Assembly (NCBI RefSeq): GCF_009936375.1
Contig: NZ_AP022332.1
Span: 1,607,501 to 1,671,500 of the forward strand
Direction of reading: 5' to 3'
From: Methylosinus sp. C49
GTDB lineage: Bacteria; Pseudomonadota; Alphaproteobacteria; Rhizobiales; Beijerinckiaceae
Length of the DNA stretch: 64,000 nucleotides
Shown: positions 1 through 64,000 of the stretch, in pieces
Position numbering within the stretch: the stretch's first letter is position 1
How the letters are laid out: every line of letters begins with the position of its first letter
Program-made: the position numbers and the translations under genes
Notes under the pieces: model-generated
Database searches by the model: none
What the model was told of the DNA's origin: nothing
The model's input: only the letters and a program-made list of their open reading frames with translations

Positions 1-1
1 G

Positions 2-58
2 CAGGAATATCGAGAGGAATTGCGCAGCTACGCGGCTTGGGCAAAGAATTTCAATTAA
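2..58 (+). CDS. C-terminal fragment of an upstream gene (partial)
   Basis: Reading from base 2 gives an open frame of 18 codons ending in TAA at 56-58, with the hydrophilic helical-looking tail 'EYREELRSYAAWAKNFN'. This looks like the end of a protein that begins before the window. An imperfect 15-base direct repeat (aaagaatttcaatta / aaagagtttcaattg) spans the stop codon and the short gap to the next gene. No family can be named from so little sequence, and the call could be wrong. Confidence 0.35.
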   Translation, partial: QEYREELRSYAAWAKNFN

Positions 59-98
59 TTGGGTAAAGAGTTTCAATTGATATCGAAAGAGCGCCGAC

Positions 99-458
99 AT
101 GTTTGGCCGGGTGTTCGTAGGCGCGAAGAAGCTCGCCGATCTCTACGCCGACATGGTGACGACGAGGGTCCAATTCGACGGATTGCGGCAATACACAAAA
201 GAATCGATCGATGAGTTCAAGCGCTTGCTCGAGCGGCAGAGCGACAAGATCGATCGCATCGAGCGGGAAAGGATAAAGGCCGAGGCCGAGCTGCAGGCCA
301 GAATCCAAGGCCTGGAGGCGCGGTTGAATGTGCTCAGCGAAAAGGCGCTCCATGCCGCGGTCGCCGACATGGCCGCCGAATACGCCCGGCGCGGGGGACG
401 AGACGGTCCGATCGAGGGGCCGGCTCCGCGGCCTCTTCCCGACGGCCGGCAGGGCTGA
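99..458 (+). CDS. Small coiled-coil hypothetical protein
   Basis: This encodes a 119-residue soluble protein of unknown function. Residues about 25-85 are a charged helix rich in Glu, Lys, Arg and Asp with Leu/Ile at heptad-like spacing, so a coiled coil is likely. The last 25 residues are Gly/Pro/Arg-rich and probably disordered. There is no signal peptide or membrane segment. A weak AAAGAG lies 8 to 10 bases before the ATG. It follows the partial upstream frame by about 40 bases and may share its transcript. I do not recognise the family. Confidence 0.6.
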   Translation: MFGRVFVGAKKLADLYADMVTTRVQFDGLRQYTKESIDEFKRLLERQSDKIDRIERERIKAEAELQARIQGLEARLNVLSEKALHAAVADMAAEYARRGGRDGPIEGPAPRPLPDGRQG

Positions 459-524
459 CGTCGGTTCCGGCGCCGAGATTGCTTCGCTCTTCTCGACTTT
501 GTAGCGATTCCGAGGAGGAACGGT

Positions 525-965
525 ATGGAAGAGCCGACACGCGAAATCTTCGCCGTTTGCCATGTGAATGATGTCGCAAAACGCCGGGCCGTCGGCTATG
601 TGCTGGCCCGCGTCAATGACGAGGGCAAGACTGTGCCCTTCCCGGTCGTCATCGTGCGGCACGTCGGCAAATATTATGGCTATGTCAACCGCTGCCCGCA
701 CCAGGGCAGCCGGCTGGATTTCGAGCCGAAATCCTTCATGGACCCGACGCAACGCTTCCTGCTCTGCGGCAAGCATGGCGCGCAATTCGACATTCCGACC
801 GGCGTCTGCAACGACGGCCCCTGCGTCGGCGCGCAGCTCGAGAAGGTCGAGGTGGTCATAGACGATAGCGAGGTCTGCATCGCCGGCGTCACCATCGCCG
901 AGGAGGACGGCCTCGATCGCGAGGAGAACGACGTCTATCCCGAGGTCGTCATCACCGCGGACTAA
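525..965 (+). CDS. Rieske [2Fe-2S] domain protein
   Basis: This is a 146-residue soluble protein built around one Rieske fold. The two iron-sulfur binding boxes are visible: C57-P-H59 (context NRCPHQGSRLDF) and C81-G-K-H84 (context LLCGKHGAQFD). Two Cys and two His ligate a [2Fe-2S] cluster in this family. The boxes are 21 residues apart, within the normal range. There is no membrane helix and no oxygenase catalytic domain, so it resembles stand-alone ferredoxin-like Rieske proteins that pass electrons to an oxygenase or reductase. The partner is not evident nearby. A strong GAGGAGGAA ribosome site precedes the ATG. The C-terminal 35 residues are strongly acidic. Confidence 0.9.
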   Translation: MEEPTREIFAVCHVNDVAKRRAVGYVLARVNDEGKTVPFPVVIVRHVGKYYGYVNRCPHQGSRLDFEPKSFMDPTQRFLLCGKHGAQFDIPTGVCNDGPCVGAQLEKVEVVIDDSEVCIAGVTIAEEDGLDREENDVYPEVVITAD

Positions 966-1055
966 CGGTCCCGTCATCGTCTCCATTCTGGACCTTTCTG
1001 CTCGATCGGCGTCGGCCTAGACTGCGCCGATCCGCACTCGTCCCGCGAGGAAACG

Positions 1056-1760
1056 ATGAAGATCGCGCTCGCCATTCGCCATGTCGCATTCGAGGATCTC
1101 GGCAGCTTCGCCGAGCCGATCGCCGCGGCGGGCTATTCGATCCGCTATGTCGAGGCGGGGATGCAGCCGATCCCCGCCGAGGCGGCCGACGCTGATCTCG
1201 TCATTGTGCTCGGCGGGCCGATCGGCGTCTATCAGACAGAGGAATATCCGTTTTTGGCGGATGAGGCCGCGCTGCTGCGCGCCCGGCTCGGGAGGGACGC
1301 GCCGACTCTCGGCATTTGTCTCGGCAGTCAGCTGATGGCGGCGGCGCTCGGCGCCTGCGTCTATCCGGGCGGCGCCGGCAAGGAGATCGGCTTCGCGCCG
1401 ATAAGCCTGACGCCGGCCGGGCGCGACAGAGCGCTCGCCGCTCTGGTCGAGCCCGAGGCCGAAGTGCTGCATTGGCACGGCGACACTTTCGACCTGCCGG
1501 ATGGCGCGGTTCTGCTCGCCTCTTCGGCGCTCTATTCGCATCAGGCCTTCGCCGTGGGGCGACGCGGCCTCGCTTTGCAGTTTCATCCAGAGGCGGAGAG
1601 GGACAGCCTAGAGCGCTGGTTCATCGGCCATACGGCCGAGCTTTCCGCCGCCGGCGTCTCCATCGCCGGACTGCGCGCCGCCGCGGCGGCCAAAGCCCCG
1701 GGCCTTTCCGAGCGCAGCCGGCGCTTCATCGCGCATTGGCTCGCCGATATCGTCGAATAG
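1056..1760 (+). CDS. Class I glutamine amidotransferase (GMP synthase-like domain)
   Basis: This 234-residue protein is a free-standing class I glutamine amidotransferase domain. The nucleophile elbow is 'GICLGSQ' with Cys88, and the catalytic His-Glu pair lies in 'QFHPEAE' (His177, Glu179), so the hydrolase triad is intact. An early 'VLGGPIGVY' matches the oxyanion-strand motif. Such proteins release ammonia from glutamine, or act as gamma-glutamyl hydrolases, and are often annotated GuaA-like although no synthetase domain is present. The natural acceptor is unknown. GAGGAAACG precedes the ATG. It is convergent with the next minus-strand gene. Confidence 0.9.
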   Translation: MKIALAIRHVAFEDLGSFAEPIAAAGYSIRYVEAGMQPIPAEAADADLVIVLGGPIGVYQTEEYPFLADEAALLRARLGRDAPTLGICLGSQLMAAALGACVYPGGAGKEIGFAPISLTPAGRDRALAALVEPEAEVLHWHGDTFDLPDGAVLLASSALYSHQAFAVGRRGLALQFHPEAERDSLERWFIGHTAELSAAGVSIAGLRAAAAAKAPGLSERSRRFIAHWLADIVE

Positions 1761-1771
1761 CCGACAAAAAG

Positions 1772-1844
1772 GCGCGGTCCGCGGACGCCGGGAATGCGTC
1801 GGTGGACCGCGCGAAAACGACGCCGCCGGGCCGAGACGGCGTCG
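1772..1844. terminator. Two stem-loops between convergent genes
   Basis: Between the converging genes lie two inverted repeats: GCGCGGTCC (1772-1780) with GGACCGCGC (1804-1812), and CGACGCCG (1818-1825) with CGGCGTCG (1837-1844), the latter followed by CTGTCTTT. The second could serve as a rather T-poor intrinsic terminator for the plus-strand gene. This is inferred from structure only. Confidence 0.4.
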
Positions 1845-1862
1845 CTGTCTTTCAGCCGAAAA

Positions 1863-2339
1863 TCAGCCGCGAACCGAAACCTTGCGGAACGGATTCTCGT
1901 GGTTCGTCAGGAAGGCGTGACCGAACTCGGTCTTGTTCCACTCGACGGACTCGGCCGGCAGGAACTTCAGCCCCGTGATGGTGAGCGGGAAATCCTTGGT
2001 GGCGGAAACGCTCGCCAGCTTGATTTCCGTATTGCCCGGGCCGACCGAGAGATCGACGACCGGCGTGCCGTCCGCCTTGGAGAGACGCGCCCAGCCGGGC
2101 GTGCCGATGCCCGTGGCGACGACGGTCGTCTCGGCGAGCAGCGGGGCGGCGGCGCCATCGGCGGCGTCCGGGCCGAAAGCGGGAGACTGGAAGGTGAAGG
2201 TCGCCATCACCTCGCTGCGGGTGATCTTATGGTCCGGTCCGATCGGACGTCCCGTCGAATACAGAACCAATTTACCGCCATCGAGCGCCGCCTTGATATC
2301 GTCGAGCGTCGCCGAAGCGAAAGCCTCCGCCAGTCTCAT
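1863..2339 (-). CDS. Phage-structural-like hypothetical protein
   Basis: This encodes 158 residues. The N-terminal part reads as a short helix (MRLAEAFASATLDDIKAAL), then beta-rich segments including 'KLVLYSTGRP' and the pattern 'TPVVDLSVGPGNTEIKLASV'. From memory, that pattern resembles small virion or tail-associated proteins of tailed phages (of the form '..DLTVGTSGADIVLN..'). No other phage gene lies nearby, so it may be a domesticated orphan. It has no signal peptide, membrane segment or Cys. It ends about 100 bases from the convergent amidotransferase. Coding status is good because of an even frame and length, but function is unknown. Confidence 0.65.
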   Translation of the reverse strand: MRLAEAFASATLDDIKAALDGGKLVLYSTGRPIGPDHKITRSEVMATFTFQSPAFGPDAADGAAAPLLAETTVVATGIGTPGWARLSKADGTPVVDLSVGPGNTEIKLASVSATKDFPLTITGLKFLPAESVEWNKTEFGHAFLTNHENPFRKVSVRG

Positions 2340-2465
2340 ATCGCTTTCTCCACTTTGCGAAATGCACGCCGCTTTTGCGACAAAAGCGACATGCGGGACA
2401 GGTTCTCATCCCGAGCGTCGCAATTGTCGTGCCGCGCGTCTCACAATTTCAGGAGATCATAAGTG

Positions 2466-4634
2466 TCAGCCGCCGAATAATTTCTCGAAAATGTTCTTCT
2501 CCTCGCGGGCGGGCGCGCGACGGCGCGCCGGGGCCTCTTTCGGAATATCGGCCGGCGGGAGCAGCGCCTCCAGCCCATGGACCGAGCCGGTCGCGCTATC
2601 GTCTTCCTCGTCGCGGGCCTGCCGGCGACGCGAGGGCCTGGGTGGCTCGGGCTCGGGATCGGAGGAGAAGAAATCGAGCAGCGGCGCGATCGGCGAGGCG
2701 CTCTCCGCCGTGGCGGGCGAGCGCCAAGAGCCGGAGGGCAGCGCCGCGACCGGCACGCCCTGATGCGCGGCCTTCATGAAGCGGCTCCAGACCTCGACCG
2801 GCAGATTGCCGCCCGAGACCTTCTTCGTCGGAGAATTATCGTCATTGCCGAGCCAGACGCCAGCGACCAGATGCGGCGTGTAGCCGACGAACCAGGCGTC
2901 GCGGAAATCCTGGCTGGTGCCGGTCTTGCCGGCGGCGCGCCAGCCCGGCAGCTCCGCCTTGCGCGCCGTGCCGGTGGAGAGCGTCTCCTCCATCATCGTG
3001 TTCATCATCGCCACATATTGCGGCTCGATCACGCGGCCATTGCTGGAGCCTTTGCGGAAATAGAGCTGCTTGCCGCCGGCGGTGCGCACCTTGACGATGA
3101 TGTGCGGCTGCACGCCGACGCCGCCATTGGCGAAGGGGGCGTAGGCCGTGACCAGCTCGAGCGGCGTCACCTCCGACGTGCCGAGCGATATGGAGGCGTT
3201 GGGCTGCAGCTCGGAGGCGACCCCGAGCCGATGCGCGGTCTTCACCACTGTTTTCGGCCCCACCTCGAGACCGACGCGCACCGCCACTGTGTTGAGCGAC
3301 AGCGCCAGCGCCTTGGTGAGCGTGACCGGGCCGAAATATTCGCGGCTGTAATTCTCCGGCTGCCAGCCTTTCACATTGATCGGCCCGTCTTCCCGCACCG
3401 TGTCCGGCGTGAGGCCATGCTCGAGCCCGGCGAGATAGACGAAAGGCTTGAAGGCCGAGCCCGGCTGCCGTTTGGCGGAAACAGCGCGGTCGAACTGGCT
3501 CTCGGCGTAATTACGGCCGCCGACCAGCGCGCGAATGGCGCCATTGGGATCGAGCGCCACAAGCGCGCCCTGGCTGACGCCGAATTTGTCGCCCTTCTTG
3601 TCCAGCTCCTCGGCGATCGACTTCTCGCCGACCTCCTGGAGCTTACGATCCAGCGTCGTCGTCACGACAATGTCCTGGTCGATGGCGCCGATCGTGTCGT
3701 CGAGCATGTCCATCACATAATCGGCGGCGTAATTTATGGAGCCGGCGCCGCGCTCCCGATGCGCGACGGCCGGGCGGCCGAGGGCGAGCTTGGCCATCGC
3801 CTCGGTGATATGGCCTTCCTGCGCCATCGCCGTCACCACTTGCGCCGCGCGCTCGGTCGCCCCTTCGGGGTTGCGATCCGGCGCCAGCTTGCTCGGCGCC
3901 TTCATCAATCCGGCGAGAACGGCCGCCTCGGCCAGCGTCACCTGGCTCGCGCCATGGCCGAAATAGCGCTGCGCCGCCGCCTCCACGCCATAGGCGCCGG
4001 AGCCGAAATAGACACGGTTGAGATAGAGCTCGAGAATCTGGTCCTTGGAATATTTGTGCTCGAGCCAGAGGGCGAGGATCGCCTCCTGGATCTTGCGCGT
4101 GATGGTGCGCTCCTGGGTGAGGAACAAATTCTTGGCGAGCTGCTGGGTGAGCGTCGAGCCGCCCTGCATGCCGCCGCGGCCGGTGACATTGCGCGTCAAC
4201 GCGCGGGCAATGCCGATGGGATCGACGCCCCAATGGGAATAGAAGCGGCGATCCTCTATGGCGACGAAAGCCTTGGGCAGATAGGGCGGCAGATCGGCGA
4301 GCCGCACCGCGGCCCCGCCCGTGTCGCCGCGATTGGCCAGCAATTCGCCATTCGCCGCCAGAATGGCGATATTGGGCGGGCGCTTGGGCACAGCCAGAGT
4401 GTCGATCGGCGGCAGCTGCGCCGCATGATAGATGAAGAGGCCGCCGACGCCGATCGCGCCCCAGATGGAGAGCACGGCGCCCCAATAGACGAGTCCGCCG
4501 AGGCCGAAGCCGCCGCCCCTCTTGGCCTTTTTCGGCTTGGCGGCGCGCGCCGGCGGAGCGTCGCCCGGATCGTCCTCGGGCGGCGGCGCGCTCTTGCCCG
4601 ATGCGCTCTTGCCCTTGCGTTTGGGTTTCGCCAT
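2466..4634 (-). CDS. mrcA: Bifunctional penicillin-binding protein 1A family (GT51 + transpeptidase)
   Basis: This class A penicillin-binding protein polymerises and cross-links peptidoglycan in the periplasm. A Lys/Pro/Ala-rich cytosolic tail is followed by one membrane helix (residues about 45-70). The glycosyltransferase domain has the catalytic Glu in 'EDRRFYSHWG' (Glu127) and 'QGGSTLTQQLAKN'. The transpeptidase carries S393-A-F-K396, S446-L-N448 and K570-T-G. I start at 4634 because AGAGGA sits about 5 bases upstream of that ATG. An in-frame ATG at 4718 would add 28 hydrophilic residues. The last 90 residues are Pro/Arg-rich and probably disordered. The symbol is by family; it could equally be called pbpC or pbp1A. 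Confidence 0.92.
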   Translation of the reverse strand: MAKPKRKGKSASGKSAPPPEDDPGDAPPARAAKPKKAKRGGGFGLGGLVYWGAVLSIWGAIGVGGLFIYHAAQLPPIDTLAVPKRPPNIAILAANGELLANRGDTGGAAVRLADLPPYLPKAFVAIEDRRFYSHWGVDPIGIARALTRNVTGRGGMQGGSTLTQQLAKNLFLTQERTITRKIQEAILALWLEHKYSKDQILELYLNRVYFGSGAYGVEAAAQRYFGHGASQVTLAEAAVLAGLMKAPSKLAPDRNPEGATERAAQVVTAMAQEGHITEAMAKLALGRPAVAHRERGAGSINYAADYVMDMLDDTIGAIDQDIVVTTTLDRKLQEVGEKSIAEELDKKGDKFGVSQGALVALDPNGAIRALVGGRNYAESQFDRAVSAKRQPGSAFKPFVYLAGLEHGLTPDTVREDGPINVKGWQPENYSREYFGPVTLTKALALSLNTVAVRVGLEVGPKTVVKTAHRLGVASELQPNASISLGTSEVTPLELVTAYAPFANGGVGVQPHIIVKVRTAGGKQLYFRKGSSNGRVIEPQYVAMMNTMMEETLSTGTARKAELPGWRAAGKTGTSQDFRDAWFVGYTPHLVAGVWLGNDDNSPTKKVSGGNLPVEVWSRFMKAAHQGVPVAALPSGSWRSPATAESASPIAPLLDFFSSDPEPEPPRPSRRRQARDEEDDSATGSVHGLEALLPPADIPKEAPARRRAPAREEKNIFEKLFGG

Positions 4635-4849
4635 GCGATCCTCTCGCTGGTCGGCGCGAAGCTCGCCGTTCCCGTCGCCGTCGAAACGCGGTTCGCGGCG
4701 TTGTTTCTCGCGCGCCATGGGGTCCGCCGCCTCGGTTTTCCTCTGGCCGCGGCGTGATGCGCGCGGCCGACGCCGACACTAGCTTTAATGCTGTCGATTT
4801 AAGGGCCGGTTAAGCAAAGAGGGGCGCCGCGCTTCGCCGCAATAGGAAC

Positions 4850-4858
4850 TTATGCACA
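4850..4858 (+). promoter_or_regulatory. DnaA-box-like site upstream of dnaN
   Basis: The nonamer TTATGCACA fits the relaxed DnaA box TTATNCACA. It lies 84 bases before the dnaN start in the divergent gap between dnaN and the penicillin-binding protein gene. A TATGAA sequence near 4912 could be a -10 element for dnaN. DnaA control of dnaN is known in other bacteria, but a single nonamer can occur by chance. Confidence 0.35.
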
Positions 4859-4941
4859 GAGCGCCGCGGCCCTTGCGCTATTCGCCGCGGCTTGCGAAAA
4901 TCCCGCCCTTGCTATGAAAAACGCGGCATGGATCGAGCGCA

Positions 4942-6060
4942 ATGAAAGTCACCATCGAGAGAGCGGCGCTATTGCGCGCCCTCGGACATGTTCACAGAGT
5001 GGTGGAGCGGCGCACGACCATTCCGATCCTCGCCAATGTGCTCATCGACGCCTCTGCCGGAACGCTGCTGCTGAAGGCGACCGATCTCGATCTCGAGATC
5101 ACCGAGAAGGTCCCCGCCGACGTCGGCCAGCCGAGCGCCACCACTCTGCCCGCCCATACTCTTTACGACATCGTCCGCAAGCTGCCGGAGGGCGCGCAGG
5201 TCTCGATCGAGGGAACCGGCGAGCAGGGCCAGCTGACGCTGCGCTCGGGCCGCTCGCGCTTCAATCTGCAGAGTCTGCCGGAGAGCGATTTCCCCGATGT
5301 CACCTCGGGCGAGTTCACGCATAGCTTCTCGCTCGCGCCGGCGGACCTCAAGAAGCTGATTTTAAAGACGCAGTTCGCTATTTCCAGCGAGGAGACGCGC
5401 TATTATCTCAACGGCATCTTCCTGCATTCGACCGAGGTGGACGGCCATCAGCTGCTGCGCGCCGTGGCGACGGACGGCCATCGTCTGGCGCGGGTCGAGC
5501 TGCCGGCGCCGGCCGGCTCGGCGGGAATGCCGGGCGTGATCCTGCCGCGCAAGGCGGTCGCCGAGATTCTGCGCCTCGTCGAGGACGCAGATGGCGCGGT
5601 GGCGATCGAGCTCTCCGCCAATAAGATGCGCTTCTCCTTCGGCGAGACCGTGCTGACGACCAAGCTCATCGACGGCACATTCCCCGATTATAGCCGTGTC
5701 ATTCCGGCCAATAACGACAAGCGCCTGACCGTCGAGCGCGGCGTGTTCCGCGAGGCGGTGGATCGCGTCTCCACCATTTCCTCCGAGCGCGGCCGTGCGG
5801 TGAAGCTGGCGCTCTCGGAAGGAAAGCTGGTGCTTTCCGTCACCAATCCCGACCAGGGCTCGGCGGTGGAGGAGATCGAGGCCGATTACGACGGCCCGCC
5901 GATCGATATCGGCTTCAACTCCCGCTATCTGCTCGATATCGCCGATCAGCTCGACAGCGATACGGCGCTGTTCCGCCTCGCCGATCCAGGCTCGCCGACG
6001 CTGATCCAGGACCGCGACGGCGCGAGCGCGCTCTATGTGCTGATGCCGATGCGGGTGTGA
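4942..6060 (+). CDS. dnaN: DNA polymerase III beta subunit (sliding clamp)
   Basis: The product is the ring-forming processivity clamp that tethers DNA polymerase III, and other partners, to DNA. Its 372 residues match the family length. The N-terminus 'MKVTIERAALLRALGHVHRVVERRTTIPIL' region is diagnostic, as are 'DLDLEI', 'TDGHRLA', 'GTFPDY' and the C-terminal 'LYVLMPMRV', where the M-P-M-R motif forms part of the partner-binding pocket. All three clamp domains are present with no gap. It is unlinked to dnaA in this window. It stands alone, divergent from the penicillin-binding protein gene and convergent with the next gene. Confidence 0.98.
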   Translation: MKVTIERAALLRALGHVHRVVERRTTIPILANVLIDASAGTLLLKATDLDLEITEKVPADVGQPSATTLPAHTLYDIVRKLPEGAQVSIEGTGEQGQLTLRSGRSRFNLQSLPESDFPDVTSGEFTHSFSLAPADLKKLILKTQFAISSEETRYYLNGIFLHSTEVDGHQLLRAVATDGHRLARVELPAPAGSAGMPGVILPRKAVAEILRLVEDADGAVAIELSANKMRFSFGETVLTTKLIDGTFPDYSRVIPANNDKRLTVERGVFREAVDRVSTISSERGRAVKLALSEGKLVLSVTNPDQGSAVEEIEADYDGPPIDIGFNSRYLLDIADQLDSDTALFRLADPGSPTLIQDRDGASALYVLMPMRV

Positions 6061-6105
6061 GGCCGCGCGAGCGGAGAGGAGCCGGCTCGCGATGGTTGCG
6101 AGATT

Positions 6106-6468
6106 TCAAGCGTTGTCCAGTCCGAGCTCGGCGCGCTTCTTCCGTGGGAGCCCTCGCGAGACGATCGAATAGGATTCGCGGATGTAGACGCGCAGCTCGG
6201 CGTCCGAGAGGCCCGGCTCCGCGAAATGCTGAATCCACTTTAAGCCGCGGGAGGCGAGATAGGGCGCGGGACGCAGGCCGGGTTGTTCCTTGAGCATCTC
6301 ATAGGCGACGTCGCCGACCTTGAAGGTGAAGCGCGGCTGGCCTTCGTCCCAGCCGCCGATCGCGAAAACCTTCCCGCCGACCTTCCAGACATGCGAGCCG
6401 CCCCATTGCACCACATGGGTGGTCGCCGGCAATGCGCCGCAGAACGTGTTGTAATCGTCATATGTCAT
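6106..6468 (-). CDS. MmcQ/YjbR family protein
   Basis: This 120-residue protein belongs to the MmcQ/YjbR family, a small double-wing fold related to CyaY that is often annotated as DNA-binding. Recognisable segments are 'WGGSHVWKVGGKVFAIGGW', 'FKVGDVAYEMLKEQPGLRPAPYL' and 'KWIQHF', followed by a C-terminal 'SYSIVSRGLPRKKRAEL' helix that is standard in the family. Its biological role is not established. It lies 25 bases upstream of the cupin gene's stop on the same strand order, so the two may be co-transcribed. Confidence 0.88.
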   Translation of the reverse strand: MTYDDYNTFCGALPATTHVVQWGGSHVWKVGGKVFAIGGWDEGQPRFTFKVGDVAYEMLKEQPGLRPAPYLASRGLKWIQHFAEPGLSDAELRVYIRESYSIVSRGLPRKKRAELGLDNA

Positions 6469-6493
6469 ATGCGCCGCCTTTCTGGGGGCCTCG

Positions 6494-7204
6494 TCACTTC
6501 ACCTCGAATTCCACCATCTCTATCGTCGTCGCTCCGGCGTTGCGCAGCGCGCGGGCGGGGCCGGCGTCGCGCCATTGGAAATCGCCCGGCTGCAAGGCCA
6601 TGTTCTGCCCGGCGCCGTCCGCATCCGTCTCGATCAGCTCGCCGCCTTCCACCACGATCCGCACGCCGGGCGCGGTCTGCGTGAAGGCGGGCGTCGACTC
6701 GCCCGGCTTCAGCGCGAGACGCCAGCCGCGCAGCCGCTCATTGTCGATGATCTGCGCAAAGGCGGCGGGCCGCTTCGAGGGCGCGCGGCCGAGTGGTGCC
6801 TTCTGCAAAATCTCGAAGCCGACGATGCTCAGCGGCGCATCCCCGACATTTTCCGCTCTGTGAGTGAGGCTCTGTTTGGAAAAAGCGCCGAAGCCCACCG
6901 CGCCGCGGGACCAACGGATCGACGTCGGCGCGGGGTCGCCCCAATTCTGGACGAGGGTCGGGCTTTCGCGCACCACCACATAGGCGAAATCGCGCGAATG
7001 CTCGTGATAGGGCGCGACGCGATGCGGCGGCAGCAGCACATTCAGCATGGCGACCGCCTCATTGCGAAAGGTCGGCACATGGAAGGGCGTCCGCTCGACG
7101 GGAAGGATTTGCGCCTGCGCCGCGCCGCCCGCGCCGAGCGCCGCGGCAGGCCCGGCGGCCAGAGTCGCGACGAGCAGAAGGGAGAATGAAAATGTCCGCG
7201 TCAC
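6494..7204 (-). CDS. Exported cupin-domain protein
   Basis: This encodes 236 residues starting at a GTG (7202-7204) that is preceded by AGGAGA at 5-base spacing, the best start in a frame that stays open much further upstream. The N-terminus is a clear signal peptide (VTRTFSFSLLLVATLAAG..., cleaved near AQAQ), so the protein is periplasmic. A cupin barrel follows: 'VAPYHEHSRDFAYVVV' supplies His/Glu metal ligands, and a second half-barrel runs from 'GWRLALKPGES' to 'GDFQWRDAGPARALRNAG'. The substrate is unknown. It is divergent from the next gene. Confidence 0.85.
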   Translation of the reverse strand: MTRTFSFSLLLVATLAAGPAAALGAGGAAQAQILPVERTPFHVPTFRNEAVAMLNVLLPPHRVAPYHEHSRDFAYVVVRESPTLVQNWGDPAPTSIRWSRGAVGFGAFSKQSLTHRAENVGDAPLSIVGFEILQKAPLGRAPSKRPAAFAQIIDNERLRGWRLALKPGESTPAFTQTAPGVRIVVEGGELIETDADGAGQNMALQPGDFQWRDAGPARALRNAGATTIEMVEFEVK

Positions 7205-7289
7205 GCGCGTCTCCTGATGAACGCCCGAGCCTTGCCAAAGGTAGGGCCGTGACGCAATCTCGCCGCGCAGGCGAACCCAAGCGAGCGCC

Positions 7290-8711
7290 ATGACATATCT
7301 CCTCACGCATTTCTGGGCCTGGGGCGTCTCGGCCTTCGCGGTCGGCGTAGCGACGGCGCTCTCCGTCGCGCGCCGCTCCGAGCGCGGGCCGGTCGCCGGC
7401 TGGCTGGTATGGTTCGCCCTCGCTTTCGCCGCGGGCGTTCCTGTCGCAATGCTCGGGCTGCTGCCGGGACGCTCCGGCTTCTGGCTGGAGACGGCGCTGC
7501 TGCTGTTTCCGGCCTTTCTCCTCGGCGCCGTGGTCGGCGCGCTCATCGGGCGGCATTCGCTGCGGGATAATGAGGGCTGGGCGCTCGGCCTCATTCCGCT
7601 GGCGCTCGTCTGGCTCGGCGCCGGCATTCTGGCTGGACGTTCCATGGAGCAGGATCTGCGGCGCAAGGCGGCGAGCGCGATCGAGAAGATGGGCGGCGAT
7701 CCCGCCTATCTCGACGTCGCCGGCCGCGATGTCCTGCTGCCGCGCAATGCGCCAAATCGCGCCGTCGCGGCGGAAGAGATCGCACATATTCCCGGCGTGC
7801 GGGGAATCGCCGATGTGGACGCGCTGACGGGCGCCGCCGCCAAGAATTACGAGAACGCCGCCATTGCGCGGCGCGCGGCCCGAGAGGGCGAGCCGTCGCC
7901 CGCGGCCGAGCCCGCGCCCAACGGCGTCGCTGGGCCGGCGCAGAATGGCCAGCCGCGATCGCCCAATGGCGGCTCCGCCTCGGCGCCCAAGCCAACGCTC
8001 GAGCCGAAAGAGCAGGGGCGGGGAGGGGTGAGGCCGGCGCCTTCGACGCCATCCGCCTCCGCGCCGGAACTGGCGCGGCCCTCGGGCGCGCCGCCTTCCG
8101 AGCCGGCCGGCGCGGCGGAGAAGAAATATGAAGTCGGAAGAAAGGCGGAGACGGGCAAGCCTTCGGCGCCGGTCGAGCCGTCCGAATTCGCCGAGCCATC
8201 GGAGGTCGCCAAGCCATCGGAGGTCGCCAAGCCATCGGAGGTCGCCAAGCCATCGGAGGTCGCTAAGCCGTCAGAGCCCAAGCCGTCCAATTTGCCGAAG
8301 CCGGCGGCGGGGGAGGAGCCGAGCGCCGCGGTTCCGGCCAGCGGCGAGCTGAACCTCGCGAACTGCCAGAAGGCGGTGAGCGCGGCTCTCGCCAGCGAGC
8401 CGGTGCGCTTCGCCAAGCATGGCGCGGGCGTGCGGCGCGGCGCGACCGGGGCGCTGGACAAGGCCGTCGGCCTGCTGCAGCGCTGCCCGCAGACCGAGGT
8501 CGATGTGCGCGTGCGCGCCGAGGGCGGCGACCGCGCCGCGCGGGAGAAGGCGCGCGACCGCGCCGCCCGCGTCGTCGATTATCTCGGCCGCATGGGCGTC
8601 GAGCGCGGGCGCCTCTCCGTCGCCGGCGAGAGCGGCAAGCCGGTCGCCAAGGGCGCGCCGGAGGGCGAAAGCGGGAGCGGCGTCGATTTCCTGCTCTCGC
8701 CGCGCCGCTAG
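7290..8711 (+). CDS. Membrane protein with Pro-rich repeat linker and OmpA-like C-terminus
   Basis: This is a 473-residue envelope protein of unknown role. Residues 1-115 contain about four hydrophobic segments. Residues about 125-180 ('RDVLLPRNAP..AVAAEEIAHIPGVRGIADVD') resemble a BON-type domain, as found fused to OmpA domains in ArfA-like proteins. A long Pro/Ala/Ser/Lys linker follows, including the tandem hexapeptide SEVAKP. The last 120 residues look like a divergent OmpA-like domain ('GALDKAVGLLQRCPQTEVDVRVRAEG', 'ARVVDYLGRMGVERGRLSVAGES'), which usually binds peptidoglycan. The linker would let it cross the periplasm. The domain calls are by eye and tentative. Confidence 0.82.
   Translation: MTYLLTHFWAWGVSAFAVGVATALSVARRSERGPVAGWLVWFALAFAAGVPVAMLGLLPGRSGFWLETALLLFPAFLLGAVVGALIGRHSLRDNEGWALGLIPLALVWLGAGILAGRSMEQDLRRKAASAIEKMGGDPAYLDVAGRDVLLPRNAPNRAVAAEEIAHIPGVRGIADVDALTGAAAKNYENAAIARRAAREGEPSPAAEPAPNGVAGPAQNGQPRSPNGGSASAPKPTLEPKEQGRGGVRPAPSTPSASAPELARPSGAPPSEPAGAAEKKYEVGRKAETGKPSAPVEPSEFAEPSEVAKPSEVAKPSEVAKPSEVAKPSEPKPSNLPKPAAGEEPSAAVPASGELNLANCQKAVSAALASEPVRFAKHGAGVRRGATGALDKAVGLLQRCPQTEVDVRVRAEGGDRAAREKARDRAARVVDYLGRMGVERGRLSVAGESGKPVAKGAPEGESGSGVDFLLSPRR
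8196..8267 (+). repeat. Four tandem 18-bp repeats inside a coding linker
   Basis: Four consecutive copies of the 18-mer ccatcggaggtcgccaag occupy this stretch; only the last differs, by one c-to-t change. They encode four P-S-E-V-A-K repeats. Degenerate units flank it on both sides (SEFAEP before, SEPKP after). Near-identity at DNA level suggests recent slippage expansion, so copy number may vary between strains without breaking the frame. Confidence 0.9.
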
Positions 8712-8765
8712 CGCTTTCCGATCGATCGGAATCGATCGATCAGAATTCGCTTCCAACGAAAGAAT

Positions 8766-8807
8766 CTAGAGCGCGATCCGATCCAATTAGATCGGATCGC
8801 GCTCTAG
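8766..8807. terminator. Perfect 18-bp inverted repeat, 6-base loop
   Basis: Arms 8766-8783 and 8790-8807 are perfectly complementary over 18 bases with loop CAATTA. It lies 55 bases after the stop of the OmpA-like gene and 110 before envC. No T-run follows, so it may be a Rho-aided terminator or a dispersed palindromic intergenic repeat. A GATC-rich stretch (ATCGATCG motifs, 8720-8745) sits just before it. Confidence 0.6.
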
Positions 8808-8916
8808 CCGCCGCCTTCGCCGCAATGTGGACGCTATTGAATAGCCAAACTGCCGCGAGATTCGCACGTCGGCTTCCGGCGGGCGCAAAGAGTTGCGGGC
8901 GGAGCGGACGCCGTTC

Positions 8917-10371
8917 ATGAGGCATAGGGCGAGCGGCGGGATTATGCGATCGAGAGGGGAGCGTTGGGAGTCGGGCGCCTGCTTTCCCGCCGTCTATCTT
9001 CCCGCCCTATGTCTCGCGCTGACGATCGTCGCCAATCCCGCGCGGGCGGAGCATCTGCGCGGCGCCATAGCGACGACGATGCTGAAGCCGACGCCGATCG
9101 TCGAGACGCGGGACGCGGCCGACAATGCGGATTCTCCCGATATTTCTGGAAAGCGCTCGGAACTGCGCAGCCTCGAGGAGACGATCACCGTCTCCGCCGA
9201 GAGCCGCCGCAAGATCGAGACGGAAATAGAGACGCTGCGCGCCGACCGCGCCAAATTCAACGCCGCGCTGGTCGATGCGGCGCAGCGTGTCGGCGTGCTG
9301 GAGAAGCGCGTCGAGGAGGTGAGCGCCAAGCTCGAGGCCTCGGTGCGGAGCGAGCGGGCGCTGGTCAAATCGCTCGCCAGCCGCCGCGCGCTGATCGGCG
9401 AGGTGCTGCTCGTGCTGCAGCGCATGGGGCGCAAGCCGCCGCCGGCGCTGCTGGCCAAGCCCGAGGATATTCTGGAGAGCATTCGCGCCGCCATGCTGCT
9501 CGGCTCCGTGCTGCCGCAGATGCGCGCCGAGGTGGAGACGCTCAAGACCGACCTCTCCGATCTCATCGCGCTGCGCGGGCGCATAGAGGCGGAGAGGACG
9601 AGCCTCATCGCCGAGCTCGAGCATTTGAAGGAGGAGCGCGTCCGTCTCTCCGCTCTGGTGGAGACGCGGCAGAAGGCGCTGATGCTGGCGCAGAGCGCGC
9701 TGGATTTCGAGGCCGAGCGGGCGCGCAATCTGGCTTCCAAGGCGACGAGCCTCAAAGAGCTGGTCGCCCGCATGGAGAGCGAGGTGGAGGCGGCCAAGCG
9801 CGCGGCGGAAGCGGCGCGGCGGGCCGACGCCGAGCGCGCCGCGGCCGACGCCGCAATGTCGCTGGACAGCCGCGCCAAGGCGCTGGCGGCGCCGTTCAAG
9901 GACCCCGCCCGTCTCGCTCCAGCCGTCGCCTTCGCCGATCTGAAAGGTCGATTGGCGCTGCCTTCGGCGGGGAACGTCGTCAAGCGCTTCGGCGCCTCGG
10001 ATGGTCAGGGCGCGACCGAGAAGGGCGTCTCCATAGCGGCGCGCGAAAACGCGGTCGTGACCGCGCCCAGCGACGGCTGGGTGGTTTTCGCAGGACGCTA
10101 TCGATCCTATGGTCAACTCTTGATCATCAACGCCGGCGGCGGCTATTATGTGACCTTGGCCGGAATGGACCAGATATCCGTCGCCGTCGGACAATTCGTC
10201 CTGGCCGGCGAGCCGGTGGCGAACATGGGCGGCGGCGCCGTCAGGACTGCGGCGGCCATTGCTATCGGCGCGAAACAGCCCATTCTCTATGTAGAGTTTC
10301 GCAAGGACGGAACGTCCATCGATCCGGGCCCATGGTGGGCGAAGCCGGAACTTCAGAAGGTTGGCGGATGA
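8917..10371 (+). CDS. envC: EnvC-like murein hydrolase activator (degenerate M23 domain)
   Basis: This exported coiled-coil protein belongs to the EnvC/NlpD group, which switches on amidases that split septal peptidoglycan. A signal peptide (AVYLPALCLALTIVANPARA) is followed by a long coiled coil (residues about 70-300) and a C-terminal LytM/M23 domain ('KGVSIAARENAVVTAPSDGWVVFAG', 'YGQLLIINAGGGYYVTLAGM'). The usual H-x-H catalytic pair of active M23 peptidases is replaced, as expected for a non-enzymatic activator. ATGs at 8917 and 8944 and a TTG at 8893 are all possible starts. The stop overlaps the ctpA start (ATGA). Confidence 0.9.
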   Translation: MRHRASGGIMRSRGERWESGACFPAVYLPALCLALTIVANPARAEHLRGAIATTMLKPTPIVETRDAADNADSPDISGKRSELRSLEETITVSAESRRKIETEIETLRADRAKFNAALVDAAQRVGVLEKRVEEVSAKLEASVRSERALVKSLASRRALIGEVLLVLQRMGRKPPPALLAKPEDILESIRAAMLLGSVLPQMRAEVETLKTDLSDLIALRGRIEAERTSLIAELEHLKEERVRLSALVETRQKALMLAQSALDFEAERARNLASKATSLKELVARMESEVEAAKRAAEAARRADAERAAADAAMSLDSRAKALAAPFKDPARLAPAVAFADLKGRLALPSAGNVVKRFGASDGQGATEKGVSIAARENAVVTAPSDGWVVFAGRYRSYGQLLIINAGGGYYVTLAGMDQISVAVGQFVLAGEPVANMGGGAVRTAAAIAIGAKQPILYVEFRKDGTSIDPGPWWAKPELQKVGG

Positions 10372-11720
10372 TGCGCAAGGCCTCATTGATCATAACGGGA
10401 ATCGTCATCGGGGCGGGATGCGCCACGCTCGGACAGCATGCGCGCGTATTGATCGGCTCCCCGGCCTTCGCCGCCGCCGCCGATACGTACAAAAATCTGA
10501 GCCTCTTCGGCGACGTCTTCGACAAGGTGCGCGCCGATTATGTCGAGCGGCCGGACGAGCAGAAGCTCGTCGAATCGGCGATCAATGGAATGCTCACCTC
10601 GCTCGATCCGCATTCGAGCTACCTCGACGCCAAGGGCTTCAAGGACATGCGGACGCAGACCGAGGGCAAGTTCGGCGGCCTCGGCATAGAGGTGACGCAG
10701 GAGGACGGCCTGGTGAAGGTCGTGACGCCGATCGACGACACGCCCGCGTCCAAGGCCGGCGTCATGTCCGGCGATCTCATCTTCGCCATCGACGACGACA
10801 ATGTGCAGGGCCTCTCCCTCAATCAGGCCGTCGACAAGATGCGCGGCCAGATCAACACGCCGGTGAAGCTCACCATCCTGCGCGGCAAGGACAAGGAGAA
10901 GATCGAGGTCAAGCTCACGCGCGCCGAGATCCATATCAAATCGGTGCGCTCGCATAAGGAGGACGAGGATATCGGCTATATCCGCATCTCCCAGTTCAAC
11001 GAGGAGACGTCGGACGGGCTGCGCACCGCGATCCACAAGTTCCAGCAGGACATGCCGGGCGACAAGCTCAAGGGCTATATCGTCGATCTGCGCAACAATC
11101 CGGGCGGATTGCTCGACCAGTCGATCCAGGTGGTCAACAGCTTCATCGACCATGGCGAGATCGTCTCGACGCGCGGCCGCACGGCCGATGAGACGCAGCG
11201 CTACAATGCGCGAGCGGCCGGCGACATCTCGCGCGGCAAGCCGGTGGTCGTGCTCATCAACGGCGGCTCGGCCTCGGCGTCGGAGATCGTCGCCGGCGCG
11301 CTGCAGGACCATAAGCGCGCGACCATTCTCGGCACGCGCTCCTTCGGCAAGGGCTCGGTGCAGACCATCATCCCGCTCGGCGGCAGCAATGGCGCGCTGC
11401 GCCTGACCACGGCGCGCTACTACACGCCGTCCGGCCGCTCGATCCAGGCCAAGGGCATCGATCCCGACATCACGCTGCTGCAGGACGTGCCGGACGAGCT
11501 GAAGGGCAAGGACGACACCAAGGGCGAGGCCTCGCTCAAGGGCCATCTGAAGAACGGCGAGGACGAGAAGAGCGGCTCGCAGGCCTATGTGCCGCCGGAC
11601 GCGAAGAAGGACAAGCAGCTGATCGCGGCGGTCGAGATTCTGCACGGCAAGTTCAAGCCGCAGAGCGCGGCCGAGCAGGCGAAGCCGGCCGAGCAGCCCA
11701 AGTCCAAGGTGTCCAACTGA
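10368..11720 (+). CDS. ctpA: C-terminal processing peptidase (S41 family)
   Basis: This 450-residue periplasmic serine protease cleaves proteins from their C-terminal side. An N-terminal signal or anchor segment (SLIITGIVIGAGCATL) is followed by the S41 N-domain ('YVERPDEQKL', 'LDPHSSYLD'), a PDZ domain (about 100-185, 'GGLGIEV...SGDLIFAIDDDNV') and the protease core with catalytic Ser303 in 'GGSASASEIVAG' and Lys328 in 'SFGKGSVQ'. The frame is open far upstream, but the ATG at 10368 overlaps the envC stop and fits the family. The C-terminal 90 residues are Lys/Glu-rich. envC-ctpA coupling is common in this class. Confidence 0.96.
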   Translation: MMRKASLIITGIVIGAGCATLGQHARVLIGSPAFAAAADTYKNLSLFGDVFDKVRADYVERPDEQKLVESAINGMLTSLDPHSSYLDAKGFKDMRTQTEGKFGGLGIEVTQEDGLVKVVTPIDDTPASKAGVMSGDLIFAIDDDNVQGLSLNQAVDKMRGQINTPVKLTILRGKDKEKIEVKLTRAEIHIKSVRSHKEDEDIGYIRISQFNEETSDGLRTAIHKFQQDMPGDKLKGYIVDLRNNPGGLLDQSIQVVNSFIDHGEIVSTRGRTADETQRYNARAAGDISRGKPVVVLINGGSASASEIVAGALQDHKRATILGTRSFGKGSVQTIIPLGGSNGALRLTTARYYTPSGRSIQAKGIDPDITLLQDVPDELKGKDDTKGEASLKGHLKNGEDEKSGSQAYVPPDAKKDKQLIAAVEILHGKFKPQSAAEQAKPAEQPKSKVSN

Positions 11721-11729
11721 TCGATCGAT

Positions 11730-11760
11730 CGGGCGGAGCGGGCGCGTCCCTCTCCGCCCG
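11730..11760 (+). terminator. Stem-loop after ctpA
   Basis: CGGGCGGAG (11730-11738) pairs with CTCCGCCCG (11752-11760) around a 13-base loop, beginning 9 bases after the ctpA stop. It has no T-run. It could terminate or attenuate between ctpA and ccmC. Confidence 0.4.
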
Positions 11761-11784
11761 TCGCGTCTCGTTCCGCAGGCCGTC

Positions 11785-12558
11785 ATGATCGCGTTTTCGT
11801 CCTTAGCCAATCCCGCCGTTTTCCTGCGGCTGACGCAGCGCATCCTGCCCTGGCTGGGCGCCGCGAGCGCGCTGCTCCTGGGACTCGGCCTCTATCTCGT
11901 CTTCTTCGTCTCGCCGGCCGATTATCAGCAGGGCGAGACGGTCAAGATCATGTATATCCATGTGCCGGCCGCCTGGCTCGCCATGTTCGCCTATGTGGTC
12001 ATGACCTCCGCCTCGCTCGGCGTGCTGGTCTGGCGCCATCCGCTGGCCGACGCCGCGCAGAAGACCGCCGCGACGCTGGGCGCCGCCTTCACCTTCATCT
12101 GCCTCGTGACCGGCTCGCTCTGGGGCAAGCCCATGTGGGGGACCTATTGGGTGTGGGACGCGCGTCTCACCTCCATGCTGATCCTCTTCCTGCTCTATCT
12201 CGGCCTCATCGCGCTGCGCCAGACGATGGAAGACTCCCCGCGCGGGGCGCGCATAGCGGCGATCATGACTCTCGTCGGCTTCGTCGATATTCCGATCATC
12301 AAATTCTCGGTCGACTGGTGGAACACGCTGCATCAGCCGGCCTCTGTGCTGCGCGCCGGCGGACCCACCATCGCCGCCTCCATGCTGTGGCCGCTGCTCA
12401 TCATGGCGCTCGGCGCGACGGCGCTGTTCCTCGCGCTGCATCTGATGGCGATCCGCAACGAGATTTTGCGCCGCCGCGTCGCGCGGCTGGCGCTGCAGGT
12501 CGCCGCCGCCGGCGAAGAGGGCGGCGCTTCTGGACAATTGCTGGAGCCGGCGCAATGA
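11785..12558 (+). CDS. ccmC: Heme exporter/heme handling membrane protein CcmC
   Basis: This 257-residue polytopic inner-membrane protein of the cytochrome c maturation system presents heme to CcmE in the periplasm. The tryptophan-rich WWD-type signature is clear: 'WGKPMWGTYWVWDARLTSML'. Conserved His residues appear in 'MYIHVPAAWLAM' and 'VDWWNTLHQPAS'. About six membrane helices are visible, the family norm. It is the first gene of a ccmC-ccmD-ccmG run with ATGA overlap to ccmD. ccmA, ccmB, ccmE and ccmF/H are not in this window. Confidence 0.97.
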   Translation: MIAFSSLANPAVFLRLTQRILPWLGAASALLLGLGLYLVFFVSPADYQQGETVKIMYIHVPAAWLAMFAYVVMTSASLGVLVWRHPLADAAQKTAATLGAAFTFICLVTGSLWGKPMWGTYWVWDARLTSMLILFLLYLGLIALRQTMEDSPRGARIAAIMTLVGFVDIPIIKFSVDWWNTLHQPASVLRAGGPTIAASMLWPLLIMALGATALFLALHLMAIRNEILRRRVARLALQVAAAGEEGGASGQLLEPAQ

Positions 12559-12716
12559 CCGAAGAGCATTGGGGCTATATTGTGCTGGCCTATGGCGTGA
12601 CCGCCGCCACCATCCTCATCATGGCCTTTCGCATTCTGCTGGAGCATAGACGCCTCGCCGCCGAGCTCGCGCGGCTCGAGAAGAATGGTTCCGTCGCGAG
12701 AGGGGAGCCGCTGTGA
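12555..12716 (+). CDS. ccmD: Heme exporter protein CcmD
   Basis: This 53-residue protein has a single membrane helix near its N-terminus ('YIVLAYGVTAATILIMAFRIL') followed by a charged cytosolic tail ('EHRRLAAELARLE'), the standard CcmD layout. CcmD stabilises the CcmABC complex and helps release holo-CcmE. It starts at the ATG overlapping the ccmC stop, and its own stop overlaps the GTG of ccmG. Its small size hides it within a longer open frame. Confidence 0.9.
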   Translation: MTEEHWGYIVLAYGVTAATILIMAFRILLEHRRLAAELARLEKNGSVARGEPL

Positions 12717-13330
12717 GCGCCGAGGAGTCCGCGCCGCGCAGCCGTCTCGCGCTGTTCCTGCCGCTCGCCGTCTTCGCGGCGCTCGCCGGTCTCTTTCTCG
12801 TGCGGCTGTTCTCTGGCGACGCCTCGCGCCTGCCTTCGGCGCTCATCGGCAAGCAGGCGCCGCAATTCACGCTTCCCGCTCTGCCGGGGCTCGCGGGCGT
12901 CGGCGGCCTGTCCGGCGACGATCTGCGCAAGGGCCGCGTCAGCGTCGTCAATGTCTTCGCCTCCTGGTGCTCGCCCTGCCGGGCGGAGCATGCGCAATTG
13001 CTCGCCCTCGCCAAGGATCCAGCGCTCGCGCAAAAGGGCGTCGCGCTCGTCGGCCTCGCCTATAAGGACGAGCCGGCCAATTCGCTGCGCTTCCTCGCCG
13101 AGGTCGGCAATCCTTTCGCGGCGGTCGGCGTCGATCTTCCCGGACGCGTCGCGATCGACTTCGGCGTCTACGGCGTGCCGGAGACTTTCATCATCCGTGG
13201 CGACGGCGCCGTCGCCTATAAGTTCGTCGGGCCTTTGACCCGGCAGGCTCTGGAAGAGACCTTGCTTCCCGAGATCGAGAAAGCGCTCGCCAATACGCGC
13301 GCCGCGGCGCTCGCCGAGGCACCGAAGTAG
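12713..13330 (+). CDS. ccmG: Thiol:disulfide interchange protein CcmG/DsbE
   Basis: This 205-residue membrane-anchored thioredoxin-like protein reduces the CxxC of apocytochrome c before heme attachment. One N-terminal helix (LALFLPLAVFAALAGLFLV) places the thioredoxin domain in the periplasm. The active site is C86-S-P-C89 in 'FASWCSPCRAEH', and 'GVYGVPETFIIRGDG' holds the cis-Pro loop typical of DsbE. The GTG start overlaps the ccmD stop (GTGA), so translation is probably coupled. The last 20 residues are a short Ala-rich tail. Confidence 0.95.
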   Translation: MSAEESAPRSRLALFLPLAVFAALAGLFLVRLFSGDASRLPSALIGKQAPQFTLPALPGLAGVGGLSGDDLRKGRVSVVNVFASWCSPCRAEHAQLLALAKDPALAQKGVALVGLAYKDEPANSLRFLAEVGNPFAAVGVDLPGRVAIDFGVYGVPETFIIRGDGAVAYKFVGPLTRQALEETLLPEIEKALANTRAAALAEAPK

Positions 13331-13542
13331 GCTTCTATTAACCTTAACTTAACGTCGGCTGAGCCATTTTAGCTTTTGGCGGCGGTTCAGGATTCTCCAT
13401 CGCTCGGGCCGCGTCGCACGGCGCGGGCGGTCGATCGACCACGTCTGCGCGCGCTCGCGGCGCGTTGCGAATTATTGCTTGCGGATGAGCGCAAATTAAA
13501 AGGGTGATCGGCTTGCGCGCTTTTATTCCGAGGGGTTTGCGA

Positions 13543-14961
13543 ATGCGGTCGGCCGCGCTGCTGTCCGTCATCGCCGCCATCGCATTCGCGCAGGCCATTG
13601 CGAGCTGGCTCATCTTTGCCGGGGGGCCGGGGGCGGCGCGCGATCCGAGATTGGCCGCGCTCTTCGTCGGGCCCATCCTCATCTCGCTTCTCTGCATTCT
13701 CGGCGCGGTGGCCGTGCGCACGCGCATCGTCCGGCCGCTCGTCGCCGTCACCGAGGCGGTCCGACGGCTCGCCGATGGAGACACCTCCCATCGGCTCGAG
13801 ATCGAGGATTGTTCCGAGAGCGTTCGGCGCCTCGCCGAGGCTTTCGTCAATCTTCGCCAGGTGATCCTCGCGCATCGCGCCAATGAGAATCTCATCGCCG
13901 AGGCCAACGCCACACAGGCGCGCATCGTCCAGCTGCTCGGCGACGGGCTGGCCAAGATCGCCGAGAAGGATCTTTCTTATCGGCTGACCGACGAGTTTCC
14001 CGGCTCCTATCGCCGGCTGCAGACGGATTTCAACACTGCGGTCGGCCAATTGTCGGAAGCGATCGGCGAGATGGCGGACAGCACGCGGCTGTTGGGCGCC
14101 GGCATGCAGGAGACTGTCGCCGCTGCCGACGATCTGTCACGGCGCACGGAGAGCCAGGCCTCCAATCTCGAGGAGACCGCGGCCGCTCTCGCGCAGATCA
14201 CCGAGACGGTCACTCGGACGGCGGAGGACGCCGGCAATGCGCGGCAGATCGTCTCCGATATGAGCTCGGAGGCGCAGGCGAGCGGCGGCATCGTGCGGCA
14301 GGCCATCGGCGCCATGGGCGATATCGAGCAATCGTCGAAGAAGATCGCGCAGATCATCGGCGTCATCGACTCGATCGCGACGCAGACCAATCTTCTGGCG
14401 CTGAATGCGGGGGTGGAAGCCGCCCGCGCCGGCGAGGCGGGACGCGGTTTCGCCGTGGTGGCGGCGGAGATTCGCGATCTCGCGCGGCGCAGCGCCAAGG
14501 CCGCCAAGGAGATCGATACATTGATCTCGGTCTCCAACGCGCAGATCGGCCGCGGCGTCTCGCTCGTCGGCGACACGGGCGAAGCCTTGTCGCATATTGT
14601 CGAGGAGATCGCCCGCGTCAACGGCGTGGTGGCGGAGATCGCCGATCGCGCGCGTCAGCAGGCCGCCGCGCTGAACGAGGTGAATGGCTCGGTCCGCCAG
14701 ATGGATATGATCACGCAGCAGAATGCGGCCATGGCGGAGCAGACCACCGCCGTCAGCCACGGGCTGCGCGAGAAGACGCGGCGGCTGATCGAGATGATCT
14801 CGCGCTTCCGCATCGCCCGCGATCTCGACGCCGCGCGCGCGGCCGGGCCGCGGCTGGTCGCCTCGGGCGGCGAAAATATCTATGAGCCGCGCCGTGTCGG
14901 AGCGCCCGACCGGCGCCTCGGCGCGAGCGACCGTCGCAGCAGAGCCTGGACGGATTTTTGA
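13543..14961 (+). CDS. Methyl-accepting chemotaxis protein
   Basis: This 472-residue receptor has two N-terminal hydrophobic segments (about 1-22 and 38-60) with only a short stretch between them, so it lacks a real periplasmic ligand domain. A HAMP region follows ('RIVRPLVAVTEAVRRLADGDTSHRLEI'), then the signalling domain with the hairpin tip 'IDSIATQTNLLALNAGVEAARAGEAGRGFAVVAAEIRDLA'-type sequence. The start at 13543 has GAGGGG 9 bases upstream; a GTG at 13504 would add 13 residues but has its purine run touching the start codon. There is no C-terminal xWxxF tether. It is convergent in function with the che operon downstream. Confidence 0.93.
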   Translation: MRSAALLSVIAAIAFAQAIASWLIFAGGPGAARDPRLAALFVGPILISLLCILGAVAVRTRIVRPLVAVTEAVRRLADGDTSHRLEIEDCSESVRRLAEAFVNLRQVILAHRANENLIAEANATQARIVQLLGDGLAKIAEKDLSYRLTDEFPGSYRRLQTDFNTAVGQLSEAIGEMADSTRLLGAGMQETVAAADDLSRRTESQASNLEETAAALAQITETVTRTAEDAGNARQIVSDMSSEAQASGGIVRQAIGAMGDIEQSSKKIAQIIGVIDSIATQTNLLALNAGVEAARAGEAGRGFAVVAAEIRDLARRSAKAAKEIDTLISVSNAQIGRGVSLVGDTGEALSHIVEEIARVNGVVAEIADRARQQAAALNEVNGSVRQMDMITQQNAAMAEQTTAVSHGLREKTRRLIEMISRFRIARDLDAARAAGPRLVASGGENIYEPRRVGAPDRRLGASDRRSRAWTDF

Positions 14962-14967
14962 ACGCGC

Positions 14968-15348
14968 ATGACAATGAGAGCAAATCCATTCACCCGCATC
15001 CTTTCGCGCCGCGCCGCTGTGGCGCTGGCGGCCGCGCTCGGCCTTTCGGCCTGCGCCAAGACGACGCTGGAGATAGAGCCCGCGCCGGTCGATCCCGCGC
15101 TCTTCGTCGGCGCCGATTGCGCGCATCTCGTGGCGCGACGCGCCCGCATCTCGCAGGCGCTGATTTTCGCCGGCTCGGCGCAGGACCAACTCGCCGCGGA
15201 CGATCGCACGCGCACGCTCGGCGTCCCGACGCCGATGGGCACGCCCTTCGACGACGATCGCGAGCCGCAGATCGCGCGGCTCAAAGGCGAGTTGCACGCC
15301 GTCAATGCGCAGATGGACGCGCAGCGCTGCGGGCGGGACTTTCAATGA
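14968..15348 (+). CDS. Small lipoprotein of unknown function
   Basis: This 126-residue protein has an N-terminal signal ending in a lipobox (LGLSAC, Cys about 29), so it is probably lipid-anchored. The mature part is hydrophilic with two Cys in 'GADCAHLVARRARISQAL' and 'DAQRCGRDFQ' and predicted helices. It begins 6 bases after the receptor gene and is likely co-transcribed. I do not recognise the family. Confidence 0.75.
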   Translation: MTMRANPFTRILSRRAAVALAAALGLSACAKTTLEIEPAPVDPALFVGADCAHLVARRARISQALIFAGSAQDQLAADDRTRTLGVPTPMGTPFDDDREPQIARLKGELHAVNAQMDAQRCGRDFQ

Positions 15349-15469
15349 TCGAAAAGGCGAGTCGGCGACGCTGCTGCAACTACCGGTTGCGGTGCGGATT
15401 GATTCTGGCGGGGCCTTGCTATAGGGCTCGAATTGAGCGGCTGTCGCAAGTCAGCGTTTGGAGGTCGCC

Positions 15470-15847
15470 GTGACGCGTGTCGATCCGCCGTCCTCGCCGG
15501 GCGGCGACGCAGAGGCGCCCTCGCAGGGCGGGCTCGGCCCTATTTCCATCGCCGACTGCCGCGACCTCTCGCCGCAGCTGCGTCGGGATTTGGAGACGCT
15601 CGATTACGAGCTGCGCGGAGTCGCCAATCGCCTGCTGGCCGAGGTGGACGACGCCAAGGGAGACGCGGCGACCTTTCTGCGCGCAGCGACGACCGTGCTG
15701 CTGTCCGTCGCTGCAGGGCTGATGGAGACGGCCTCGGACCGCGCGCACGAGCCCACCGACGTCGGCGCGTTCAAGAACGCCGCCGAGGACGCCGCGCAAT
15801 GGGCGAAGAGCCGCAAGCTGCGCGATCTGCTCGCCGACGACGACTGA
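15470..15847 (+). CDS. Hypothetical protein beside the che operon
   Basis: This encodes about 125 residues starting at a GTG with an excellent GGAGG five bases upstream (15460-15464). The first 28 residues are Pro/Gly-rich, then two amphipathic helices run from 'LSPQLRRDLETLDYELRGVANRLLAEVDD' through 'FLRAATTVLLSVAAGLMETA', and the C-terminus is acidic. There are no Cys and no membrane anchor. It converges on the last gene of the minus-strand che operon with 15 bases between stops. No family is recognised; a motility or chemotaxis role is only suggested by position. Confidence 0.72.
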   Translation: MTRVDPPSSPGGDAEAPSQGGLGPISIADCRDLSPQLRRDLETLDYELRGVANRLLAEVDDAKGDAATFLRAATTVLLSVAAGLMETASDRAHEPTDVGAFKNAAEDAAQWAKSRKLRDLLADDD

Positions 15848-15862
15848 GCGCGTGATCGGCGC

Positions 15863-16252
15863 TCAGAAGAATTCCAGCTCGCCGGCGGGGTGATCCGTCC
15901 GTCCGTCGTCGTCGTGATCGCCGAGGCGCGCCGCCAGCTCCGCGAGCTTGACGCTGCGCGCCGCGGTCGCGCCGTTGACCTGCCAATCGCCCGGCGCGAG
16001 CTCCGCCAGGGCGCAGACGAAATCCGATAGACCCGAGAGCGTCTGCTCGATCGAGTCGATCGCCTGCGCCGAATGGATGAGCTCGTGCTTCTCCTCGACA
16101 TTGCTCCATTCGACGCCGTCGACCAGGCAATGGAGGCGGTCCGTCTCCTTGGCCGCGTTGCGCAGCTCTGCGGCCAGCCGCGAGAGGACCTCGACCAGCG
16201 GTTGGGGTCGCTCATGCGCGCCGCAGGGCGAGGTCGTCTTCGGCTCTGTCAT
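15863..16252 (-). CDS. cheT: CheT-like protein with CheZ-type DxxxQ motif
   Basis: This 129-residue helical protein is the last gene of the che operon, overlapping the cheD stop by one base. It contains D66-S-I-E-Q70 within a predicted long helix ('IHSAQAIDSIEQTLSGLSDF'). The spacing matches the DxxxQ catalytic motif by which CheZ-class phosphatases dephosphorylate CheY-P. In Sinorhizobium the gene after cheD is cheT, for which a CheZ-like role has been proposed. The C-terminus ends in LEFF, close to the LELF end of the adjacent CheD. Assignment is by position and motif; the symbol is tentative. Confidence 0.7.
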   Translation of the reverse strand: MTEPKTTSPCGAHERPQPLVEVLSRLAAELRNAAKETDRLHCLVDGVEWSNVEEKHELIHSAQAIDSIEQTLSGLSDFVCALAELAPGDWQVNGATAARSVKLAELAARLGDHDDDGRTDHPAGELEFF

Positions 16253-16788
16253 CAGAACAGCTCCAGTGAGCCCGCGGCCGGCAGCTTCGGCAGGACGACC
16301 GGCGCCGGAGCGGCGGCGGGCGTCGGACCGGAGAGAAGGCTCTGCCGGGCGCGTCCAGACACGGGCTCGTATTCGACGCGCCTCCCTCTGTCGCCGCCGA
16401 GATGCTCGGCGACGAGGCGGATGCCTTCGTTCCTCAGAAAGCGCTTCGCGAATTCGGCGTTGCGCGCGCCGATGTCGGATAGGCCTTCCATCATGCGCGC
16501 GCCGCCGAAGAGCTTCCCTTCGAGATGGTCGCGGCGCGCGCCCTTCTTCAAGAGGCCGTTGACGAGCAGCTCCATGAGATGCACGCCATAACGCTCGGCC
16601 TCGCCATTGCGCGACGAGGTGAAGTCGCCGGGCAGGAGGAAATGGTTCATCCCTCCGACGCCGGCGCCGGCGTCCCGGAGGCAGGCGGCGACACAGGAGC
16701 CGAGCACCGTCGCGAGGACGATCCCGGGATCGTCGACCACCCTATACTCGCCTTGGATGATGTGGACTCGTTTCATGCCTGCGTTCAT
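16252..16788 (-). CDS. cheD: Chemoreceptor glutamine deamidase CheD
   Basis: This 178-residue enzyme deamidates glutamines on chemoreceptors, preparing methylation sites. Family motifs are present: '[13 protein letters not shown]' with the catalytic Cys, 'GGMNHFLLP' with the catalytic His, and '[19 protein letters not shown]' then 'KLFGGARMM'. The start at 16788 is 5 bases after the cheY2 stop; an ATG at 16776 is an alternative. A 30-residue Pro/Ala-rich tail ends in SLELF. Confidence 0.95.
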
Positions 16789-16793
16789 TTGCG

Positions 16794-17183
16794 TCACGCG
16801 ATTTTGCCGATGATCGCTTCGAGCGCTTTTTTGAGAGCCGGAACGGTGAAGGGCTTGGTGAGGAAGTTGTTGACGCCGAGCTTCACCGCATTCTCGAGCA
16901 GCGCCTTGTCCGCGCGCCCCGTGAGCATGATGAAGGGGACTTTCTTGGTCGGATTGTAATTGCGGATCGCCTTCAGCAGGCCGAGCCCGTCGAGCTTGGG
17001 CATGTTGAAGTCGGAAATCACGAGATGCGCGGGAGTGGCCATCATGAATTGCAGGGCCTGCTCGCCGTCGCCGGCGAAAAAGATGTTGCGAACGCCGAGC
17101 TCCTCGAGACCGTCGCGAATGAGCATGCGGCTCGTGCTCGTGTCGTCCACGATCAAGACTCTCAACTGATCGGCGATGGACAT
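16794..17183 (-). CDS. cheY2: Chemotaxis response regulator CheY (second copy)
   Basis: This is a 129-residue single-domain receiver. The acidic pair lies in '[11 protein letters not shown]', the phospho-acceptor is Asp58 in '[12 protein letters not shown]', the switch Thr is in 'IMLTGRA', and the conserved Lys is in 'FLTKPFT'. A GGGGGAA site precedes the ATG. In Sinorhizobium-type systems CheY2, located after cheB, is the main regulator that acts on the motor while CheY1 acts as a phosphate sink; position suggests the same division here. Confidence 0.95.
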
Positions 17184-17200
17184 GGAATTCCCCCGTACTG

Positions 17201-18259
17201 TTACTGGTTCGTCGAAGTGAGGATATGGGCGGCGATGCGCTGCAGCGTGAGCTGCTTGCCGACGCCGCCGATCTCGAAGGCGGCTTTCGGCATGCCATAG
17301 ACGAGCGAGCTCGCCTCGTCCTGGCCGATCGTCTCCGCGCCGAGCTGGCGCATGGCCAGCAGGCCTTGCGCGCCATCGCGGCCCATGCCGGTGAGGATCA
17401 CGCCGAGCGCGTTGCGACCCGCGCTCTGCGCGACCGAATTGAACAGGACATCCACCGACGGACGATGCCCGTTCACCGCTTCCATGTTGCTGAGGCGGCA
17501 CCGATAGCCGCCGACGCTCTTCACCACCTCGAGATGCGCCGCGCCGCCGGGCGCGAGATAGACGCGGCCGGGCAGGATCGGCGCGCCATCCATGGCCTCG
17601 GCGACCTGCGGCTTGCACATGCGGTCGAGGCGCGCGGCGAAGCTCGCCGTGAACACCGGCGGCATGTGCTGGGTAACGATGGTCGGCGGACAATTTTCTG
17701 GAAAATGCGAGAGAATGGTGAGCAGCGCCTCGACGCCTCCGGTGGAGGAGCCGATGGCGACGAGGCGTCCGTCCGGCGCATAGCGCGACGTCGCGGTCTG
17801 CGCCTCGCGTCGCGCCGCGACGGCGGGCTCGACGCGGATCGGCCCGCTGCGCAGCGGCTCGTGGCGGCCGATGGGCGAGGCGGCGATCGCCTTGATCTTC
17901 GCCGGCAGCTCGTCGAAAGAGCGCGGATCCTTGGACGACGGCTTGGCGACGCAATCGAAGGCGCCGATCTCGAGCGCTTTGATCGTCGTCGAGGCGCCGC
18001 GCTCCGTCACGGTCGAGACCATGATGACGCGCGTCGGGCGCAGCCGCATGATCTTCTCGAGAAATTCGAGGCCGTTCATATTGGGCATCTCGACGTCGAG
18101 CGTCACCACATCGGGATCGAGCGTCTTGATAGCCTGGCGCGCCTCGAGCGGATCGGCGGCCTCGCCGACGACGGAGATCGCAGGATCGCGACAGAGCGTC
18201 GCTGCGATGAGGCCGCGCATGGTTGCGGAATCGTCGACGATCAGCACACGAACAGACAT
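17201..18259 (-). CDS. cheB: Protein-glutamate methylesterase CheB
   Basis: This 352-residue enzyme removes methyl groups from chemoreceptors when phosphorylated by CheA. The receiver domain has Asp55 ('[11 protein letters not shown]'). The methylesterase domain carries the triad Ser172 ('GSSTGG'), His198 ('TQHMPPVF') and Asp295 ('[11 protein letters not shown]'). The linker (about 125-165) is Arg/Pro-rich. It starts one base after the cheR stop. It ends 17 bases before the cheY2 start. Confidence 0.97.
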
Positions 18260-18260
18260 C

Positions 18261-19139
18261 TTACGAAATTCCTCTGGAGCGAAGCCGATAAGTGGTGACG
18301 CCGTCGTATTCGAAGGCGGATGTGGCCGCGCCGGACACGCGCTCGGAATGGCCGATGTAGAGACGTCCCTCGGGATTGAGGAGGGGAACGAAGCGGCTCC
18401 ATATGTTCTCTTGCGTCTTCTCCTCGAAATAGATCACCACGTTTCGGCAGAAGATCGCATCGAAGCGGCCGCTCATCGGCCAATGGCCGATGAGATTGAG
18501 CTCGCGGAAGGAGACGAGCGCGGCGAGCTCCTCCGTCACGCCCCATTCGTCGCGGCCAGCGCCGAGCGGCGTGAACCAGCGGCTGCGCAGATGCGACGGC
18601 ACCGCTTCCATGATCTCGCGGCTGTAGACGCCATTGGCGCCGGCGGCGACCATGTTCGGATCGATATCGGTGGCGAGAACCTTGACGTCGAGATCGGCCG
18701 CCTCCGGTATGACGGAGAGGATCGACATGGCGATCGAATAAGGCTCCTGGCCGTTGGAGCAGGCCGCGGACCAGATGCGCAGCCGCGCGCCTTTGCGCAC
18801 GGCGGCGGCGCGCTTGGCCAGCACATTCTCCTCGAGATGCTTGAAGTGATGCGGCTCGCGGAAGAAGCGCGTCACATTTGTGGTGAGCGCCGCCATCATC
18901 TTCTGCCGCTCGTCGACGCCATCCTCGCTGACGATGAGCGCGCAATAGTCGCGGAAGCTCTCGAGGCCGAGGCTGCGCAACCGCTTGGCCAGACGCGAAT
19001 AGACGAGCGTCGCTTTCGAGTCTGGAAGATAGATGCCGGCGTCCTCGTGCAAGATCGAGGCGATGCGCCGGAAGTCGTCCTGCGTCAGCAGGAATTCTCC
19101 AGGGACGAGCGGAGCCGTGGCGAGGTTGCGGGTTTTCAT
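18261..19139 (-). CDS. cheR: Chemoreceptor methyltransferase CheR
   Basis: This 292-residue enzyme uses S-adenosylmethionine to methylate receptor glutamates. The N-terminal helical domain ('[18 protein letters not shown]') precedes the methyltransferase fold with '[17 protein letters not shown]' (SAM loop), '[11 protein letters not shown]' and '[17 protein letters not shown]'. The frame is open upstream, but '[16 protein letters not shown]' is the first reasonable ATG after the cheA stop. Its ribosome site is weak. It could tether to the WxxF tail of the upstream receptor. Confidence 0.96.
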
Positions 19140-19210
19140 GCGGCTGCTTGCGATTCTATTTGGAGCGGCGCCCCACGCGAGGCGGGGCGCGATGTTGGCG
19201 GCGAGGCGGC

Positions 19211-21376
19211 TTATTCCGCCGCGGCCGGCATTTCGGCCACGATCATATCGGCGCGCGGCCGCGCCACGATCGCATCGACGTCGAGAATGAGCGCCACTCT
19301 GCCGTCGCCGAGAATCGTCGCGGCGGCGATGCCGTGCACATGGCCGTAATTGGTCTCGAGGCTCTTGATCACGACTTGGCGCTGACCCTGGATGGCGTCG
19401 ACGAGCAGCGCGCATTTGGCGCCGCTTTCCGACTCGACGAGAAGCGCGACCTGCGATGTCGCCTCGATCGGCTCGTCGCGGTAGAGCAGCACGGCGCCGA
19501 CGTCGATCAGTGGCGTGAAAGTGTTGCGCGTGGCGATGACGCGCGCGCCGGCGCCGAGCTCGTGCACGCTCTCTTTCTTGGGTTGCAGCGTCTCGATGAT
19601 CGCGGTCAGCGGAATGACCAGAGTCTGTCCGCCGACGGTCACGACCATGCCGTCGAGTACGGCGAGAGTGAGCGGCAGGCTCATCGAGAAGGTGGAGCCG
19701 CGGCCGGGCACGGAGGAGATGGAGATGCGGCCGCCGAGCGCTTGAATCGCGCGCTTGACCACATCCATGCCGACGCCGCGCCCGGAGATGTTGGAGACCG
19801 ACGAGGCGGTGGAGAAGCCGGGCAGAAAGATGAGATTGTCGATCTCGTCGTCGGTGAGATTTGCCTCAGCCGGTATCAGCCCTTTGGAGACGGCGATCTG
19901 ACGCACGCGCGCGCGATTGATGCCGGCGCCGTCGTCGGCGACCTCTATGACGATGCGGCCCGAGCGATGCGTCGCGGAAAGTCGCAGCGAGCCTTCTTCC
20001 GGCTTGCCGGCGGCGATCCGGTCTTCCGCTTTCTCGATGCCGTGATCGACGGCGTTGCGGATCATATGAGTGAGCGGATCGGTCAGCCGCTCGATGACGG
20101 TCTTGTCGACCTCGGTCGTCTCGCCGTCCATGACGAGGCGAACGGCCTTTCCGGTCATCGACGCGACCTCGCGCACGGTGCGCGACATGCGTTGGAACAC
20201 CGGCTTCACCGGCTGCGCGCGAATCGCCATCACGCTGTCCTGAATGTCGCGCGTCAGCTGCTCGAGCTCGTCGAGGCCGATCACGACGGAGGAGGCGCGC
20301 GAGAGGCCGGCCTCCGAAACGCGCTGCGACAGCATCGCTTGATTGATGACCAGCTCGCCGACGAGATTGATGAGGCGATCGACGCGATCGAGATCGACGC
20401 GGATTGTCGCCTGCACGGAGGCCGAGCCTTCGCCCTTCGCCGATTCCGCCCTGGCTGCGGCAGGATGCTCGTCGCTCGGCGCGGCGAAGGAGGCCGGCGT
20501 GGGATCGATGGCGACACTCGTCTGCTTGGGCTCGGCGACGGGGGCGGAGGCCTCTGGCGCCTCATGCGGCTCGAGCGACTCCTGCAGAGCCTCGAGCAGC
20601 TTGCCGACATCGGCCGTCTCGACTGAAAGCTCGCAATCCCATTCGACGAACTCGAACACCTCGCGCACCTGCGCTTCGGAAGCGCTCGTCGTCAGACGAA
20701 TCGTCCAGCCGAGATAGGCGCCTTCCGGGTCGAGCTCCGACAGCAGCGGAATCTCGGAGATATCGCATTCGACGCTCATCTCGCCGAGGCTGCCGAGCTC
20801 GCGCAACAGGCGCAGCGACTCGTTGGCCTTGGCGTAAAGCCCCGCGCTCGGCTTGAACCGAACGATGAAATCCTGCGTCGCCGGCGCCTCCGGTTCGCCG
20901 ACGTCGAAGATGGAATCGAGCGAGATGCAGACCGGCTGGAAGTCGAGCGCCTCGACGCTGACCTTGCCATCGTCGTCGCCATGTCGCGGGGCGCCGCCGA
21001 GCAGGGCGCTGAGCTCGTCCGCTATGACCTTCACCGCGCCCGCGTCGGCGCTGCCGCCTTCGCGCGCGGCGCGAACGAGATCGGCGAGCACGTCGGAAGC
21101 GCGCAGCAGCGTCTTGGTGACGGCCGGCGTCGCGGCGAGCTTGGCGGATCTTATGAGATCGAGCGTGGTCTCGAAGACATGGACGAATTCCACGAGCTCG
21201 TCGAAGCCGAAAGCGCCCGCGCCGCCCTTGATCGAGTGAACAGCGCGGAACACGGCGTTGACGGTCTCGAGGTCGTCGTCTCCATCCTCCATTCGGAGCA
21301 GCCCGCTCTCCAGCTCGACGAGCTGCTCCTCACATTCTTGAAAGAATGTCTGCTTGATGGCGGCCATCGGATCCAC
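19211..21376 (-). CDS. cheA: Chemotaxis histidine kinase CheA
   Basis: This 721-residue kinase phosphorylates CheY and CheB. Domains in order are HPt with phospho-His47 ('AVHSIKGGAGAFGF'), a CheY/CheB-binding region (about 140-260), a dimerisation helix pair ('DRVDRLINLVGELVINQ'), an ATPase domain ('HMIRNAVDHGIE', 'VADDGAGIN', 'GRGVGMDVV') and a C-terminal CheW-like domain. I choose the GTG at 21376, which has AAGGGAGA six bases upstream and gives the typical N-terminus MDPMAAIKQTFFQEC. Alternative starts are a TTG at 21394 and an ATG at 21367. Confidence 0.97.
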   Translation of the reverse strand: MDPMAAIKQTFFQECEEQLVELESGLLRMEDGDDDLETVNAVFRAVHSIKGGAGAFGFDELVEFVHVFETTLDLIRSAKLAATPAVTKTLLRASDVLADLVRAAREGGSADAGAVKVIADELSALLGGAPRHGDDDGKVSVEALDFQPVCISLDSIFDVGEPEAPATQDFIVRFKPSAGLYAKANESLRLLRELGSLGEMSVECDISEIPLLSELDPEGAYLGWTIRLTTSASEAQVREVFEFVEWDCELSVETADVGKLLEALQESLEPHEAPEASAPVAEPKQTSVAIDPTPASFAAPSDEHPAAARAESAKGEGSASVQATIRVDLDRVDRLINLVGELVINQAMLSQRVSEAGLSRASSVVIGLDELEQLTRDIQDSVMAIRAQPVKPVFQRMSRTVREVASMTGKAVRLVMDGETTEVDKTVIERLTDPLTHMIRNAVDHGIEKAEDRIAAGKPEEGSLRLSATHRSGRIVIEVADDGAGINRARVRQIAVSKGLIPAEANLTDDEIDNLIFLPGFSTASSVSNISGRGVGMDVVKRAIQALGGRISISSVPGRGSTFSMSLPLTLAVLDGMVVTVGGQTLVIPLTAIIETLQPKKESVHELGAGARVIATRNTFTPLIDVGAVLLYRDEPIEATSQVALLVESESGAKCALLVDAIQGQRQVVIKSLETNYGHVHGIAAATILGDGRVALILDVDAIVARPRADMIVAEMPAAAE

Positions 21377-21403
21377 GGGCGATCTCCCTTGCAACGCTAC
21401 GCT

Positions 21404-21769
21404 CTACACAGCCACGCGGCGAATCGCGTCCACGAGCTTCACGGGATTGAACGGCTTGACGATCCAGCCCGTCGCGCCGGCGCGGCGCGCGCGATCCTTC
21501 TTCTCGCCGTCGCTCTCCGTTGTCAGCACCAAAATCGGAACGCCGCGATGCTTCTCGTGCCGACGCACGCCTTCGATGAAGCCGAAGCCATCCATGCGCG
21601 GCATGTTGATGTCGGTGACGATGACGTCGGGCGTCTCCTTCTCGAGCACTTCCAGCCCATGCACTCCATCCTCGGCCTGCACGACGCTGAAGCCCGCTTC
21701 GGACAGAGCGAGCATCAGCATCTCGCGCATGGTTCGGGAATCGTCGACGGTCAGAATAGTCTTGCTCAT
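21404..21769 (-). CDS. cheY1: Chemotaxis response regulator CheY (first copy)
   Basis: This 121-residue receiver has 'LTVDDSRTM' (acid pair), phospho-Asp53 in 'IVTDINMPRMDGFGF', the switch Thr in 'LVLTTES' and Lys in 'WIVKPFNP'. The ATG overlaps the stop of the STAS gene (ATGA). Position before cheA matches CheY1 of Sinorhizobium, thought to drain phosphate from CheA rather than signal to the motor. Confidence 0.95.
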   Translation of the reverse strand: MSKTILTVDDSRTMREMLMLALSEAGFSVVQAEDGVHGLEVLEKETPDVIVTDINMPRMDGFGFIEGVRRHEKHRGVPILVLTTESDGEKKDRARRAGATGWIVKPFNPVKLVDAIRRVAV

Positions 21770-22044
21770 TTCGTGCTTTCCTGTTCGGAAATGTCGGTGA
21801 AGGGAATGCCGAGCGTCTCCAGTGCGTCGAGGAGAGGCTCGGACGGATGGGCGACATTCAGGGGCAGTCCATCGGCCGTCCAGGTCGCATGCGCGGACAG
21901 CAGGACTTGGATGCATTGCGCGCCGACCTTGGCGACGCTCGAGGCTTCGATCGTCAGCGGATTGCCGCGCGCCTGCAGAAGCTCCGTGGCGAGCGGAGAG
22001 GCCGCGCGAATGTCGAGGATCTCGGGCAGGCTGACAGTGACCAT
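21766..22044 (-). CDS. STAS-domain protein at the cheS position
   Basis: This 92-residue protein is a single STAS domain (anti-sigma-factor-antagonist fold): 'LPEILDIRAASPLATELLQARGNPLTIEASSVAKVGAQCIQVLLSA' gives the strand-helix pattern, with Ser/Val where the phospho-acceptor Ser of SpoIIAA-like proteins would be. In Sinorhizobium the gene before cheY1 is cheS, whose product binds CheA and promotes CheY1-P decay. Equivalence is inferred from position. Confidence 0.85.
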   Translation of the reverse strand: MVTVSLPEILDIRAASPLATELLQARGNPLTIEASSVAKVGAQCIQVLLSAHATWTADGLPLNVAHPSEPLLDALETLGIPFTDISEQESTK

Positions 22045-22087
22045 CGGCTCGTCTCTATGTCGTTGCGGGGGAGGGCGAGGCTATGGC

Positions 22088-22558
22088 TCAAGCCGCGTCG
22101 AGAACCGGCTCAGGCAGCAGATTCTGAATGGTCAGCACGCTGATCATCTCGTCGCCCGCGGCGACGACGCCCTTCACGAATGTCCGCGCGATCTCGGAGG
22201 CGACCTCGGGAGTCGGTTGAATCGCATCCTGCGTCAGCGTCAGAATATTCGACACGGCGTCGACGAGGAGGCCGACGACTTGCCCGGCCGATTGCACGAC
22301 GATGACGGCATGACGCGCCGTCGGCTCGCTCTGCATCAGTCCGAGACGCGTCGCGAGATCGATGACCGGCAGCACGGCGCCGCGCAGATTGATGACGCCG
22401 CGCACGAAAGTCGGCGCATGCGGCAATGGCGTGGCCGGCGTCCAGCCGCGAATTTCGCGCACCGCCATTATGTCGATGCAGAATGTCTGGGCGCCGATGT
22501 GAAAGGCGATGAATTCCTTCGCCTCGCTCGTCGCCACCCGGGAAATCGTCTCGGCCAT
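22088..22558 (-). CDS. cheW: Chemotaxis coupling protein CheW
   Basis: This 156-residue SH3-like adaptor links receptors to CheA. Hallmarks are 'EFIAFHIGAQTFCIDIMAVREIRGW', 'FVRGVINLRGAVLPVIDLATRLGL' and 'GLLVDAVSNIL'. It begins 2 bases after the receptor gene and is followed by the STAS gene with a 43-base gap. Only one CheW gene is present in the operon, and it lies upstream of cheA, next to the receptor. Confidence 0.96.
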   Translation of the reverse strand: MAETISRVATSEAKEFIAFHIGAQTFCIDIMAVREIRGWTPATPLPHAPTFVRGVINLRGAVLPVIDLATRLGLMQSEPTARHAVIVVQSAGQVVGLLVDAVSNILTLTQDAIQPTPEVASEIARTFVKGVVAAGDEMISVLTIQNLLPEPVLDAA

Positions 22559-22560
22559 GA

Positions 22561-24033
22561 TCAGAACTCCTCCCAGCCTTCCTCGACCTGCGCAGGCTGC
22601 TCTTTCGGAAGCGCGCCGCCACGCGTCGTGACGCGCCGCGGCTGCGCCTTGTTCGTCGAAAGCGGCATTTGCCGCTTGGGCGCAAAAGCCGCGGCCTCGC
22701 CGCGCTCGCCGAGATCGAAGGCGGCGACGGATGTGGCCAACCGCTCGATGTCGCTCTTCAAGCCATGGCTCGCGGCGGTCGTCTCCTCGACCATTGCGGC
22801 GTTCTGCTGCGTGAACTGATCCATTTGGGCGACGGCCGTGTTGACCTCTGCGAGGCCGGTCGCCTGCTCGCGCGCGCCATTGGCGATCTCGACCACTACC
22901 TTGTTCGCCTCGACCACCTGATCCACGATGCGATCGAGCGACTTGCCGGTCTGCGCGACCAGAGTCACGCCATCCTCGACCTGCGAGGAGGATGTCGAGA
23001 TGAGGCTCTTGATTTCGCGCGCGGCTTCCGCCGAGCGCTGGGCGAGCGCGCGCACCTCGGAGGCGACGACGGCGAAGCCGCGTCCCGCCTCACCCGCGCG
23101 CGCGGCCTCGACGCCGGCGTTGAGCGCGAGAAGATTGGTCTGAAAGGCGATCTCGTCGATGACGCCGATGATCTGGCCGATCTGGCGCGACGAGGTCTCG
23201 ATGCGCCCCATCGCCTCGATCGCATTGCGCACGATCTCGCTGCTGCGCGTGGCGTCGGCCTGCGCCTCCGAGACGACGCCGGCCGCGCGCTGCGCGCCAT
23301 CCGACGTCTTATGAACCGTAGCGGTGATCTGCTCGAGCGCCGCGGAAGTTTGCTCGAGGCTCGCCGCCTGCTGCTCGGTGCGCTGCGCCAGCGCATCCGC
23401 CGCTCCAGCGATCTCGCCGGTGCGCGAGGTGAGGCCGTCTATATGGCCGAGCATATCCGCGAAGGCGCCGCGCAGCTTGTCGAGCGCGACATTGTAGCAA
23501 TGACGAATCTTCTCGTAATCAGAGGAGAAGGGCTCATTGAGCCTGTGCTTGAGATTGCCGGCCGCGAGGCGCTCGAGCCCTTCCGTGAAGGACTTCATGA
23601 AGAATTCATGCGCAGCGACATAGCCGCGCGACTCGGCGTCCTGCGATGCGCGGCGCTCGGCCGCGGAGCGCTGCTCCGCGCTCGCCGCATCGGCGCGGCG
23701 ACGCATGTCGCTCTGCAATGTGGATCGAAGACTCTCGAGGGCGTCGAAAACGGCGCTCAGCTCGCCGCCTTTGCCGCTGTCCACGACCGGCGTCTCGAGA
23801 TCGCCATTACGAATGCGCTCTAGCGCGGCGACGAGAGACGTTGTCGGACGGGATATGCGGCTCGAGACCACGCGGTAAGCGGTGATCGCGCCGATGAGCG
23901 ACACGCTCGCTCCGACGGCTCCCCATAGAGGATCGAAGGAGACTGCGCTCTGCAGCATGTGCGGACCGAGGGAAACTATGGGACCGACCGCGATTCCGAT
24001 GATGGGCGCAACAAGTCTCGCGTATGTTTTCAC
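22561..24033 (-). CDS. Methyl-accepting chemotaxis protein with C-terminal xWxxF tether
   Basis: This is the first gene of the che operon, with 490 residues from the GTG at 24033 that follows a GGGGG run. The same frame continues open to an ATG at 24228, but that adds 65 residues lacking receptor features. Two hydrophobic stretches near the N-terminus (about 6-25 and 36-55) enclose a very short loop. Then come HAMP-like 'ISRPTTSLVAALERIRNGDLETPV' and the signalling hairpin ('FQTNLLALNAGVEAARAGEAGRGFAVVASEVRALAQRS'-type). It ends in GWEEF, the xWxxF form that recruits CheR/CheB in other receptors. Confidence 0.93.
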   Translation of the reverse strand: MKTYARLVAPIIGIAVGPIVSLGPHMLQSAVSFDPLWGAVGASVSLIGAITAYRVVSSRISRPTTSLVAALERIRNGDLETPVVDSGKGGELSAVFDALESLRSTLQSDMRRRADAASAEQRSAAERRASQDAESRGYVAAHEFFMKSFTEGLERLAAGNLKHRLNEPFSSDYEKIRHCYNVALDKLRGAFADMLGHIDGLTSRTGEIAGAADALAQRTEQQAASLEQTSAALEQITATVHKTSDGAQRAAGVVSEAQADATRSSEIVRNAIEAMGRIETSSRQIGQIIGVIDEIAFQTNLLALNAGVEAARAGEAGRGFAVVASEVRALAQRSAEAAREIKSLISTSSSQVEDGVTLVAQTGKSLDRIVDQVVEANKVVVEIANGAREQATGLAEVNTAVAQMDQFTQQNAAMVEETTAASHGLKSDIERLATSVAAFDLGERGEAAAFAPKRQMPLSTNKAQPRRVTTRGGALPKEQPAQVEEGWEEF

Positions 24034-24414
24034 CGCTGTGCCCCCGCTGCTGAAGTAACGACGCTCGGCTTCCGTCGCGACGTACGACCTCGCTATCGCT
24101 GAGGCAGACGAAAGGACGCGAGGTCCCGTCACGCGCGCGAGGCTCCACGCGGGAAGCGGTGTCGCGTTGGTTCGACTGATCGTGCGGAAAGAGGCGCCCC
24201 CGACGGGGACATGCCGGATCGCCGGCATATCGAGGCAGCTTCATGCTTTTGACCGACGTCTGAACGGTCAACCCGATATGCTTACAGCCTAGCGATAGGC
24301 GGTTAAATCTTCATTAGCGGGCTATAGAGGCGTCCGCCGCTGGCGGACGCCGCGATTCGACATAAATGGACACGCCGCTGCGCCGACGATTCGGCGCATC
24401 GCTCCACCGATGGA
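24034..24414. other. Gap between the che operon and a small gene
   Basis: This 381-base stretch probably holds the che operon promoter, if the receptor starts at 24033. No clear -35/-10 pair could be fixed. The only strong structure is the hairpin at 24329-24351. The minus-strand frame here is open but lacks a convincing coding pattern. Confidence 0.5.
24329..24351 (-). terminator. Perfect 10-bp stem-loop after the small gene
   Basis: GGCGTCCGCC (24329-24338) and GGCGGACGCC (24342-24351) form a perfect stem with loop GCT. It sits about 65 bases beyond the stop of the minus-strand gene at 24415 and before the che operon. No T-run follows, so termination is inferred. Confidence 0.5.
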
Positions 24415-24675
24415 TCAGGCCACGCGATGCGCGGGGATATAAGGCGTCACTCGCGGCGAAGCGCTCGCGATGTCGCTCTTGTGACGATTGTCGATCGCAG
24501 CCACTGTCGGCTTGTGCATCGCCGGCTCGTTTGCTTGACCATTCGCGCCGTCATAGATGCTCGACAGCTCGCCGATGAACCGCTCCATGGCCTTCAACGC
24601 CTGATACTCGGGGATCTGCGTGAGCTGTTCGATCATCTGCTCGCGAAGCTGCTTCAATTCATTGATCGGGTGCAT
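24415..24675 (-). CDS. Small hypothetical protein upstream of the che operon
   Basis: This 86-residue protein begins with an amphipathic helix ('ELKQLREQMIEQLTQIPEYQALKAMERFIGEL') and has a flexible second half ending in 'TPYIPAHRVA'. A GGGAG lies 7 bases before the ATG, supporting translation. It lies between the PilZ-like gene and the che operon on the same strand. No family is recognised. Confidence 0.72.
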   Translation of the reverse strand: MHPINELKQLREQMIEQLTQIPEYQALKAMERFIGELSSIYDGANGQANEPAMHKPTVAAIDNRHKSDIASASPRVTPYIPAHRVA

Positions 24676-24756
24676 TGTGGAGTCTCCCAGGAACGGCGGG
24701 TCGTTAAGAAATTAGTAATCAAATCTGGTGCGAGCCTTGCGCCGCTTCCGTGCTAC

Positions 24757-25179
24757 TCATTGAAGTGAATAGTATGGGCCGCTCATCCGCAGCAGCAATT
24801 TCTCATTGTGCGGCCAGCGGCCCTTCATTCGGCAGCCGGCGTCGACGCCATTCTGCCATATCACATTGGCCGCCAGCAGCGCGCCCTGCTGATCGTCATA
24901 GAGAATGATGGAGCGGGGCAGCGGCACGCGCTGGGCGAGGCGCAGCCGAATGCCGCCGCCCGTTCGGTTTCGGTAGAGAAATTCCGTCAAAAAGCGTTCG
25001 TCGCCGTCGAGGATCTTGCCGGACTGCAAATGCACCGGACGCCGCGCCTCCCGACGACGCTCGATGAACGACGGCGGCTCCTCCACGACAACGGAATAAG
25101 TGACGACGCCCTCGCGCGGAAGTATTCGCGACGTGACCGAGCGAAGCCATGCGCCTGCGCCCATGTCTCGCGCCTTCAT
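24757..25179 (-). CDS. PilZ-like domain protein
   Basis: This is a small protein of about 140 residues from the ATG at 25179; in-frame starts at 25164 and a TTG near 25218 are also possible, and the frame stays open to 25365. It carries 'FIERRREARRPVHLQSGKIL' (RxxxR plus following strand) and 'IRLRLAQRVPLPRSIILYD', the layout of PilZ domains that bind cyclic di-GMP. The second box (DxSxxG) is not clean; 'NRTGGGIRLRL' stands in its place, so ligand binding is uncertain. It is divergent from flgE, fitting a role in motility control. Confidence 0.68.
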   Translation of the reverse strand: MKARDMGAGAWLRSVTSRILPREGVVTYSVVVEEPPSFIERRREARRPVHLQSGKILDGDERFLTEFLYRNRTGGGIRLRLAQRVPLPRSIILYDDQQGALLAANVIWQNGVDAGCRMKGRWPHNEKLLLRMSGPYYSLQ

Positions 25180-25414
25180 GCCGTTCAAAAGCGGCTTGAT
25201 CGCATCTCGTCTCGTCAACTCCAACGCCCCTCTAGTCGATCGCGCCGAGCTTCTCGGAAAGTCGAGCCTCCCGTCGGCGTGTGAAAGATAGGAGCGCGAT
25301 ATTATTTCAAGGTTAACCGTTTTCACCGAAAGCGTCATTCGCGCGCAGCCGACAGCCTCACGCAAGCCTCGAGACTTCTAATCCCGGCGTCTCACGGATA
25401 TGAAGGAATGACAG

Positions 25415-26656
25415 ATGACGGCGAGCGCGCTTTTCAACACGTCGGTTATGGGCATGTCGGCGCAGACCACGGCGCTCAGCGCGGTCGCGGAGAACATCTC
25501 CAACTCGAGCACCGTCGGCTATAAAGAGGCGACAACCCATTTCCAGACGCTGTTGACGAGCTTCAACGGCGGCGGCGGGGACGTCGACGGCGGCGTCAGC
25601 GCGAGCAATGTCATTGAAGTCACCAAATCCGGCACCACCCTCACCACGACATCGGCGACCGATCTCGCCATTCAGGGCGACGGATTTTTCGTGGTCAGCG
25701 ACGCCGCCGGCAACAGCTATCTGACGCGCGCCGGCTCATTCCTTCCCGACTCGCAAGGTCGGCTCGTCAATACGGCCGGCTATTATCTCATGGGCTACAG
25801 CTCGTCGGCCGCCTCCGCGCCGACGGATCCGTCCGGTCTCACCGCCGTCGCCATTCCTTATGGCAAGGAGATCGCCACAGCTTCGACGGAGGGCTCGCTG
25901 ACCGCCAATCTTCCGTCCACCGCCTCGACGATCGCCGCGGCGGATCTGCCTTCCGCCAATTCGGCGTCGGCGACCTATTCGAAAAAGACGTCCGTCACCG
26001 CCTATGACAATCTCGGCAATGCCGTGACGCTGGACGTCTATTTTTCCAAAACGTCGTCGAACGAATGGGAAATGTCGGTGTTCGACGCTTCGACTGCGAC
26101 GGATGGCGGCTTCCCTTATTCGTCTGGCGCGCTCGTGACTCAGACACTCAATTTCTCGGCGACAGACGGCAGCATCACCGGCGGCTCCAGCGCGTCGATC
26201 GCCGTTCCGAACGGCTCCACGCTCACGCTAGATCTCAGCGGCATTACGCAGCTCGGCTCTTCCTACTCGGTCTCCAATCCGACGATCAACGGCAATGCGG
26301 CCTCGCAGGTCAGCAGCGTCAGCATCGCGAAGGACGGCACGCTCAGCTATGTGCTCGGCAATGGCCAGTCGGTATCCGCCTATAAAATTCCTCTCGGCAC
26401 GGTCGCGAGCCCGACCAATTTGCAGGCGCTCTCGGGCAACACGTTCGCCGTCACCAAGGAATCCGGCGCGGCCTATCTCGGCGACGCCAATTCTGGAAGC
26501 ATGGGCGCGATCGCATCCGATCAGCTCGAGGGCTCCACGGTCGACCTCGCCACCCAATTGTCGAATATGATCGTCGCGCAGCGCTCCTTCTCCGCCAACA
26601 GCCAGGTGTTCCAGGTCGCGTCCGAAGTGATGCAAGTGCTGAACAATCTGAAGTAA
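25415..26656 (+). CDS. flgE: Flagellar hook protein FlgE
   Basis: This 413-residue protein is the hook subunit. The N-terminal rod/hook motif 'SALFNTSVMGMSAQTTALSAVAENISNSSTVGYKEA' and the C-terminal 'LSNMIVAQRSFSANSQVFQVASEVMQVLNNL' form the coiled-coil D0 region. 'AIQGDGFFVV' and 'LTRAGSFLPDSQGRLVNTAGYYLMGY' are hook-basal body signatures. AAGGA lies 8 bases before the ATG. It opens the plus-strand operon running to fliR and beyond; the 235-base gap to the divergent PilZ-like gene must hold its promoter. Confidence 0.97.
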   Translation: MTASALFNTSVMGMSAQTTALSAVAENISNSSTVGYKEATTHFQTLLTSFNGGGGDVDGGVSASNVIEVTKSGTTLTTTSATDLAIQGDGFFVVSDAAGNSYLTRAGSFLPDSQGRLVNTAGYYLMGYSSSAASAPTDPSGLTAVAIPYGKEIATASTEGSLTANLPSTASTIAAADLPSANSASATYSKKTSVTAYDNLGNAVTLDVYFSKTSSNEWEMSVFDASTATDGGFPYSSGALVTQTLNFSATDGSITGGSSASIAVPNGSTLTLDLSGITQLGSSYSVSNPTINGNAASQVSSVSIAKDGTLSYVLGNGQSVSAYKIPLGTVASPTNLQALSGNTFAVTKESGAAYLGDANSGSMGAIASDQLEGSTVDLATQLSNMIVAQRSFSANSQVFQVASEVMQVLNNLK

Positions 26657-26680
26657 GCGACAAAAAGATAGGCGGTCGCC

Positions 26681-28168
26681 ATGTCACTCACGAATGCCGG
26701 AGCGATCGCCAATCAATCGCTCGGAACGATCGCCGCGCAAATAAATGTCGTATCACGCAACATAGCCGGAGTGAATGTCTCCGGCTATGCGACCAAGACA
26801 GCGCTCGTCTCCACGAGCTCCAATGGCGGCGCGCAGATCGATGGCGTCGCGCGCGCCACCAATGCGGCGCTCGTTCAGAACTCCCTGCAGGCCACCGCTA
26901 TGCAAGCCTCGGCGGCGGCGCTGTCTTCCGGCTTCGATCAGATAGATCAAGCCCTCGGCCTCTCCTCCGGCACGGCGTCCGACACCGGCACGAATCGCTC
27001 GCCGGCGTCGCTGCTCTCGGCGCTGAAGAGCGCGCTGCAGAGCTATAGCGCATCGCCTTCCAGCGCGACGGTTGCGCAAAATGTGCTCTCGAGCGCCAAG
27101 GCGGTGGCCCAGGCGCTCAACACGGCCGATTCGACCGTCCAGCAATTGCGCACGCAGGCCGATAGCGAGATTGCATCTTCAGTCGCGAATATCAACTCGC
27201 TCCTGTCACAGTTCCAGCAGGTGAATTCCGAAATCGTCGCCGGCACGCAGGTCGGACGGGATGTGTCCTCCGCCCTGGATCAGCGCGAGTCCCTGCTCAA
27301 ATCGCTCTCTTCCGAGATCGGCGTCACCACGGTCACGCGCGCCAATAATGATATGGTGATCTACGCCGACGGAGGCGCGACCCTCTTCGAGACGACGGCG
27401 CGATCTGTGACGTTTCAGCCCACAGGCGCCTACACGGCCTCGACGACGGGCAATGCGGTCTATGTCGACGGCGTGCCAGTGACGGGCGCCTCCGCCTCCA
27501 TGGCGATTCAATCCGGCAAGCTGCAAGGCCTCACGCAGCTTCGCGATGTCGTCGCGCCGCAATATCAAAGTCAGCTCGACGAAACCGCGCGCGGGCTGAT
27601 CTCCGCTTTTGCGGAAAGCGATCAATCTGGATTCGGAACGACGGCGCCGGGGCTGTTCACCTATTCCGGCGCGACGTCAGTGCCCGGGGCGAGCGTCGCG
27701 CCGGGCCTCGCCGGCCAGATCATCGTCAATCCGAACGCCGATCCGAGCCAAGGCGGCGACCTCGACAGATTGCGCGACGGCGGCATTTCCGACCCGACCA
27801 ACTCCGCCTATCTCTATAACACGACCGGCGCCGCTGGCTACACGGATCGCATAGACGAGCTCGTCGCATCCTTCTCGACCGCGCAGAGCTTCGATCCTTC
27901 AGCGGGCCTCGGCTCCAGCCTGTCGTTGATAGACTTCGCGACGTCCTCCCTGGGCTGGTTCGAAGCGCAGCGGCAACAGGCGACGGATACGGAATCCTAT
28001 CAGTCGACCCTGCTGTCACAGACCACCGACGCGCTCTCCAACGCGACCGGCGTCAATCTCGATGAGCAGCTGTCCAAAATGCTGGATCTGGAAAACTCCT
28101 ATCAAGCGTCGGCGAAGCTCATCTCGGCCATAGACGCCATGTATACCGCGCTCTTCCAGGCGCTCTGA
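26681..28168 (+). CDS. flgK: Hook-filament junction protein FlgK (HAP1)
   Basis: This 495-residue protein forms the first junction ring between hook and filament. The N-terminal 'GTIAAQINVVSRNIAGVNVSGYATKTALV' and the C-terminal 'DEQLSKMLDLENSYQASAKLISAIDAMYTALF' are the conserved D0 helices. The long middle is Ser/Ala/Thr-rich. It lies 24 bases after flgE and 14 before flgL. Confidence 0.96.
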   Translation: MSLTNAGAIANQSLGTIAAQINVVSRNIAGVNVSGYATKTALVSTSSNGGAQIDGVARATNAALVQNSLQATAMQASAAALSSGFDQIDQALGLSSGTASDTGTNRSPASLLSALKSALQSYSASPSSATVAQNVLSSAKAVAQALNTADSTVQQLRTQADSEIASSVANINSLLSQFQQVNSEIVAGTQVGRDVSSALDQRESLLKSLSSEIGVTTVTRANNDMVIYADGGATLFETTARSVTFQPTGAYTASTTGNAVYVDGVPVTGASASMAIQSGKLQGLTQLRDVVAPQYQSQLDETARGLISAFAESDQSGFGTTAPGLFTYSGATSVPGASVAPGLAGQIIVNPNADPSQGGDLDRLRDGGISDPTNSAYLYNTTGAAGYTDRIDELVASFSTAQSFDPSAGLGSSLSLIDFATSSLGWFEAQRQQATDTESYQSTLLSQTTDALSNATGVNLDEQLSKMLDLENSYQASAKLISAIDAMYTALFQAL

Positions 28169-28182
28169 CGAACGGACGGCAA

Positions 28183-29232
28183 ATGGTCTCGATCACCTCG
28201 ACCCAATCGCTCACCAATGCGCTGCGACGGTCTGTCCTCGACGTTCAGACGCAGCTCTCGAAGACCCAGGCGGAAGTCTCGACCGGCCGCCTCGCCGATA
28301 TCGGCCTCGGCCTCGGTTCCGCGATACAGCAGGACTATTCCTACGGTTTTCGCGCTGATGATCTCGCGGCGCTCACCGCGAGCAATAATGTCATCACGAC
28401 GCGCCTCAGCGCGACGGATACGGCGCTGAGTTCGATCGCCAGCACGGCGCAGAATTTTCTGCAAACGCTGGTCAGCGCCCAATCTGGCGCCGGCAGCGAT
28501 CCCGGCGCCATCAAGGGCTATGCGGAGTCGGGACTGAAGGCTCTGATCTCGACGCTCGACACCAGCGTCGACGGCGTGCAGATTTTCGGCGGCGTCAACA
28601 CCGGCGTCGCGCCACTCGCGGACTATTTCTCTACTTCTCCCTCCACCGCGAAGCAGGCGGTCGATCAGGCGTTTTTCGGCTCCTTCGGCATCGCGCAGGG
28701 CGATTCCGGCGCGAGCGCGATCACCGACCAGCAGATGCAGACGTTTCTCTCGGGTTCATTCGCCGATCTGTTCTCCGCGTCGGGGTGGAGCAGCAATTGG
28801 TCCAGCGCGACGAATGAGACGGTGACGAACAGAATTTCCTTGTCGCAGACGTCCGAGACCTCTGTTTCCGCCAATGAGACAGCCCTGCGCCAGCTCGCTC
28901 AGGCCTATACTATGGTCGCTGATCTCGGCGTCGATTCTTTGAGCAGCTCCGCATATCAACAAATTCTCGAGACTGCATCGGCGACAATGTCTGACGCAAT
29001 ATCCGGGCTCACCAGTCTGCGAGCGACCGTCGGCGTGATGCAGAAGGGTGTCTCGGATGCGAACGACTCGTTGTCGGCGCAGCGTGACATGATCACGACG
29101 CAGATCGGCTCGCTCGAAAACGTCGATCCATATGAGGCGTCGACGCGGCTGAACAATCTGACCACTCAGCTCGAGACGTCGTATACGCTGACCGGAAAAA
29201 TTCAGCAGCTCACGCTGTCGAAATATATCTGA
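28183..29232 (+). CDS. flgL: Hook-filament junction protein FlgL (HAP3)
   Basis: This 349-residue protein is the second junction protein and flagellin relative. The N-terminus 'TSTQSLTNALRRSVLDVQTQLSKTQAEVSTGRLADI' and the C-terminal 'LNNLTTQLETSYTLTGKIQQLTLSKYI' are the flagellin-like terminal helices. It is typically Ser/Thr/Asp rich. It is followed after 27 bases by flaF. Confidence 0.94.
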   Translation: MVSITSTQSLTNALRRSVLDVQTQLSKTQAEVSTGRLADIGLGLGSAIQQDYSYGFRADDLAALTASNNVITTRLSATDTALSSIASTAQNFLQTLVSAQSGAGSDPGAIKGYAESGLKALISTLDTSVDGVQIFGGVNTGVAPLADYFSTSPSTAKQAVDQAFFGSFGIAQGDSGASAITDQQMQTFLSGSFADLFSASGWSSNWSSATNETVTNRISLSQTSETSVSANETALRQLAQAYTMVADLGVDSLSSSAYQQILETASATMSDAISGLTSLRATVGVMQKGVSDANDSLSAQRDMITTQIGSLENVDPYEASTRLNNLTTQLETSYTLTGKIQQLTLSKYI

Positions 29233-29259
29233 GCGAACGCATGACCCGAAGAGAATCGC

Positions 29260-29607
29260 ATGTATCGTAATGTCTATGCTCAGACGGTCGAAGACTCCCC
29301 CGCTGTGGCCCGTGGTCGAGAGCGCGCCTTGCTCGAGAGGGCTATCCGGCTGCTCGCAGTGGCCAAGGTGAAAGGCGTGCGCAGCAGCGAGTCCTTCGAG
29401 GCGACCGCGAATATGCGCCGAATCTGGACTGTCTTCATCGAAGATCTCGGCAGTGACGGAAACGCGCTTCCCGAGGCGTTGCGAGCCTCGCTCATCTCGA
29501 TCGGCCTCTGGATTCTTCGTGAGCTCGAGGCGATCGACTGCGGTAGGTCGGATAATTTCGACGGCGTCATCGAGATCAATCAAATGATCGCCGATGGACT
29601 GAGCTGA
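29260..29607 (+). CDS. flaF: Flagellin biosynthesis regulator FlaF
   Basis: This 115-residue cytosolic protein is typical of alphaproteobacteria, where FlaF promotes flagellin synthesis and secretion and FlbT opposes it. Recognisable segments are 'YAQTVEDSPAVARGRERALLERAIRLL', 'MRRIWTVFIEDL' and 'LRASLISIGLWILRE'. It is 7 bases upstream of flbT. Confidence 0.95.
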   Translation: MYRNVYAQTVEDSPAVARGRERALLERAIRLLAVAKVKGVRSSESFEATANMRRIWTVFIEDLGSDGNALPEALRASLISIGLWILRELEAIDCGRSDNFDGVIEINQMIADGLS

Positions 29608-29614
29608 GGGCGGC

Positions 29615-30025
29615 ATGAATATTTCGTTACGGCGGGGCGAGAAGCTCTATCTCAACGGCGCGGTGATCCGCGCCGATCGAAAGGTCTGCATCGAGCTGCT
29701 CAATGACGTGACCTTCCTGCTCGAGAATCATGTGATGCAGGCGAAGGACGCCACGTCGCCTTTGCGACAGCTGTATTTCGTCGTGCAGCTGATGCTGATG
29801 TCGCCGAACGATACGGCGGCGGCATTGGACATGTGCCGCAGCATGCTGGCGTCCCTCAACACTGCCTTTCCCGACCCTCGAATTCTCAACGGGCTGGCGC
29901 TCGCTGCGAAATATGTCGAGGACAAGCGAATGTTCGATGCGTTGAAGACGATCCGCGCGCTGTTTCCATTCGAGTCCGAGATACTGGCGCCGAACGGGGC
30001 GCAGGACAGCGGCAAAGCAGCCTGA
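29615..30025 (+). CDS. flbT: Flagellin mRNA regulator FlbT
   Basis: This 136-residue regulator, characterised in Caulobacter, binds flagellin mRNA leaders and limits translation until the hook is finished. The signature N-terminus 'ISLRRGEKLYLNGAVIRADRK' and 'FLLENHVMQAKDATSPLRQLYFVVQLMLMSP' are present. GAGGG lies 5 bases before the ATG. The duplicated leaders upstream of the two flagellin genes in this window are obvious candidate targets. Confidence 0.96.
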   Translation: MNISLRRGEKLYLNGAVIRADRKVCIELLNDVTFLLENHVMQAKDATSPLRQLYFVVQLMLMSPNDTAAALDMCRSMLASLNTAFPDPRILNGLALAAKYVEDKRMFDALKTIRALFPFESEILAPNGAQDSGKAA

Positions 30026-30038
30026 GGAGGGCGATACA

Positions 30039-30452
30039 GTGACTGTGACCTCGACGACCGCCGTCACCAATGCGACCTCGAGCTCGAGCTCGACGTCGTC
30101 TTCGAGCAGCTCGACGCAGACGCTGGGCTACGATCAGTTTCTGACGCTTCTCGTGACCGAGATGAAGTATCAGGATCCGACCAAGCCGATGGATCCGACC
30201 GAGACGGTCTCTCAGCTCGCGTCGTTTTCATCGGTCGAGCAGGCGGTCAAGACGAATGCGACGTTGACCTCGATCTTGAACTCCAATCTGCTCACGCAAG
30301 CGAGCTCGTTCATCGGCAAGACGGTGTCGTCCTCGGACGGCTCCACCTCGGGCGTCGTCGCCTCGGTGTCGACATCGAGCTCCGGGGTGACCGCAACTCT
30401 CACCAATGGCGCGACGATTGCTCTCGGGTCGGGCGTCACGGTGAGCGAATGA
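30039..30452 (+). CDS. flgD: Hook cap scaffold FlgD
   Basis: This 137-residue protein is the cap on which hook subunits assemble. It keeps the essential N-terminal region ('[40 protein letters not shown]') after a Ser-rich leader. Like other rhizobial FlgD it is short and lacks the larger C-terminal domains of enteric FlgD. It starts at GTG with GAGGAGG nine bases upstream, and its stop overlaps the fliQ ATG. Confidence 0.95.
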
Positions 30453-30715
30453 ACGAGGCGGACGCGCTCGAGATCATGCAGCGCGCAATCTTCACCGTGC
30501 TCATTGTCTCGAGCCCGGTGGTCGGCGCCGCAATGGCGGTCGGCATCGTCATCGCGCTGCTGCAGGCCCTCACGCAGGTCCAGGAAATGACCTTGACCTT
30601 CGTGCCGAAGATCATCGTGATCTTTGTCGCGCTCGGGCTCTCCGCGCCATTTGTCGGCGCGCAGATCCAAGCGTTCACCGACTATGCGTATTCGCGTATC
30701 GAGAAGGGATTCTGA
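30449..30715 (+). CDS. fliQ: Flagellar export gate protein FliQ
   Basis: This 88-residue two-helix membrane protein is part of the FliPQR export gate. The sequence '[48 protein letters not shown]'-type pattern is diagnostic. It starts in an ATGA overlap with flgD. flhA and fliR follow. Confidence 0.96.
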
Positions 30716-30768
30716 AAGCGGCCGCGCCCGCGACGTCGCGGGACGCTAGGCGGCGCTGGGGGCGAAAG

Positions 30769-32853
30769 ATGACCGACGTCGCATTGGCAGGTGGCGCGCC
30801 CGAGGGACGCGCGAAGGACGTCGGATTCGCTCTGGCGATCATCTTCATCCTCTGCATTTTTTTCCTGCCGATCCCGCCTTTCCTCATCGACATCGGTCTC
30901 GCGTTCTCGATTGCGCTCGCCGTGCTGATATTGATGGTGTCGCTCTGGATCCAGAAGCCCCTCGAATTTTCGGCCTTTCCGACTATTCTCCTCGTCGCGA
31001 CGATATTGCGTCTCTCGCTCAACATTGCGACGACCCGCCTCATTCTCGGACATGGAGCGGAGGGAACGGCCGCCGCAGGATATATCATCGCCGGCTTTTC
31101 CAAATTGGTGATGAGCGGCGACTTCGTTATCGGTCTCACGGTCTTTGCTATCATCGTAACGGTTAATTTTTTGGTTATCACCAAGGGCGCGACGCGTATT
31201 GCCGAAGTCGGCGCGCGCTTCACGCTCGACTCGATTCCCGGCAAGCAGATGGCGATCGACGCCGATCTCTCGGCCGGGCTGATCGATGAGAAGCAGGCGC
31301 AACTGCGGCGTCGCGAGCTGGAAGAGGAGAGCTCCTTTTTCGGTTCAATGGACGGCGCCTCGAAATTCGTGCGAGGCGACGCTATCGCGGGTCTCGTTAT
31401 TCTCGCGGTGAATATTTTCGGCGGCATCGTTATCGGCGTCACGCGTCATGGCATGCCTTTGTCGAGCGCAGCCGATGTGTTCACCAAGCTCTCCGTCGGC
31501 GAAGGTCTCGTCTCGCAAATTCCAGCGCTCATCGTCTCGCTCGCCGCGGGCCTTCTCGTTTCGAAGGGCGGCACGCGCGGCTCGACCGAGCAGAACATCG
31601 TTCGTCAGCTCGGCAATTATCCGAAGGCGCTCTACGTCGCTTCGTCTCTGCTGTTCGTGCTGGCGATGATGCCGGGGCTGCCGCTCACGCCCTTCATGAT
31701 GCTGGGCGGCGCCATGGCCTTCGTCGCCTATTCCACGCCGAAGCAGGCGGCGAAGCTCCGCGCGAGCGAGCAAGCCAAGAAGGCGGAGGATGACAGGCGC
31801 GCGCAGGCGGAGGCCAAGGATTCGATCCGTGAGTATTTGAAAACTCCGGGCGTCGAGCTCTGTCTCGGCAAGCAGCTGTCCGCCCGTCTGCTGATGTCGC
31901 AGGACGAACTCGCGCATCGCGTCGGCAAGATGCGGCGCAACTTTGCGCGTCAGTATGGCTTCGTGATTCCAGAGATCAAGCTCACCGACGATCTCGCGCT
32001 GAAGCAGAAGAGCTATCAGATCAAGATCCACGGCACTGTCGTGACGACACAGGAATTGCAGCTCGGTCAGCATCTCATCATCGTCGGGCAGGGGCGCCAG
32101 CCCGATCTTCCTGGCGATGAGACGGTCGATCCGGCTTTCGGCCTCAAGTCGTTCTGGATTCCCGATGCGCTCGTCGCCGAGGCGCGGCGCGAAGGATTCG
32201 AGCCTGTCGATCCGATTTCCGTGCTGCTCACGCATCTTTCGGAAGTGCTGCGCAATAATCTCTCGCAGCTCTTGTCCTATCGCGATGCGCGCATGCTGCT
32301 CGATCGTCTGGAGCCCGAATATCGCAAGCTGATCGACGAGATGGTGCCGAATCTCATCTCCAATTCCGGCCTCCATTCTGTGCTCAAGCTGCTGCTCGCC
32401 GAGCGCGTTTCGATTCGCAATCTCGATCTCATTCTGGAGGCGGTCAGCGAGGTCGTTCCTTATGCGCGGCGCGCGGAGCCGATCGTCGAGCACGTGCGGA
32501 CGCGGCTGGCGCCGCAAATTTGCGGCGAGATAGCGGTGAACGGCACGCTTGGCGTGCTCCGTCTCGGCGCGCGCTGGGACTTGTTCTTCCACGAGAGCCT
32601 ACGCCGAGACGCCAAGGGCGAGATCGTCGAGTTCAACGCCGATCCCTCGCTCATCGAGCAGTTCGGCCAGGAGGCCGGGGCGGCGATTCGCGAGCGCATA
32701 GAGCGCGGCGACGTATTCGCGGTGGTGACGACGCCGGAAGCGCGGCCTTACGTAAAAATGATCATCGGTCGTCTCTTCTCGGCGCTACCTATTCTGTCGC
32801 ATCTCGAGATCGCGCGCGGCGTGGAGATCAAATCGCTCGGGACGATTTCGTGA
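30769..32853 (+). CDS. flhA: Flagellar export protein FlhA
   Basis: This 694-residue protein is the large export-apparatus subunit. Eight hydrophobic helices cover residues about 15-320. The cytosolic FHIPEP region is seen around 'LILGHGAEG', '[26 protein letters not shown]' and '[18 protein letters not shown]'. The C-terminal domain (about 350-690) binds chaperone-substrate complexes. Length equals the family norm. Its stop overlaps the GTG of fliR. Confidence 0.97.
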
Positions 32854-33605
32854 CGGCGGGGCTGACGAGCGTCGTCACGACGCTCTTCGTGCTATTCTGC
32901 AGGATCGGCGGCTGCATCATGACGATACCTGGCTTTTCGAGCCAGAGGGTGCCGGTGCGCGCGCGATTGTTCATCGCTATCGGATTGACGGTCGCATTGG
33001 CCCCCGCGCTCGCCGACGTCGTGACGCCAGTGGTGGAGAACGCCACGCCGGGCGGCGTTCTCTTCGTCGTGCTCGGGGAGCTTGTCATCGGCGTGCTGAT
33101 CGGCTCGATGGCGAGGCTGTTCTTCTTCGCGCTGGAGACGTTGACGACGGCGGCGGCGATGACGACCGGCCTCGGAAATATTTTGGGAGCGGCGATCGAG
33201 GAGACCGAGACGCTGCCGGCGATGAGCTCTTTCATCATGCTCGGCGCGACGACGCTCATCTTCGTGCTGGATCAGCATTGGGAGATGATTCGTGGCCTTT
33301 TCGCATCCTATTCTGCAATTCCCGTGAGGGATGGAATGCCGGTGGACGGCATGTTGCGGGAGTATTCGAATGTGCTGTCGCAGTCGTTCCTGCTCGCATT
33401 GCGCATCAGCAGCCCGTTTCTTTTGTTCGGCTTCATCGTCAATCTCGCCTTTGGCTTTCTCAATCGCATGACGCCGTCGGTTCCGGTCTATTTCGTCTCG
33501 ACGCCGCTGCTAATCGGGCTCGGCATCTATTGGTTCTATGTGATGGCGGATGATTTCTTCACGGCTTTCGCCTCGGCGTTCGGCGCTTGGCTCTTGTCGG
33601 GATAA
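32850..33605 (+). CDS. fliR: Flagellar export gate protein FliR
   Basis: This 251-residue polytopic membrane protein is the third export gate subunit. It starts at the GTG overlapping the flhA stop (GTGA). About six hydrophobic segments occur, with '[30 protein letters not shown]' and '[40 protein letters not shown]' as family landmarks. Its TAA shares its last base with the next ATG (TAATG). Confidence 0.95.
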
Positions 33606-34003
33606 TGGCGATGAATTGGAAAAATCAGCGGCGGATTCTCGCGGTGCACGAGCAATTGCATCGCATAGAGGTGGGGCGCTTGTCTCGGCTCGAGCGAAGG
33701 GCGCTGGAATTGAAGGAGGAGGAGACGCGAATTGTCGAATGCCTCGACGACAACCGCACGATGATCGCGCTCTTCCCCGAGGTGGTGCTGCAAAGGCTGA
33801 AAGCCAATATTCGCCAGCAGCAAGAGCTTCGCAAGGAGGTCGATCGGCAGACGAGCGTGACCTTGGAGCAGGCCAAGCGCGTGAAGCAGGCGGAGCGGCT
33901 CGTCGCCGACGCTCAGATGGAGCGCGACCGTGCTATGGAGGCGGAGGCGCTGCGTGAGGTGATCGAGCATTGCGCGAGGGCGCGCGACTTCAGCGCGCCG
34001 TAA
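33605..34003 (+). CDS. FliJ-like coiled-coil protein
   Basis: This 132-residue, almost entirely helical and charged protein has heptad-like Leu spacing ('LAVHEQLHRIEVGRLSRLERRALELKEEETRIVE') and a second helix from 'LKANIRQQQELRKEVDRQ'. Size, composition and position after fliR suggest a FliJ-type export chaperone, and no other fliJ candidate exists in the window; FliJ diverges too far for a sure call. The ATG overlaps the fliR stop; an ATG six bases later is an alternative. Confidence 0.75.
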   Translation: MAMNWKNQRRILAVHEQLHRIEVGRLSRLERRALELKEEETRIVECLDDNRTMIALFPEVVLQRLKANIRQQQELRKEVDRQTSVTLEQAKRVKQAERLVADAQMERDRAMEAEALREVIEHCARARDFSAP

Positions 34004-34046
34004 GTCTGCGCATGTAGAAAAGTCGCAGTCGAAGGATTGGAGACCG

Positions 34047-34514
34047 ATGTCGATCTTTCCAGCAACTGATCTCGTCACGGAAGTCGCCAGAGCCGCGGAT
34101 CCTGTTCGTCGCAATGCGGCGGTCACGCGCCTCAGCGACGTCTCCAACGCTACGCCGACCAATGTCGATGGCTTTGCGGCCGTTGTCGCGGATAATGGCA
34201 AGGGGTCGATATCGGCCAAGCCGTTCGTCGCGACGCCGGTGGTCTGGGATGGGACGGCGGCTGTGACGCGGGCGACGATTCGGCCCGGTGAAGCGACGCA
34301 GAAATTCGAGGCGTTTATCATTCAATCGTCGCTGGAAACGATGCTTCCGAAATCGGAAAACGGCTACTTCGGTCATGGGACCGCGGGCGATGTATGGCGC
34401 TCGATGATCGCCGAGCAGATCGGCGATCAGATCGCGAAAGCGGGCGGCCTCGGACTGCGCAAGCTGCTCGATCGCAATTTGGCGTCGAGCGACGAGCGCG
34501 CAAAGACATCATGA
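34047..34514 (+). CDS. flgJ: Rod-binding protein, FlgJ N-domain/CheL type
   Basis: This 155-residue protein contains the rod-binding domain: 'ATQKFEAFIIQSSLETMLPKSENGYFGHGTAGDVWRSMIAEQIGDQIAKAGGLGL'-type sequence at residues 80-140. The muramidase domain of enteric FlgJ is missing, as usual in alphaproteobacteria, where a separate lytic transglycosylase is used; one is encoded at 49976-50632. It probably caps and guides rod assembly in the periplasm. Confidence 0.88.
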   Translation: MSIFPATDLVTEVARAADPVRRNAAVTRLSDVSNATPTNVDGFAAVVADNGKGSISAKPFVATPVVWDGTAAVTRATIRPGEATQKFEAFIIQSSLETMLPKSENGYFGHGTAGDVWRSMIAEQIGDQIAKAGGLGLRKLLDRNLASSDERAKTS

Positions 34515-34570
34515 GGTCGTCGACGCTGTCGACGATCGGTGATTGAACTCGGTTCGAATGGATATGGGAT

Positions 34571-34984
34571 ATGGCTGCGCATCGATATAGCGATGAGAGA
34601 ATGAGTGGAGCGCCATTTCGGAGCGATCATGCTCAGGAGGCGCGGCGTGCGGCTTTCGTCGGCTGCGTCGATCGGCTGACCCGGCTGATAGAGCGCGAGA
34701 CGGAGGCGCTGCGATCACGCGCCAATGTCGACTTCGAGGATTTCAACGCGCGCAAGACGCACGCGCTGTTGGAGTTTTCGCGCGCCTCGCGCGCGTATGC
34801 GGCCCCGCGTTCGGCGGCGATCGAAGCGAAGATCGAATTGCTGCGCGCGACGCTCGTCGAAAATGGACAACTGCTGGAACGGCGGCTTCGCGCGATGCGC
34901 GAAATTGCCGGCATCATGATCTGCACGATCGAGCTTGCGGAGTCGGACGGAACTTATTCCACGAGAGCGTCTTTGGAACGTTGA
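34571..34984 (+). CDS. flgN: FlgN-like flagellar export chaperone
   Basis: This protein of up to 137 residues is mostly helical. The pattern 'VDRLTRLIERETEALRSRANVDFEDFNARKTHALLEFSRASRA' and the end 'REIAGIMICTIELAESDGTYS' match the rhizobial FlgN-type proteins as I remember them. FlgN chaperones the hook-filament junction proteins FlgK and FlgL, both encoded upstream. ATGs at 34571 and 34601 are both possible starts. Confidence 0.78.
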   Translation: MAAHRYSDERMSGAPFRSDHAQEARRAAFVGCVDRLTRLIERETEALRSRANVDFEDFNARKTHALLEFSRASRAYAAPRSAAIEAKIELLRATLVENGQLLERRLRAMREIAGIMICTIELAESDGTYSTRASLER

Positions 34985-35000
34985 TCTTGGAGTCCTATCG

Positions 35001-35468
35001 ATGATGCGCATGGTTTTGATCGGGATCTGGGCTTGCGTGGTGACGCTCGGCTCGACCTTCGGCGCGTCCTATTGGAAATCGCATCGCAGCGCGCCGGGAG
35101 AGGCGGCGCAGCATGCGGAAAAGCTCGAGGTGAAGAAGGTCAAGCCGATCACCGTTCCGATCATCTCGGAAGGGACCCTCAAGGGCTATATTTCTGCGGA
35201 GTTCGCTTATGTCGTCGAGGCGTCGAGCAAAGGCGGACACGGCGGCGGCGGCGCGCCGGTGGACGCCGACAGCTATGTGATGGACGAAGCGTTTCGTCGA
35301 CTCTATGCGGACAATAATCTCGATTTTCGACGGATCGAAAAATACGATCTCAACGCGCTGACGAAGGAGCTCACCAAGAGCATCAATCAGCGGCTCGGTG
35401 GCGAGCTCGTGCGCGAGACATTGGTCAAGAGCTTCGCCTTCGTCCCGAAAGACGACATCCCACACTGA
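35001..35468 (+). CDS. Membrane-anchored hypothetical protein of the flagellar operon
   Basis: This 155-residue protein starts at an ATG with GGAG eight bases upstream. A single N-terminal membrane helix (about 3-24) is followed by a periplasmic part with 'ITVPIISEGTLKGYISAEFAYVVEA', a Gly/His patch 'GGHGGGG', and C-terminal 'ITKEL'-like helices near 'LTKELTKSINQRLGGELVRETLVKSF'. The layout recalls FliL (anchor plus small domain), but a true fliL exists at 37743, so this is a distinct family I cannot name. It ends just before a strong terminator. Confidence 0.78.
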   Translation: MMRMVLIGIWACVVTLGSTFGASYWKSHRSAPGEAAQHAEKLEVKKVKPITVPIISEGTLKGYISAEFAYVVEASSKGGHGGGGAPVDADSYVMDEAFRRLYADNNLDFRRIEKYDLNALTKELTKSINQRLGGELVRETLVKSFAFVPKDDIPH

Positions 35469-35475
35469 AAAAAAG

Positions 35476-35500
35476 GCTGGCCGGCGAAACGCCGGCCAGC
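35476..35500. terminator. Bidirectional intrinsic terminator
   Basis: A perfect 11-bp stem, GCTGGCCGGCG (35476-35486) with CGCCGGCCAGC (35490-35500), has an AAA loop, a run of seven A on its left side (35468-35474) and CCTTTG on its right. The A-run becomes a T-run for the minus strand. It therefore separates the plus-strand flagellar operon from the convergent regulator gene in both directions. Confidence 0.88.
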
Positions 35501-35539
35501 GCCTTTGTCCGTTCATCGAAGAGCTTGGAACGGCTTTTG

Positions 35540-36208
35540 TCAGCCGACCATCATATAGCCGAGGAAGCGTTGCGAATCGATCGGGTCGTAGCCGAGGCGC
35601 GCACGCAGCTTCTTGCGAAGCTTGCTCACATGGCTCTCGACGACGTTCTCCTCGACCACATCGTCGAAGAGACCATAGACCGCATTGAAGATCTGCGACT
35701 TGGTCAAGCGGCGCCCGCGGTTCATCACGAAATATTCGAGAATCCTGCGCTCGCGGCGTGGCAGGTTGAAAGGTTCTCCGCGCACCAGCGGATCGCGGCC
35801 GTCGAAGAACACCTGCATCGGCCCGACCACTGCATGATCGCGGCGTGTCTCGGCGCGGCGCCGAATCGCGTAGACGCGCGCGAGAATCTCTTTCACATGA
35901 ATCGGCTTGCGCACGACGTCATCGACGCCCGCTGTGAACAGGCCGAGCGTCTGCTCGAGCGACGGCGCCTCGTTCATCGCGATGACGGGCGCTTGAGAGC
36001 GCTTGCGAATGAGCTTCGGCAACTCCTCGCGCTCCGGGCACTCCCCGATCAGAAAGGCCTCCACCGCGAGCATATCCGTCTCGACCGCGGAGTCGACCCA
36101 ATCGATGAACTGCCCGGAACAGAACCCCGCCGAGGAGATTCCCTCCTGGCCGAAGTGGCGCGCATACCCACTCGTCACCAGTTCACGCTCATCGACGATT
36201 ATGAACAT
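35540..36208 (-). CDS. ftcR: Flagellar transcriptional regulator of the FtcR/Rem family
   Basis: This 222-residue OmpR-like regulator starts at the ATG with AAGGGG six bases upstream. The receiver-like N-domain ('[23 protein letters not shown]') lacks the usual acidic pair and has an atypical phospho-site region, as in Brucella FtcR and Sinorhizobium Rem, which activate flagellar genes in a growth-phase manner. The C-terminal winged helix ('[30 protein letters not shown]', '[17 protein letters not shown]') binds DNA. It probably activates operons in this window. Confidence 0.93.
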
Positions 36209-36449
36209 TGCCGTCCCCTTGACATCCGTCTCGCCCTGGCAATCTGCGCGAATCACTATAGGGACTACTTAGCCGCATCGATTCCGCGGCGTCAACGAAA
36301 TAGTAACCAAATAAAGTAATGCTTTCTTTACCAGCCTGTGTCTCGACGCGAGTCGCGCGCCGCGACTCGTGCAAGCCACACGCAAGGCGGATCGGTCAGC
36401 CTATGCGGCGTCGAAGATGGGCGTCGAGCCAGATCCCGGGCCATATCCA
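36209..36449. promoter_or_regulatory. Divergent promoter region of ftcR and motE
   Basis: An AT-rich stretch at about 36290-36335, unusual in this GC-rich window, lies between the two divergent genes and includes 'aaagtaatgctttcttta', an inverted repeat (aaag/cttt). It is the likely site of promoters for ftcR and the motE-flgH-fliL-fliP operon, possibly with autoregulation. No sigma-factor motif could be fixed. Confidence 0.4.
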
Positions 36450-37001
36450 ATGTCAAATTTGCGAAAGGCGCTTCCGCTCGTCGCCGCGGCGGCGTTCGTG
36501 TCATGCGCCTTCGCCGTTGCGGCGGAGCAGAAGAAGGCGGAGCCTGTCGCCAAGGAGGAGCCGCCGCGAATGAGAGAAGCGCGCGCTGCGCCGCCGCCTC
36601 CCGACGCGCGGCAATATTGCGCGGATATAGCGGCCGCCGCCGGCGCCGCGCGCAATGCGCGGCAAGAGAAGGAGCTGCTCGACATCGAACAGCGAATCGC
36701 CAAGCGCACCGCGGAGCTCGAAGCCAAGCGGGCGGAGCTGCAGGATGTGCTCGATCGCTATGATTCGCTGCTGAAGCAGACGGACGAGCGGCTCGTCTCC
36801 ATTTATGGACGCATGCGGCCGGAAGCCGCCGCTGCGCAATTCGCGAATATGGAGGAGGACATGGCGGCGGCCATGCTCATGCGGCTGCAGCCCAAGCAGT
36901 CTAGCGCGATCCTCAATGAGATGGAAGCTGCTCGCGCCGTCGTGCTGACCAAGAAGGTCGCCGCCTTGTCGAGCCTCGTCGGCGGCGGAAAGAAGCAATG
37001 A
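36450..37001 (+). CDS. motE: Motility protein MotE (MotC chaperone)
   Basis: This 183-residue periplasmic protein has a signal peptide (ALPLVAAAAFVSCAFAVA), a coiled coil ('QEKELLDIEQRIAKRTAELEAKRAELQDVLDRYDSLL') and a C-terminal MgtE-N-like domain ('YGRMRPEAAAAQFANMEEDMAAAMLMRLQPKQSSAILNEME'). In Sinorhizobium MotE folds and stabilises periplasmic MotC, and motC is present here. Start chosen as the ATG before the signal peptide; ATGs at 36369 and 36417 are in frame. Its stop overlaps flgH. Confidence 0.9.
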   Translation: MSNLRKALPLVAAAAFVSCAFAVAAEQKKAEPVAKEEPPRMREARAAPPPPDARQYCADIAAAAGAARNARQEKELLDIEQRIAKRTAELEAKRAELQDVLDRYDSLLKQTDERLVSIYGRMRPEAAAAQFANMEEDMAAAMLMRLQPKQSSAILNEMEAARAVVLTKKVAALSSLVGGGKKQ

Positions 37002-37723
37002 AGCATCTGGCTATAGCGATCGGCTCGGCGCTGGCGCTGGCGGGATGCGCGACGGACCCGCGCGACATCGGGCGCGAGCCGCATATGAGCCCTGTCGGGA
37101 GCGGCTTGTCCGCCTATGATGATCAGCTGCCGACCGGCTCCGTGCGCCCGCCCGCCCTCGGGCCGCAGATGCGGCTGGACGAGAACAGGGTCAATCTCTA
37201 CCGCGACGTGCGCGCGATGACGGTCGGCGATGTCGTCACCGTCAATATATCTATGGACGACAAGGCGGTGCTCGGCAATTCCACTGATCGCTCGCGCGAT
37301 TCCAAGGTCAAGACGACTTGGTCGTTTCTGTTCGATTTCCTCGCCGGCGCATCATCGGCGCCGCCCGAGCGCAAATGGACCGGCACGGTCAATAATGATC
37401 TGCAATCGAGCAGCTCGACGCAGGGGCAGGGGTCCATCAACCGATCAGAGCAGATTCGGCTTTCTGTCGCCGCCGTCGTCACCGCGGTTCTGCCCAATGG
37501 CAATCTCATGCTGCGCGGATCGCAGGAGATTCGCGTGAACTACGAGCTGCGCGTGCTGACGATCGCCGGCATCGCGCGGCCGCGCGACATCGGCAAGGAC
37601 AATATGATCTCCTATGACAAAATCGCCGAGGCGCGCGTCTCCTATGGCGGACGTGGGCGATTGACGGAGGTGCAGCAGCCCGCATGGGGGCAGCAGGCCT
37701 ACGACATATTCGCGCCGTTCTGA
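36998..37723 (+). CDS. flgH: Flagellar L-ring protein FlgH
   Basis: This 241-residue outer-membrane lipoprotein forms the L-ring bushing. The lipobox 'LALAGC' (Cys about 17) is intact. Landmarks are 'LYRDVRAMTVGDVVTVNISMDDKAVLGN', 'SSSTQGQGSINRSEQI' and 'NLMLRGSQEIRVNYELRVLTIAGIARPRDI'. It overlaps motE by four bases (ATGA), and fliL follows after 19 bases. Confidence 0.96.
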   Translation: MKHLAIAIGSALALAGCATDPRDIGREPHMSPVGSGLSAYDDQLPTGSVRPPALGPQMRLDENRVNLYRDVRAMTVGDVVTVNISMDDKAVLGNSTDRSRDSKVKTTWSFLFDFLAGASSAPPERKWTGTVNNDLQSSSSTQGQGSINRSEQIRLSVAAVVTAVLPNGNLMLRGSQEIRVNYELRVLTIAGIARPRDIGKDNMISYDKIAEARVSYGGRGRLTEVQQPAWGQQAYDIFAPF

Positions 37724-37742
37724 GACAGGAAGGGGAAGGAAC

Positions 37743-38315
37743 GTGGCCGCGCCGTCTGGCACCTCCAACGCCGCCGAAACGCATTCGTCGTCCTCCGGCC
37801 AGCTGGCGCTCGCGCTCATCGTCGCGACGGTGCTCGGCGCCGGGGGCGGCGGCTTTTTGGGCTTCACGCTGACCGGCGATCCGGCCACGGCCGCAAAATC
37901 CGGGGAGCCCGCCCCGGCCGAGAGCGCGGCGCCGAAAAAGAGCGCCGAGCCCGTCGATAAGGGACATGGCGGACATGGCGCCGCCGCGCCCAGCGAAGGC
38001 GCGAAGGATGCGCCGCTGGCGAAGATGAAGCTCAAGGAGCTCGCGCCGATCGTCACCAATCTCGCCGTGCCGGAGACCGGATGGGTGCGCCTTCAGGCGT
38101 CGATCGTCTATGACTCCCAAGCCGTGCCGCAGCCGGACATATTGATCTCGCAAGTGACCGCGGACATCGTCGCCTTTCTGCGGACGATGACTCTGGCCTC
38201 GCTCGAAGGCTCGGACGGCCTGCGGCGTTTGCATGAAGATCTGACCGATCGGGCGGCGACACGGTCAGAAGGGCATATTCAGGAGGTCATCATTCAAGCT
38301 CTGGTCGTTCAATGA
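37743..38315 (+). CDS. fliL: Stator-associated flagellar protein FliL
   Basis: This 190-residue single-span protein starts at GTG. After a Ser-rich cytosolic leader, one membrane helix (about 19-43, Gly-rich) leads to a periplasmic domain with 'LAPIVTNLAVPETGWVRLQASIVY' and 'DIVAFLRTMTLASLEGSDGLRRLHEDLTDRA'. FliL rings surround the stator in other bacteria. Its stop overlaps the fliP ATG. Confidence 0.94.
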   Translation: MAAPSGTSNAAETHSSSSGQLALALIVATVLGAGGGGFLGFTLTGDPATAAKSGEPAPAESAAPKKSAEPVDKGHGGHGAAAPSEGAKDAPLAKMKLKELAPIVTNLAVPETGWVRLQASIVYDSQAVPQPDILISQVTADIVAFLRTMTLASLEGSDGLRRLHEDLTDRAATRSEGHIQEVIIQALVVQ

Positions 38316-39046
38316 AGCGCGCCGCCGCTCTCCTTCTACTTCTCCTCCTCACGCCGACCGCCGCTGTGGCGCAGGGGTTCGATCTCAACGCCCTGCTGCC
38401 TTCGGGCGGCGGCGCGGCCAGCGGAAGGATCGTCCAGATCCTCGTTCTGCTGACGGTGCTCTCCATCGCGCCGGGCCTGCTCATCATGGTGACGAGCTTC
38501 ACCCGCTTCGCCATAGCGCTGTCGTTTCTGCGCAGCGGCTTGGGGCTGCAGAGCACGCCGGCCAATCTCGTGCTCATCAGCCTCGCTTTGTTCATGACCT
38601 TCTATGTGATGGCGCCGACTTTCGACGCGGCCTGGAAGGACGGGCTGAAGCCGTTGATGGACAATAAGATCACCGAGGTGGAGGCGTTCGACAAAATCTC
38701 GCAGCCGTTCCGCAAGTTCATGATCGCCAATGTGCGTGACAAGGACATCAAGCTGTTCGAGAATTTGACCAAGGACAAAGGGACGACCGGAGATTATGAG
38801 AAGCTCGGTCTCCAGGTTCTCGCCCCCGCCTTCATGATCTCCGAGCTGCGCCGCGGCTTCGAGATCGGCTTTCTCATCGTGCTGCCCTTTCTCGTCATCG
38901 ACATGGTCGTCGCGGTGATCACAATGTCGATGGGCATGATGATGCTGCCGCCGACCGCTATCTCCTTGCCGATCAAAGTGCTGTTCTTCATCCTCATCGA
39001 CGGGTGGAATCTCCTCGTCGGCAGCCTCATCCGCTCTTACGGCTGA
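38312..39046 (+). CDS. fliP: Flagellar export gate protein FliP
   Basis: This 244-residue membrane protein with an N-terminal signal sequence forms the core of the export gate with FliQ and FliR, encoded in another operon here. Landmarks are 'APGLLIMVTSFTRFAIALSFLRSGLGLQSTPANLVLISLALFMTFYVM', 'FLIVLPFLVIDMVVA' and 'MGMMMLPPTAISLPIKVLFFILIDGWNLLVGSL'-type sequence. It is the last gene of its operon. fliO is not seen. Confidence 0.97.
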   Translation: MKRAAALLLLLLLTPTAAVAQGFDLNALLPSGGGAASGRIVQILVLLTVLSIAPGLLIMVTSFTRFAIALSFLRSGLGLQSTPANLVLISLALFMTFYVMAPTFDAAWKDGLKPLMDNKITEVEAFDKISQPFRKFMIANVRDKDIKLFENLTKDKGTTGDYEKLGLQVLAPAFMISELRRGFEIGFLIVLPFLVIDMVVAVITMSMGMMMLPPTAISLPIKVLFFILIDGWNLLVGSLIRSYG

Positions 39047-39210
39047 GGCGGCGTCCACAGGGAGCGCCGGCCGCCGAGCGCGGCTCCAAATCCCTGTTAG
39101 CCCTTCATTAATCGCATTTTTCGTGAATTGTGGCGATCCTCCGCCCGGCGTGTAATATCCGATTGTCGAGCGCGGCCATGCGGAACCGCAGGCGCGCCGT
39201 CGACAGAGTT

Positions 39211-39276
39211 CTTCGGATAGGGCCGGGCGCCCAAGGCATGATGCCGCTTCCGTCGAGCCGGTGAATTTCCGGGATG
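39211..39276 (+). promoter_or_regulatory. Structured 5' leader of flagellin gene 1 (conserved with copy 2)
   Basis: About 66 bases of the flagellin-1 leader are nearly identical to the leader of flagellin 2 (40446-40513). Three consecutive small hairpins can be drawn: GGGC/GCCC, GGCA-TGA-TGCC, and CCGG/CCGG with a 7-base loop. Spacing to the start codon is about 35-45 bases in both copies. Candidates are an FlbT-responsive leader or a member of the 'flg-Rhizobiales' RNA class. The conservation is seen directly; the function is inferred. Confidence 0.7.
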
Positions 39277-39308
39277 TCGCGTTCACCTCATCCAAGGATC
39301 GACGAGTC

Positions 39309-40220
39309 ATGTCCAGCATTTTGACCAACGCCTCCGCCATCACCGCTCTGCAGTCGCTGCGCTCGGTTCAGTCCTCGCTCGCCTCGACCCAGAAGGAGAT
39401 TTCGACCGGCCTGAAGATTTCTTCGGCCACCGACAACGCCTCCACCTGGTCGATCGCCCAGACGATGAAATCCGACCAGGGCGTTCTCTCGACCATCAGC
39501 GACTCGCTGTCGGTTAGCTCCTCAGTGCTCAACGTCGCCACCGCGGCCGTGACCAACGCCATCTCGGTCATCAACAACATCAAATCCGCTGTCGCGCAGG
39601 CAGCTCAGCCGGGCGCGGACACGGCGAAGATCGGCACCAGCCTCACCGGCCTCAGCGATCAGCTCAAGAGCATCGTCACCTCCGCGAACTTCAACGGCCT
39701 CAATCTGCTCGATGGCTCGCGCAGCACCTTCAATTCCATCGCCTCCTATAGCGACGGAACCGGCACTGCGGCTTCGGCGCTGAACACGATCGACCTCAAC
39801 GTCACGGCGCTGATCGGCGGCGGCGGCGCCTCGCCCGTGGTCGCGGCCGGCGCCGGCATATTGGAGGCGGCTCAGGCCACCGGCGCTACTGCGGCGACCG
39901 ATTTCACGAGCCTTTCGGCGAGCGACGTCGCTTCGGCCGCGACGATCACCGACACTCTGTCCAACGCCGACAAGGTGATCGCGGATCTCACGAAATACGC
40001 CTCGCAGATCGGCGCGACGCAGAGCAGCGTCAACGGCCAGGCCGCCTTCATGAAGACCCTGAACGAGGGTCTGACCGCGGGCGTGAGCTCGCTGGTCGAC
40101 GCCGACATGAACGAAGCCTCGACCCGCCTGCAGGCCTTGCAGACGCAGCAGCAGCTCGGCGTCCAGTCGCTGTCGATCGCCAATCAGAACAGCCAGATCA
40201 TTCTGCGCCTGTTCCAGTAA
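39309..40220 (+). CDS. flaA: Flagellin (copy 1)
   Basis: This 303-residue filament subunit has the conserved N-terminal D0/D1 helix ('ALQSLRSVQSSLASTQKEISTGLKISSATDNAS') and the C-terminal D0 helix ('EASTRLQALQTQQQLGVQSLSIANQNSQIILRLF'). The middle variable region is short, as in rhizobial flagellins. The start at 39309 has AAGGA upstream and matches copy 2. It is followed by a strong intrinsic terminator, so the two flagellin genes are separate transcription units. Symbol by analogy. Confidence 0.97.
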   Translation: MSSILTNASAITALQSLRSVQSSLASTQKEISTGLKISSATDNASTWSIAQTMKSDQGVLSTISDSLSVSSSVLNVATAAVTNAISVINNIKSAVAQAAQPGADTAKIGTSLTGLSDQLKSIVTSANFNGLNLLDGSRSTFNSIASYSDGTGTAASALNTIDLNVTALIGGGGASPVVAAGAGILEAAQATGATAATDFTSLSASDVASAATITDTLSNADKVIADLTKYASQIGATQSSVNGQAAFMKTLNEGLTAGVSSLVDADMNEASTRLQALQTQQQLGVQSLSIANQNSQIILRLFQ

Positions 40221-40251
40221 TTCGCCGCCGACCCTTCTTTTCCGGCAAGAG

Positions 40252-40281
40252 GCCGCGCCCTTCGGGGCGCGGCTTTTTTTT
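40252..40281 (+). terminator. Strong intrinsic terminator after flagellin 1
   Basis: GCCGCGCCC (40252-40260), loop TTCG, GGGCGCGGC (40265-40273), then eight T (40274-40281). This is a textbook Rho-independent terminator with a UUCG tetraloop. It isolates flagellin 1 from flagellin 2. Confidence 0.95.
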
Positions 40282-40445
40282 GTCTCGCGCCGGCGCCGGC
40301 GCATTTGGCCGCTTAGACCTTTGTTAAGGTTATCTAGTTAGGTTAACCACCGTGCAGGCTGTGCTGTAACCGTCGATGCCGGAACGGTTTCGACGGGTCG
40401 TCGAGTGGATTTGGCTCCCGCGATGTGGCGCTCCGCCGATGACTG

Positions 40446-40513
40446 CTTCGGATAGGGCTCCCGAGCCCAAAGGCATGATGCCGTTTCCGTCGAGCCGGTG
40501 AAATTCCGGGATG
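40446..40513 (+). promoter_or_regulatory. Structured 5' leader of flagellin gene 2 (conserved with copy 1)
   Basis: The second copy of the flagellin leader. Hairpins are GGGCT (40455-40459) with AGCCC (40464-40468); GGCA (40472-40475) with TGCC (40479-40482); CCGG (40495-40498) with CCGG (40506-40509). Compared with copy 1 the first stem differs in sequence but still pairs, which is a compensatory-type change. The surrounding non-structured bases upstream (40282-40440) do not match copy 1, so the block is selectively kept. Confidence 0.7.
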
Positions 40514-40554
40514 CCATTCGTCACTAGTTTCACCCCAAAAGGGATCGATGAGTC

Positions 40555-41466
40555 ATGTCCAGCATTCTCACTAATCCATCGGCTATCACGGCCCTTCAGT
40601 CGCTGCGGGCGACGCAGCAGGCGCTTGCGAGCACGCAGAAGGAAGTTTCGACGGGCCTCAAGATTTCGAGCGCCACCGATAACGCCTCCACCTGGTCGAT
40701 CGCCGAGACGATGAAGTCCGATCAAGGCGTGCTGTCGACGATCGGCGATTCGATGGCGGTGAGCTCATCGCTCCTGAACATCGCCCAGACCGCCGTCACC
40801 AATGCGATCTCGGTGCTCAACAACATCAAATCGGCGGTCGCGCAGGCGGCGCAGCCCGGCGCCGACACGGCGAAGATCGGCACGAGCCTGACCGGCCTCA
40901 GCAATCAGCTGAAGAGCATCGTCGCTTCGGCCAGCTTCAACGGCCTCAATATTCTGGACGGCTCGCAATCGTCCTTCGCCTTCATCGCCTCTTACACGGA
41001 TGGCGGCGGCTCGACCGCTTCGGCGCTCAACACGATCGATCTCACAGCGACCGCGCTGATCGGCGGTGGCGGAGCCTCGCCTGCGGTGGCGGCGGGCTCG
41101 GGCATTTTGGAAGCCGCGCAGGGAACGGGCGCGACGGCCGCGACCGATTTCACCAATTTATCGGAGACGGACGTCTCCTCGAGCTCGGTGATCACCGATT
41201 CGCTGACCAACGCCGACAAGGTGATCTCCGATCTCACCAAATATGCGGCGCAGATCGGCGCGACGCAGACGACGATCACCGGTCAGGCCGCTTTCGTCAA
41301 AACATTGAACGAAGCCCTCACCAATGGCGTCAGCTCGCTCGTCGACGCCGACATGAACGAGGCCTCCACGCGCCTGCAGGCGCTGCAGACGCAGCAGCAG
41401 CTCGGCGTGCAGTCTCTCTCGATCGCCAACCAGAACAGCCAGATCATCCTCAAGCTGTTCCAGTGA
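40555..41466 (+). CDS. flaB: Flagellin (copy 2)
   Basis: This 303-residue paralogue of copy 1 has the same length and nearly the same termini; differences cluster in residues about 20-70 and 140-230. The ending 'QLGVQSLSIANQNSQIILKLF' differs from copy 1 by one residue (Lys for Arg). The upstream start context GATGAGTC-ATG is shared. Two flagellins may build a mixed filament, as in Sinorhizobium complex flagella. Symbol by analogy. Confidence 0.97.
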   Translation: MSSILTNPSAITALQSLRATQQALASTQKEVSTGLKISSATDNASTWSIAETMKSDQGVLSTIGDSMAVSSSLLNIAQTAVTNAISVLNNIKSAVAQAAQPGADTAKIGTSLTGLSNQLKSIVASASFNGLNILDGSQSSFAFIASYTDGGGSTASALNTIDLTATALIGGGGASPAVAAGSGILEAAQGTGATAATDFTNLSETDVSSSSVITDSLTNADKVISDLTKYAAQIGATQTTITGQAAFVKTLNEALTNGVSSLVDADMNEASTRLQALQTQQQLGVQSLSIANQNSQIILKLFQ

Positions 41467-41480
41467 CGCTTTCGACGATC

Positions 41481-41520
41481 CGAGGAAGGGGCTCGCCGCC
41501 GATGGCGAGACCCTTCCTCG
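41481..41520 (+). terminator. Long stem-loop after flagellin 2
   Basis: A 17-bp stem with one mismatch pairs 41481-41497 with 41504-41520 around loop GCCGAT, 15 bases after the flagellin-2 stop. No long T-run follows (TCTGAG), but the stem is very stable and likely terminates or protects the flagellin mRNA. Confidence 0.75.
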
Positions 41521-41608
41521 TCTGAGCCGATAGAAGCGGCAAAGTTCGCGCAAGCCACCGACGGCACATTGGGGCACCGCATCGCGTCAACCCGATGAAA
41601 CGCCCCCA

Positions 41609-43258
41609 ATGGATCGCCTCAATCAGCTGCGAGACAATCTGCTCGGACTTGGTCCCCGCAAGCTCGCCGCCCTCGCCATGATCTTTGTCCTCGTCCTGGC
41701 GGTGACCGGGGTCGGGGCCTTCTATCTTTCCCGTCCGAACTTCGAGGTTCTCTACGCGGGCCTCGATAGAGAGGATGTGAGCCGCATCGGCGCCGCGTTG
41801 AAAACGAGCGGAGTTCCCTTCGACATCAACCCCGAGGGCAACGCCGTCTCCGTTCACTACGGCCAAGCCGCTCAAGCGCGCATGATGCTCGCCGAACGAG
41901 GCCTGCCCCAGAGCGCCAACGCCGGCTACGAGCTGTTCGACAAGGTCGGCTCGCTCGGTCTCACCTCCTTCATGCAGGAGGTGACGCGCATACGCGCGCT
42001 GGAAGGCGAGCTCGCCCGAACCATTCAGCTGATTCGCGGCGTGAAGGCTGCGCGCGTGCATATCGTGCTCGCCGACGAGGGCTCGTTCCGCCGCGCCAAG
42101 CAGCCGCCCTCCGCCTCCGTCGTCATTCGCACGGAGAGCCCCGACGACTCCAAAGCCGCGCATGCGATCCGACATCTCGTCGCCGCATCCATTCCCGGCA
42201 TGACAGTCGATCAAGTCACGGTGCTCAACACCGATGGCATGCTGCTCACCACCTCCGAGGGCGATGAGAATGACGCTGTGCCCGGCAAGACGCTGACGCT
42301 CGAGCGCACCGTCGCCAAGGATATTCAGGACAATATCCGTCGCACCCTCACGCCTTATCTCCGCTTGTCGAATTTCCAGGTGAGTGTGCGAACGCGTATC
42401 AACACGGATCGCAAGCAGACCAATGAGACCATCTTCGATCCCGAGTCGAGGGTCGAGAGATCGGTGCGCGTCGTCAAGGAGAATTCGACGTCGCAGAACA
42501 ACAGCACCACCGGCTCTGCCGGCGCGGACCGCAATATTCCGCAGGACAATAAGCCGTCCGCATCCGAGGGGAAGCAGTCCAACGACGAGAACAAGAAAAA
42601 CGAGGAGCTCACCAATTTCGAGCTCTCGTCCAAGACGATCACCACCGTCAGCGGCGGCTACACGGTCGAGAACATCTCCATCGCCGTGCTGGTCAATCGC
42701 GCGAGCCTCGGCGCGCTCGGCAAGGATGCGCCAAAGCCGGAGGCGGTCGAGCGCCAGATCAAGGAGATCGAGCAATTGGTGTCGACGGCCGCCGGCCTGC
42801 GCAAGGAGCGCGGCGATACGGTGAAAATCTCCGCTGTCGAGTTCATGCCGAATGAAAATGATATGGGTCCGGTCGAGGCGCCGGGCTGGGCGGATGCGCT
42901 CACGCATCAGCTGGGCTCGGTCATCAACGCGCTGGCGCTGATCGCCGTCACTGTGATGCTCGTCATCTTCGGCCTGCGTCCCGCGACGCGCGCTCTGCTC
43001 GCCGAGACGCCGAGCGCGGCGCTCGCCGAAAGCGCCTCGCCTATGCTCGATCTCGATGGCGGCATAGAGCTGCCCTTCACGCCGCTCGAGGCGCCGGAGT
43101 TCACAATGGCGGCGGCGATCGATACGGGGCTGATCGAGGATATCGCCGATCAGGAGAATCCCACCCCGCAGAAGCGGCTCGAGCAGCTGATCGAGGCCGA
43201 TGAGATGCAGGCGGTCGCGATCCTGAAACAATGGATGTACGCGGAGGGCCGCGTTTGA
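41609..43258 (+). CDS. fliF: Flagellar MS-ring protein FliF
   Basis: This 549-residue protein forms the inner-membrane MS-ring. It has two membrane helices (about 18-40 and 435-455) bounding the ring-building domains. Landmarks are 'FEVLYAGLDREDVSRIGAAL', 'ANAGYELFDKVGSLGLTSFMQEV' and 'ELARTIQLIRGVKAARVHIVLADEGSFRR'. The cytosolic C-terminus, which binds FliG, ends the protein. It opens the operon fliF-fliH-motB-motC-fliK; its stop overlaps the next ATG (TGATG). Confidence 0.97.
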   Translation: MDRLNQLRDNLLGLGPRKLAALAMIFVLVLAVTGVGAFYLSRPNFEVLYAGLDREDVSRIGAALKTSGVPFDINPEGNAVSVHYGQAAQARMMLAERGLPQSANAGYELFDKVGSLGLTSFMQEVTRIRALEGELARTIQLIRGVKAARVHIVLADEGSFRRAKQPPSASVVIRTESPDDSKAAHAIRHLVAASIPGMTVDQVTVLNTDGMLLTTSEGDENDAVPGKTLTLERTVAKDIQDNIRRTLTPYLRLSNFQVSVRTRINTDRKQTNETIFDPESRVERSVRVVKENSTSQNNSTTGSAGADRNIPQDNKPSASEGKQSNDENKKNEELTNFELSSKTITTVSGGYTVENISIAVLVNRASLGALGKDAPKPEAVERQIKEIEQLVSTAAGLRKERGDTVKISAVEFMPNENDMGPVEAPGWADALTHQLGSVINALALIAVTVMLVIFGLRPATRALLAETPSAALAESASPMLDLDGGIELPFTPLEAPEFTMAAAIDTGLIEDIADQENPTPQKRLEQLIEADEMQAVAILKQWMYAEGRV

Positions 43259-43914
43259 TGGCGCGCTCTGTCGCCTTCTATCTCCCCTGCTTCGACGAGC
43301 CGCCGAAAATCCTCGCGCCCGAGCCGCCTTCGCTCGCGATCGACCTCGACGAGCCGGAGCCGGAGACGGCGATCGAAATGCCGGAGCCGGAGCCGGAAGA
43401 TATCCGGCCCATTCTCACCGATGAGCTGCGGGAGCAATTGCTCGAGGAAGGACGCGCCGCCGCCAAGGCCGAATGCGACGAGACGATCGCGCGCGAGCGC
43501 GCCGCCGTCGCACAGCGGCTGGAGGAGGAGCGGCGCCGCTGGTCGCGCGATGAAGGCGAGCGGCTCGGTCGTGACTTTCGCGATTCGCTCGGTCGTTATT
43601 CCGCGCGCATCGGCGAAGACGTAGAGCGCATTCTCGAGCCATTCGTGGTGCGCGAGATCAGAGAGAAGATGCTCGTCGCTCTCATGGAAACTCTGCGCAT
43701 CCTCATCGCCGATCGCGAAAATCCGGTGATCCATCTCAGCGGTCCCATGGATCTGCTCGAGGCGATCTGCGCCAAGCTGAATGGCGAAGATATCGCCACC
43801 AAGATCGAGGATGTCGGCGGCGTTGACGTGCGTGCGCGTCTCGACGCCACGACGATCGAGACGCGTCTCGGCGAATGGATGGCGCAGCTGCGCGAAGGGG
43901 ATGACGCCGTATGA
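43258..43914 (+). CDS. fliH: FliH-like export ATPase regulator
   Basis: This 218-residue protein has an acidic Pro/Glu-rich N-terminus, a central charged coiled coil ('LREQLLEEGRAAAKAECDETIARERAAVAQRLEEERRRW') and a C-terminal globular part ('LEPFVVREIREKMLVALMETLRILIADRENPVIHLSGP'). That matches the layout of FliH, which holds the FliI ATPase. fliI itself is about 9 kb away on the other strand. Sequence identity to FliH is low, so the symbol is probable rather than sure. It is coupled to both neighbours. Confidence 0.85.
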   Translation: MARSVAFYLPCFDEPPKILAPEPPSLAIDLDEPEPETAIEMPEPEPEDIRPILTDELREQLLEEGRAAAKAECDETIARERAAVAQRLEEERRRWSRDEGERLGRDFRDSLGRYSARIGEDVERILEPFVVREIREKMLVALMETLRILIADRENPVIHLSGPMDLLEAICAKLNGEDIATKIEDVGGVDVRARLDATTIETRLGEWMAQLREGDDAV

Positions 43915-45008
43915 GCGATCATGAGGAAAGCGAGATCATCTTCATCCGCAAGAAGCATGGCGATGAAGAGGAGGGCCATCACGGCGGCGTCTGGAAGCTC
44001 GCCTTCGCCGACTTCATGACGGCTATGATGGCCTTCTTTCTGGTGATGTGGCTCATCAATTCCACATCGAAGGAGACCAAGGCGGCGATCGTTCAATATT
44101 TCAATCCTGTTCAGCTCATCGACTCGAATCCCGCGCATAAGGGGCTGCGTGATCCGGCCGAAGCGGGGCAGGGCAAAAGTCAGCAATCCAGCGCCGCGCC
44201 GGACAAGGGCGCGCCAGCGTCGGCGCCGCCGGCTTCGGCGGAGAAGGAGAGCCCGCAGCACGAGGCCGCGCTCCTTTATGACCCGATGTCGACTCTCGAC
44301 GAGATCGACAAAAAGTCGGCGCAGCCTTCGTCCTTCGGCGACCCTTTCGATCGCAGCGCCCATGGCGTCGGCTATGTGGACGAGCGCATCGAGGACAGCG
44401 GCTCGCCGGACAAATCGACGACGGCCGAGCCGATGGAAGGTCCGCGCGCGAAGCCTGCGCCGTCGACGCCGCAGGGCAAATCTCCGGCGCAGCCTGCGCG
44501 CGGGGCGGCTTCGGCGTCCGGCGAGGACAAGAAGGGTGAGGCTTCTGCCGCGAGCGTGAAAGCCGCGTTGGAAAAGGTCGTCAAGGCCGAGGTCGCAGCT
44601 CTGCGCGCTGCGCCGCATCTCGAGGTCGTGGAGACGTCCGAAGGATTGCTCATCAGCCTGACCGACGACGCCAATTTCTCTATGTTCGCCGTCGGCTCGG
44701 TCGAGCCGCGACCGCAGGCCGTTCATGTCATCGGAGAGATCGGCAAGCTCTTGGCCAAGCAGAGCGGCGATATCGAGCTGCGCGGCCACACCGACGGGCG
44801 CTCTTACAAATCGGCGACCTATGACAATTGGCGCCTGTCGTCCGACCGCGCCAACATGGCCTATTACATGCTCGTACGGGGCGGCTTTCCCGAGAAGCGC
44901 GTGGTGAAGATCGCCGGCTATGCCGATCGTCGGCCGAAGACCCCCAAGGAGCCGCTCGCGGCGGTCAATCGCCGCATCGAAATTTTGCTGCGCAGGAGCG
45001 AGCGTTGA
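43911..45008 (+). CDS. motB: Flagellar stator protein MotB
   Basis: This 365-residue stator subunit has one membrane helix near the N-terminus with the proton-carrying Asp34 in 'FADFMTAMMAFFLVMWLIN'. A long Pro/Ser/Lys linker (about 80-220) leads to the OmpA-like peptidoglycan-binding domain ('GDIELRGHTDGRSY', 'NWRLSSDRANMAYYMLV', 'VNRRIEILLRR'). The acidic proton pathway indicates an H+-type motor. motA is encoded separately at 55326. Confidence 0.97.
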   Translation: MSDHEESEIIFIRKKHGDEEEGHHGGVWKLAFADFMTAMMAFFLVMWLINSTSKETKAAIVQYFNPVQLIDSNPAHKGLRDPAEAGQGKSQQSSAAPDKGAPASAPPASAEKESPQHEAALLYDPMSTLDEIDKKSAQPSSFGDPFDRSAHGVGYVDERIEDSGSPDKSTTAEPMEGPRAKPAPSTPQGKSPAQPARGAASASGEDKKGEASAASVKAALEKVVKAEVAALRAAPHLEVVETSEGLLISLTDDANFSMFAVGSVEPRPQAVHVIGEIGKLLAKQSGDIELRGHTDGRSYKSATYDNWRLSSDRANMAYYMLVRGGFPEKRVVKIAGYADRRPKTPKEPLAAVNRRIEILLRRSER

Positions 45009-46165
45009 AGATAAAGGTGCGAGCCTCCGTTCTCGCCGCTGGGCTGATCTTTGGTCCGACATGCTGCGCCGACGCCGGCGAGCTCACCGAGCAGGTGCGC
45101 GCGCTCAACACTCTGCAAGGCTCGATGGTGCAGGGCGCCGCTGGCGCAAGGGGCGCCATTCCCGCGCAGATCGAGCGCATAGAGCAGGTCGTCGCTTCGC
45201 TCGAAGCCGACGATTGGAAACAGAAGAGCAATTCCGCCGCCGCCGCGATCTTTCTGTTCTGCGGCGGTCCGTCGCGCTCGATCCGAAAGATTCTCGACGC
45301 CCATCTCATCCCGGATGGGGACACGCCCCTCGTCGCCGGCGCTGTCGCCTATGCGGAAGGACGGAATGAGGAGGCGGTCAAGCTGCTGACGCCGATCGAT
45401 GCGCGAGCGCAGGCCGACACGCTCGCGGCGCATCTGGCGTTGATCCAAGGCGGGCTGCTGATCGGCTCCGATAAGGCGAAGGCGCGCGAGCTGTTCGATC
45501 TCGCGCGTCTGCTGATGCCGAGCTCTCTCGTCGAGGAGGCCGCATTACGACGTGAGATGTCGATCGTCGATGTGACGCAGGATCCCACCAAATTTCTCGT
45601 GCTCGGCCGCCGCTACGGCTCCCAATATGCAAGATCGCCCTTCTCGCGCAATTATTGGGACGAAATGCGTGCTGCGACCTTGCGCGCGGCCGCCATTGGC
45701 GACAATTCGCGCTTGAGCGAATTCCGCGGTCTGCTGAAAGGCGCCTCGCCAGGATTGCGCTTCGAGACTCACATGGGCGTCGCGCGGCAGGCGATATTGA
45801 GCGGCCGCGTCGCTCTGGCGATCAACGAGACCCAATATGCAGGGCCTCTCGCAGACACGGCCACGGCCCGCGCGCGCGTCGAGCTCTATCGCGCCGCCAT
45901 CGCCGGACTCACCGGCGAGTTCGAGACGGCGGAAGCGGAGTTTCAAAAAATAGATCCGAGAATTCTCCCTTCGGCCGATGTCGAGGTTCGCAATATCGTG
46001 ACGGCCGCGATCAGCCGTCTGCAAGGCGTCGCCGACGGCGTGTCATCCGCCGCGGCGAGCGCGCCGGCGCAAGAGGAGACGCGTCCCGATTCGATGGTCG
46101 AGCGTTCTGCGCAGCAAGCGCTGACCGACGCCGACGCGCTGCTGCAGCGGGCGACGCGCAGATGA
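45005..46165 (+). CDS. motC: Periplasmic motility protein MotC
   Basis: This 386-residue exported protein is found in rhizobia, where MotC interacts with MotB in the periplasm and needs MotE. It starts at a TTG overlapping the motB stop (TTGA), with AGGAG about 7 bases upstream; a GTG at 45017 is an alternative. A signal peptide (VLAAGLIFGPTCCADA) is followed by helical repeats ('VAYAEGRNEEAVKLLTPI', 'ARELFDLARLLMPSSLVEEAALRREM') of TPR-like character. Confidence 0.93.
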   Translation: MKIKVRASVLAAGLIFGPTCCADAGELTEQVRALNTLQGSMVQGAAGARGAIPAQIERIEQVVASLEADDWKQKSNSAAAAIFLFCGGPSRSIRKILDAHLIPDGDTPLVAGAVAYAEGRNEEAVKLLTPIDARAQADTLAAHLALIQGGLLIGSDKAKARELFDLARLLMPSSLVEEAALRREMSIVDVTQDPTKFLVLGRRYGSQYARSPFSRNYWDEMRAATLRAAAIGDNSRLSEFRGLLKGASPGLRFETHMGVARQAILSGRVALAINETQYAGPLADTATARARVELYRAAIAGLTGEFETAEAEFQKIDPRILPSADVEVRNIVTAAISRLQGVADGVSSAAASAPAQEETRPDSMVERSAQQALTDADALLQRATRR

Positions 46166-49100
46166 CCGTCGACGCTCTGTTTCCCAATCTTCAGACCGCG
46201 CGTCTTCTCGGTCGCCAAACGGATGCGGCTTCGTCCGGGCAGCGCGAGTCCGATGCTGCGGACGTCGATCAATTCGCTTCGCTGCTCTCCGATCTCGACG
46301 ATAGAAGCGCTGTCGTTGCCCGCGCCTCTCTCACGGAAGCGACGACGGATGATGCCGGCGTCGACTCCAACGAAGCTCCCTCGGTCGAGGCGACGAGCAA
46401 TGCGCCGTCGCAGATGCAGGCCTTCATTACGGTCCCGGCGCTGGACATGAGCTGGCGGCCCGCCGTGGCGGCGCAGGCGCCATCCGATGAATCCACAGAC
46501 GCCGTGGCGCCGCCGCGTGCGGAAGCGAGATCGCGAGCCGATGTCGCCGCCAATGAGGCCGCGATGCGCTCGTCGAGACCGATCGCGATCGAGGCCGATG
46601 GTCGTATCGCGGAGAGCGTTGACGTCGCGTCTCGAGCCGCGGCCTCATCTGAGCCAAAAGCTTCGCAGCAGGCGCCGTCCGCTCGTCCTGTATCCTCGCT
46701 GCAGCGGGCCGAGGGCGCTTCCAGCGCTCGACGCTCCGATATAGCTGCGCGGTCGCCGTCCATCGCGTCGGCGCATGTCTCCGCGGAGGCGCGGAGCGAC
46801 GCTTCGAGCACATTTGCGTCGCGGCCCGCCTCTTCACGCCCGGACTCGACAGCCGGGCGGATCGCCATCGCTTCTTCGGCGAATGATGTCGGCGCAGGGT
46901 CGTCCGATGACGACAGAACTGCCGTCGCCGCCACTCTTGCTCCATCCAGCATGGCTGCTGCGGTCTCGCCGGATCTCGCGCGAAGCGCGGCCGCGCCGCA
47001 GCGAGATCCGTCCACGGCGCGCGCGGCGAATTCGCAAGCGCGCCCGCTCGACGCGACCCCTTCGGCTCGACCTGCCTCAGAAGCTACCGCGCCGCGCGTT
47101 TTCGCCGCTTCGGACACGCCGATACGCGCGGCGGCCTCCTCGCGCGCCGATCTCTCGCGCGCCGATTTCTCGGGAGCGGATGTAACGGCTTCGGCGCCGC
47201 CTCCTCGCGAGGGGAGCGCAGAGCTCGGCGCCGACAATCGCCAATCGCCGCATCCCCTCGATAGCGCTCTAGCGATCCCCAGCGATAAGACCTCAGCCGC
47301 TTCGATCGACGCGACAGTCGCTCGGAGCGGCGAGTCGTCCATCGCATCTCCCGCTATGACGTCTTTTGTGAAATATGCGTCGTCCGATGATTCGGCGCCT
47401 TTCGCGTCGTCCATCGCCATGGCGTTCGAGGACGAGCGCGCGTCAGCAGCAGAGGCGCCTGTCGCCTCAAATTCCGTATCGGCTCCGCTCGAGGAGACAG
47501 ACGCGCAGGAGCAGACACAACGAGCCCTGGTCGTCGATCGGCAGTCGGATCGCGCTCCCGTGCAGTCGACGCCGTCTGCGATGGAAGCGCAGACGCAAGC
47601 CGTCGCGCAAAGTTCGGACCAGACCGCCGGCGAAGCGCCGATCGCCCATGCGAACGATTTCGCGCCATTCGAGTTGCGCGAGCCTGCGCGTTCGGCGTCA
47701 CCCGCATCTTCGAACGGGAACGCGCCGATTCGGGCGGCGGATTCGATCGCAAATCTTTCCTCGCTGCAGAGCTTCTCTGCGGAAGGCGAGAGCGTCTACG
47801 CGCCAATGTCGTCGCCGAGTCCTGCTTCGGCGCCTCTCTCTGCGAGGACGACTTCCGCCGACAGCGCTCTTGCCGCCGATGATCGAGCTTCGCGAGCCCA
47901 TGTCTCGCGCGCTAGCGTCGCGCTTTCGTCGGATGAATCACCGAGAGCCGCTTTTTCGGCGAACGTCCGGCGTTCTTCAGACGTCGCGACCGAAGGAGGA
48001 TCATACGCCTCTCGAGCAGCGACGCCTTCGGTCGCCTCCGATGCTGGCGTTCGCGCCTTCGCGCCGTTCGAGCTTCGCGGCGAGGTCGCGCCTTCGATGA
48101 CCTCGGGGACGGCCGCTCGCGATATGCGCGTCGATCCGTCCCAGGATGTCGGCGCCGTCTCCGCGGCGCGCGGAGACCAATCGACTTTCGTCGCGCCGTC
48201 GTCGCTCGGCGACCTCGGCGTCTCGAGGTCTTATGCTTTGCCGGAGCAGTCGCGAAAGGCGCAGACGTCGGTCGATCAGCGTGATTCCATGGTCGAAGCC
48301 GCTCCGGCTTCGGCGCGCGCTCGGACGCGCGCTGCGTCCTCGATTGCGGAAATCGCCATCGATATCGCTGCGCGCTCTCCCTCGGACAGCGCCGAGCGGA
48401 ATGTGCAGGGCGCATCATCGCGCGTGGGGGATTTCCAGTCGCGCGCCAATGGCGAGGCTACGACCGCAGACGCTTCCGCATTGCGGTATCGCCCAGCGAG
48501 GCGTGTCGAAGCCTCTGACGATAGACGAGGCGACGCTTTCGCCACGTCGATCGAGGCGGGCAATAGACAGTCGGGCAGGGACGCGACGCCGAGCGTCGCG
48601 TCGTCGCGAGCCGCCGGCGTCACGGGCGCTGCGCTGGATCATGGCGCGCAGACCGATCGCACTGCTGGCGCTGCGATCGAGGCGTTCGACGCCGGCGCGC
48701 GGAGTCCGTCGATCTCTCTGCCGCAGAAAGACTCCGCGAGCGTCGACGTGGGCGCGTCGCGATCTGTTTCCACCGCGACAACGCCAAATCCGCCGATCTC
48801 GACGGAAGCGCCAAGCTCGGCGCCTGTCGGCGATTCTGCTCGCGCGGTCGCGACAGCCTCACGCGCTCGGCCCGAGGCGGCGATGAGCGTCGACGACTCC
48901 GCCGCTTCGCAGCCCGTGGCGAGACCTTGGTCCGGCGGGCCGGCCGAGAGCGAGCGCGCGCGAACCTCCTTCACAGCGCCGATCGATAATCGCATGTCCG
49001 CATCGGCTCCAGGGGATCGCGCGCCGAATGATGACCGCGCATCGGCCGCGCCGACAGACGCCGCGGGGATTCCATCCTTCTCGGCAGTCGCCGGCGGCGA

Positions 49101-50091
49101 TGCGCCGCGTGCGGCCTTCACTGCGCCGCCGACATCCGCGCCGCAGCGTGATCGCATGACCGCTGTCCGGCCGAGCGATCGGATTTCGGCCAATGATCGG
49201 CGCACGAGCGCATCGACCGCGCCCGTGGCTTCCGACGCCTCGACTGTCGCCGCCTCATTCGCCGATGCGGGCGGCGTCGACGCCGCGAGATCCGGCGACG
49301 ATCGAAATTCGGACCGCCGCTCGATGGCTGCGGCCGACGATACGAGATCCTCGACATTCGACGCCAGCGCCGATATGTCGACGCCGACGAATGCATCTGC
49401 CGGTGCGCCCGTTGCGTCGAAGGTCTCCGTAACGCCGAGCGTTGTGACGATCGACGACGGAGCGAGCGCAGCGACGCCAGAGCCGATCGGAACGCTCGCT
49501 ATTCTCGCGCCGGCGACACAATTGCCGACGGCTTTCGCCGAGCTGCTCGCGCCGCAAGCGCGCAGCCTCATCGCTTCCGCGTCTCTGGCGTCTTCGGCGA
49601 CGGTGACGACGGCGCCCGCCTCGAACATCGGGGAGGGGCAACGGCAGAGCGTGGCGCCGAAGATTTTGACCATAGAGCTCGAGCCCGCGGCGCTGGGCGC
49701 CGTCACTGTGAAAATGAAGCTGGCGCATTCGGGAATAGACATGCGCATCAGCGTCGAGTCCACCGAGGCGCTGCGCCGGCTCGATTCGACGCGCGAGAAG
49801 CTCGTCGAGGCGATGCAGTCGTCCGGCTGCACGATCGACTCCTGCACGATACAGATCGGCCAGAGCGTCCCCGACGGCGCCAATGCGCAAGCCGCGCCCG
49901 ACAATGGCGGGGGCTTTGCGCAATCGGGCGGAGCCGGACGCGAGGAGCAGAGCGTCGGTCGACAGGGAGCGGGCTATGGGGGATCGGGCGGTGATCGCAG
50001 GCAAGGCGCGGGCGCAGAGAATGGCGATCGGGCGCCGAATGGCGAGCCTCGCCGCGTCGCTGATCGCCGTGGCGGCGACGTCTATCTGTGA
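46162..50091 (+). CDS. fliK: Giant flagellar hook-length control protein FliK (MotD)
   Basis: At 1309 residues this is far longer than typical FliK (about 370-500). The N-terminus is followed by a huge Ala/Ser/Asp/Arg-rich, Cys-free, probably disordered region (about 60-1110) with loose repetition, including two FAPFELR copies at residues 500 and 633. The conserved C-terminal substrate-switch domain is intact near residues 1165-1240 ('ILTIELEPAALGAVTVKMKL', 'MRISVESTEALRRL'). FliK is a secreted ruler that sets hook length. The frame is uninterrupted for 3.9 kb and coupled to motC (ATGA). Confidence 0.93.
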   Translation: MTVDALFPNLQTARLLGRQTDAASSGQRESDAADVDQFASLLSDLDDRSAVVARASLTEATTDDAGVDSNEAPSVEATSNAPSQMQAFITVPALDMSWRPAVAAQAPSDESTDAVAPPRAEARSRADVAANEAAMRSSRPIAIEADGRIAESVDVASRAAASSEPKASQQAPSARPVSSLQRAEGASSARRSDIAARSPSIASAHVSAEARSDASSTFASRPASSRPDSTAGRIAIASSANDVGAGSSDDDRTAVAATLAPSSMAAAVSPDLARSAAAPQRDPSTARAANSQARPLDATPSARPASEATAPRVFAASDTPIRAAASSRADLSRADFSGADVTASAPPPREGSAELGADNRQSPHPLDSALAIPSDKTSAASIDATVARSGESSIASPAMTSFVKYASSDDSAPFASSIAMAFEDERASAAEAPVASNSVSAPLEETDAQEQTQRALVVDRQSDRAPVQSTPSAMEAQTQAVAQSSDQTAGEAPIAHANDFAPFELREPARSASPASSNGNAPIRAADSIANLSSLQSFSAEGESVYAPMSSPSPASAPLSARTTSADSALAADDRASRAHVSRASVALSSDESPRAAFSANVRRSSDVATEGGSYASRAATPSVASDAGVRAFAPFELRGEVAPSMTSGTAARDMRVDPSQDVGAVSAARGDQSTFVAPSSLGDLGVSRSYALPEQSRKAQTSVDQRDSMVEAAPASARARTRAASSIAEIAIDIAARSPSDSAERNVQGASSRVGDFQSRANGEATTADASALRYRPARRVEASDDRRGDAFATSIEAGNRQSGRDATPSVASSRAAGVTGAALDHGAQTDRTAGAAIEAFDAGARSPSISLPQKDSASVDVGASRSVSTATTPNPPISTEAPSSAPVGDSARAVATASRARPEAAMSVDDSAASQPVARPWSGGPAESERARTSFTAPIDNRMSASAPGDRAPNDDRASAAPTDAAGIPSFSAVAGGDAPRAAFTAPPTSAPQRDRMTAVRPSDRISANDRRTSASTAPVASDASTVAASFADAGGVDAARSGDDRNSDRRSMAAADDTRSSTFDASADMSTPTNASAGAPVASKVSVTPSVVTIDDGASAATPEPIGTLAILAPATQLPTAFAELLAPQARSLIASASLASSATVTTAPASNIGEGQRQSVAPKILTIELEPAALGAVTVKMKLAHSGIDMRISVESTEALRRLDSTREKLVEAMQSSGCTIDSCTIQIGQSVPDGANAQAAPDNGGGFAQSGGAGREEQSVGRQGAGYGGSGGDRRQGAGAENGDRAPNGEPRRVADRRGGDVYL

Positions 50092-50632
50092 GGCGCACGC
50101 CGAGGGTCGGCCGGTATCGAGCAATATTTGCGAGAGGGAGATGATCCGCGCCTCCAATGAGAATGCGGTTCCTCTCGCAGTGCTCTATGCGGTGGCGCTC
50201 ACCGAGACGGGGCAAAAGGGCGCGCTCAACGCTTTCGCGATGAACGTCGAGGGGCGCGCGGTGTTCAGCGCCGATTTCCGCGAGGCGATGATGCGATTTC
50301 TCGCGGCGAAGCGTTCCGGCGCCGTGCTCATCGATATCGGCTGCATGCAGGTCAATCATCACTATCACGGCGCGCGCTTCGCGAGCGTCGAGGCGATGTT
50401 CGATCCGCGCGCCAATGTCGATTACGCGGCGCGCTTCCTCAAGGATCTGCACAAGCGCGAAGGCACATGGACCTCGGCCGTCGCGCGCTATCACGCCGGG
50501 CCCAAGAATACGCCTGCGCAGAAGAGCTATGTGTGTGCGGTCATCGCCAATATGATCGCCAGCGGCTTCGGCGCCTGGACCGACGCCTCGCGCGACTTCT
50601 GCCGTCCGCGCCGAGAAGCCGCGTCGCACTGA
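49976..50632 (+). CDS. Lytic transglycosylase (SLT domain), flagellar-type
   Basis: This protein of about 218 residues starts at an ATG with GGGAG six bases upstream, inside the fliK C-terminus in another frame (116-base overlap); ATGs at 50021 and 50039 are alternatives. A signal peptide (MASLAASLIAVAATSICEAHA) leads to an SLT domain with the catalytic Glu in 'YAVALTETGQKGAL', plus 'DIGCMQVNHHYHG' and 'ARYHAGPKN'. Since FlgJ here lacks a muramidase domain, this enzyme probably opens peptidoglycan for the rod. Confidence 0.9.
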   Translation: MGDRAVIAGKARAQRMAIGRRMASLAASLIAVAATSICEAHAEGRPVSSNICEREMIRASNENAVPLAVLYAVALTETGQKGALNAFAMNVEGRAVFSADFREAMMRFLAAKRSGAVLIDIGCMQVNHHYHGARFASVEAMFDPRANVDYAARFLKDLHKREGTWTSAVARYHAGPKNTPAQKSYVCAVIANMIASGFGAWTDASRDFCRPRREAASH

Positions 50633-50645
50633 GCGCGCCGGGCGC

Positions 50646-51857
50646 TCAGCGCCGCTCTGCGTCTGCGGCCGCGCGATGCAGATAGGAGGCGAAGGCGTCG
50701 AATATTTTGCGCATCTGCGGCGGCTTGTAGGGGAACACGTCGACAGGGTCCATGTCGTGGACCAGCAGCGTGTGATCGACCTTGAAGACGACCAGCTCGC
50801 CGCTCTCCGTCTCCGCGCAATCTACGCCGAAATAGGTGAGGCCCACGCAGTCGATCAGCGCCTCGAAGGCGCCCGTGTGGCGCGTCACGAAATCGTCGTC
50901 GAAGGTCGCGAAGAAGCGCTCCTCTTCGCGCCGGCGCCGCAGATCCGCTTCCATTCGCGCATCGACATAGGAGCCGTTCCAGCCCTCGGAGACGGCGAGA
51001 TGGCAGGCGTAGGGACGTCGGTCGATGAACAGCAGGCGGATCTTTCGATAGAGACCGTCCTGTCCACGGCAGTCGACGAATGGCGAGACGAGATAGGCGC
51101 GGTCCGAGCGCTTCGCGAGATAGAGGCCGAGGGCGAGCGCGGTGTCGATCTTCTCGGCGCCGCGCTCATTGCGCTGCTCCATCGCGCGGATGACGATCGG
51201 AAAGCTTCCGCTTGCCTCGCTCGACTCTGCGATATCGCACAGCTCGTCGTGCAGCATGCGACGCAGCACGGGCGTGCGCAGCCCGGCCTCCGTCAGATTG
51301 GCGGCCAGCTCGATCGGCTCCAGCATGGAGACGCGGCCTGGAAGGTTGACGACCGGCGTCGGCCAATAGGCGAGCATTTCCTCGAGCTCGGCGAGCAGGC
51401 GGCGATTGAGGCTCGTCGCCGCGATCGCGACAAAGGCGAGATCATGATCCGGCAGGACGGTGGGCAGCTCGCGGCCGGGCATCACATAGACCATCGTCAA
51501 GGCGATGTCGGAGCCTTCCAGCAGAAATTCGAGCGGCGTGTTGGCGCCTATGTCGGCGGCTGCGACGAATGCGAGAACGCGCAATCTCGGATTGGCGCCG
51601 CAGCATGTGCTGCGGAACACACGCTGCTTGCTCAGCGCCATCGCCTGCCGCTTCAATCCGGTCGCGAGATTGCCCTCGAGCTGGTCGATGACCGCGAGAT
51701 CCATCAAGGCGCCGGCGTGGTTCGGGTCGCGCTCGCACATGCCGAGCAGACGGCCGGCGACGCGGCTCAGATCGACGCCGGCGAAAGCCAGCCGCGTCAG
51801 CTTGGCGAGGCCGATCGGCAGCGCGTTCATGGGGTCCGACGATTGCTCGATACGCAT
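50646..51857 (-). CDS. Conserved hypothetical protein, TPR-like N-part and ATP-grasp-like C-part
   Basis: This 403-residue cytosolic protein starts at the ATG 51857 (frame open to 51992). Residues 20-90 suggest TPR helices ('DPNHAGALMDLAVIDQLEGNLATGLKRQAMAL'). Next comes a Rossmann-like part ('VYVMPGRELPTVLPDHDLAFVAIAA', 'PTPVVNLPGRV'). The C-terminal third ('YLVSPFVDCRGQDGLYRKIRLLFIDRRPYACHLAVSEGW', 'GLTYFGVDCAETESGELVVFKVDHTLLVHDMD') resembles ATP-grasp ligases of the RimK type. The substrate is unknown. It sits opposite-strand inside the flagellar locus. Confidence 0.8.
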   Translation of the reverse strand: MRIEQSSDPMNALPIGLAKLTRLAFAGVDLSRVAGRLLGMCERDPNHAGALMDLAVIDQLEGNLATGLKRQAMALSKQRVFRSTCCGANPRLRVLAFVAAADIGANTPLEFLLEGSDIALTMVYVMPGRELPTVLPDHDLAFVAIAATSLNRRLLAELEEMLAYWPTPVVNLPGRVSMLEPIELAANLTEAGLRTPVLRRMLHDELCDIAESSEASGSFPIVIRAMEQRNERGAEKIDTALALGLYLAKRSDRAYLVSPFVDCRGQDGLYRKIRLLFIDRRPYACHLAVSEGWNGSYVDARMEADLRRRREEERFFATFDDDFVTRHTGAFEALIDCVGLTYFGVDCAETESGELVVFKVDHTLLVHDMDPVDVFPYKPPQMRKIFDAFASYLHRAAADAERR

Positions 51858-52047
51858 AAATTCACCGTCTGCCGCTCCGATCGCCGAACGGAACTCGGCG
51901 CATCCGTCGCCGTCGACGCGCCTCGCGTCCGATGCGATAGCTAACGAGCCAACATTTCCCGAAGCTTGTCGAAATTTCGCAGCGCGATTCAACTTTGCGC
52001 GAATTTGAGCTATCCATTTCTAGTTCATCGATTCGAGGAACGATCGC

Positions 52048-52596
52048 ATGGTTGACGCTCCGACATTTCGCTCCGATGGCCCGCGCCGCGCGCCGACGCT
52101 GCGCAAGCCGAAGATCGCCCCGCCGCAGCTCTTCGCGGAGCGCCGCACGCCGCCGACGCGACCGACGCGCGATATCGGCGAGCTGGCCCTGCGCACGGTC
52201 GGGGTCGCTCTCGCGGTCGTGTCGACGGCCTTCGCCGGCTATATGATCTCGGATGCGGAGCGACGCCCGCAATTCGCCGGCCTCGAGCATCTCGCTATCT
52301 ACAGCCGCCCCACGGTCCTCGCCGCCAAGCGCATTCAGACGCAGATCGCCGATCAGCGTGGGAAGGTCGACTTCACGCCCGTCGGTTCGATCGGCGAGCC
52401 GCAGTCGGAGGCCGGCGTTCCCGGATTCGCGCTGCTCAGCGTGCGATCGGGAGTGGCTCTGCTGCAGACCCCGAATGCGATCATCAAAGTGTCGCCGGGC
52501 GATCTGGTGGAGGGGCTCGGTCGCGTCACCGGGCTGGAGCGCCGCGGCGAGAAATGGGCGCTCGTCTCGAGCGCAGGGGTCGTCATCGGCGAATGA
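52048..52596 (+). CDS. Single-span membrane protein with GspC/PilP-like domain
   Basis: This 182-residue protein has a Pro/Arg-rich cytosolic leader, one membrane helix (about 48-68, 'LRTVGVALAVVSTAFAGYMIS') and a small beta-rich domain ('GFALLSVRSGVALLQTPNAIIKVSPGDLVEGLGRVTGLERRGEKWALVSSAGVVIG'). The latter is reminiscent of GspC/PilP homology domains. Function is unknown. It converges on the J-domain-like gene with no spacing (stops abut at 52596/52597). Confidence 0.78.
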   Translation: MVDAPTFRSDGPRRAPTLRKPKIAPPQLFAERRTPPTRPTRDIGELALRTVGVALAVVSTAFAGYMISDAERRPQFAGLEHLAIYSRPTVLAAKRIQTQIADQRGKVDFTPVGSIGEPQSEAGVPGFALLSVRSGVALLQTPNAIIKVSPGDLVEGLGRVTGLERRGEKWALVSSAGVVIGE

Positions 52597-53040
52597 TCAG
52601 CGCCGAGCATTACGGGCATTGGCGCGGGCGACCGCCTGGTCGATCTGTGCATTGAACTCCGCGAGAAGGCGCTCCGCCTGCCGCGCGCGCGATTTCTCCT
52701 GGCGATCCGGGTGGCAGGCCCAGGCGAGGCGTCGTCGCAACGCGCCGAGCTTGGCGAGCGAGCCTTCGGCGCGCTGCAATTCGACGAGCGCCTCCTCGCG
52801 CTCGGGCAGCCGCGCGAATTTGGGCTGCGGCGGCGCTGGCGGAGGCTCCCGCGGCATGGCGGGTTCGACTCCATAGGCGCGGGATATTCGCGCCGCGCGA
52901 TCTTCCTGCGAGAGCGGCGATGGCGTCGCCTTCTCGCGCAGCAGCGTTCCCATCGGCGGGGGACGCAAAGGGCCGGCGTCTCGCTCCGTGGGGCGGGTTG
53001 CTTTTTCCAGGCTATCGAGAATGGTCGCGAAATTCGTCAT
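52597..53040 (-). CDS. J-domain-like small protein downstream of fliI
   Basis: This 147-residue protein lies 76 bases after the fliI stop on the same strand. The N-terminal 80 residues are Pro/Arg-rich. Residues 95-140 look like a J-domain core: helix 'LGALRRRLAWACHPDR' contains the H110-P-D112 tripeptide that J-proteins use to stimulate DnaK, followed by a second helix ('AERLLAEFNAQIDQAVA') like J-domain helix III. Flagellar function is inferred only from position. Confidence 0.78.
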   Translation of the reverse strand: MTNFATILDSLEKATRPTERDAGPLRPPPMGTLLREKATPSPLSQEDRAARISRAYGVEPAMPREPPPAPPQPKFARLPEREEALVELQRAEGSLAKLGALRRRLAWACHPDRQEKSRARQAERLLAEFNAQIDQAVARANARNARR

Positions 53041-53116
53041 GGTCCCGAGCCGTAGGCAGGGCCGGGATCATGACCGCGAAGGAATGAAAGATTGGTTGAT
53101 CGGGCGGGCGCCCTGC

Positions 53117-54451
53117 TCAGCCGTGCGCTGCGTGCTGCAGCCTATCGGCCACCTCGCGGAAGGGGTCGACGCTCGGCGGCGATTGCGGCGATTGCGTCAG
53201 CGCCTCATAGAGCTTGGGAACGAGCTGCACCGCCTGGTCCAGCTCCAAATCCGCTCCACGCTGATAACCGCCGAGCATGCGCAGATCGCGCGTATCCTCA
53301 TAGCGCGACACCAGCGCGCGCAGCTTCTGAATGAGGTGACGTTGCTCCGGCTTCCAGGCGTGATGCGCGAGGCGGGAGATCGACGCTTTGAGATCGATCG
53401 CCGGATAGCGCCCCTGCTCGGCGATGGCGCGGTCGAGCACGATATGGCCGTCCAGTGTGCCGCGCACGCAATCGGCGATCGGATCATTGTGATTGTCGCC
53501 GTCGACCAGCACGGAATAGACGCCGGTGATCGAGCCGCGTCCTTCCTCGCCGGGCCCGGCGCGCTCCAGCAGTCGCGGAATATCGGCGAATATGCTCGGC
53601 GTGTAGCCATGCGCCACCGGCGGCTCGCCGGCGGCCAAAGCCACCTCCCGTGAGGCGTGCGCGAAGCGGGTCACCGAGTCGACGATCAGCAGGACGTTGC
53701 GGCCGATGTCGCGAAAATATTCAGCTATGGTGGTCGCTGTCAGCGGCGCGAGGCGGCGCATCATCGGGCTCTCGTCGCCGGTGGCGACGACGACGATCGA
53801 TTCGCTCGCCTGTCCGGCAAGCACCTCGTCCAGAAATTCGCGCACCTCGCGGCCGCGCTCGCCGACGAGGCAGATCACCACCGTGTCGAAGCCCGGCGCG
53901 CGCGCCAGCATGGCCAGCAAGGTGGATTTGCCGACGCCGGAGCCGGCGAAAATGCCGATTCGCTGGCCGGCGCAGATCGGCGTGAAGCAATCGACGGCTT
54001 TGACGCCGGTGCGCACGGGCACGCTCACGCGGCCGCGTCGCATCGCCTTTGGCGCCGAGGCGTCGACGTCGAAGGCGGCGTCGCCGTCGGAGAGCTCGCC
54101 GCGCTCGTCGATGGGGCGCGCAAAAGCGTCGAGAACGCGTCCCGCCCAATCGGCGCTGGGCGCGACGGCGATCGGCCCGGCGCGATAGGCCGGCGAGTTG
54201 AGACCGATGCGGACGCGATTGTCGAAGGATTTGACGATCGCGCCGTCTCTGCCGACGCGCACCACCTGTCCCAGCGCGCCGTCCGGCGGCGCGCCGATGC
54301 GCACGCATTCGCCGAGCTCGACGAAATCGGAGAGGCCGCTGACGCGGCAATGCGACGGCGTCACCTCGGTCACGAGGCCGACGACGCGAATGTGATCGGC
54401 GCGGCGCTGGTCGCGCTCGACCGCCGCGCGGAGCCGCTGTAGCGAGGTCAT
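53117..54451 (-). CDS. fliI: Flagellar export ATPase FliI
   Basis: This 444-residue hexameric ATPase energises unloading of export substrates. The P-loop 'GSGVGKST' (residues about 170-177), Walker B region 'NVLLIVDSVTRFAHA' and 'GERGREVREF' are intact, and the N-terminal F1-like beta domain is present. Its ATG overlaps the flgF stop. The C-terminus includes 'YQRGADLELDQAVQLVPKLYEAL'. Confidence 0.97.
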   Translation of the reverse strand: MTSLQRLRAAVERDQRRADHIRVVGLVTEVTPSHCRVSGLSDFVELGECVRIGAPPDGALGQVVRVGRDGAIVKSFDNRVRIGLNSPAYRAGPIAVAPSADWAGRVLDAFARPIDERGELSDGDAAFDVDASAPKAMRRGRVSVPVRTGVKAVDCFTPICAGQRIGIFAGSGVGKSTLLAMLARAPGFDTVVICLVGERGREVREFLDEVLAGQASESIVVVATGDESPMMRRLAPLTATTIAEYFRDIGRNVLLIVDSVTRFAHASREVALAAGEPPVAHGYTPSIFADIPRLLERAGPGEEGRGSITGVYSVLVDGDNHNDPIADCVRGTLDGHIVLDRAIAEQGRYPAIDLKASISRLAHHAWKPEQRHLIQKLRALVSRYEDTRDLRMLGGYQRGADLELDQAVQLVPKLYEALTQSPQSPPSVDPFREVADRLQHAAHG

Positions 54452-55170
54452 GAGCCGCCGAGCGTGCGAATGGCCTCACGCTGCGAGCTGTCGAGCATGT
54501 CGTTCATCGAGCTCACGCTGTCGAAAGCGCGCGATGTGGCGATCAGCTTGGCCATTTCGTGAATCGGATTGACGTTGGAGCTCTCGATAAATCCCTGTTG
54601 CACGCCATTGCGCACGAAGTCGAGCACCGCTGTCGCCGGCTTGGAGGGAATGAGGCTGGCGTTTGGCCCGCGGGCCAAATCCGCGGTGTCGTCGAGGGTG
54701 AAGAGGCCGACGGCGCCGACTTGGCGACCACTCTGGGTGATCATGCCGTCGCGCGAGATCATCGGCGGGCCGCCATTGGGATCGAGCACGACGGCGGAAT
54801 TGCCCGCGTCGAGAATCGGAAAGCCAGAGACGGTCTGCAGATCGCCGGTCTCCGTCATGCGCATGCGGCCGTCGCGCGTGTAGGCGGTTCCATTCGGCGT
54901 GCGTATGGCGAAAAAGCCTTTGCCCACAATGCCGATATCGTAAGGATCGCCAGTCTTGGTGAGCTCGCCGACGGCGCGCGAGACGAAATCCTTGCCGGCC
55001 GACACATAGGCGACTTTGCTCGTGTCCGTTTCGGAGACGACCTGCTGAAAGCTCACGCCATCGGCGCGATAGCCCGGCGTCGCCGCATTGGCGATATTGT
55101 TGGCGAGCGTCTCCATCCGCTTGTCGACGGAGACTTGCGCCGAAAGCGACACGTAAAAGGCCGATTGCAT
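54448..55170 (-). CDS. flgF: Proximal rod protein FlgF
   Basis: This 240-residue rod subunit carries the N-terminal motif 'VSLSAQVSVDKRMETLANNIANAATPGYRADGV', the core 'IGIVGKGFFAIRTPNGTAYTRDGRMRM', and the C-terminal 'ESSNVNPIHEMAKLIATSRAFDSVSSM'. The ATG at 55170 is the family-consistent start though the frame is open to 55275. It shares a divergent promoter region (55171-55325) with motA and is coupled to fliI. Confidence 0.95.
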   Translation of the reverse strand: MQSAFYVSLSAQVSVDKRMETLANNIANAATPGYRADGVSFQQVVSETDTSKVAYVSAGKDFVSRAVGELTKTGDPYDIGIVGKGFFAIRTPNGTAYTRDGRMRMTETGDLQTVSGFPILDAGNSAVVLDPNGGPPMISRDGMITQSGRQVGAVGLFTLDDTADLARGPNASLIPSKPATAVLDFVRNGVQQGFIESSNVNPIHEMAKLIATSRAFDSVSSMNDMLDSSQREAIRTLGGS

Positions 55171-55325
55171 GTTGTCGAGGTCCGTGCCTGCGCTGCGGCC
55201 GCATCGCGCCGCTCCGTCATGAGGCTGACCGGTTTTGCTTGCGTGAAGCTGAAAGAAAATGTCAGCCTCGCGCAAGGGAGGGTGACTAATTCGTTAATAC
55301 GAATTTCCATCGGGAGACTGGCGTC

Positions 55326-56198
55326 ATGGGCTTTCTCGTCGGGCTGATCATCACGATGGGCTGCATGTTCGGAGGCTTCGCCGCGCTGGGCGGCCATTTG
55401 ATCGTCCTTTGGCAGCCATGGGAATTCGTGATCATCATGGGCTCCTCGCTCGGCACTTTCGTCGTCGCCAATCCCACCAAGGTGATCATGGACACGGGCA
55501 AGGCGCTCGGCCAGGCGGTCATGGACAAAGGTCCGAAGCATCGCGATTTTCTCGACATACTCGGCCTGCTGCACGCTCTGATGCGGGAGTTGCGCAGCAA
55601 GCCGCGCAACGAGGTCGAGGCGCATGTCGACAATCCGGCGGAATCGAAGATATTCACGGCTTTTCCGAAGGTCCTCGCCAATAAGGAGATGACCACCTTC
55701 ATCTGCGATTACTGCCGTCTCTTCATCATCGGCAACGTCCGCACATTCGAGATCGAGGCGCTGATGGACGAGGAGATCGCCGCCATTCGCTATGATCGGC
55801 TGAAGCCCTATCATGCGCTGACCTCGGTCGGCGACGGCCTGCCGGCGCTCGGAATCGTGGCGGCCGTGCTCGGCGTCATCAAGGCGATGGGCGCACTGGA
55901 TCAATCGCCGGAGCTGCTGGGCGGCCTCATCGGCGCCGCCATGGTCGGCACATTCGCCGGCATCTTCGTTTCCTACGGCATCGTCACGCCGCTGGCCTTC
56001 AAGGTGAAGGTCGCGCGCAGCAAGGAATGCCACCTCTACGTCATCGTCAAGCAGACGCTGCTCGCTTTCATGAATGGCGCCATGCCGCAAGTGGCGGTCG
56101 AGCACGGTCGTAAATCCATTCCCGCCTATGAGCGTCCCTCTATCGACGAGGTCGAGAATGAGACGCTCTCCGGCGGCGGCGCGGCCGAGGCGGCGTGA
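55326..56198 (+). CDS. motA: Flagellar stator protein MotA
   Basis: This 290-residue four-helix membrane protein forms the ion-conducting stator with MotB. Landmarks are '[43 protein letters not shown]' and '[51 protein letters not shown]', with the essential Pro residues. It opens the operon motA-fliM-fliN-fliG-flhB; its stop overlaps the fliM GTG. Confidence 0.97.
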
Positions 56199-57151
56199 TC
56201 GACATGAGCATGGACGGCGCGGTCGAATTCGCCTCGCAGGGAGTGAGGGAGCGTCTGCTCTCGGGCGGCGGCCCCTCGCTCGATCGCATGCCGCTGTTGC
56301 GCGCGGTGTTCGACGCGATGGGGTCGCAGATGCAGGATTCGATGCGCGGACTCGCGGAAGGCGCGATGCAATTCGCGGTCGAGTCGATGACGGTGGCGCG
56401 GGCCGGCGAGATCGTGCGCGAATCGGAGCGCGCAGCGCTCGCCGCGACCTATGTCGTCGGCGTGGATCGGGACGCCAGGACGATCGTCGCCGCGGATCGC
56501 CGCTTCGTGTTCACCCTGCTCGAGGGATTGTTCGGCTCTGACGGCTCCGAGCCGCCTTATGACGCGGAGCGCGAGCTCACAGCGATCGAGACGCGGGTGG
56601 GAATGCTGGCGTTCTCGCGCGTGACCAATTCACTGCAGGCGGCTTTCGACGCGCTCGTCGGAGCGCGCTTGACTTTCGAGCCGGCGGAAGCGCGCACGGA
56701 ATCCTCGGGCGCTGCGCGCAAGAGCAGCGGCTTCAGCGTCGTTTGCCGGTGCCGGCTGCGCGCCTTTGGAACGGAGGGCGCGCTGCTCATCGCCATTCCG
56801 CAGGCGACGCTCGAGCCGATGCGAGACGCGCTCTCGCAAGAGGCGCCGAAATCGGCGCTCGCGACGGATCCGCAATGGGCGAAGCGGATGAAAGAGCGCG
56901 TGACCGAGACCGAGGTCACGCTGAGCGCCGTGATGGAGAAGCACGATCTCACGCTCGCCGATGTCGCGCGCTTCGAGGTGGGACAGGTCATAGAGCTGCC
57001 GGTGTCGCCGACGGGCCTCGTCGCGCTGATGTGCGAAGGCCAGTCGCTGTTCTGGTGCGAGATCGGCCAGAAGGACGGCTCCTACACGATACGGATCGAC
57101 GATTTCGTCGATCAGCAGCAGGAATTCATCGACGACGTGCTGCGCGGTTGA
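56195..57151 (+). CDS. fliM: Flagellar motor switch protein FliM
   Basis: This 318-residue C-ring protein starts at a GTG overlapping the motA stop (an ATG at 56204 is an alternative). The middle domain ('[27 protein letters not shown]', 'EGLFGSDG') and the C-terminal SpoA domain ('[61 protein letters not shown]') are both seen. The N-terminal CheY-binding motif of enteric FliM (LSQxEIDALL) is not evident, as in other rhizobia. Confidence 0.93.
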
Positions 57152-57191
57152 GCGCTGGCGCGATTGCGGCGTCGACAATGGAGAGATCGAC

Positions 57192-57578
57192 ATGGGTGAG
57201 TTCGATTTTGAGAGCTCCAAGAGCGAGGAGCTCGAGCGGCTGATGGGCGGCTCGCGCGCGATGGGCGAAGATCTGATGATGGCGGAGCGCGCCGGCGAGC
57301 CCGAGATCGACGCGCGCAAATTCGAGTCGATCCTGCGCATTCCGGTCGTCATGCAAGTGGTGATCGGGTCTGTGACCATGCCGGTCTCCAATCTGCTGAA
57401 GCTCGGGCGCGGCGCCATCGTGCCGCTGGACCAGAAGATCGGCGAGCCGGTGGACGTCGTCGTCAACGGACGGCTCATCGCTCGCGGCGAGGTGGTCGTC
57501 GTCGAGGACGACAATACGCGCTTCGGGGTCTCGCTCACCGAGATCATCGAGCCCGGGAGCGGCGCGCGGCGCATGTGA
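57192..57578 (+). CDS. fliN: Flagellar motor switch protein FliN
   Basis: This 128-residue C-ring subunit consists of an acidic N-terminus and a SpoA domain ('LRIPVVMQVVIGSVTMPVSNLLKLGRGAIVPLDQKIGEPVDVVVNGRLIARGEVVVVEDDNTRFGVSLTEI'-type). GGAGAG lies six bases before the ATG. It lies 40 bases after fliM and 18 before fliG. Confidence 0.97.
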   Translation: MGEFDFESSKSEELERLMGGSRAMGEDLMMAERAGEPEIDARKFESILRIPVVMQVVIGSVTMPVSNLLKLGRGAIVPLDQKIGEPVDVVVNGRLIARGEVVVVEDDNTRFGVSLTEIIEPGSGARRM

Positions 57579-57596
57579 CGGAGGCGGGAGCCCGCG

Positions 57597-58622
57597 ATGA
57601 CGAATCTGATCGCGGCCGATGCAGGCCGCACGCTCAACGGCCCGGAAAAAGTCGCGGCGCTGCTGCTGTCGGTCGACAAGGATGTGGCGCAGCGCGTTCT
57701 CAAGCATTTCGATCGGAACGAGCTGCGGCAGATCACCAAATTCGCGGCCGGGCTCGGCGCTGTTCCGGCGAGCACGATCGAGCCGCTCATCGAAGATTTC
57801 ATGTCGCAGCTCGAGAGCGGCGGCTCCGATCTGCGCGGCACGGCGGGCGAGGCGGAAAAGCTGCTGGCGGGCGTAATCCCGCCCGACCAGATCGCCGAGA
57901 TCATGTCCGATGTGCTGGGCAGCTCCAATAGCGCGGTGTGGGATCGCGTCGGCGCGGCGCCCGAGGCGGCCTTCATCGAATATCTCGCCAAGGAGCATCC
58001 GCAAACGGCGGCGTTGACGCTGTCGCGGATCGATCCGGCGCGAGCCGCCAAGGCGCTATCCGTGCTGCCGGCCGATTTCCGCGACGATGTGATGCGTCGC
58101 ATGTTGTCGTCGAAGCCCGTCACGGATGAGGCGTTGCGATTGGTGGAGACGACATTGCAGGAGGAGCTCCTGCAGAATTCCGAGGCCACCGCCTCGGCGG
58201 CGAAGAACGCCAAGCTCGCGGCGATCATCAACAAGATGGAGCGCGAGCATGCCGAAGGCGTGTTGCGCAGCCTTTCCGAGCGCCGCCCGCGCGACGCCGA
58301 AGCGCTGAAGGGCATGCTGTTCAACTTCGAGGACATCACCAAGCTGAATGTCCGCGCGCGCATGATACTGTTCGACGCCATTCCGGCCGATCGCGTCATT
58401 ATGGCGCTGCGCGGCGCGGAGGTGGACGTTCGCGACTTCGTGCTCGCGGCGCTCTCCGCGCGCACGCGGCGCATGGTGGAGGCCGAGCTCTCCGGCGGCG
58501 CCTCGCCGCCGCGCCGCGACATCATGGAGGCGCGCCGCATCATCGCCGATACCGTGCTGAGGCTGGCCGAGCAGGGTAAGATCGATTTGTCCAGCGCCGC
58601 TCCCGAGGAGGCCGCCGAATGA
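57597..58622 (+). CDS. fliG: Flagellar motor switch protein FliG
   Basis: This 341-residue rotor protein transmits torque from MotA. The N-domain ('LNGPEKVAALLLSVDKDVAQRVLKHFD'), the EHPQT motif ('AKEHPQTAALTLSRIDP') and the C-domain with charged residues facing MotA ('LFNFEDITKLNVRARMILFDAIPADRVIMALRGAE') are present. A strong GGAGG-type site precedes the start. Confidence 0.97.
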   Translation: MTNLIAADAGRTLNGPEKVAALLLSVDKDVAQRVLKHFDRNELRQITKFAAGLGAVPASTIEPLIEDFMSQLESGGSDLRGTAGEAEKLLAGVIPPDQIAEIMSDVLGSSNSAVWDRVGAAPEAAFIEYLAKEHPQTAALTLSRIDPARAAKALSVLPADFRDDVMRRMLSSKPVTDEALRLVETTLQEELLQNSEATASAAKNAKLAAIINKMEREHAEGVLRSLSERRPRDAEALKGMLFNFEDITKLNVRARMILFDAIPADRVIMALRGAEVDVRDFVLAALSARTRRMVEAELSGGASPPRRDIMEARRIIADTVLRLAEQGKIDLSSAAPEEAAE

Positions 58623-58635
58623 CGGCCTCTGATCG

Positions 58636-59721
58636 ATGAGCGACACGGAAGACGCCGAATCACGAACAGAAGAGGCCACGGAGAAGAAGATTCTCGACTC
58701 GCTCGAGCAGGGCAAGACGCCTGTTTCGCGCGATCTGTCGATCGCGACGCTCTTTCTCACCTTTCTGCTCTGCGCCGCCTTCGTGTTTCAGACCGTCGGC
58801 CCACGCCTCGCGGAAGCGATGGCGCTGATGCTCGGCAATGTCGGACAATTCGCGCTCGCCAACGCCGCGGACGCCTATATGCAATCTCGGACGGTCGTGC
58901 TGGAGACAGCGCGGTTTTTGACGCCCATCCTCGGGATGTTCATCGTCTCGGCGATTGTGGCGGCCTTTATTCAGGGTTCTCCGCGCCTCGTCTTTCAGCG
59001 TATCGAGCCCGATCTCTCGCGCATTTCGCCGCGCGAGGGACTAAAGAGAATCTTCAGCGTCACGGGTCTCGTAGAGCTCGCCAAATCGGTGGCGAAGATC
59101 GTCATCATCGCAGGCGCGGTCATTTTTTCGCTCAATGTCGACCGCGGGCTCATCACCGATGCGATGCGCGTCGAGCCGGGACAAGTGCCGGGTCTGCTGC
59201 TCAAGCTCGTCATTCGTCTCACCAGCGTCGTCTGCATTCCGGTCGTCCTGCTGGCCATGGCGGATTTCGCCTGGAGCCGCATGAAGTGGCGGCGCGACAT
59301 GCGGATGAGCCGGCAGGAGATCAAGGAGGAGCATCGGCAATCGGAAGGCGATCCGATGGTGAAGGCGCGCCTGCGCTCCATCGCCTTGGATCGCTCGCGC
59401 AAGCGCATGATGGCGGCGGTTCCGCGCGCGACCTTCGTCATCGCCAATCCTACTCACTACGCGATCGCTCTGCGCTATGTGCGCGAGGAGGGCGGCGCGC
59501 CGCTCGTCGTCGCCAAGGGAACCGATCTGATCGCGCTCAAGATCAGAGAGATCGCCGAGGCGAACGGCGTGCCCGTGCTCGAGCGTCAGGCGTTGACGCG
59601 CGCGATGTATGATCATGTCGAGGTCGACAAGATGATCCCGTCGGAATTCTATCGTCCGATCGCGGAGCTCATTCATTTTCTGCACAACAGCGGTCAGGCG
59701 TCGCGTCCTGCGTCTCGCTGA
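58636..59721 (+). CDS. flhB: Flagellar export switch protein FlhB
   Basis: This 361-residue protein sets export specificity with FliK. Four membrane helices (residues about 35-210) are followed by a cytosolic domain with the self-cleavage site N271-P-T-H in 'VIANPTHYAIALRY' intact. The N-terminus ('EDAESRTEEATEKKILDSLEQGKTPVSRDL') is typical. The short spacing from fliG (13 bases) places it at the end of the motA operon. Confidence 0.97.
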   Translation: MSDTEDAESRTEEATEKKILDSLEQGKTPVSRDLSIATLFLTFLLCAAFVFQTVGPRLAEAMALMLGNVGQFALANAADAYMQSRTVVLETARFLTPILGMFIVSAIVAAFIQGSPRLVFQRIEPDLSRISPREGLKRIFSVTGLVELAKSVAKIVIIAGAVIFSLNVDRGLITDAMRVEPGQVPGLLLKLVIRLTSVVCIPVVLLAMADFAWSRMKWRRDMRMSRQEIKEEHRQSEGDPMVKARLRSIALDRSRKRMMAAVPRATFVIANPTHYAIALRYVREEGGAPLVVAKGTDLIALKIREIAEANGVPVLERQALTRAMYDHVEVDKMIPSEFYRPIAELIHFLHNSGQASRPASR

Positions 59722-59793
59722 TTGCTGACCCAAGTCCAGCTTGACGCAAGACCGAACGGCTAATTTTCCGTTACCAAATCTGCGCGAGGCATT

Positions 59794-60177
59794 ATGGTCG
59801 AGCCTGTTTATCTCTTCGATCTCGTCGAAAAGCAGCGGAGCTGGCTCTCTGCGCGTCAATCGGTGGTCGCTCAGAACATCGCCAACGCCAATACGCCCGG
59901 CTACAAGGCGGTCGATGTCGCGCCTTTCTCCAAGGTTCTCGATCATAGCGCATTGGAGCTCGCCGGCACCAATGGGCTGCATATTCAGACAGCGGCTTTC
60001 GATCCGCGCGCGTCCTCGCCGAAGGAAGGCGCGAATTGGGAGACGAGCCTCTCCGGCAATTCGGTCAGCCTCGAGCAGGAGATGATGAAGGCGGGCCAGA
60101 TTCGCGGCGCCTTCTCGCTCAGCACCAGCATCATGAAGTCGTTCCACGGAATGTGGATGGCGACGTTGAAGGGATAA
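59794..60177 (+). CDS. flgB: Proximal rod protein FlgB
   Basis: This 127-residue rod protein has 'YLFDLVEKQRSWLSARQSVVAQNIANANTPGYKAVDV' at its N-terminus and 'SLEQEMMKAGQIRGAFSLSTSIMKSFHGMW' at its C-terminus. It opens the rod operon flgB-flgC-fliE-flgG-flgA-flgI, 72 bases after flhB. Confidence 0.96.
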   Translation: MVEPVYLFDLVEKQRSWLSARQSVVAQNIANANTPGYKAVDVAPFSKVLDHSALELAGTNGLHIQTAAFDPRASSPKEGANWETSLSGNSVSLEQEMMKAGQIRGAFSLSTSIMKSFHGMWMATLKG

Positions 60178-60183
60178 TGCGAG

Positions 60184-60603
60184 ATGGACGCTCTCGAAGC
60201 CTCCATGAAAATCTCCGGCGCAGGTCTCGAGGCGCAATCCTCGCGCCTGCGCGTCGTCGCGGAGAATATGGCCAATGCGCGCTCCACGGGCCAGACCGCG
60301 GGCGCGAATCCTTACGTGCGCAAGACCGTCACCTTCGCCAATGAGCTCGATCGCGCGAGCGGCGCGGAGCTGGTTCATATCGGCGCGGTCGGCGTCGATC
60401 GCACGCCGTTCCGCGTCGAGCACGATCCGGGCAATCCGGCTGCGGACAAAAACGGCAATGTGAAGTTTCCGAATGTGAATATTCTCACCGAAGTGGCCGA
60501 TATGCGCGAGGCCAATCGCGCCTATGAGGCCAATCTCCAGGTCATGAAGCAGACGCGCGATCTGCTGACCATGACGATCGATCTGCTGAAGGGAAGCCAA
60601 TGA
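60184..60603 (+). CDS. flgC: Proximal rod protein FlgC
   Basis: This 139-residue rod protein has '[31 protein letters not shown]'-type N-terminal sequence and the C-terminal signature '[42 protein letters not shown]'. Its stop overlaps the fliE ATG (ATGA). Confidence 0.97.
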
Positions 60604-60920
60604 TCGGACTCGTCCCCGGAATCGTCTCCTCCGTCGCCTCCAGCGCCGGCGTCTCGGCGCTGAGCGGCGCGACGAAGAGCGCAGCCGCCGCATCTGTCGA
60701 TGGGGCGTCTTTCGCGCAAGTGCTCGATCAGCTCACGACGGGCGTCGTCGACAAGGTGAAATCGAGCGAGGCGGCGTCCATCGCCGGCGTGCAGGGCAAA
60801 GCCTCCGTGCAGCAGGTGGTGGATGAGATCATGTCCGCCGAGCGCGCCTTGCAGACGGCGATCGCAGTGCGCGACAAGGCGGTCGGCGCCTATCAGGAAA
60901 TCAGCCGGATGACGATTTGA
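60600..60920 (+). CDS. fliE: MS-ring/rod adaptor FliE
   Basis: This 106-residue protein links the MS-ring to the rod. The C-terminal half ('[39 protein letters not shown]') is the conserved FliE region. '[10 protein letters not shown]' at the N-terminal side is also typical. It is translationally coupled to flgC. Confidence 0.95.
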
Positions 60921-60938
60921 ACAAGGATCGGTAGAATC

Positions 60939-61727
60939 ATGCGAGCGCTCGCCATCGCGGCCACGGGCATGAACGCCCAGCAGCAGAATATCGAAGTTCT
61001 CTCCAACAATATCGCCAATATCAACACGACGGCGTTCAAGCGCTCGCGCGCGGAGTTCACCGATCTGCTCTATCAGGCGGACCGCTTGCAGGGCGTCTCC
61101 AACCGCGGCCGCGACGCGACGATTCCGGAAGGCTCGCAGACCGGCCTCGGCGTGCGCCTCGCGGCGATCCGCAGCCTGCAGACGCAAGGCTCGCTGACGC
61201 AGACGGGCAATCAGCTCGATCTCGCGCTGCAAGGCCGCGGCTGGTTCCAGATCGTCGGCGCCGACAGCGAGACTGTGTATACCCGCGCCGGCTCTTTCAG
61301 CACCAACGCCAATGGACAATTGGTGACGGGCGACGGCTATCTGGTGACGCCGACCATCGTCATTCCGAACAACGCGACCGCGATCACGGTCAATCAATCG
61401 GGCATCGTCTCGGCGACTATCGGCGGGCAGACGACGCCGCAGCAGCTCGGCCAATTGACCATCGCCAATTTCGCCAATGAATCGGGTCTCGAGGCGCTGG
61501 GCGGCAATCTCTTCCGCCAGACGGTCGCCTCCGGCGCGCCGGTCGTCGGCGTGCCGGGCGATCCGGGCTTCGGCACGATCAGCCAATATTATCTCGAGAG
61601 CTCGAATGTCGATCCGGTCAAGGAGCTCGTCAATCTGATCTCCGCGCAGCGCGCCTTCGAGCTCAGCTCAAAGGTGATCCAAGCGGTGGACGAGATGGAA
61701 GGCACTGTGTCGAAGGGAATCAGATGA
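60939..61727 (+). CDS. flgG: Distal rod protein FlgG
   Basis: This 262-residue rod protein has '[36 protein letters not shown]' near the N-terminus, '[32 protein letters not shown]' centrally, and '[34 protein letters not shown]' at the C-terminus. Length matches FlgG of other bacteria. Its stop overlaps the flgA ATG. Confidence 0.97.
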
Positions 61728-62188
61728 TGCGGCCGCCGCGGCTCGTCGCTCTCGTGCTGGCCGCGGTCGCCTGCGGCCTCTCGCCGCTCGGCGCGGAGGA
61801 GCGCATGCTCCCCGTGCCGTTGGGCGTCATCTATCCGGGCGACGTCATTCGTGAATCGATGCTCGGCGAGCGCGCCTTTGGCTTCGGCGGCGGCGTGGAC
61901 GGCTCCGTCGCGGAGACGAAAGGCGCGCTCATCGGCAAGGTCGCGCGGCGCACGCTGCTGCCGGACCGCCCGGTCCCGACCATCGCCGTCGATGCGCCCA
62001 AGGTGGTCACGATCAATGCGTCGGTGAAGATCGTCTTCGATGAAGGCGGCATGGTCATCGTCGCTTACGGCTCGGCGCTGCAGGCCGGCTCGGTCGGCGA
62101 TCTCATCCGCGTGCGCAATCAGGATAGCGGGCTCGTCGTCACCGGCCGCGTGCAGGCGGACGGCTCCATTCGTGTGAGCGAGGGCTGA
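61724..62188 (+). CDS. flgA: P-ring assembly chaperone FlgA
   Basis: This 154-residue exported chaperone helps FlgI assemble. It has a signal peptide ([18 protein letters not shown]) and an SAF-like domain ('[22 protein letters not shown]', '[25 protein letters not shown]') with the C-terminal '[27 protein letters not shown]'. Its stop overlaps the flgI ATG by one base. Confidence 0.95.
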
Positions 62189-63282
62189 TGCGCAGGCTCG
62201 TCGCGCTCGCTCTGCTCGTGCTGATGAGCGCGCCGGCGCTCGCTTCGGTGCGGCTCAAGGACATCACCTTTCCGCGCGGCGCGCGGGAATATCAGCTGCT
62301 CGGCTATGGCCTCGTCGTCGGCCTGCAAGGCACGGGCGACACGCTGCGCAACGCGCCTTTCACCGAGCAGTCGGTGTCGTCCATGCTCGATCGGCTCGGC
62401 GTCAATGTGCGCAACAGCGCGTTGCGCACGCGCAATCTCGCCGCGGTGATGGTGACGGCGGCGCTGCCGCCCTTCGTCGGCTGGGGCTCGACGATCGACG
62501 TCACTGTTTCCGCTATGGGCGATGCGACGTCATTGATGGGCGGAACGCTGCTGCTCACCTCGCTCACCGGCATAGACGGCAATGTCTATGCGATCGCGCA
62601 AGGGCCGATCGCCGTCTCGGGCTTCGCCGTCGGCGGTCAGAACGAGACGTTGACGCATGGCGTCGCGACTGTGGGGCGCGTGCCCAATGGCGCGACGATC
62701 GAGCGCGAGGCGCCGCGACCCTCCAGCGAGGATGGGGCGCTGATGCTGGAGCTGCGCAATCCCGACTTCGCGACCGCGGTGCGCATCGTCGACGCGATCA
62801 ATCATTACTCGCAGGCGAAATACCATCAACGCATCGCGCGCGAGCGCGACAATCGGACCATCTCGTTGACGGCGACGCGCGGCGGCGCGACGCGTCTGCT
62901 CGCCGAGATCGGCGAATTGCGCATCGAGCCGAGCACGCCCGCGCGCGTCGTCATCGACGAGCGCACCGGCACTGTGGTGATCGGCCAGGATGTGAAGATC
63001 TCGCCTGTCGCATTGACGCATGGCGGCCTCACCGTGCGCATCAATGAAACGCCGGAAGTCTCGCAGCCGGCGCCTTTCTCCAATGGCAGAACGACCGTGA
63101 CCAGCCAGACGCGCATTACCGCGACCGAGGAGGTCGGCGGCGTCGCCACGCTGGAAGGGCCGACATTGCGCACGCTGGTGCGCGGGCTCAATCAGATCGG
63201 CCTGAAGCCGACAGGGATCATCTCGATCCTGCAGGCGATCAAGACGGCCGGCGCCTTGCAGGCGGATCTCGTCATTCAGTGA
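62188..63282 (+). CDS. flgI: Flagellar P-ring protein FlgI
   Basis: This 364-residue periplasmic protein builds the P-ring. A signal peptide (LVALALLVLMSAPALA) precedes 'RLKDITFPRGAREYQLLGYGLVVGLQGTGDTL', 'KNLAAVMVTAALPPF'-type sequence (here 'TRNLAAVMVTAALPPFVGWG') and the C-terminal 'LEGPTLRTLVRGLNQIGLKPTGIISILQAIKTAGALQADLVIQ'. It ends the rod operon. Confidence 0.97.
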   Translation: MRRLVALALLVLMSAPALASVRLKDITFPRGAREYQLLGYGLVVGLQGTGDTLRNAPFTEQSVSSMLDRLGVNVRNSALRTRNLAAVMVTAALPPFVGWGSTIDVTVSAMGDATSLMGGTLLLTSLTGIDGNVYAIAQGPIAVSGFAVGGQNETLTHGVATVGRVPNGATIEREAPRPSSEDGALMLELRNPDFATAVRIVDAINHYSQAKYHQRIARERDNRTISLTATRGGATRLLAEIGELRIEPSTPARVVIDERTGTVVIGQDVKISPVALTHGGLTVRINETPEVSQPAPFSNGRTTVTSQTRITATEEVGGVATLEGPTLRTLVRGLNQIGLKPTGIISILQAIKTAGALQADLVIQ

Positions 63283-63289
63283 TGAAGGA

Positions 63290-63499
63290 TCAATGCGGTC
63301 GGCTCGCGCGCAAGGCGCTCTCCAGCGCCATTATGACGGGTATTATGGCGGTCTTCTCACGTTGCGCTGCGGAATAGAGCTCGTCGCCGGCGGTGTGCTC
63401 GATCTTCTGCAGAGCTTCTAGCTGACGCTCGAGACTCTCGAGCAGAGTCGCTGCATCGCTGCGCTCCAGCGTGAGCGAAAGCTCGATCTGATCGCCCAT
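63290..63499 (-). CDS. Small hypothetical protein convergent with flgI
   Basis: This 69-residue protein starts at the ATG 63499 with an ideal GGAGGAG four to six bases upstream. It is acidic at first ('MGDQIELSLTLERSDAATLLESLERQLEALQKIEHTAGDELYSAA'-type) with a helical, coiled-coil-like pattern, then 'REKTAIIPVIMALESALRASRPH'. It ends seven bases from the flgI stop. No family is recognised. The frame is open further upstream, but that part looks non-coding. Confidence 0.7.
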   Translation of the reverse strand: MGDQIELSLTLERSDAATLLESLERQLEALQKIEHTAGDELYSAAQREKTAIIPVIMALESALRASRPH

Positions 63500-64000
63500 A
63501 TTCTCCTCCGCTAACGCGATCGGCCTCCACGTCTCATTTGGGCGCGGAGGCCGTCCTGCGGAAGGGGCGTCGATGCGCATGATGAGGGCCGGCTCGGTGG
63601 GCGTCGGCGGGACGTCGCGCTCGCGTGTGCGTTGCGCGTCCCCGAGGCCATGGGCGTGACATAGCCTGGCCGCGGCGGCGAGGCCGCAGCGAGCGAATGG
63701 CATGAGAGGTCCTGGTCGGGAATAGGCGAGAGCGCGACAGGCGCGACGCAACACGTTGAATCGGCGAGCGCGAAGCGATCGATGCGTCGCCGCTTCGCCA
63801 TTGCGGCATTTGCGAGCGCTGCGTCTAGATCGCCCAATAGAGTCAAGTGACTGCGCAATAATCATACGCTACCGACGTGGCGTCGCCGAGTGGGCTTCGC
63901 GTAGCTTTCGAAGGGCTCTACGGCCGGATTGCGGATCGGCGAAACTTCAAAGATAATCGGCGCCGACGCTCGAGCGTGAGCGTTCAAGAGAACCGAGGGG
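63500..64000. other. No confident gene in the last 500 bases
   Basis: Both strands have short open frames here, as expected at this GC content, but none shows a convincing ribosome site with a protein-like product. The region should contain the promoter of the minus-strand gene at 63290-63499. Nothing else is supported. Confidence 0.5.

Follow-up and report, generated by a model that had tools for sequence, protein, structure and literature searches.

The window analyzed here, a stretch of 64,000 nucleotides of the Methylosinus sp. C49 genome, carries two flagellin genes, each preceded by a leader of about 66 nucleotides that is nearly identical in the two copies (approximately 39206-39276 and 40441-40513), as an earlier note on this DNA had pointed out. 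An 18-nt block is 89% identical and a 47-nt block 94% identical between the copies, and the stem-loop that joins these blocks is unlike in sequence and length. Inspection confirmed that the sequence has diverged farther upstream of both leaders. When we searched for the central 29-nt pattern with up to three mismatches, the flagellin-leader pair were the only copies in the genome, and 6 of the 149 genomes of the family that we scanned contained a match, all of them from the same genus. The closest flagellin to those of the window is that of M. sporium (96% identical).

The features are given below, with the paired elements (P1 to P4) named according to the architecture described in the next section. 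Scores come from two search models: R1, built from 22 leaders, all of flagellin genes, and R2, whose 47 training rows take in all five copies of the module in this genome. Both flagellin copies are in the training sets of R1 and R2.

29260..29607, plus strand: FlaF (Pfam PF07309, 5.7e-29)
29615..30025, plus strand: FlbT, proposed reader of the leader RNA (Pfam PF07378, 2.6e-37, confirming the earlier gene call)
39097..39111: TTAA-N7-TTAA-like box with one mismatch, 5' of leader 1
39206..39280, plus strand: core module, flagellin-1 leader (R1 83.1 bits for 39206-39308, R2 67.8 bits)
39214-39217 with 39249-39252, plus strand: P1 of leader 1, CGGA/UCCG
39220-39223 with 39229-39232, plus strand: P2 of leader 1, GGGC/GCCC
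39235-39245, plus strand: P3 of leader 1, GGC-AUGAU-GCC
39258-39261 with 39269-39272, plus strand: P4 of leader 1, CCGG/CCGG
39294..39299, plus strand: Shine-Dalgarno sequence AAGGAT of flagellin 1
39309..40220, plus strand: flagellin 1 (Pfam Flagellin_N, Flagellin_C)
40247..40278, plus strand: terminator-like element (hairpin with T run) separating flagellin 1 from leader 2
40313..40327: TTAA-N7-TTAA-like box with one mismatch, 5' of leader 2
40441..40517, plus strand: core module, flagellin-2 leader (R1 86.4 bits, R2 68.8 bits)
40449-40452 with 40486-40489, plus strand: P1 of leader 2, CGGA/UCCG
40455-40459 with 40464-40468, plus strand: P2 of leader 2, GGGCU/AGCCC
40472-40482, plus strand: P3 of leader 2, GGC-AUGAU-GCC
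40495-40498 with 40506-40509, plus strand: P4 of leader 2, CCGG/CCGG
40555..41466, plus strand: flagellin 2 (Pfam)
24303..24317: TTAA-N7-TTAA-like box with one mismatch, 5' of the chemotaxis leader
24206..24283, minus strand: third module copy, 5' of the chemotaxis operon (72.2 bits with R2, which was trained with it)
Within the third copy, minus strand: P1 CAUAUCGGG with CCUCGAUAUG; P2 UUGACC/GGUCAA; P3 AGC-AUGAA-GCU; P4 CCGG/CCGG
22564..24033, minus strand: MCP chemoreceptor gene downstream of the third copy (Pfam MCPsignal, 3.6e-52; GTG start inferred)
19211..22558, minus strand: remaining chemotaxis operon, with CheW and STAS (Pfam) and CheY and CheA (from open reading frames)

The third copy is more diverged than the flagellin copies. 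R1, having seen flagellin leaders only, detected it at 24187-24283 on the minus strand with 42.6 bits and a genome-wide E-value of 1.2e-9.

All three copies lie between a TTAA-N7-TTAA-like box on the 5' side and a start codon on the 3' side; we take the boxes to be of the CtrA type. Seven such boxes occur in the window (0.74 expected), and three of them sit 20 to 115 nt upstream of the three module copies; the other four are at 4799-4813, 13338-13352, 24704-24718, and 25302-25316. A search of 39000-40700 gave no sigma-70-type site. The positions of the boxes fit a transcription start 5' of the module, short of proof, and the two flagellin blocks most likely belong to the 5' untranslated regions of their mRNAs. 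Taken alone, the terminator-like hairpin between flagellin 1 and leader 2 is weak, because one such element was found and 1.2 are expected in shuffled sequence. Elsewhere in the window, 45655-50091 holds a very long Ser/Ala/Arg-rich open reading frame of unusual size, whose C-terminal part resembles a FliK hook-length protein by eye.

Architecture and covariation of the leader RNA

Comparison of the leaders of related flagellins (69 loci) revealed a common architecture, which is present in Methylosinus, Methylocystis-type metagenome-assembled genomes, Microvirga, Rhodomicrobium, and some Rhizobium. A long-range stem, P1, encloses two hairpins, P2 and P3; these are followed by P4 and then by the segment AUGUCCC (consensus after P4, UGUCCC). 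P1 differs in sequence among leaders, with examples such as ACGACAG/CUGUCGU, CAGCGGA/UCCGCUG, AGCGUUGG/CCAAUGUU, and the CAUAUCGGG/CCUCGAUAUG pair of the third copy. P2 is a variable hairpin. P3 consists of three pairs, with a loop that is usually closed by C-G and is mostly AUGAN and in a few leaders AUCAN or AUUAN, and P4 has the form CCGG-loop-CCGG. The P3 loop and the P4 stem contain the most conserved bases. P3 and P4 are 20 to 23 nt apart, as measured with a search window of 19 to 24 nt and with some anchors set by hand.

The earlier note had drawn three independent hairpins in each flagellin leader. Its stems 1, 2, and 3 correspond to P2, P3, and P4, and stem 1 does pair in both copies despite its differing bases (GGGC/GCCC at 39220-39232, GGGCU/AGCCC at 40455-40468). 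The hairpins are not independent, since P1 encloses P2 and P3. By comparison with the relatives, P1 is formed by CUUCGGA, 5' of stem 1, with UCCGUCGA, 3' of stem 2; in both flagellin copies it is short, with the four pairs CGGA/UCCG.

Covariation across relatives strongly supports the view that the module is a structured leader RNA. Both sides have changed at 15 of 25 pairs in alignment A2 (22 sequences) and at 19 of 25 in A3, which was fitted to the model and is therefore biased toward it. For the core alignment A5 (47 sequences, MAFFT), 17 of 20 pairs are double-changed, compared to 13.0 for shuffled alignments, of which none among 500 scored as high, and there are 128 double-change cells, compared to 45.8. 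In the same alignment, 84.9% of cells are paired, compared to 73.8% in shuffles and 33 to 50% when the partner is slid by one to three columns. In A8, made of 17 copies from extra loci, 91.4% of cells are paired and 13 of 22 pairs are double-changed. The A5 and A8 figures favor the structure in two ways: the P1 and P2 registers were chosen on those alignments for the most pairs, and the rows were partly selected by a structure-aware model. RNAalifold applied to A5 recovered P3 and P4 only.

When four single leaders were folded, 4, 92, 13, and 33 of 200 shuffles folded equally well. The minimum-energy folds of two relatives (L010 and L096) contain P1 to P5, P3 there having four pairs and a loop of three bases, and that of a third (L033) contains P1 to P5 in part. 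The fold of the chemotaxis copy contains P1, P2, and P3 without P4. The minimum-energy folds of both flagellin copies do not show the consensus structure, so the structure of these copies rests on comparison rather than on folding energy; for the four stretches tested, 152, 28, 177, and 88 of 200 shuffles folded at least as well.

In many of the relatives' flagellin leaders, the segment after P4 is complementary to the Shine-Dalgarno sequence, a pairing that we call P5. In 14 leaders of the GGGAC/GGGGC type, it mostly comprises 7 to 8 pairs. Across 36 leaders, which were drawn from a model that contains P5, segments paired with their own partners at -8.9 kcal/mol, compared to -7.5 kcal/mol for permuted partners (0 of 500 permutations as low). 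This excess comes from the GGGAC/GGGGC group. Microvirga segments scored -8.8 and -7.5 with the Shine-Dalgarno sequences of other groups and only -6.2 with their own, and Methylosinus segments pair as well with the sites of the GGGAC group as with their own. P5 is weak in the flagellin copies of the window. Copy 2 scored -7.3; copy 1, in which the two segments overlap, was outside the scoring, and its segment after P4 possibly pairs weakly with AAGGAT or with the bases just 3' of it. In the chemotaxis leader, direct pairing with the Shine-Dalgarno sequence is inapplicable, because the inferred start codon lies approximately 170 nt downstream.

Distribution of the module and the genes behind it

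In the genome of the window, R1 detected two further copies, one on contig C4 (46.1 bits, E = 1.0e-10) and the minus-strand chemotaxis copy of the window (E = 1.2e-9). The scores of 59 to 72 bits that R2 assigns to the copies of this genome are partly by construction, because all five were in its training set; R2 found no sixth copy there (maximum otherwise 17.6 bits).

R1 returned 19 strong matches (E ≤ 7e-20) across 10 genomes of the genus, and all 11 that we checked, in six genomes, lie before flagellins. It gave 19 further matches at E ≤ 1e-3, with at least one per genome. We checked the genes behind 15 of these 19, and 12 are chemoreceptors or chemoreceptor-led che operons. A PAS-type gene lies between module and chemoreceptor at one locus (L145), and at another the module precedes a third flagellin-like gene (L146). 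Four of 11 weaker R1 matches were checked (L139, L152, L153, and L154), and chemoreceptors lie behind all four. Pfam identified MCP signaling domains in the window gene, L139, L144, the second gene of L145, L148, and L150; the other chemoreceptor calls were read from sequence. The contig C4 copy (L138, G000 C4:85205-85308) has no close gene 3' of it, and an STAS-CheY-CheA set begins approximately 400 nt farther on. In a sister genome, a copy (L140, G146 C1:1211451-1211552) precedes a TadG-like gene whose Pfam Tad match is just below the cutoff, so a pilus link of the module regulon is possible. This TadG-like pilus gene is apparently absent from the genome of the window.

Beyond the order, class-wide R1 matches (L097 to L105 and L108) were rejected as chance, lying in or before seemingly unrelated genes. 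For this reason, we did not trust R1 E-values near 1e-6, obtained with a shortened calibration, without supporting context.

With R2, 14 of 41 genomes of the order contained a match at E ≤ 0.01, and we accepted the motif in 8 of them. Outside the training set, 17 of the 21 matches at E ≤ 1e-3 lie before flagellins (14) or sensor genes (3). Behind the latter are a protoglobin-MCP gene (L181), a NIT-HAMP gene (L186), and a gene with a weak HAMP match only (L185); the genes of L185 and L186 are cut by the end of the sequence stretch. The sensor behind L181 (G171, module on the minus strand) is HemAT-like. The four matches before neither flagellin nor sensor are L169, L170, L171, and L182, the last of which precedes a gene that is PilZ-like by eye and matches no Pfam family. 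Six matches (L169 to L174, in G163, G162, G165, G179, G167, and G168) were rejected, being coding or unrelated by reading. Of 20 R2 matches that we fetched, none was letter-identical to a training locus, and the nearest similarity was 0.58 to 0.74.

R2 searches of 70 sources around related flagellins gave 66 matches. In Microvirga, two modules abut in 12 flagellin loci (e.g., L054, 5823-5970), the weakest at 22.9 bits. Three plasmid records, chosen because they encode a window-like FlbT (48 to 52% identity), contained seven matches at E ≤ 0.5, six of them at 30.7 to 59.9 bits. Five lie before annotated flagellins, two in Sinorhizobium meliloti and three in Phyllobacterium; of the remaining two, one has no listed gene behind it, and the weakest (24.4 bits) lies within fliR. 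R2 scores stayed at or below 24.9 bits in 40 FlbT-bearing genomes of other orders. Overall, the module is most likely a case of a widespread cis-regulatory RNA.

FlbT and the possible readings of the leader

We consider it probable, with appreciable room for doubt, that the module is a cis-regulatory 5' leader RNA to which FlbT binds in order to time translation. That a flagellin leader here might be an FlbT target was proposed in the earlier note, and the comparative data support it indirectly: the motif lies 5' of flagellins and chemoreceptors and co-segregates with one FlbT clade. Across the 41 genomes of the order, 27 encode FlbT and 30 have a Flagellin_N match. All eight genomes with an accepted motif encode FlbT, and the accepted motif is missing from 19 of the 27 FlbT genomes. 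In a tree of 37 FlbTs, from which three rows (L241, L243, and L245) were left out, the eight motif-associated proteins form one side of a branch (support 100/99). The motif labels require one change on this tree, compared to 7.5 in shuffles, and 0 of 500 shuffles were as clustered. The tree tool warned of a long branch where the motif clade joins. One genome (G183) encodes two FlbTs, one near motif flagellins and inside the clade, the other near long flagellins and outside it. Flagellins behind the module are of the kind of about 300 residues, and the long flagellins that we fetched have no module; some flagellins of 290 to 400 residues (G150, G158, and G167) also lack it.

The window FlbT was matched by 10 of 12 FlbTs fetched from other orders (E = 4e-8 to 6e-20) and by just 1 of 20 further FlbTs from its own order. 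Judging by their identity of 48 to 52% to the window protein, the FlbTs from Sinorhizobium, Shinella, and Phyllobacterium look as if they belong to the same branch. This clade pattern is expected if the branch reads the module; it is confounded, because whole flagellar systems are co-inherited, which would give the same picture. No solved structure matched the window FlbT at E ≤ 1, no FlbT relatives turned up in a scan of viral contigs, and a single-sequence AlphaFold model (pLDDT 63) was too poor for searching. Six of 17 members of the family have a weak Sm-like Pfam match (best E = 0.016).

The FlbT-controlled flagellin mRNA leader of Caulobacter is reportedly the subject of work by Anderson and Gober in 2000 and by Ardissone in 2020. 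It resembles the module in lying 5' of flagellins in an alphaproteobacterium with FlbT and FlaF. The module differs in its junction and in its tandem copies in Microvirga, and R2 gave no match above background in the 40 FlbT-bearing genomes of other orders, among which Caulobacter was perhaps not included. In the literature, FlbT is proposed to bind the flagellin 5' untranslated region by an unresolved mechanism and to act negatively in Caulobacter and positively in Brucella (PMC4347634); co-repression by FlbT and FljJ is described as relieved by secretion (PMC7591256); and Class III targets are reported to include flagellins and Che proteins (PMC4347634, PMC3930126, PMC7591256, PMC9812332), with Che proteins given in PMC9812332. 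The proposed action of FlbT is also like that of CsrA-FliW, in which a small RNA-binding protein acts on a flagellin leader, and one source calls the Caulobacter FlaF/FlbT pair possibly analogous (PMC4894983). CsrA is described as binding GGA motifs, whereas the module presents A-U-N-A-N loops. A relationship of FlbT to CsrA found no support: hhalign gave 13% for one clade and 0.1% and 2.8% for others, and CsrA was absent from the Pfam matches of 17 FlbTs (E ≤ 10) and from the PDB profile matches.

Four other readings of the leader have to be weighed. The module might be a metabolite or ion riboswitch for late motility genes, with the P1-P3 junction and P4 as aptamer, P5 as expression platform, and FlbT a mere neighbor. 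Its junction architecture, its tandem copies, the anti-Shine-Dalgarno pairing in many leaders, and the occurrence of a single element before different genes of one pathway would all be typical of a riboswitch. We nevertheless regard this reading as unlikely: no Rfam riboswitch matched, the most conserved bases are in simple hairpins (the P3 loop and the P4 stem), the module co-segregates with one FlbT clade, and some module-less flagellin leaders keep the AUGAN hairpin alone, which a protein reader fits better. Equally, the leader might be an element of mRNA stability or localization read by another RNA-binding protein or by the decay machinery. We hold this reading improbable as well: in the 41 genomes the module goes with one type of flagellar system, and the genes that it precedes are mostly motility genes, so that a factor dedicated to the flagellum is the better candidate.

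The conserved inverted repeats might instead be operator sites in the DNA, and the lone GCTCATGATGAGC is likewise an inverted repeat in DNA. In the module, as distinct from the lone hairpins, the arms of P1 and P2 change and yet keep pairing, and the segment after P4 matches the Shine-Dalgarno sequence of its own gene; we judge the operator reading very unlikely there, though it may apply to the lone hairpins. The suggestion that the leader is a copy of the flg-Rhizobiales RNA (RF01736) can be set aside almost entirely. RF01736, described with three stem-loops (PMC3765529), is like the module a cis-regulatory element of flagellar genes in the same order, but its covariance model found no match in the window at the gathering cutoff (55 bits), none over 39000-40600 up to an E-value of 10, and none in the whole genome. 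Its loops are UGGGAGA in six aligned matches and differ from those of the module, and the 141-position model precedes an FlgF-like start (by eye), whereas the module precedes flagellins and chemoreceptors. RF01736 itself (L083 to L094) occurs at E ≤ 0.001 in 18 of the 150 genomes searched from the order. Only 3 of these 18 are above its cutoff, though the six aligned matches are full length, which suggests that the Rfam model is narrow. Rfam 15 gave no match on the motif at 20 motif loci (E ≤ 0.05), the matches off the motif being a tRNA and one overlapping unrelated match (L183), and our literature search found no description of the module RNA.

Hairpins with a pentaloop related to that of P3 stand alone in some leaders that have no module. 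Among 27 module-less flagellin leaders, mostly from Rhizobiaceae, 12 have an AUGAN-loop hairpin of at least four pairs, compared to 0.28 in shuffles. For the same 31 loci, flagellin leaders carry the C-G closed AUGAN form at 65 times the density found outside them; of 11 such hairpins, 9 lie 32 to 36 nt before the start codon. When C-G closed pentaloops on stems of at least four pairs were ranked, AUGA came first in the module-less leaders (10 of 27; 0.02 expected), AGAA/AGGA in 35 leaders of long-flagellin systems (11; 0.08 expected), and AAAA in 33 leaders of other orders (6; 0.04 expected). In P3 of the module, which has three pairs, AUGA ranks first at that stem length only (40 of 57), and several modules (L015, L016, L023, L033, L328, and L329) have C or U at position 3 of the loop. 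Within the last 30 nt, AGRAN hairpins occur in 18 of the 35 long-flagellin leaders (0.98 expected) and in 8 of the 33 leaders of other orders (0.71 expected); in many of the long-flagellin cases, the 3' arm includes the Shine-Dalgarno sequence. The 33 remain from 40 fetched leaders, 7 having been dropped because no start was found; 2 of L250 to L286 were dropped for the same reason, and L247 to L249 were tallied separately (0 of 3). These counts describe a pattern found by looking, in rows that share ancestry, and many rows of each group do not have it.

We tentatively propose, as a possibility that we hold with less than even confidence, that alphaproteobacterial FlbTs read a common code, a C-G closed A-N-N-A-N pentaloop in late-motility leaders with positions 2 and 3 set by the FlbT branch, and that the module is an elaborate, tandem-capable operator whose regulon comprises flagellins and chemoreceptors. 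Under this hypothesis, which the counts give a good initial backing, the loop would be mostly A-N-R-A-N. Positions 2 and 3 would be mostly UG in the branch of the window's FlbT, in both the full module and the lone hairpins of Rhizobiaceae-type leaders, G followed by A or G in the long-flagellin systems of the order, and AA or GA in other orders.

The mechanism that we envisage begins with FlbT binding the module, chiefly at the P3 pentaloop, perhaps with flagellin as its co-repressor, as reported for Caulobacter. Bound FlbT would hold the leader with the ribosome site paired (P5) or blocked. Completion of the hook-basal body and export of flagellin would make FlbT release the leader, and the late motility proteins (flagellins, chemoreceptors, and Che proteins) would be translated together. 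The tandem modules of Microvirga would provide two binding sites. The sequence fits either direction of FlbT action on the module, repression or activation.

The module adds an RNA family that has no counterpart in Rfam 15. Its presence before both chemoreceptors and flagellins would mean, if the proposed reading is true, that an RNA element ties chemoreceptor synthesis to flagellar assembly. The covarying RNA, its conserved loop, the list of target genes, and the associated FlbT clade together allow a direct test of the FlbT mechanism, and the FlbT question becomes one of a single hairpin, a single loop, and a single protein, in organisms that include the laboratory species Sinorhizobium meliloti, which carries the module too.
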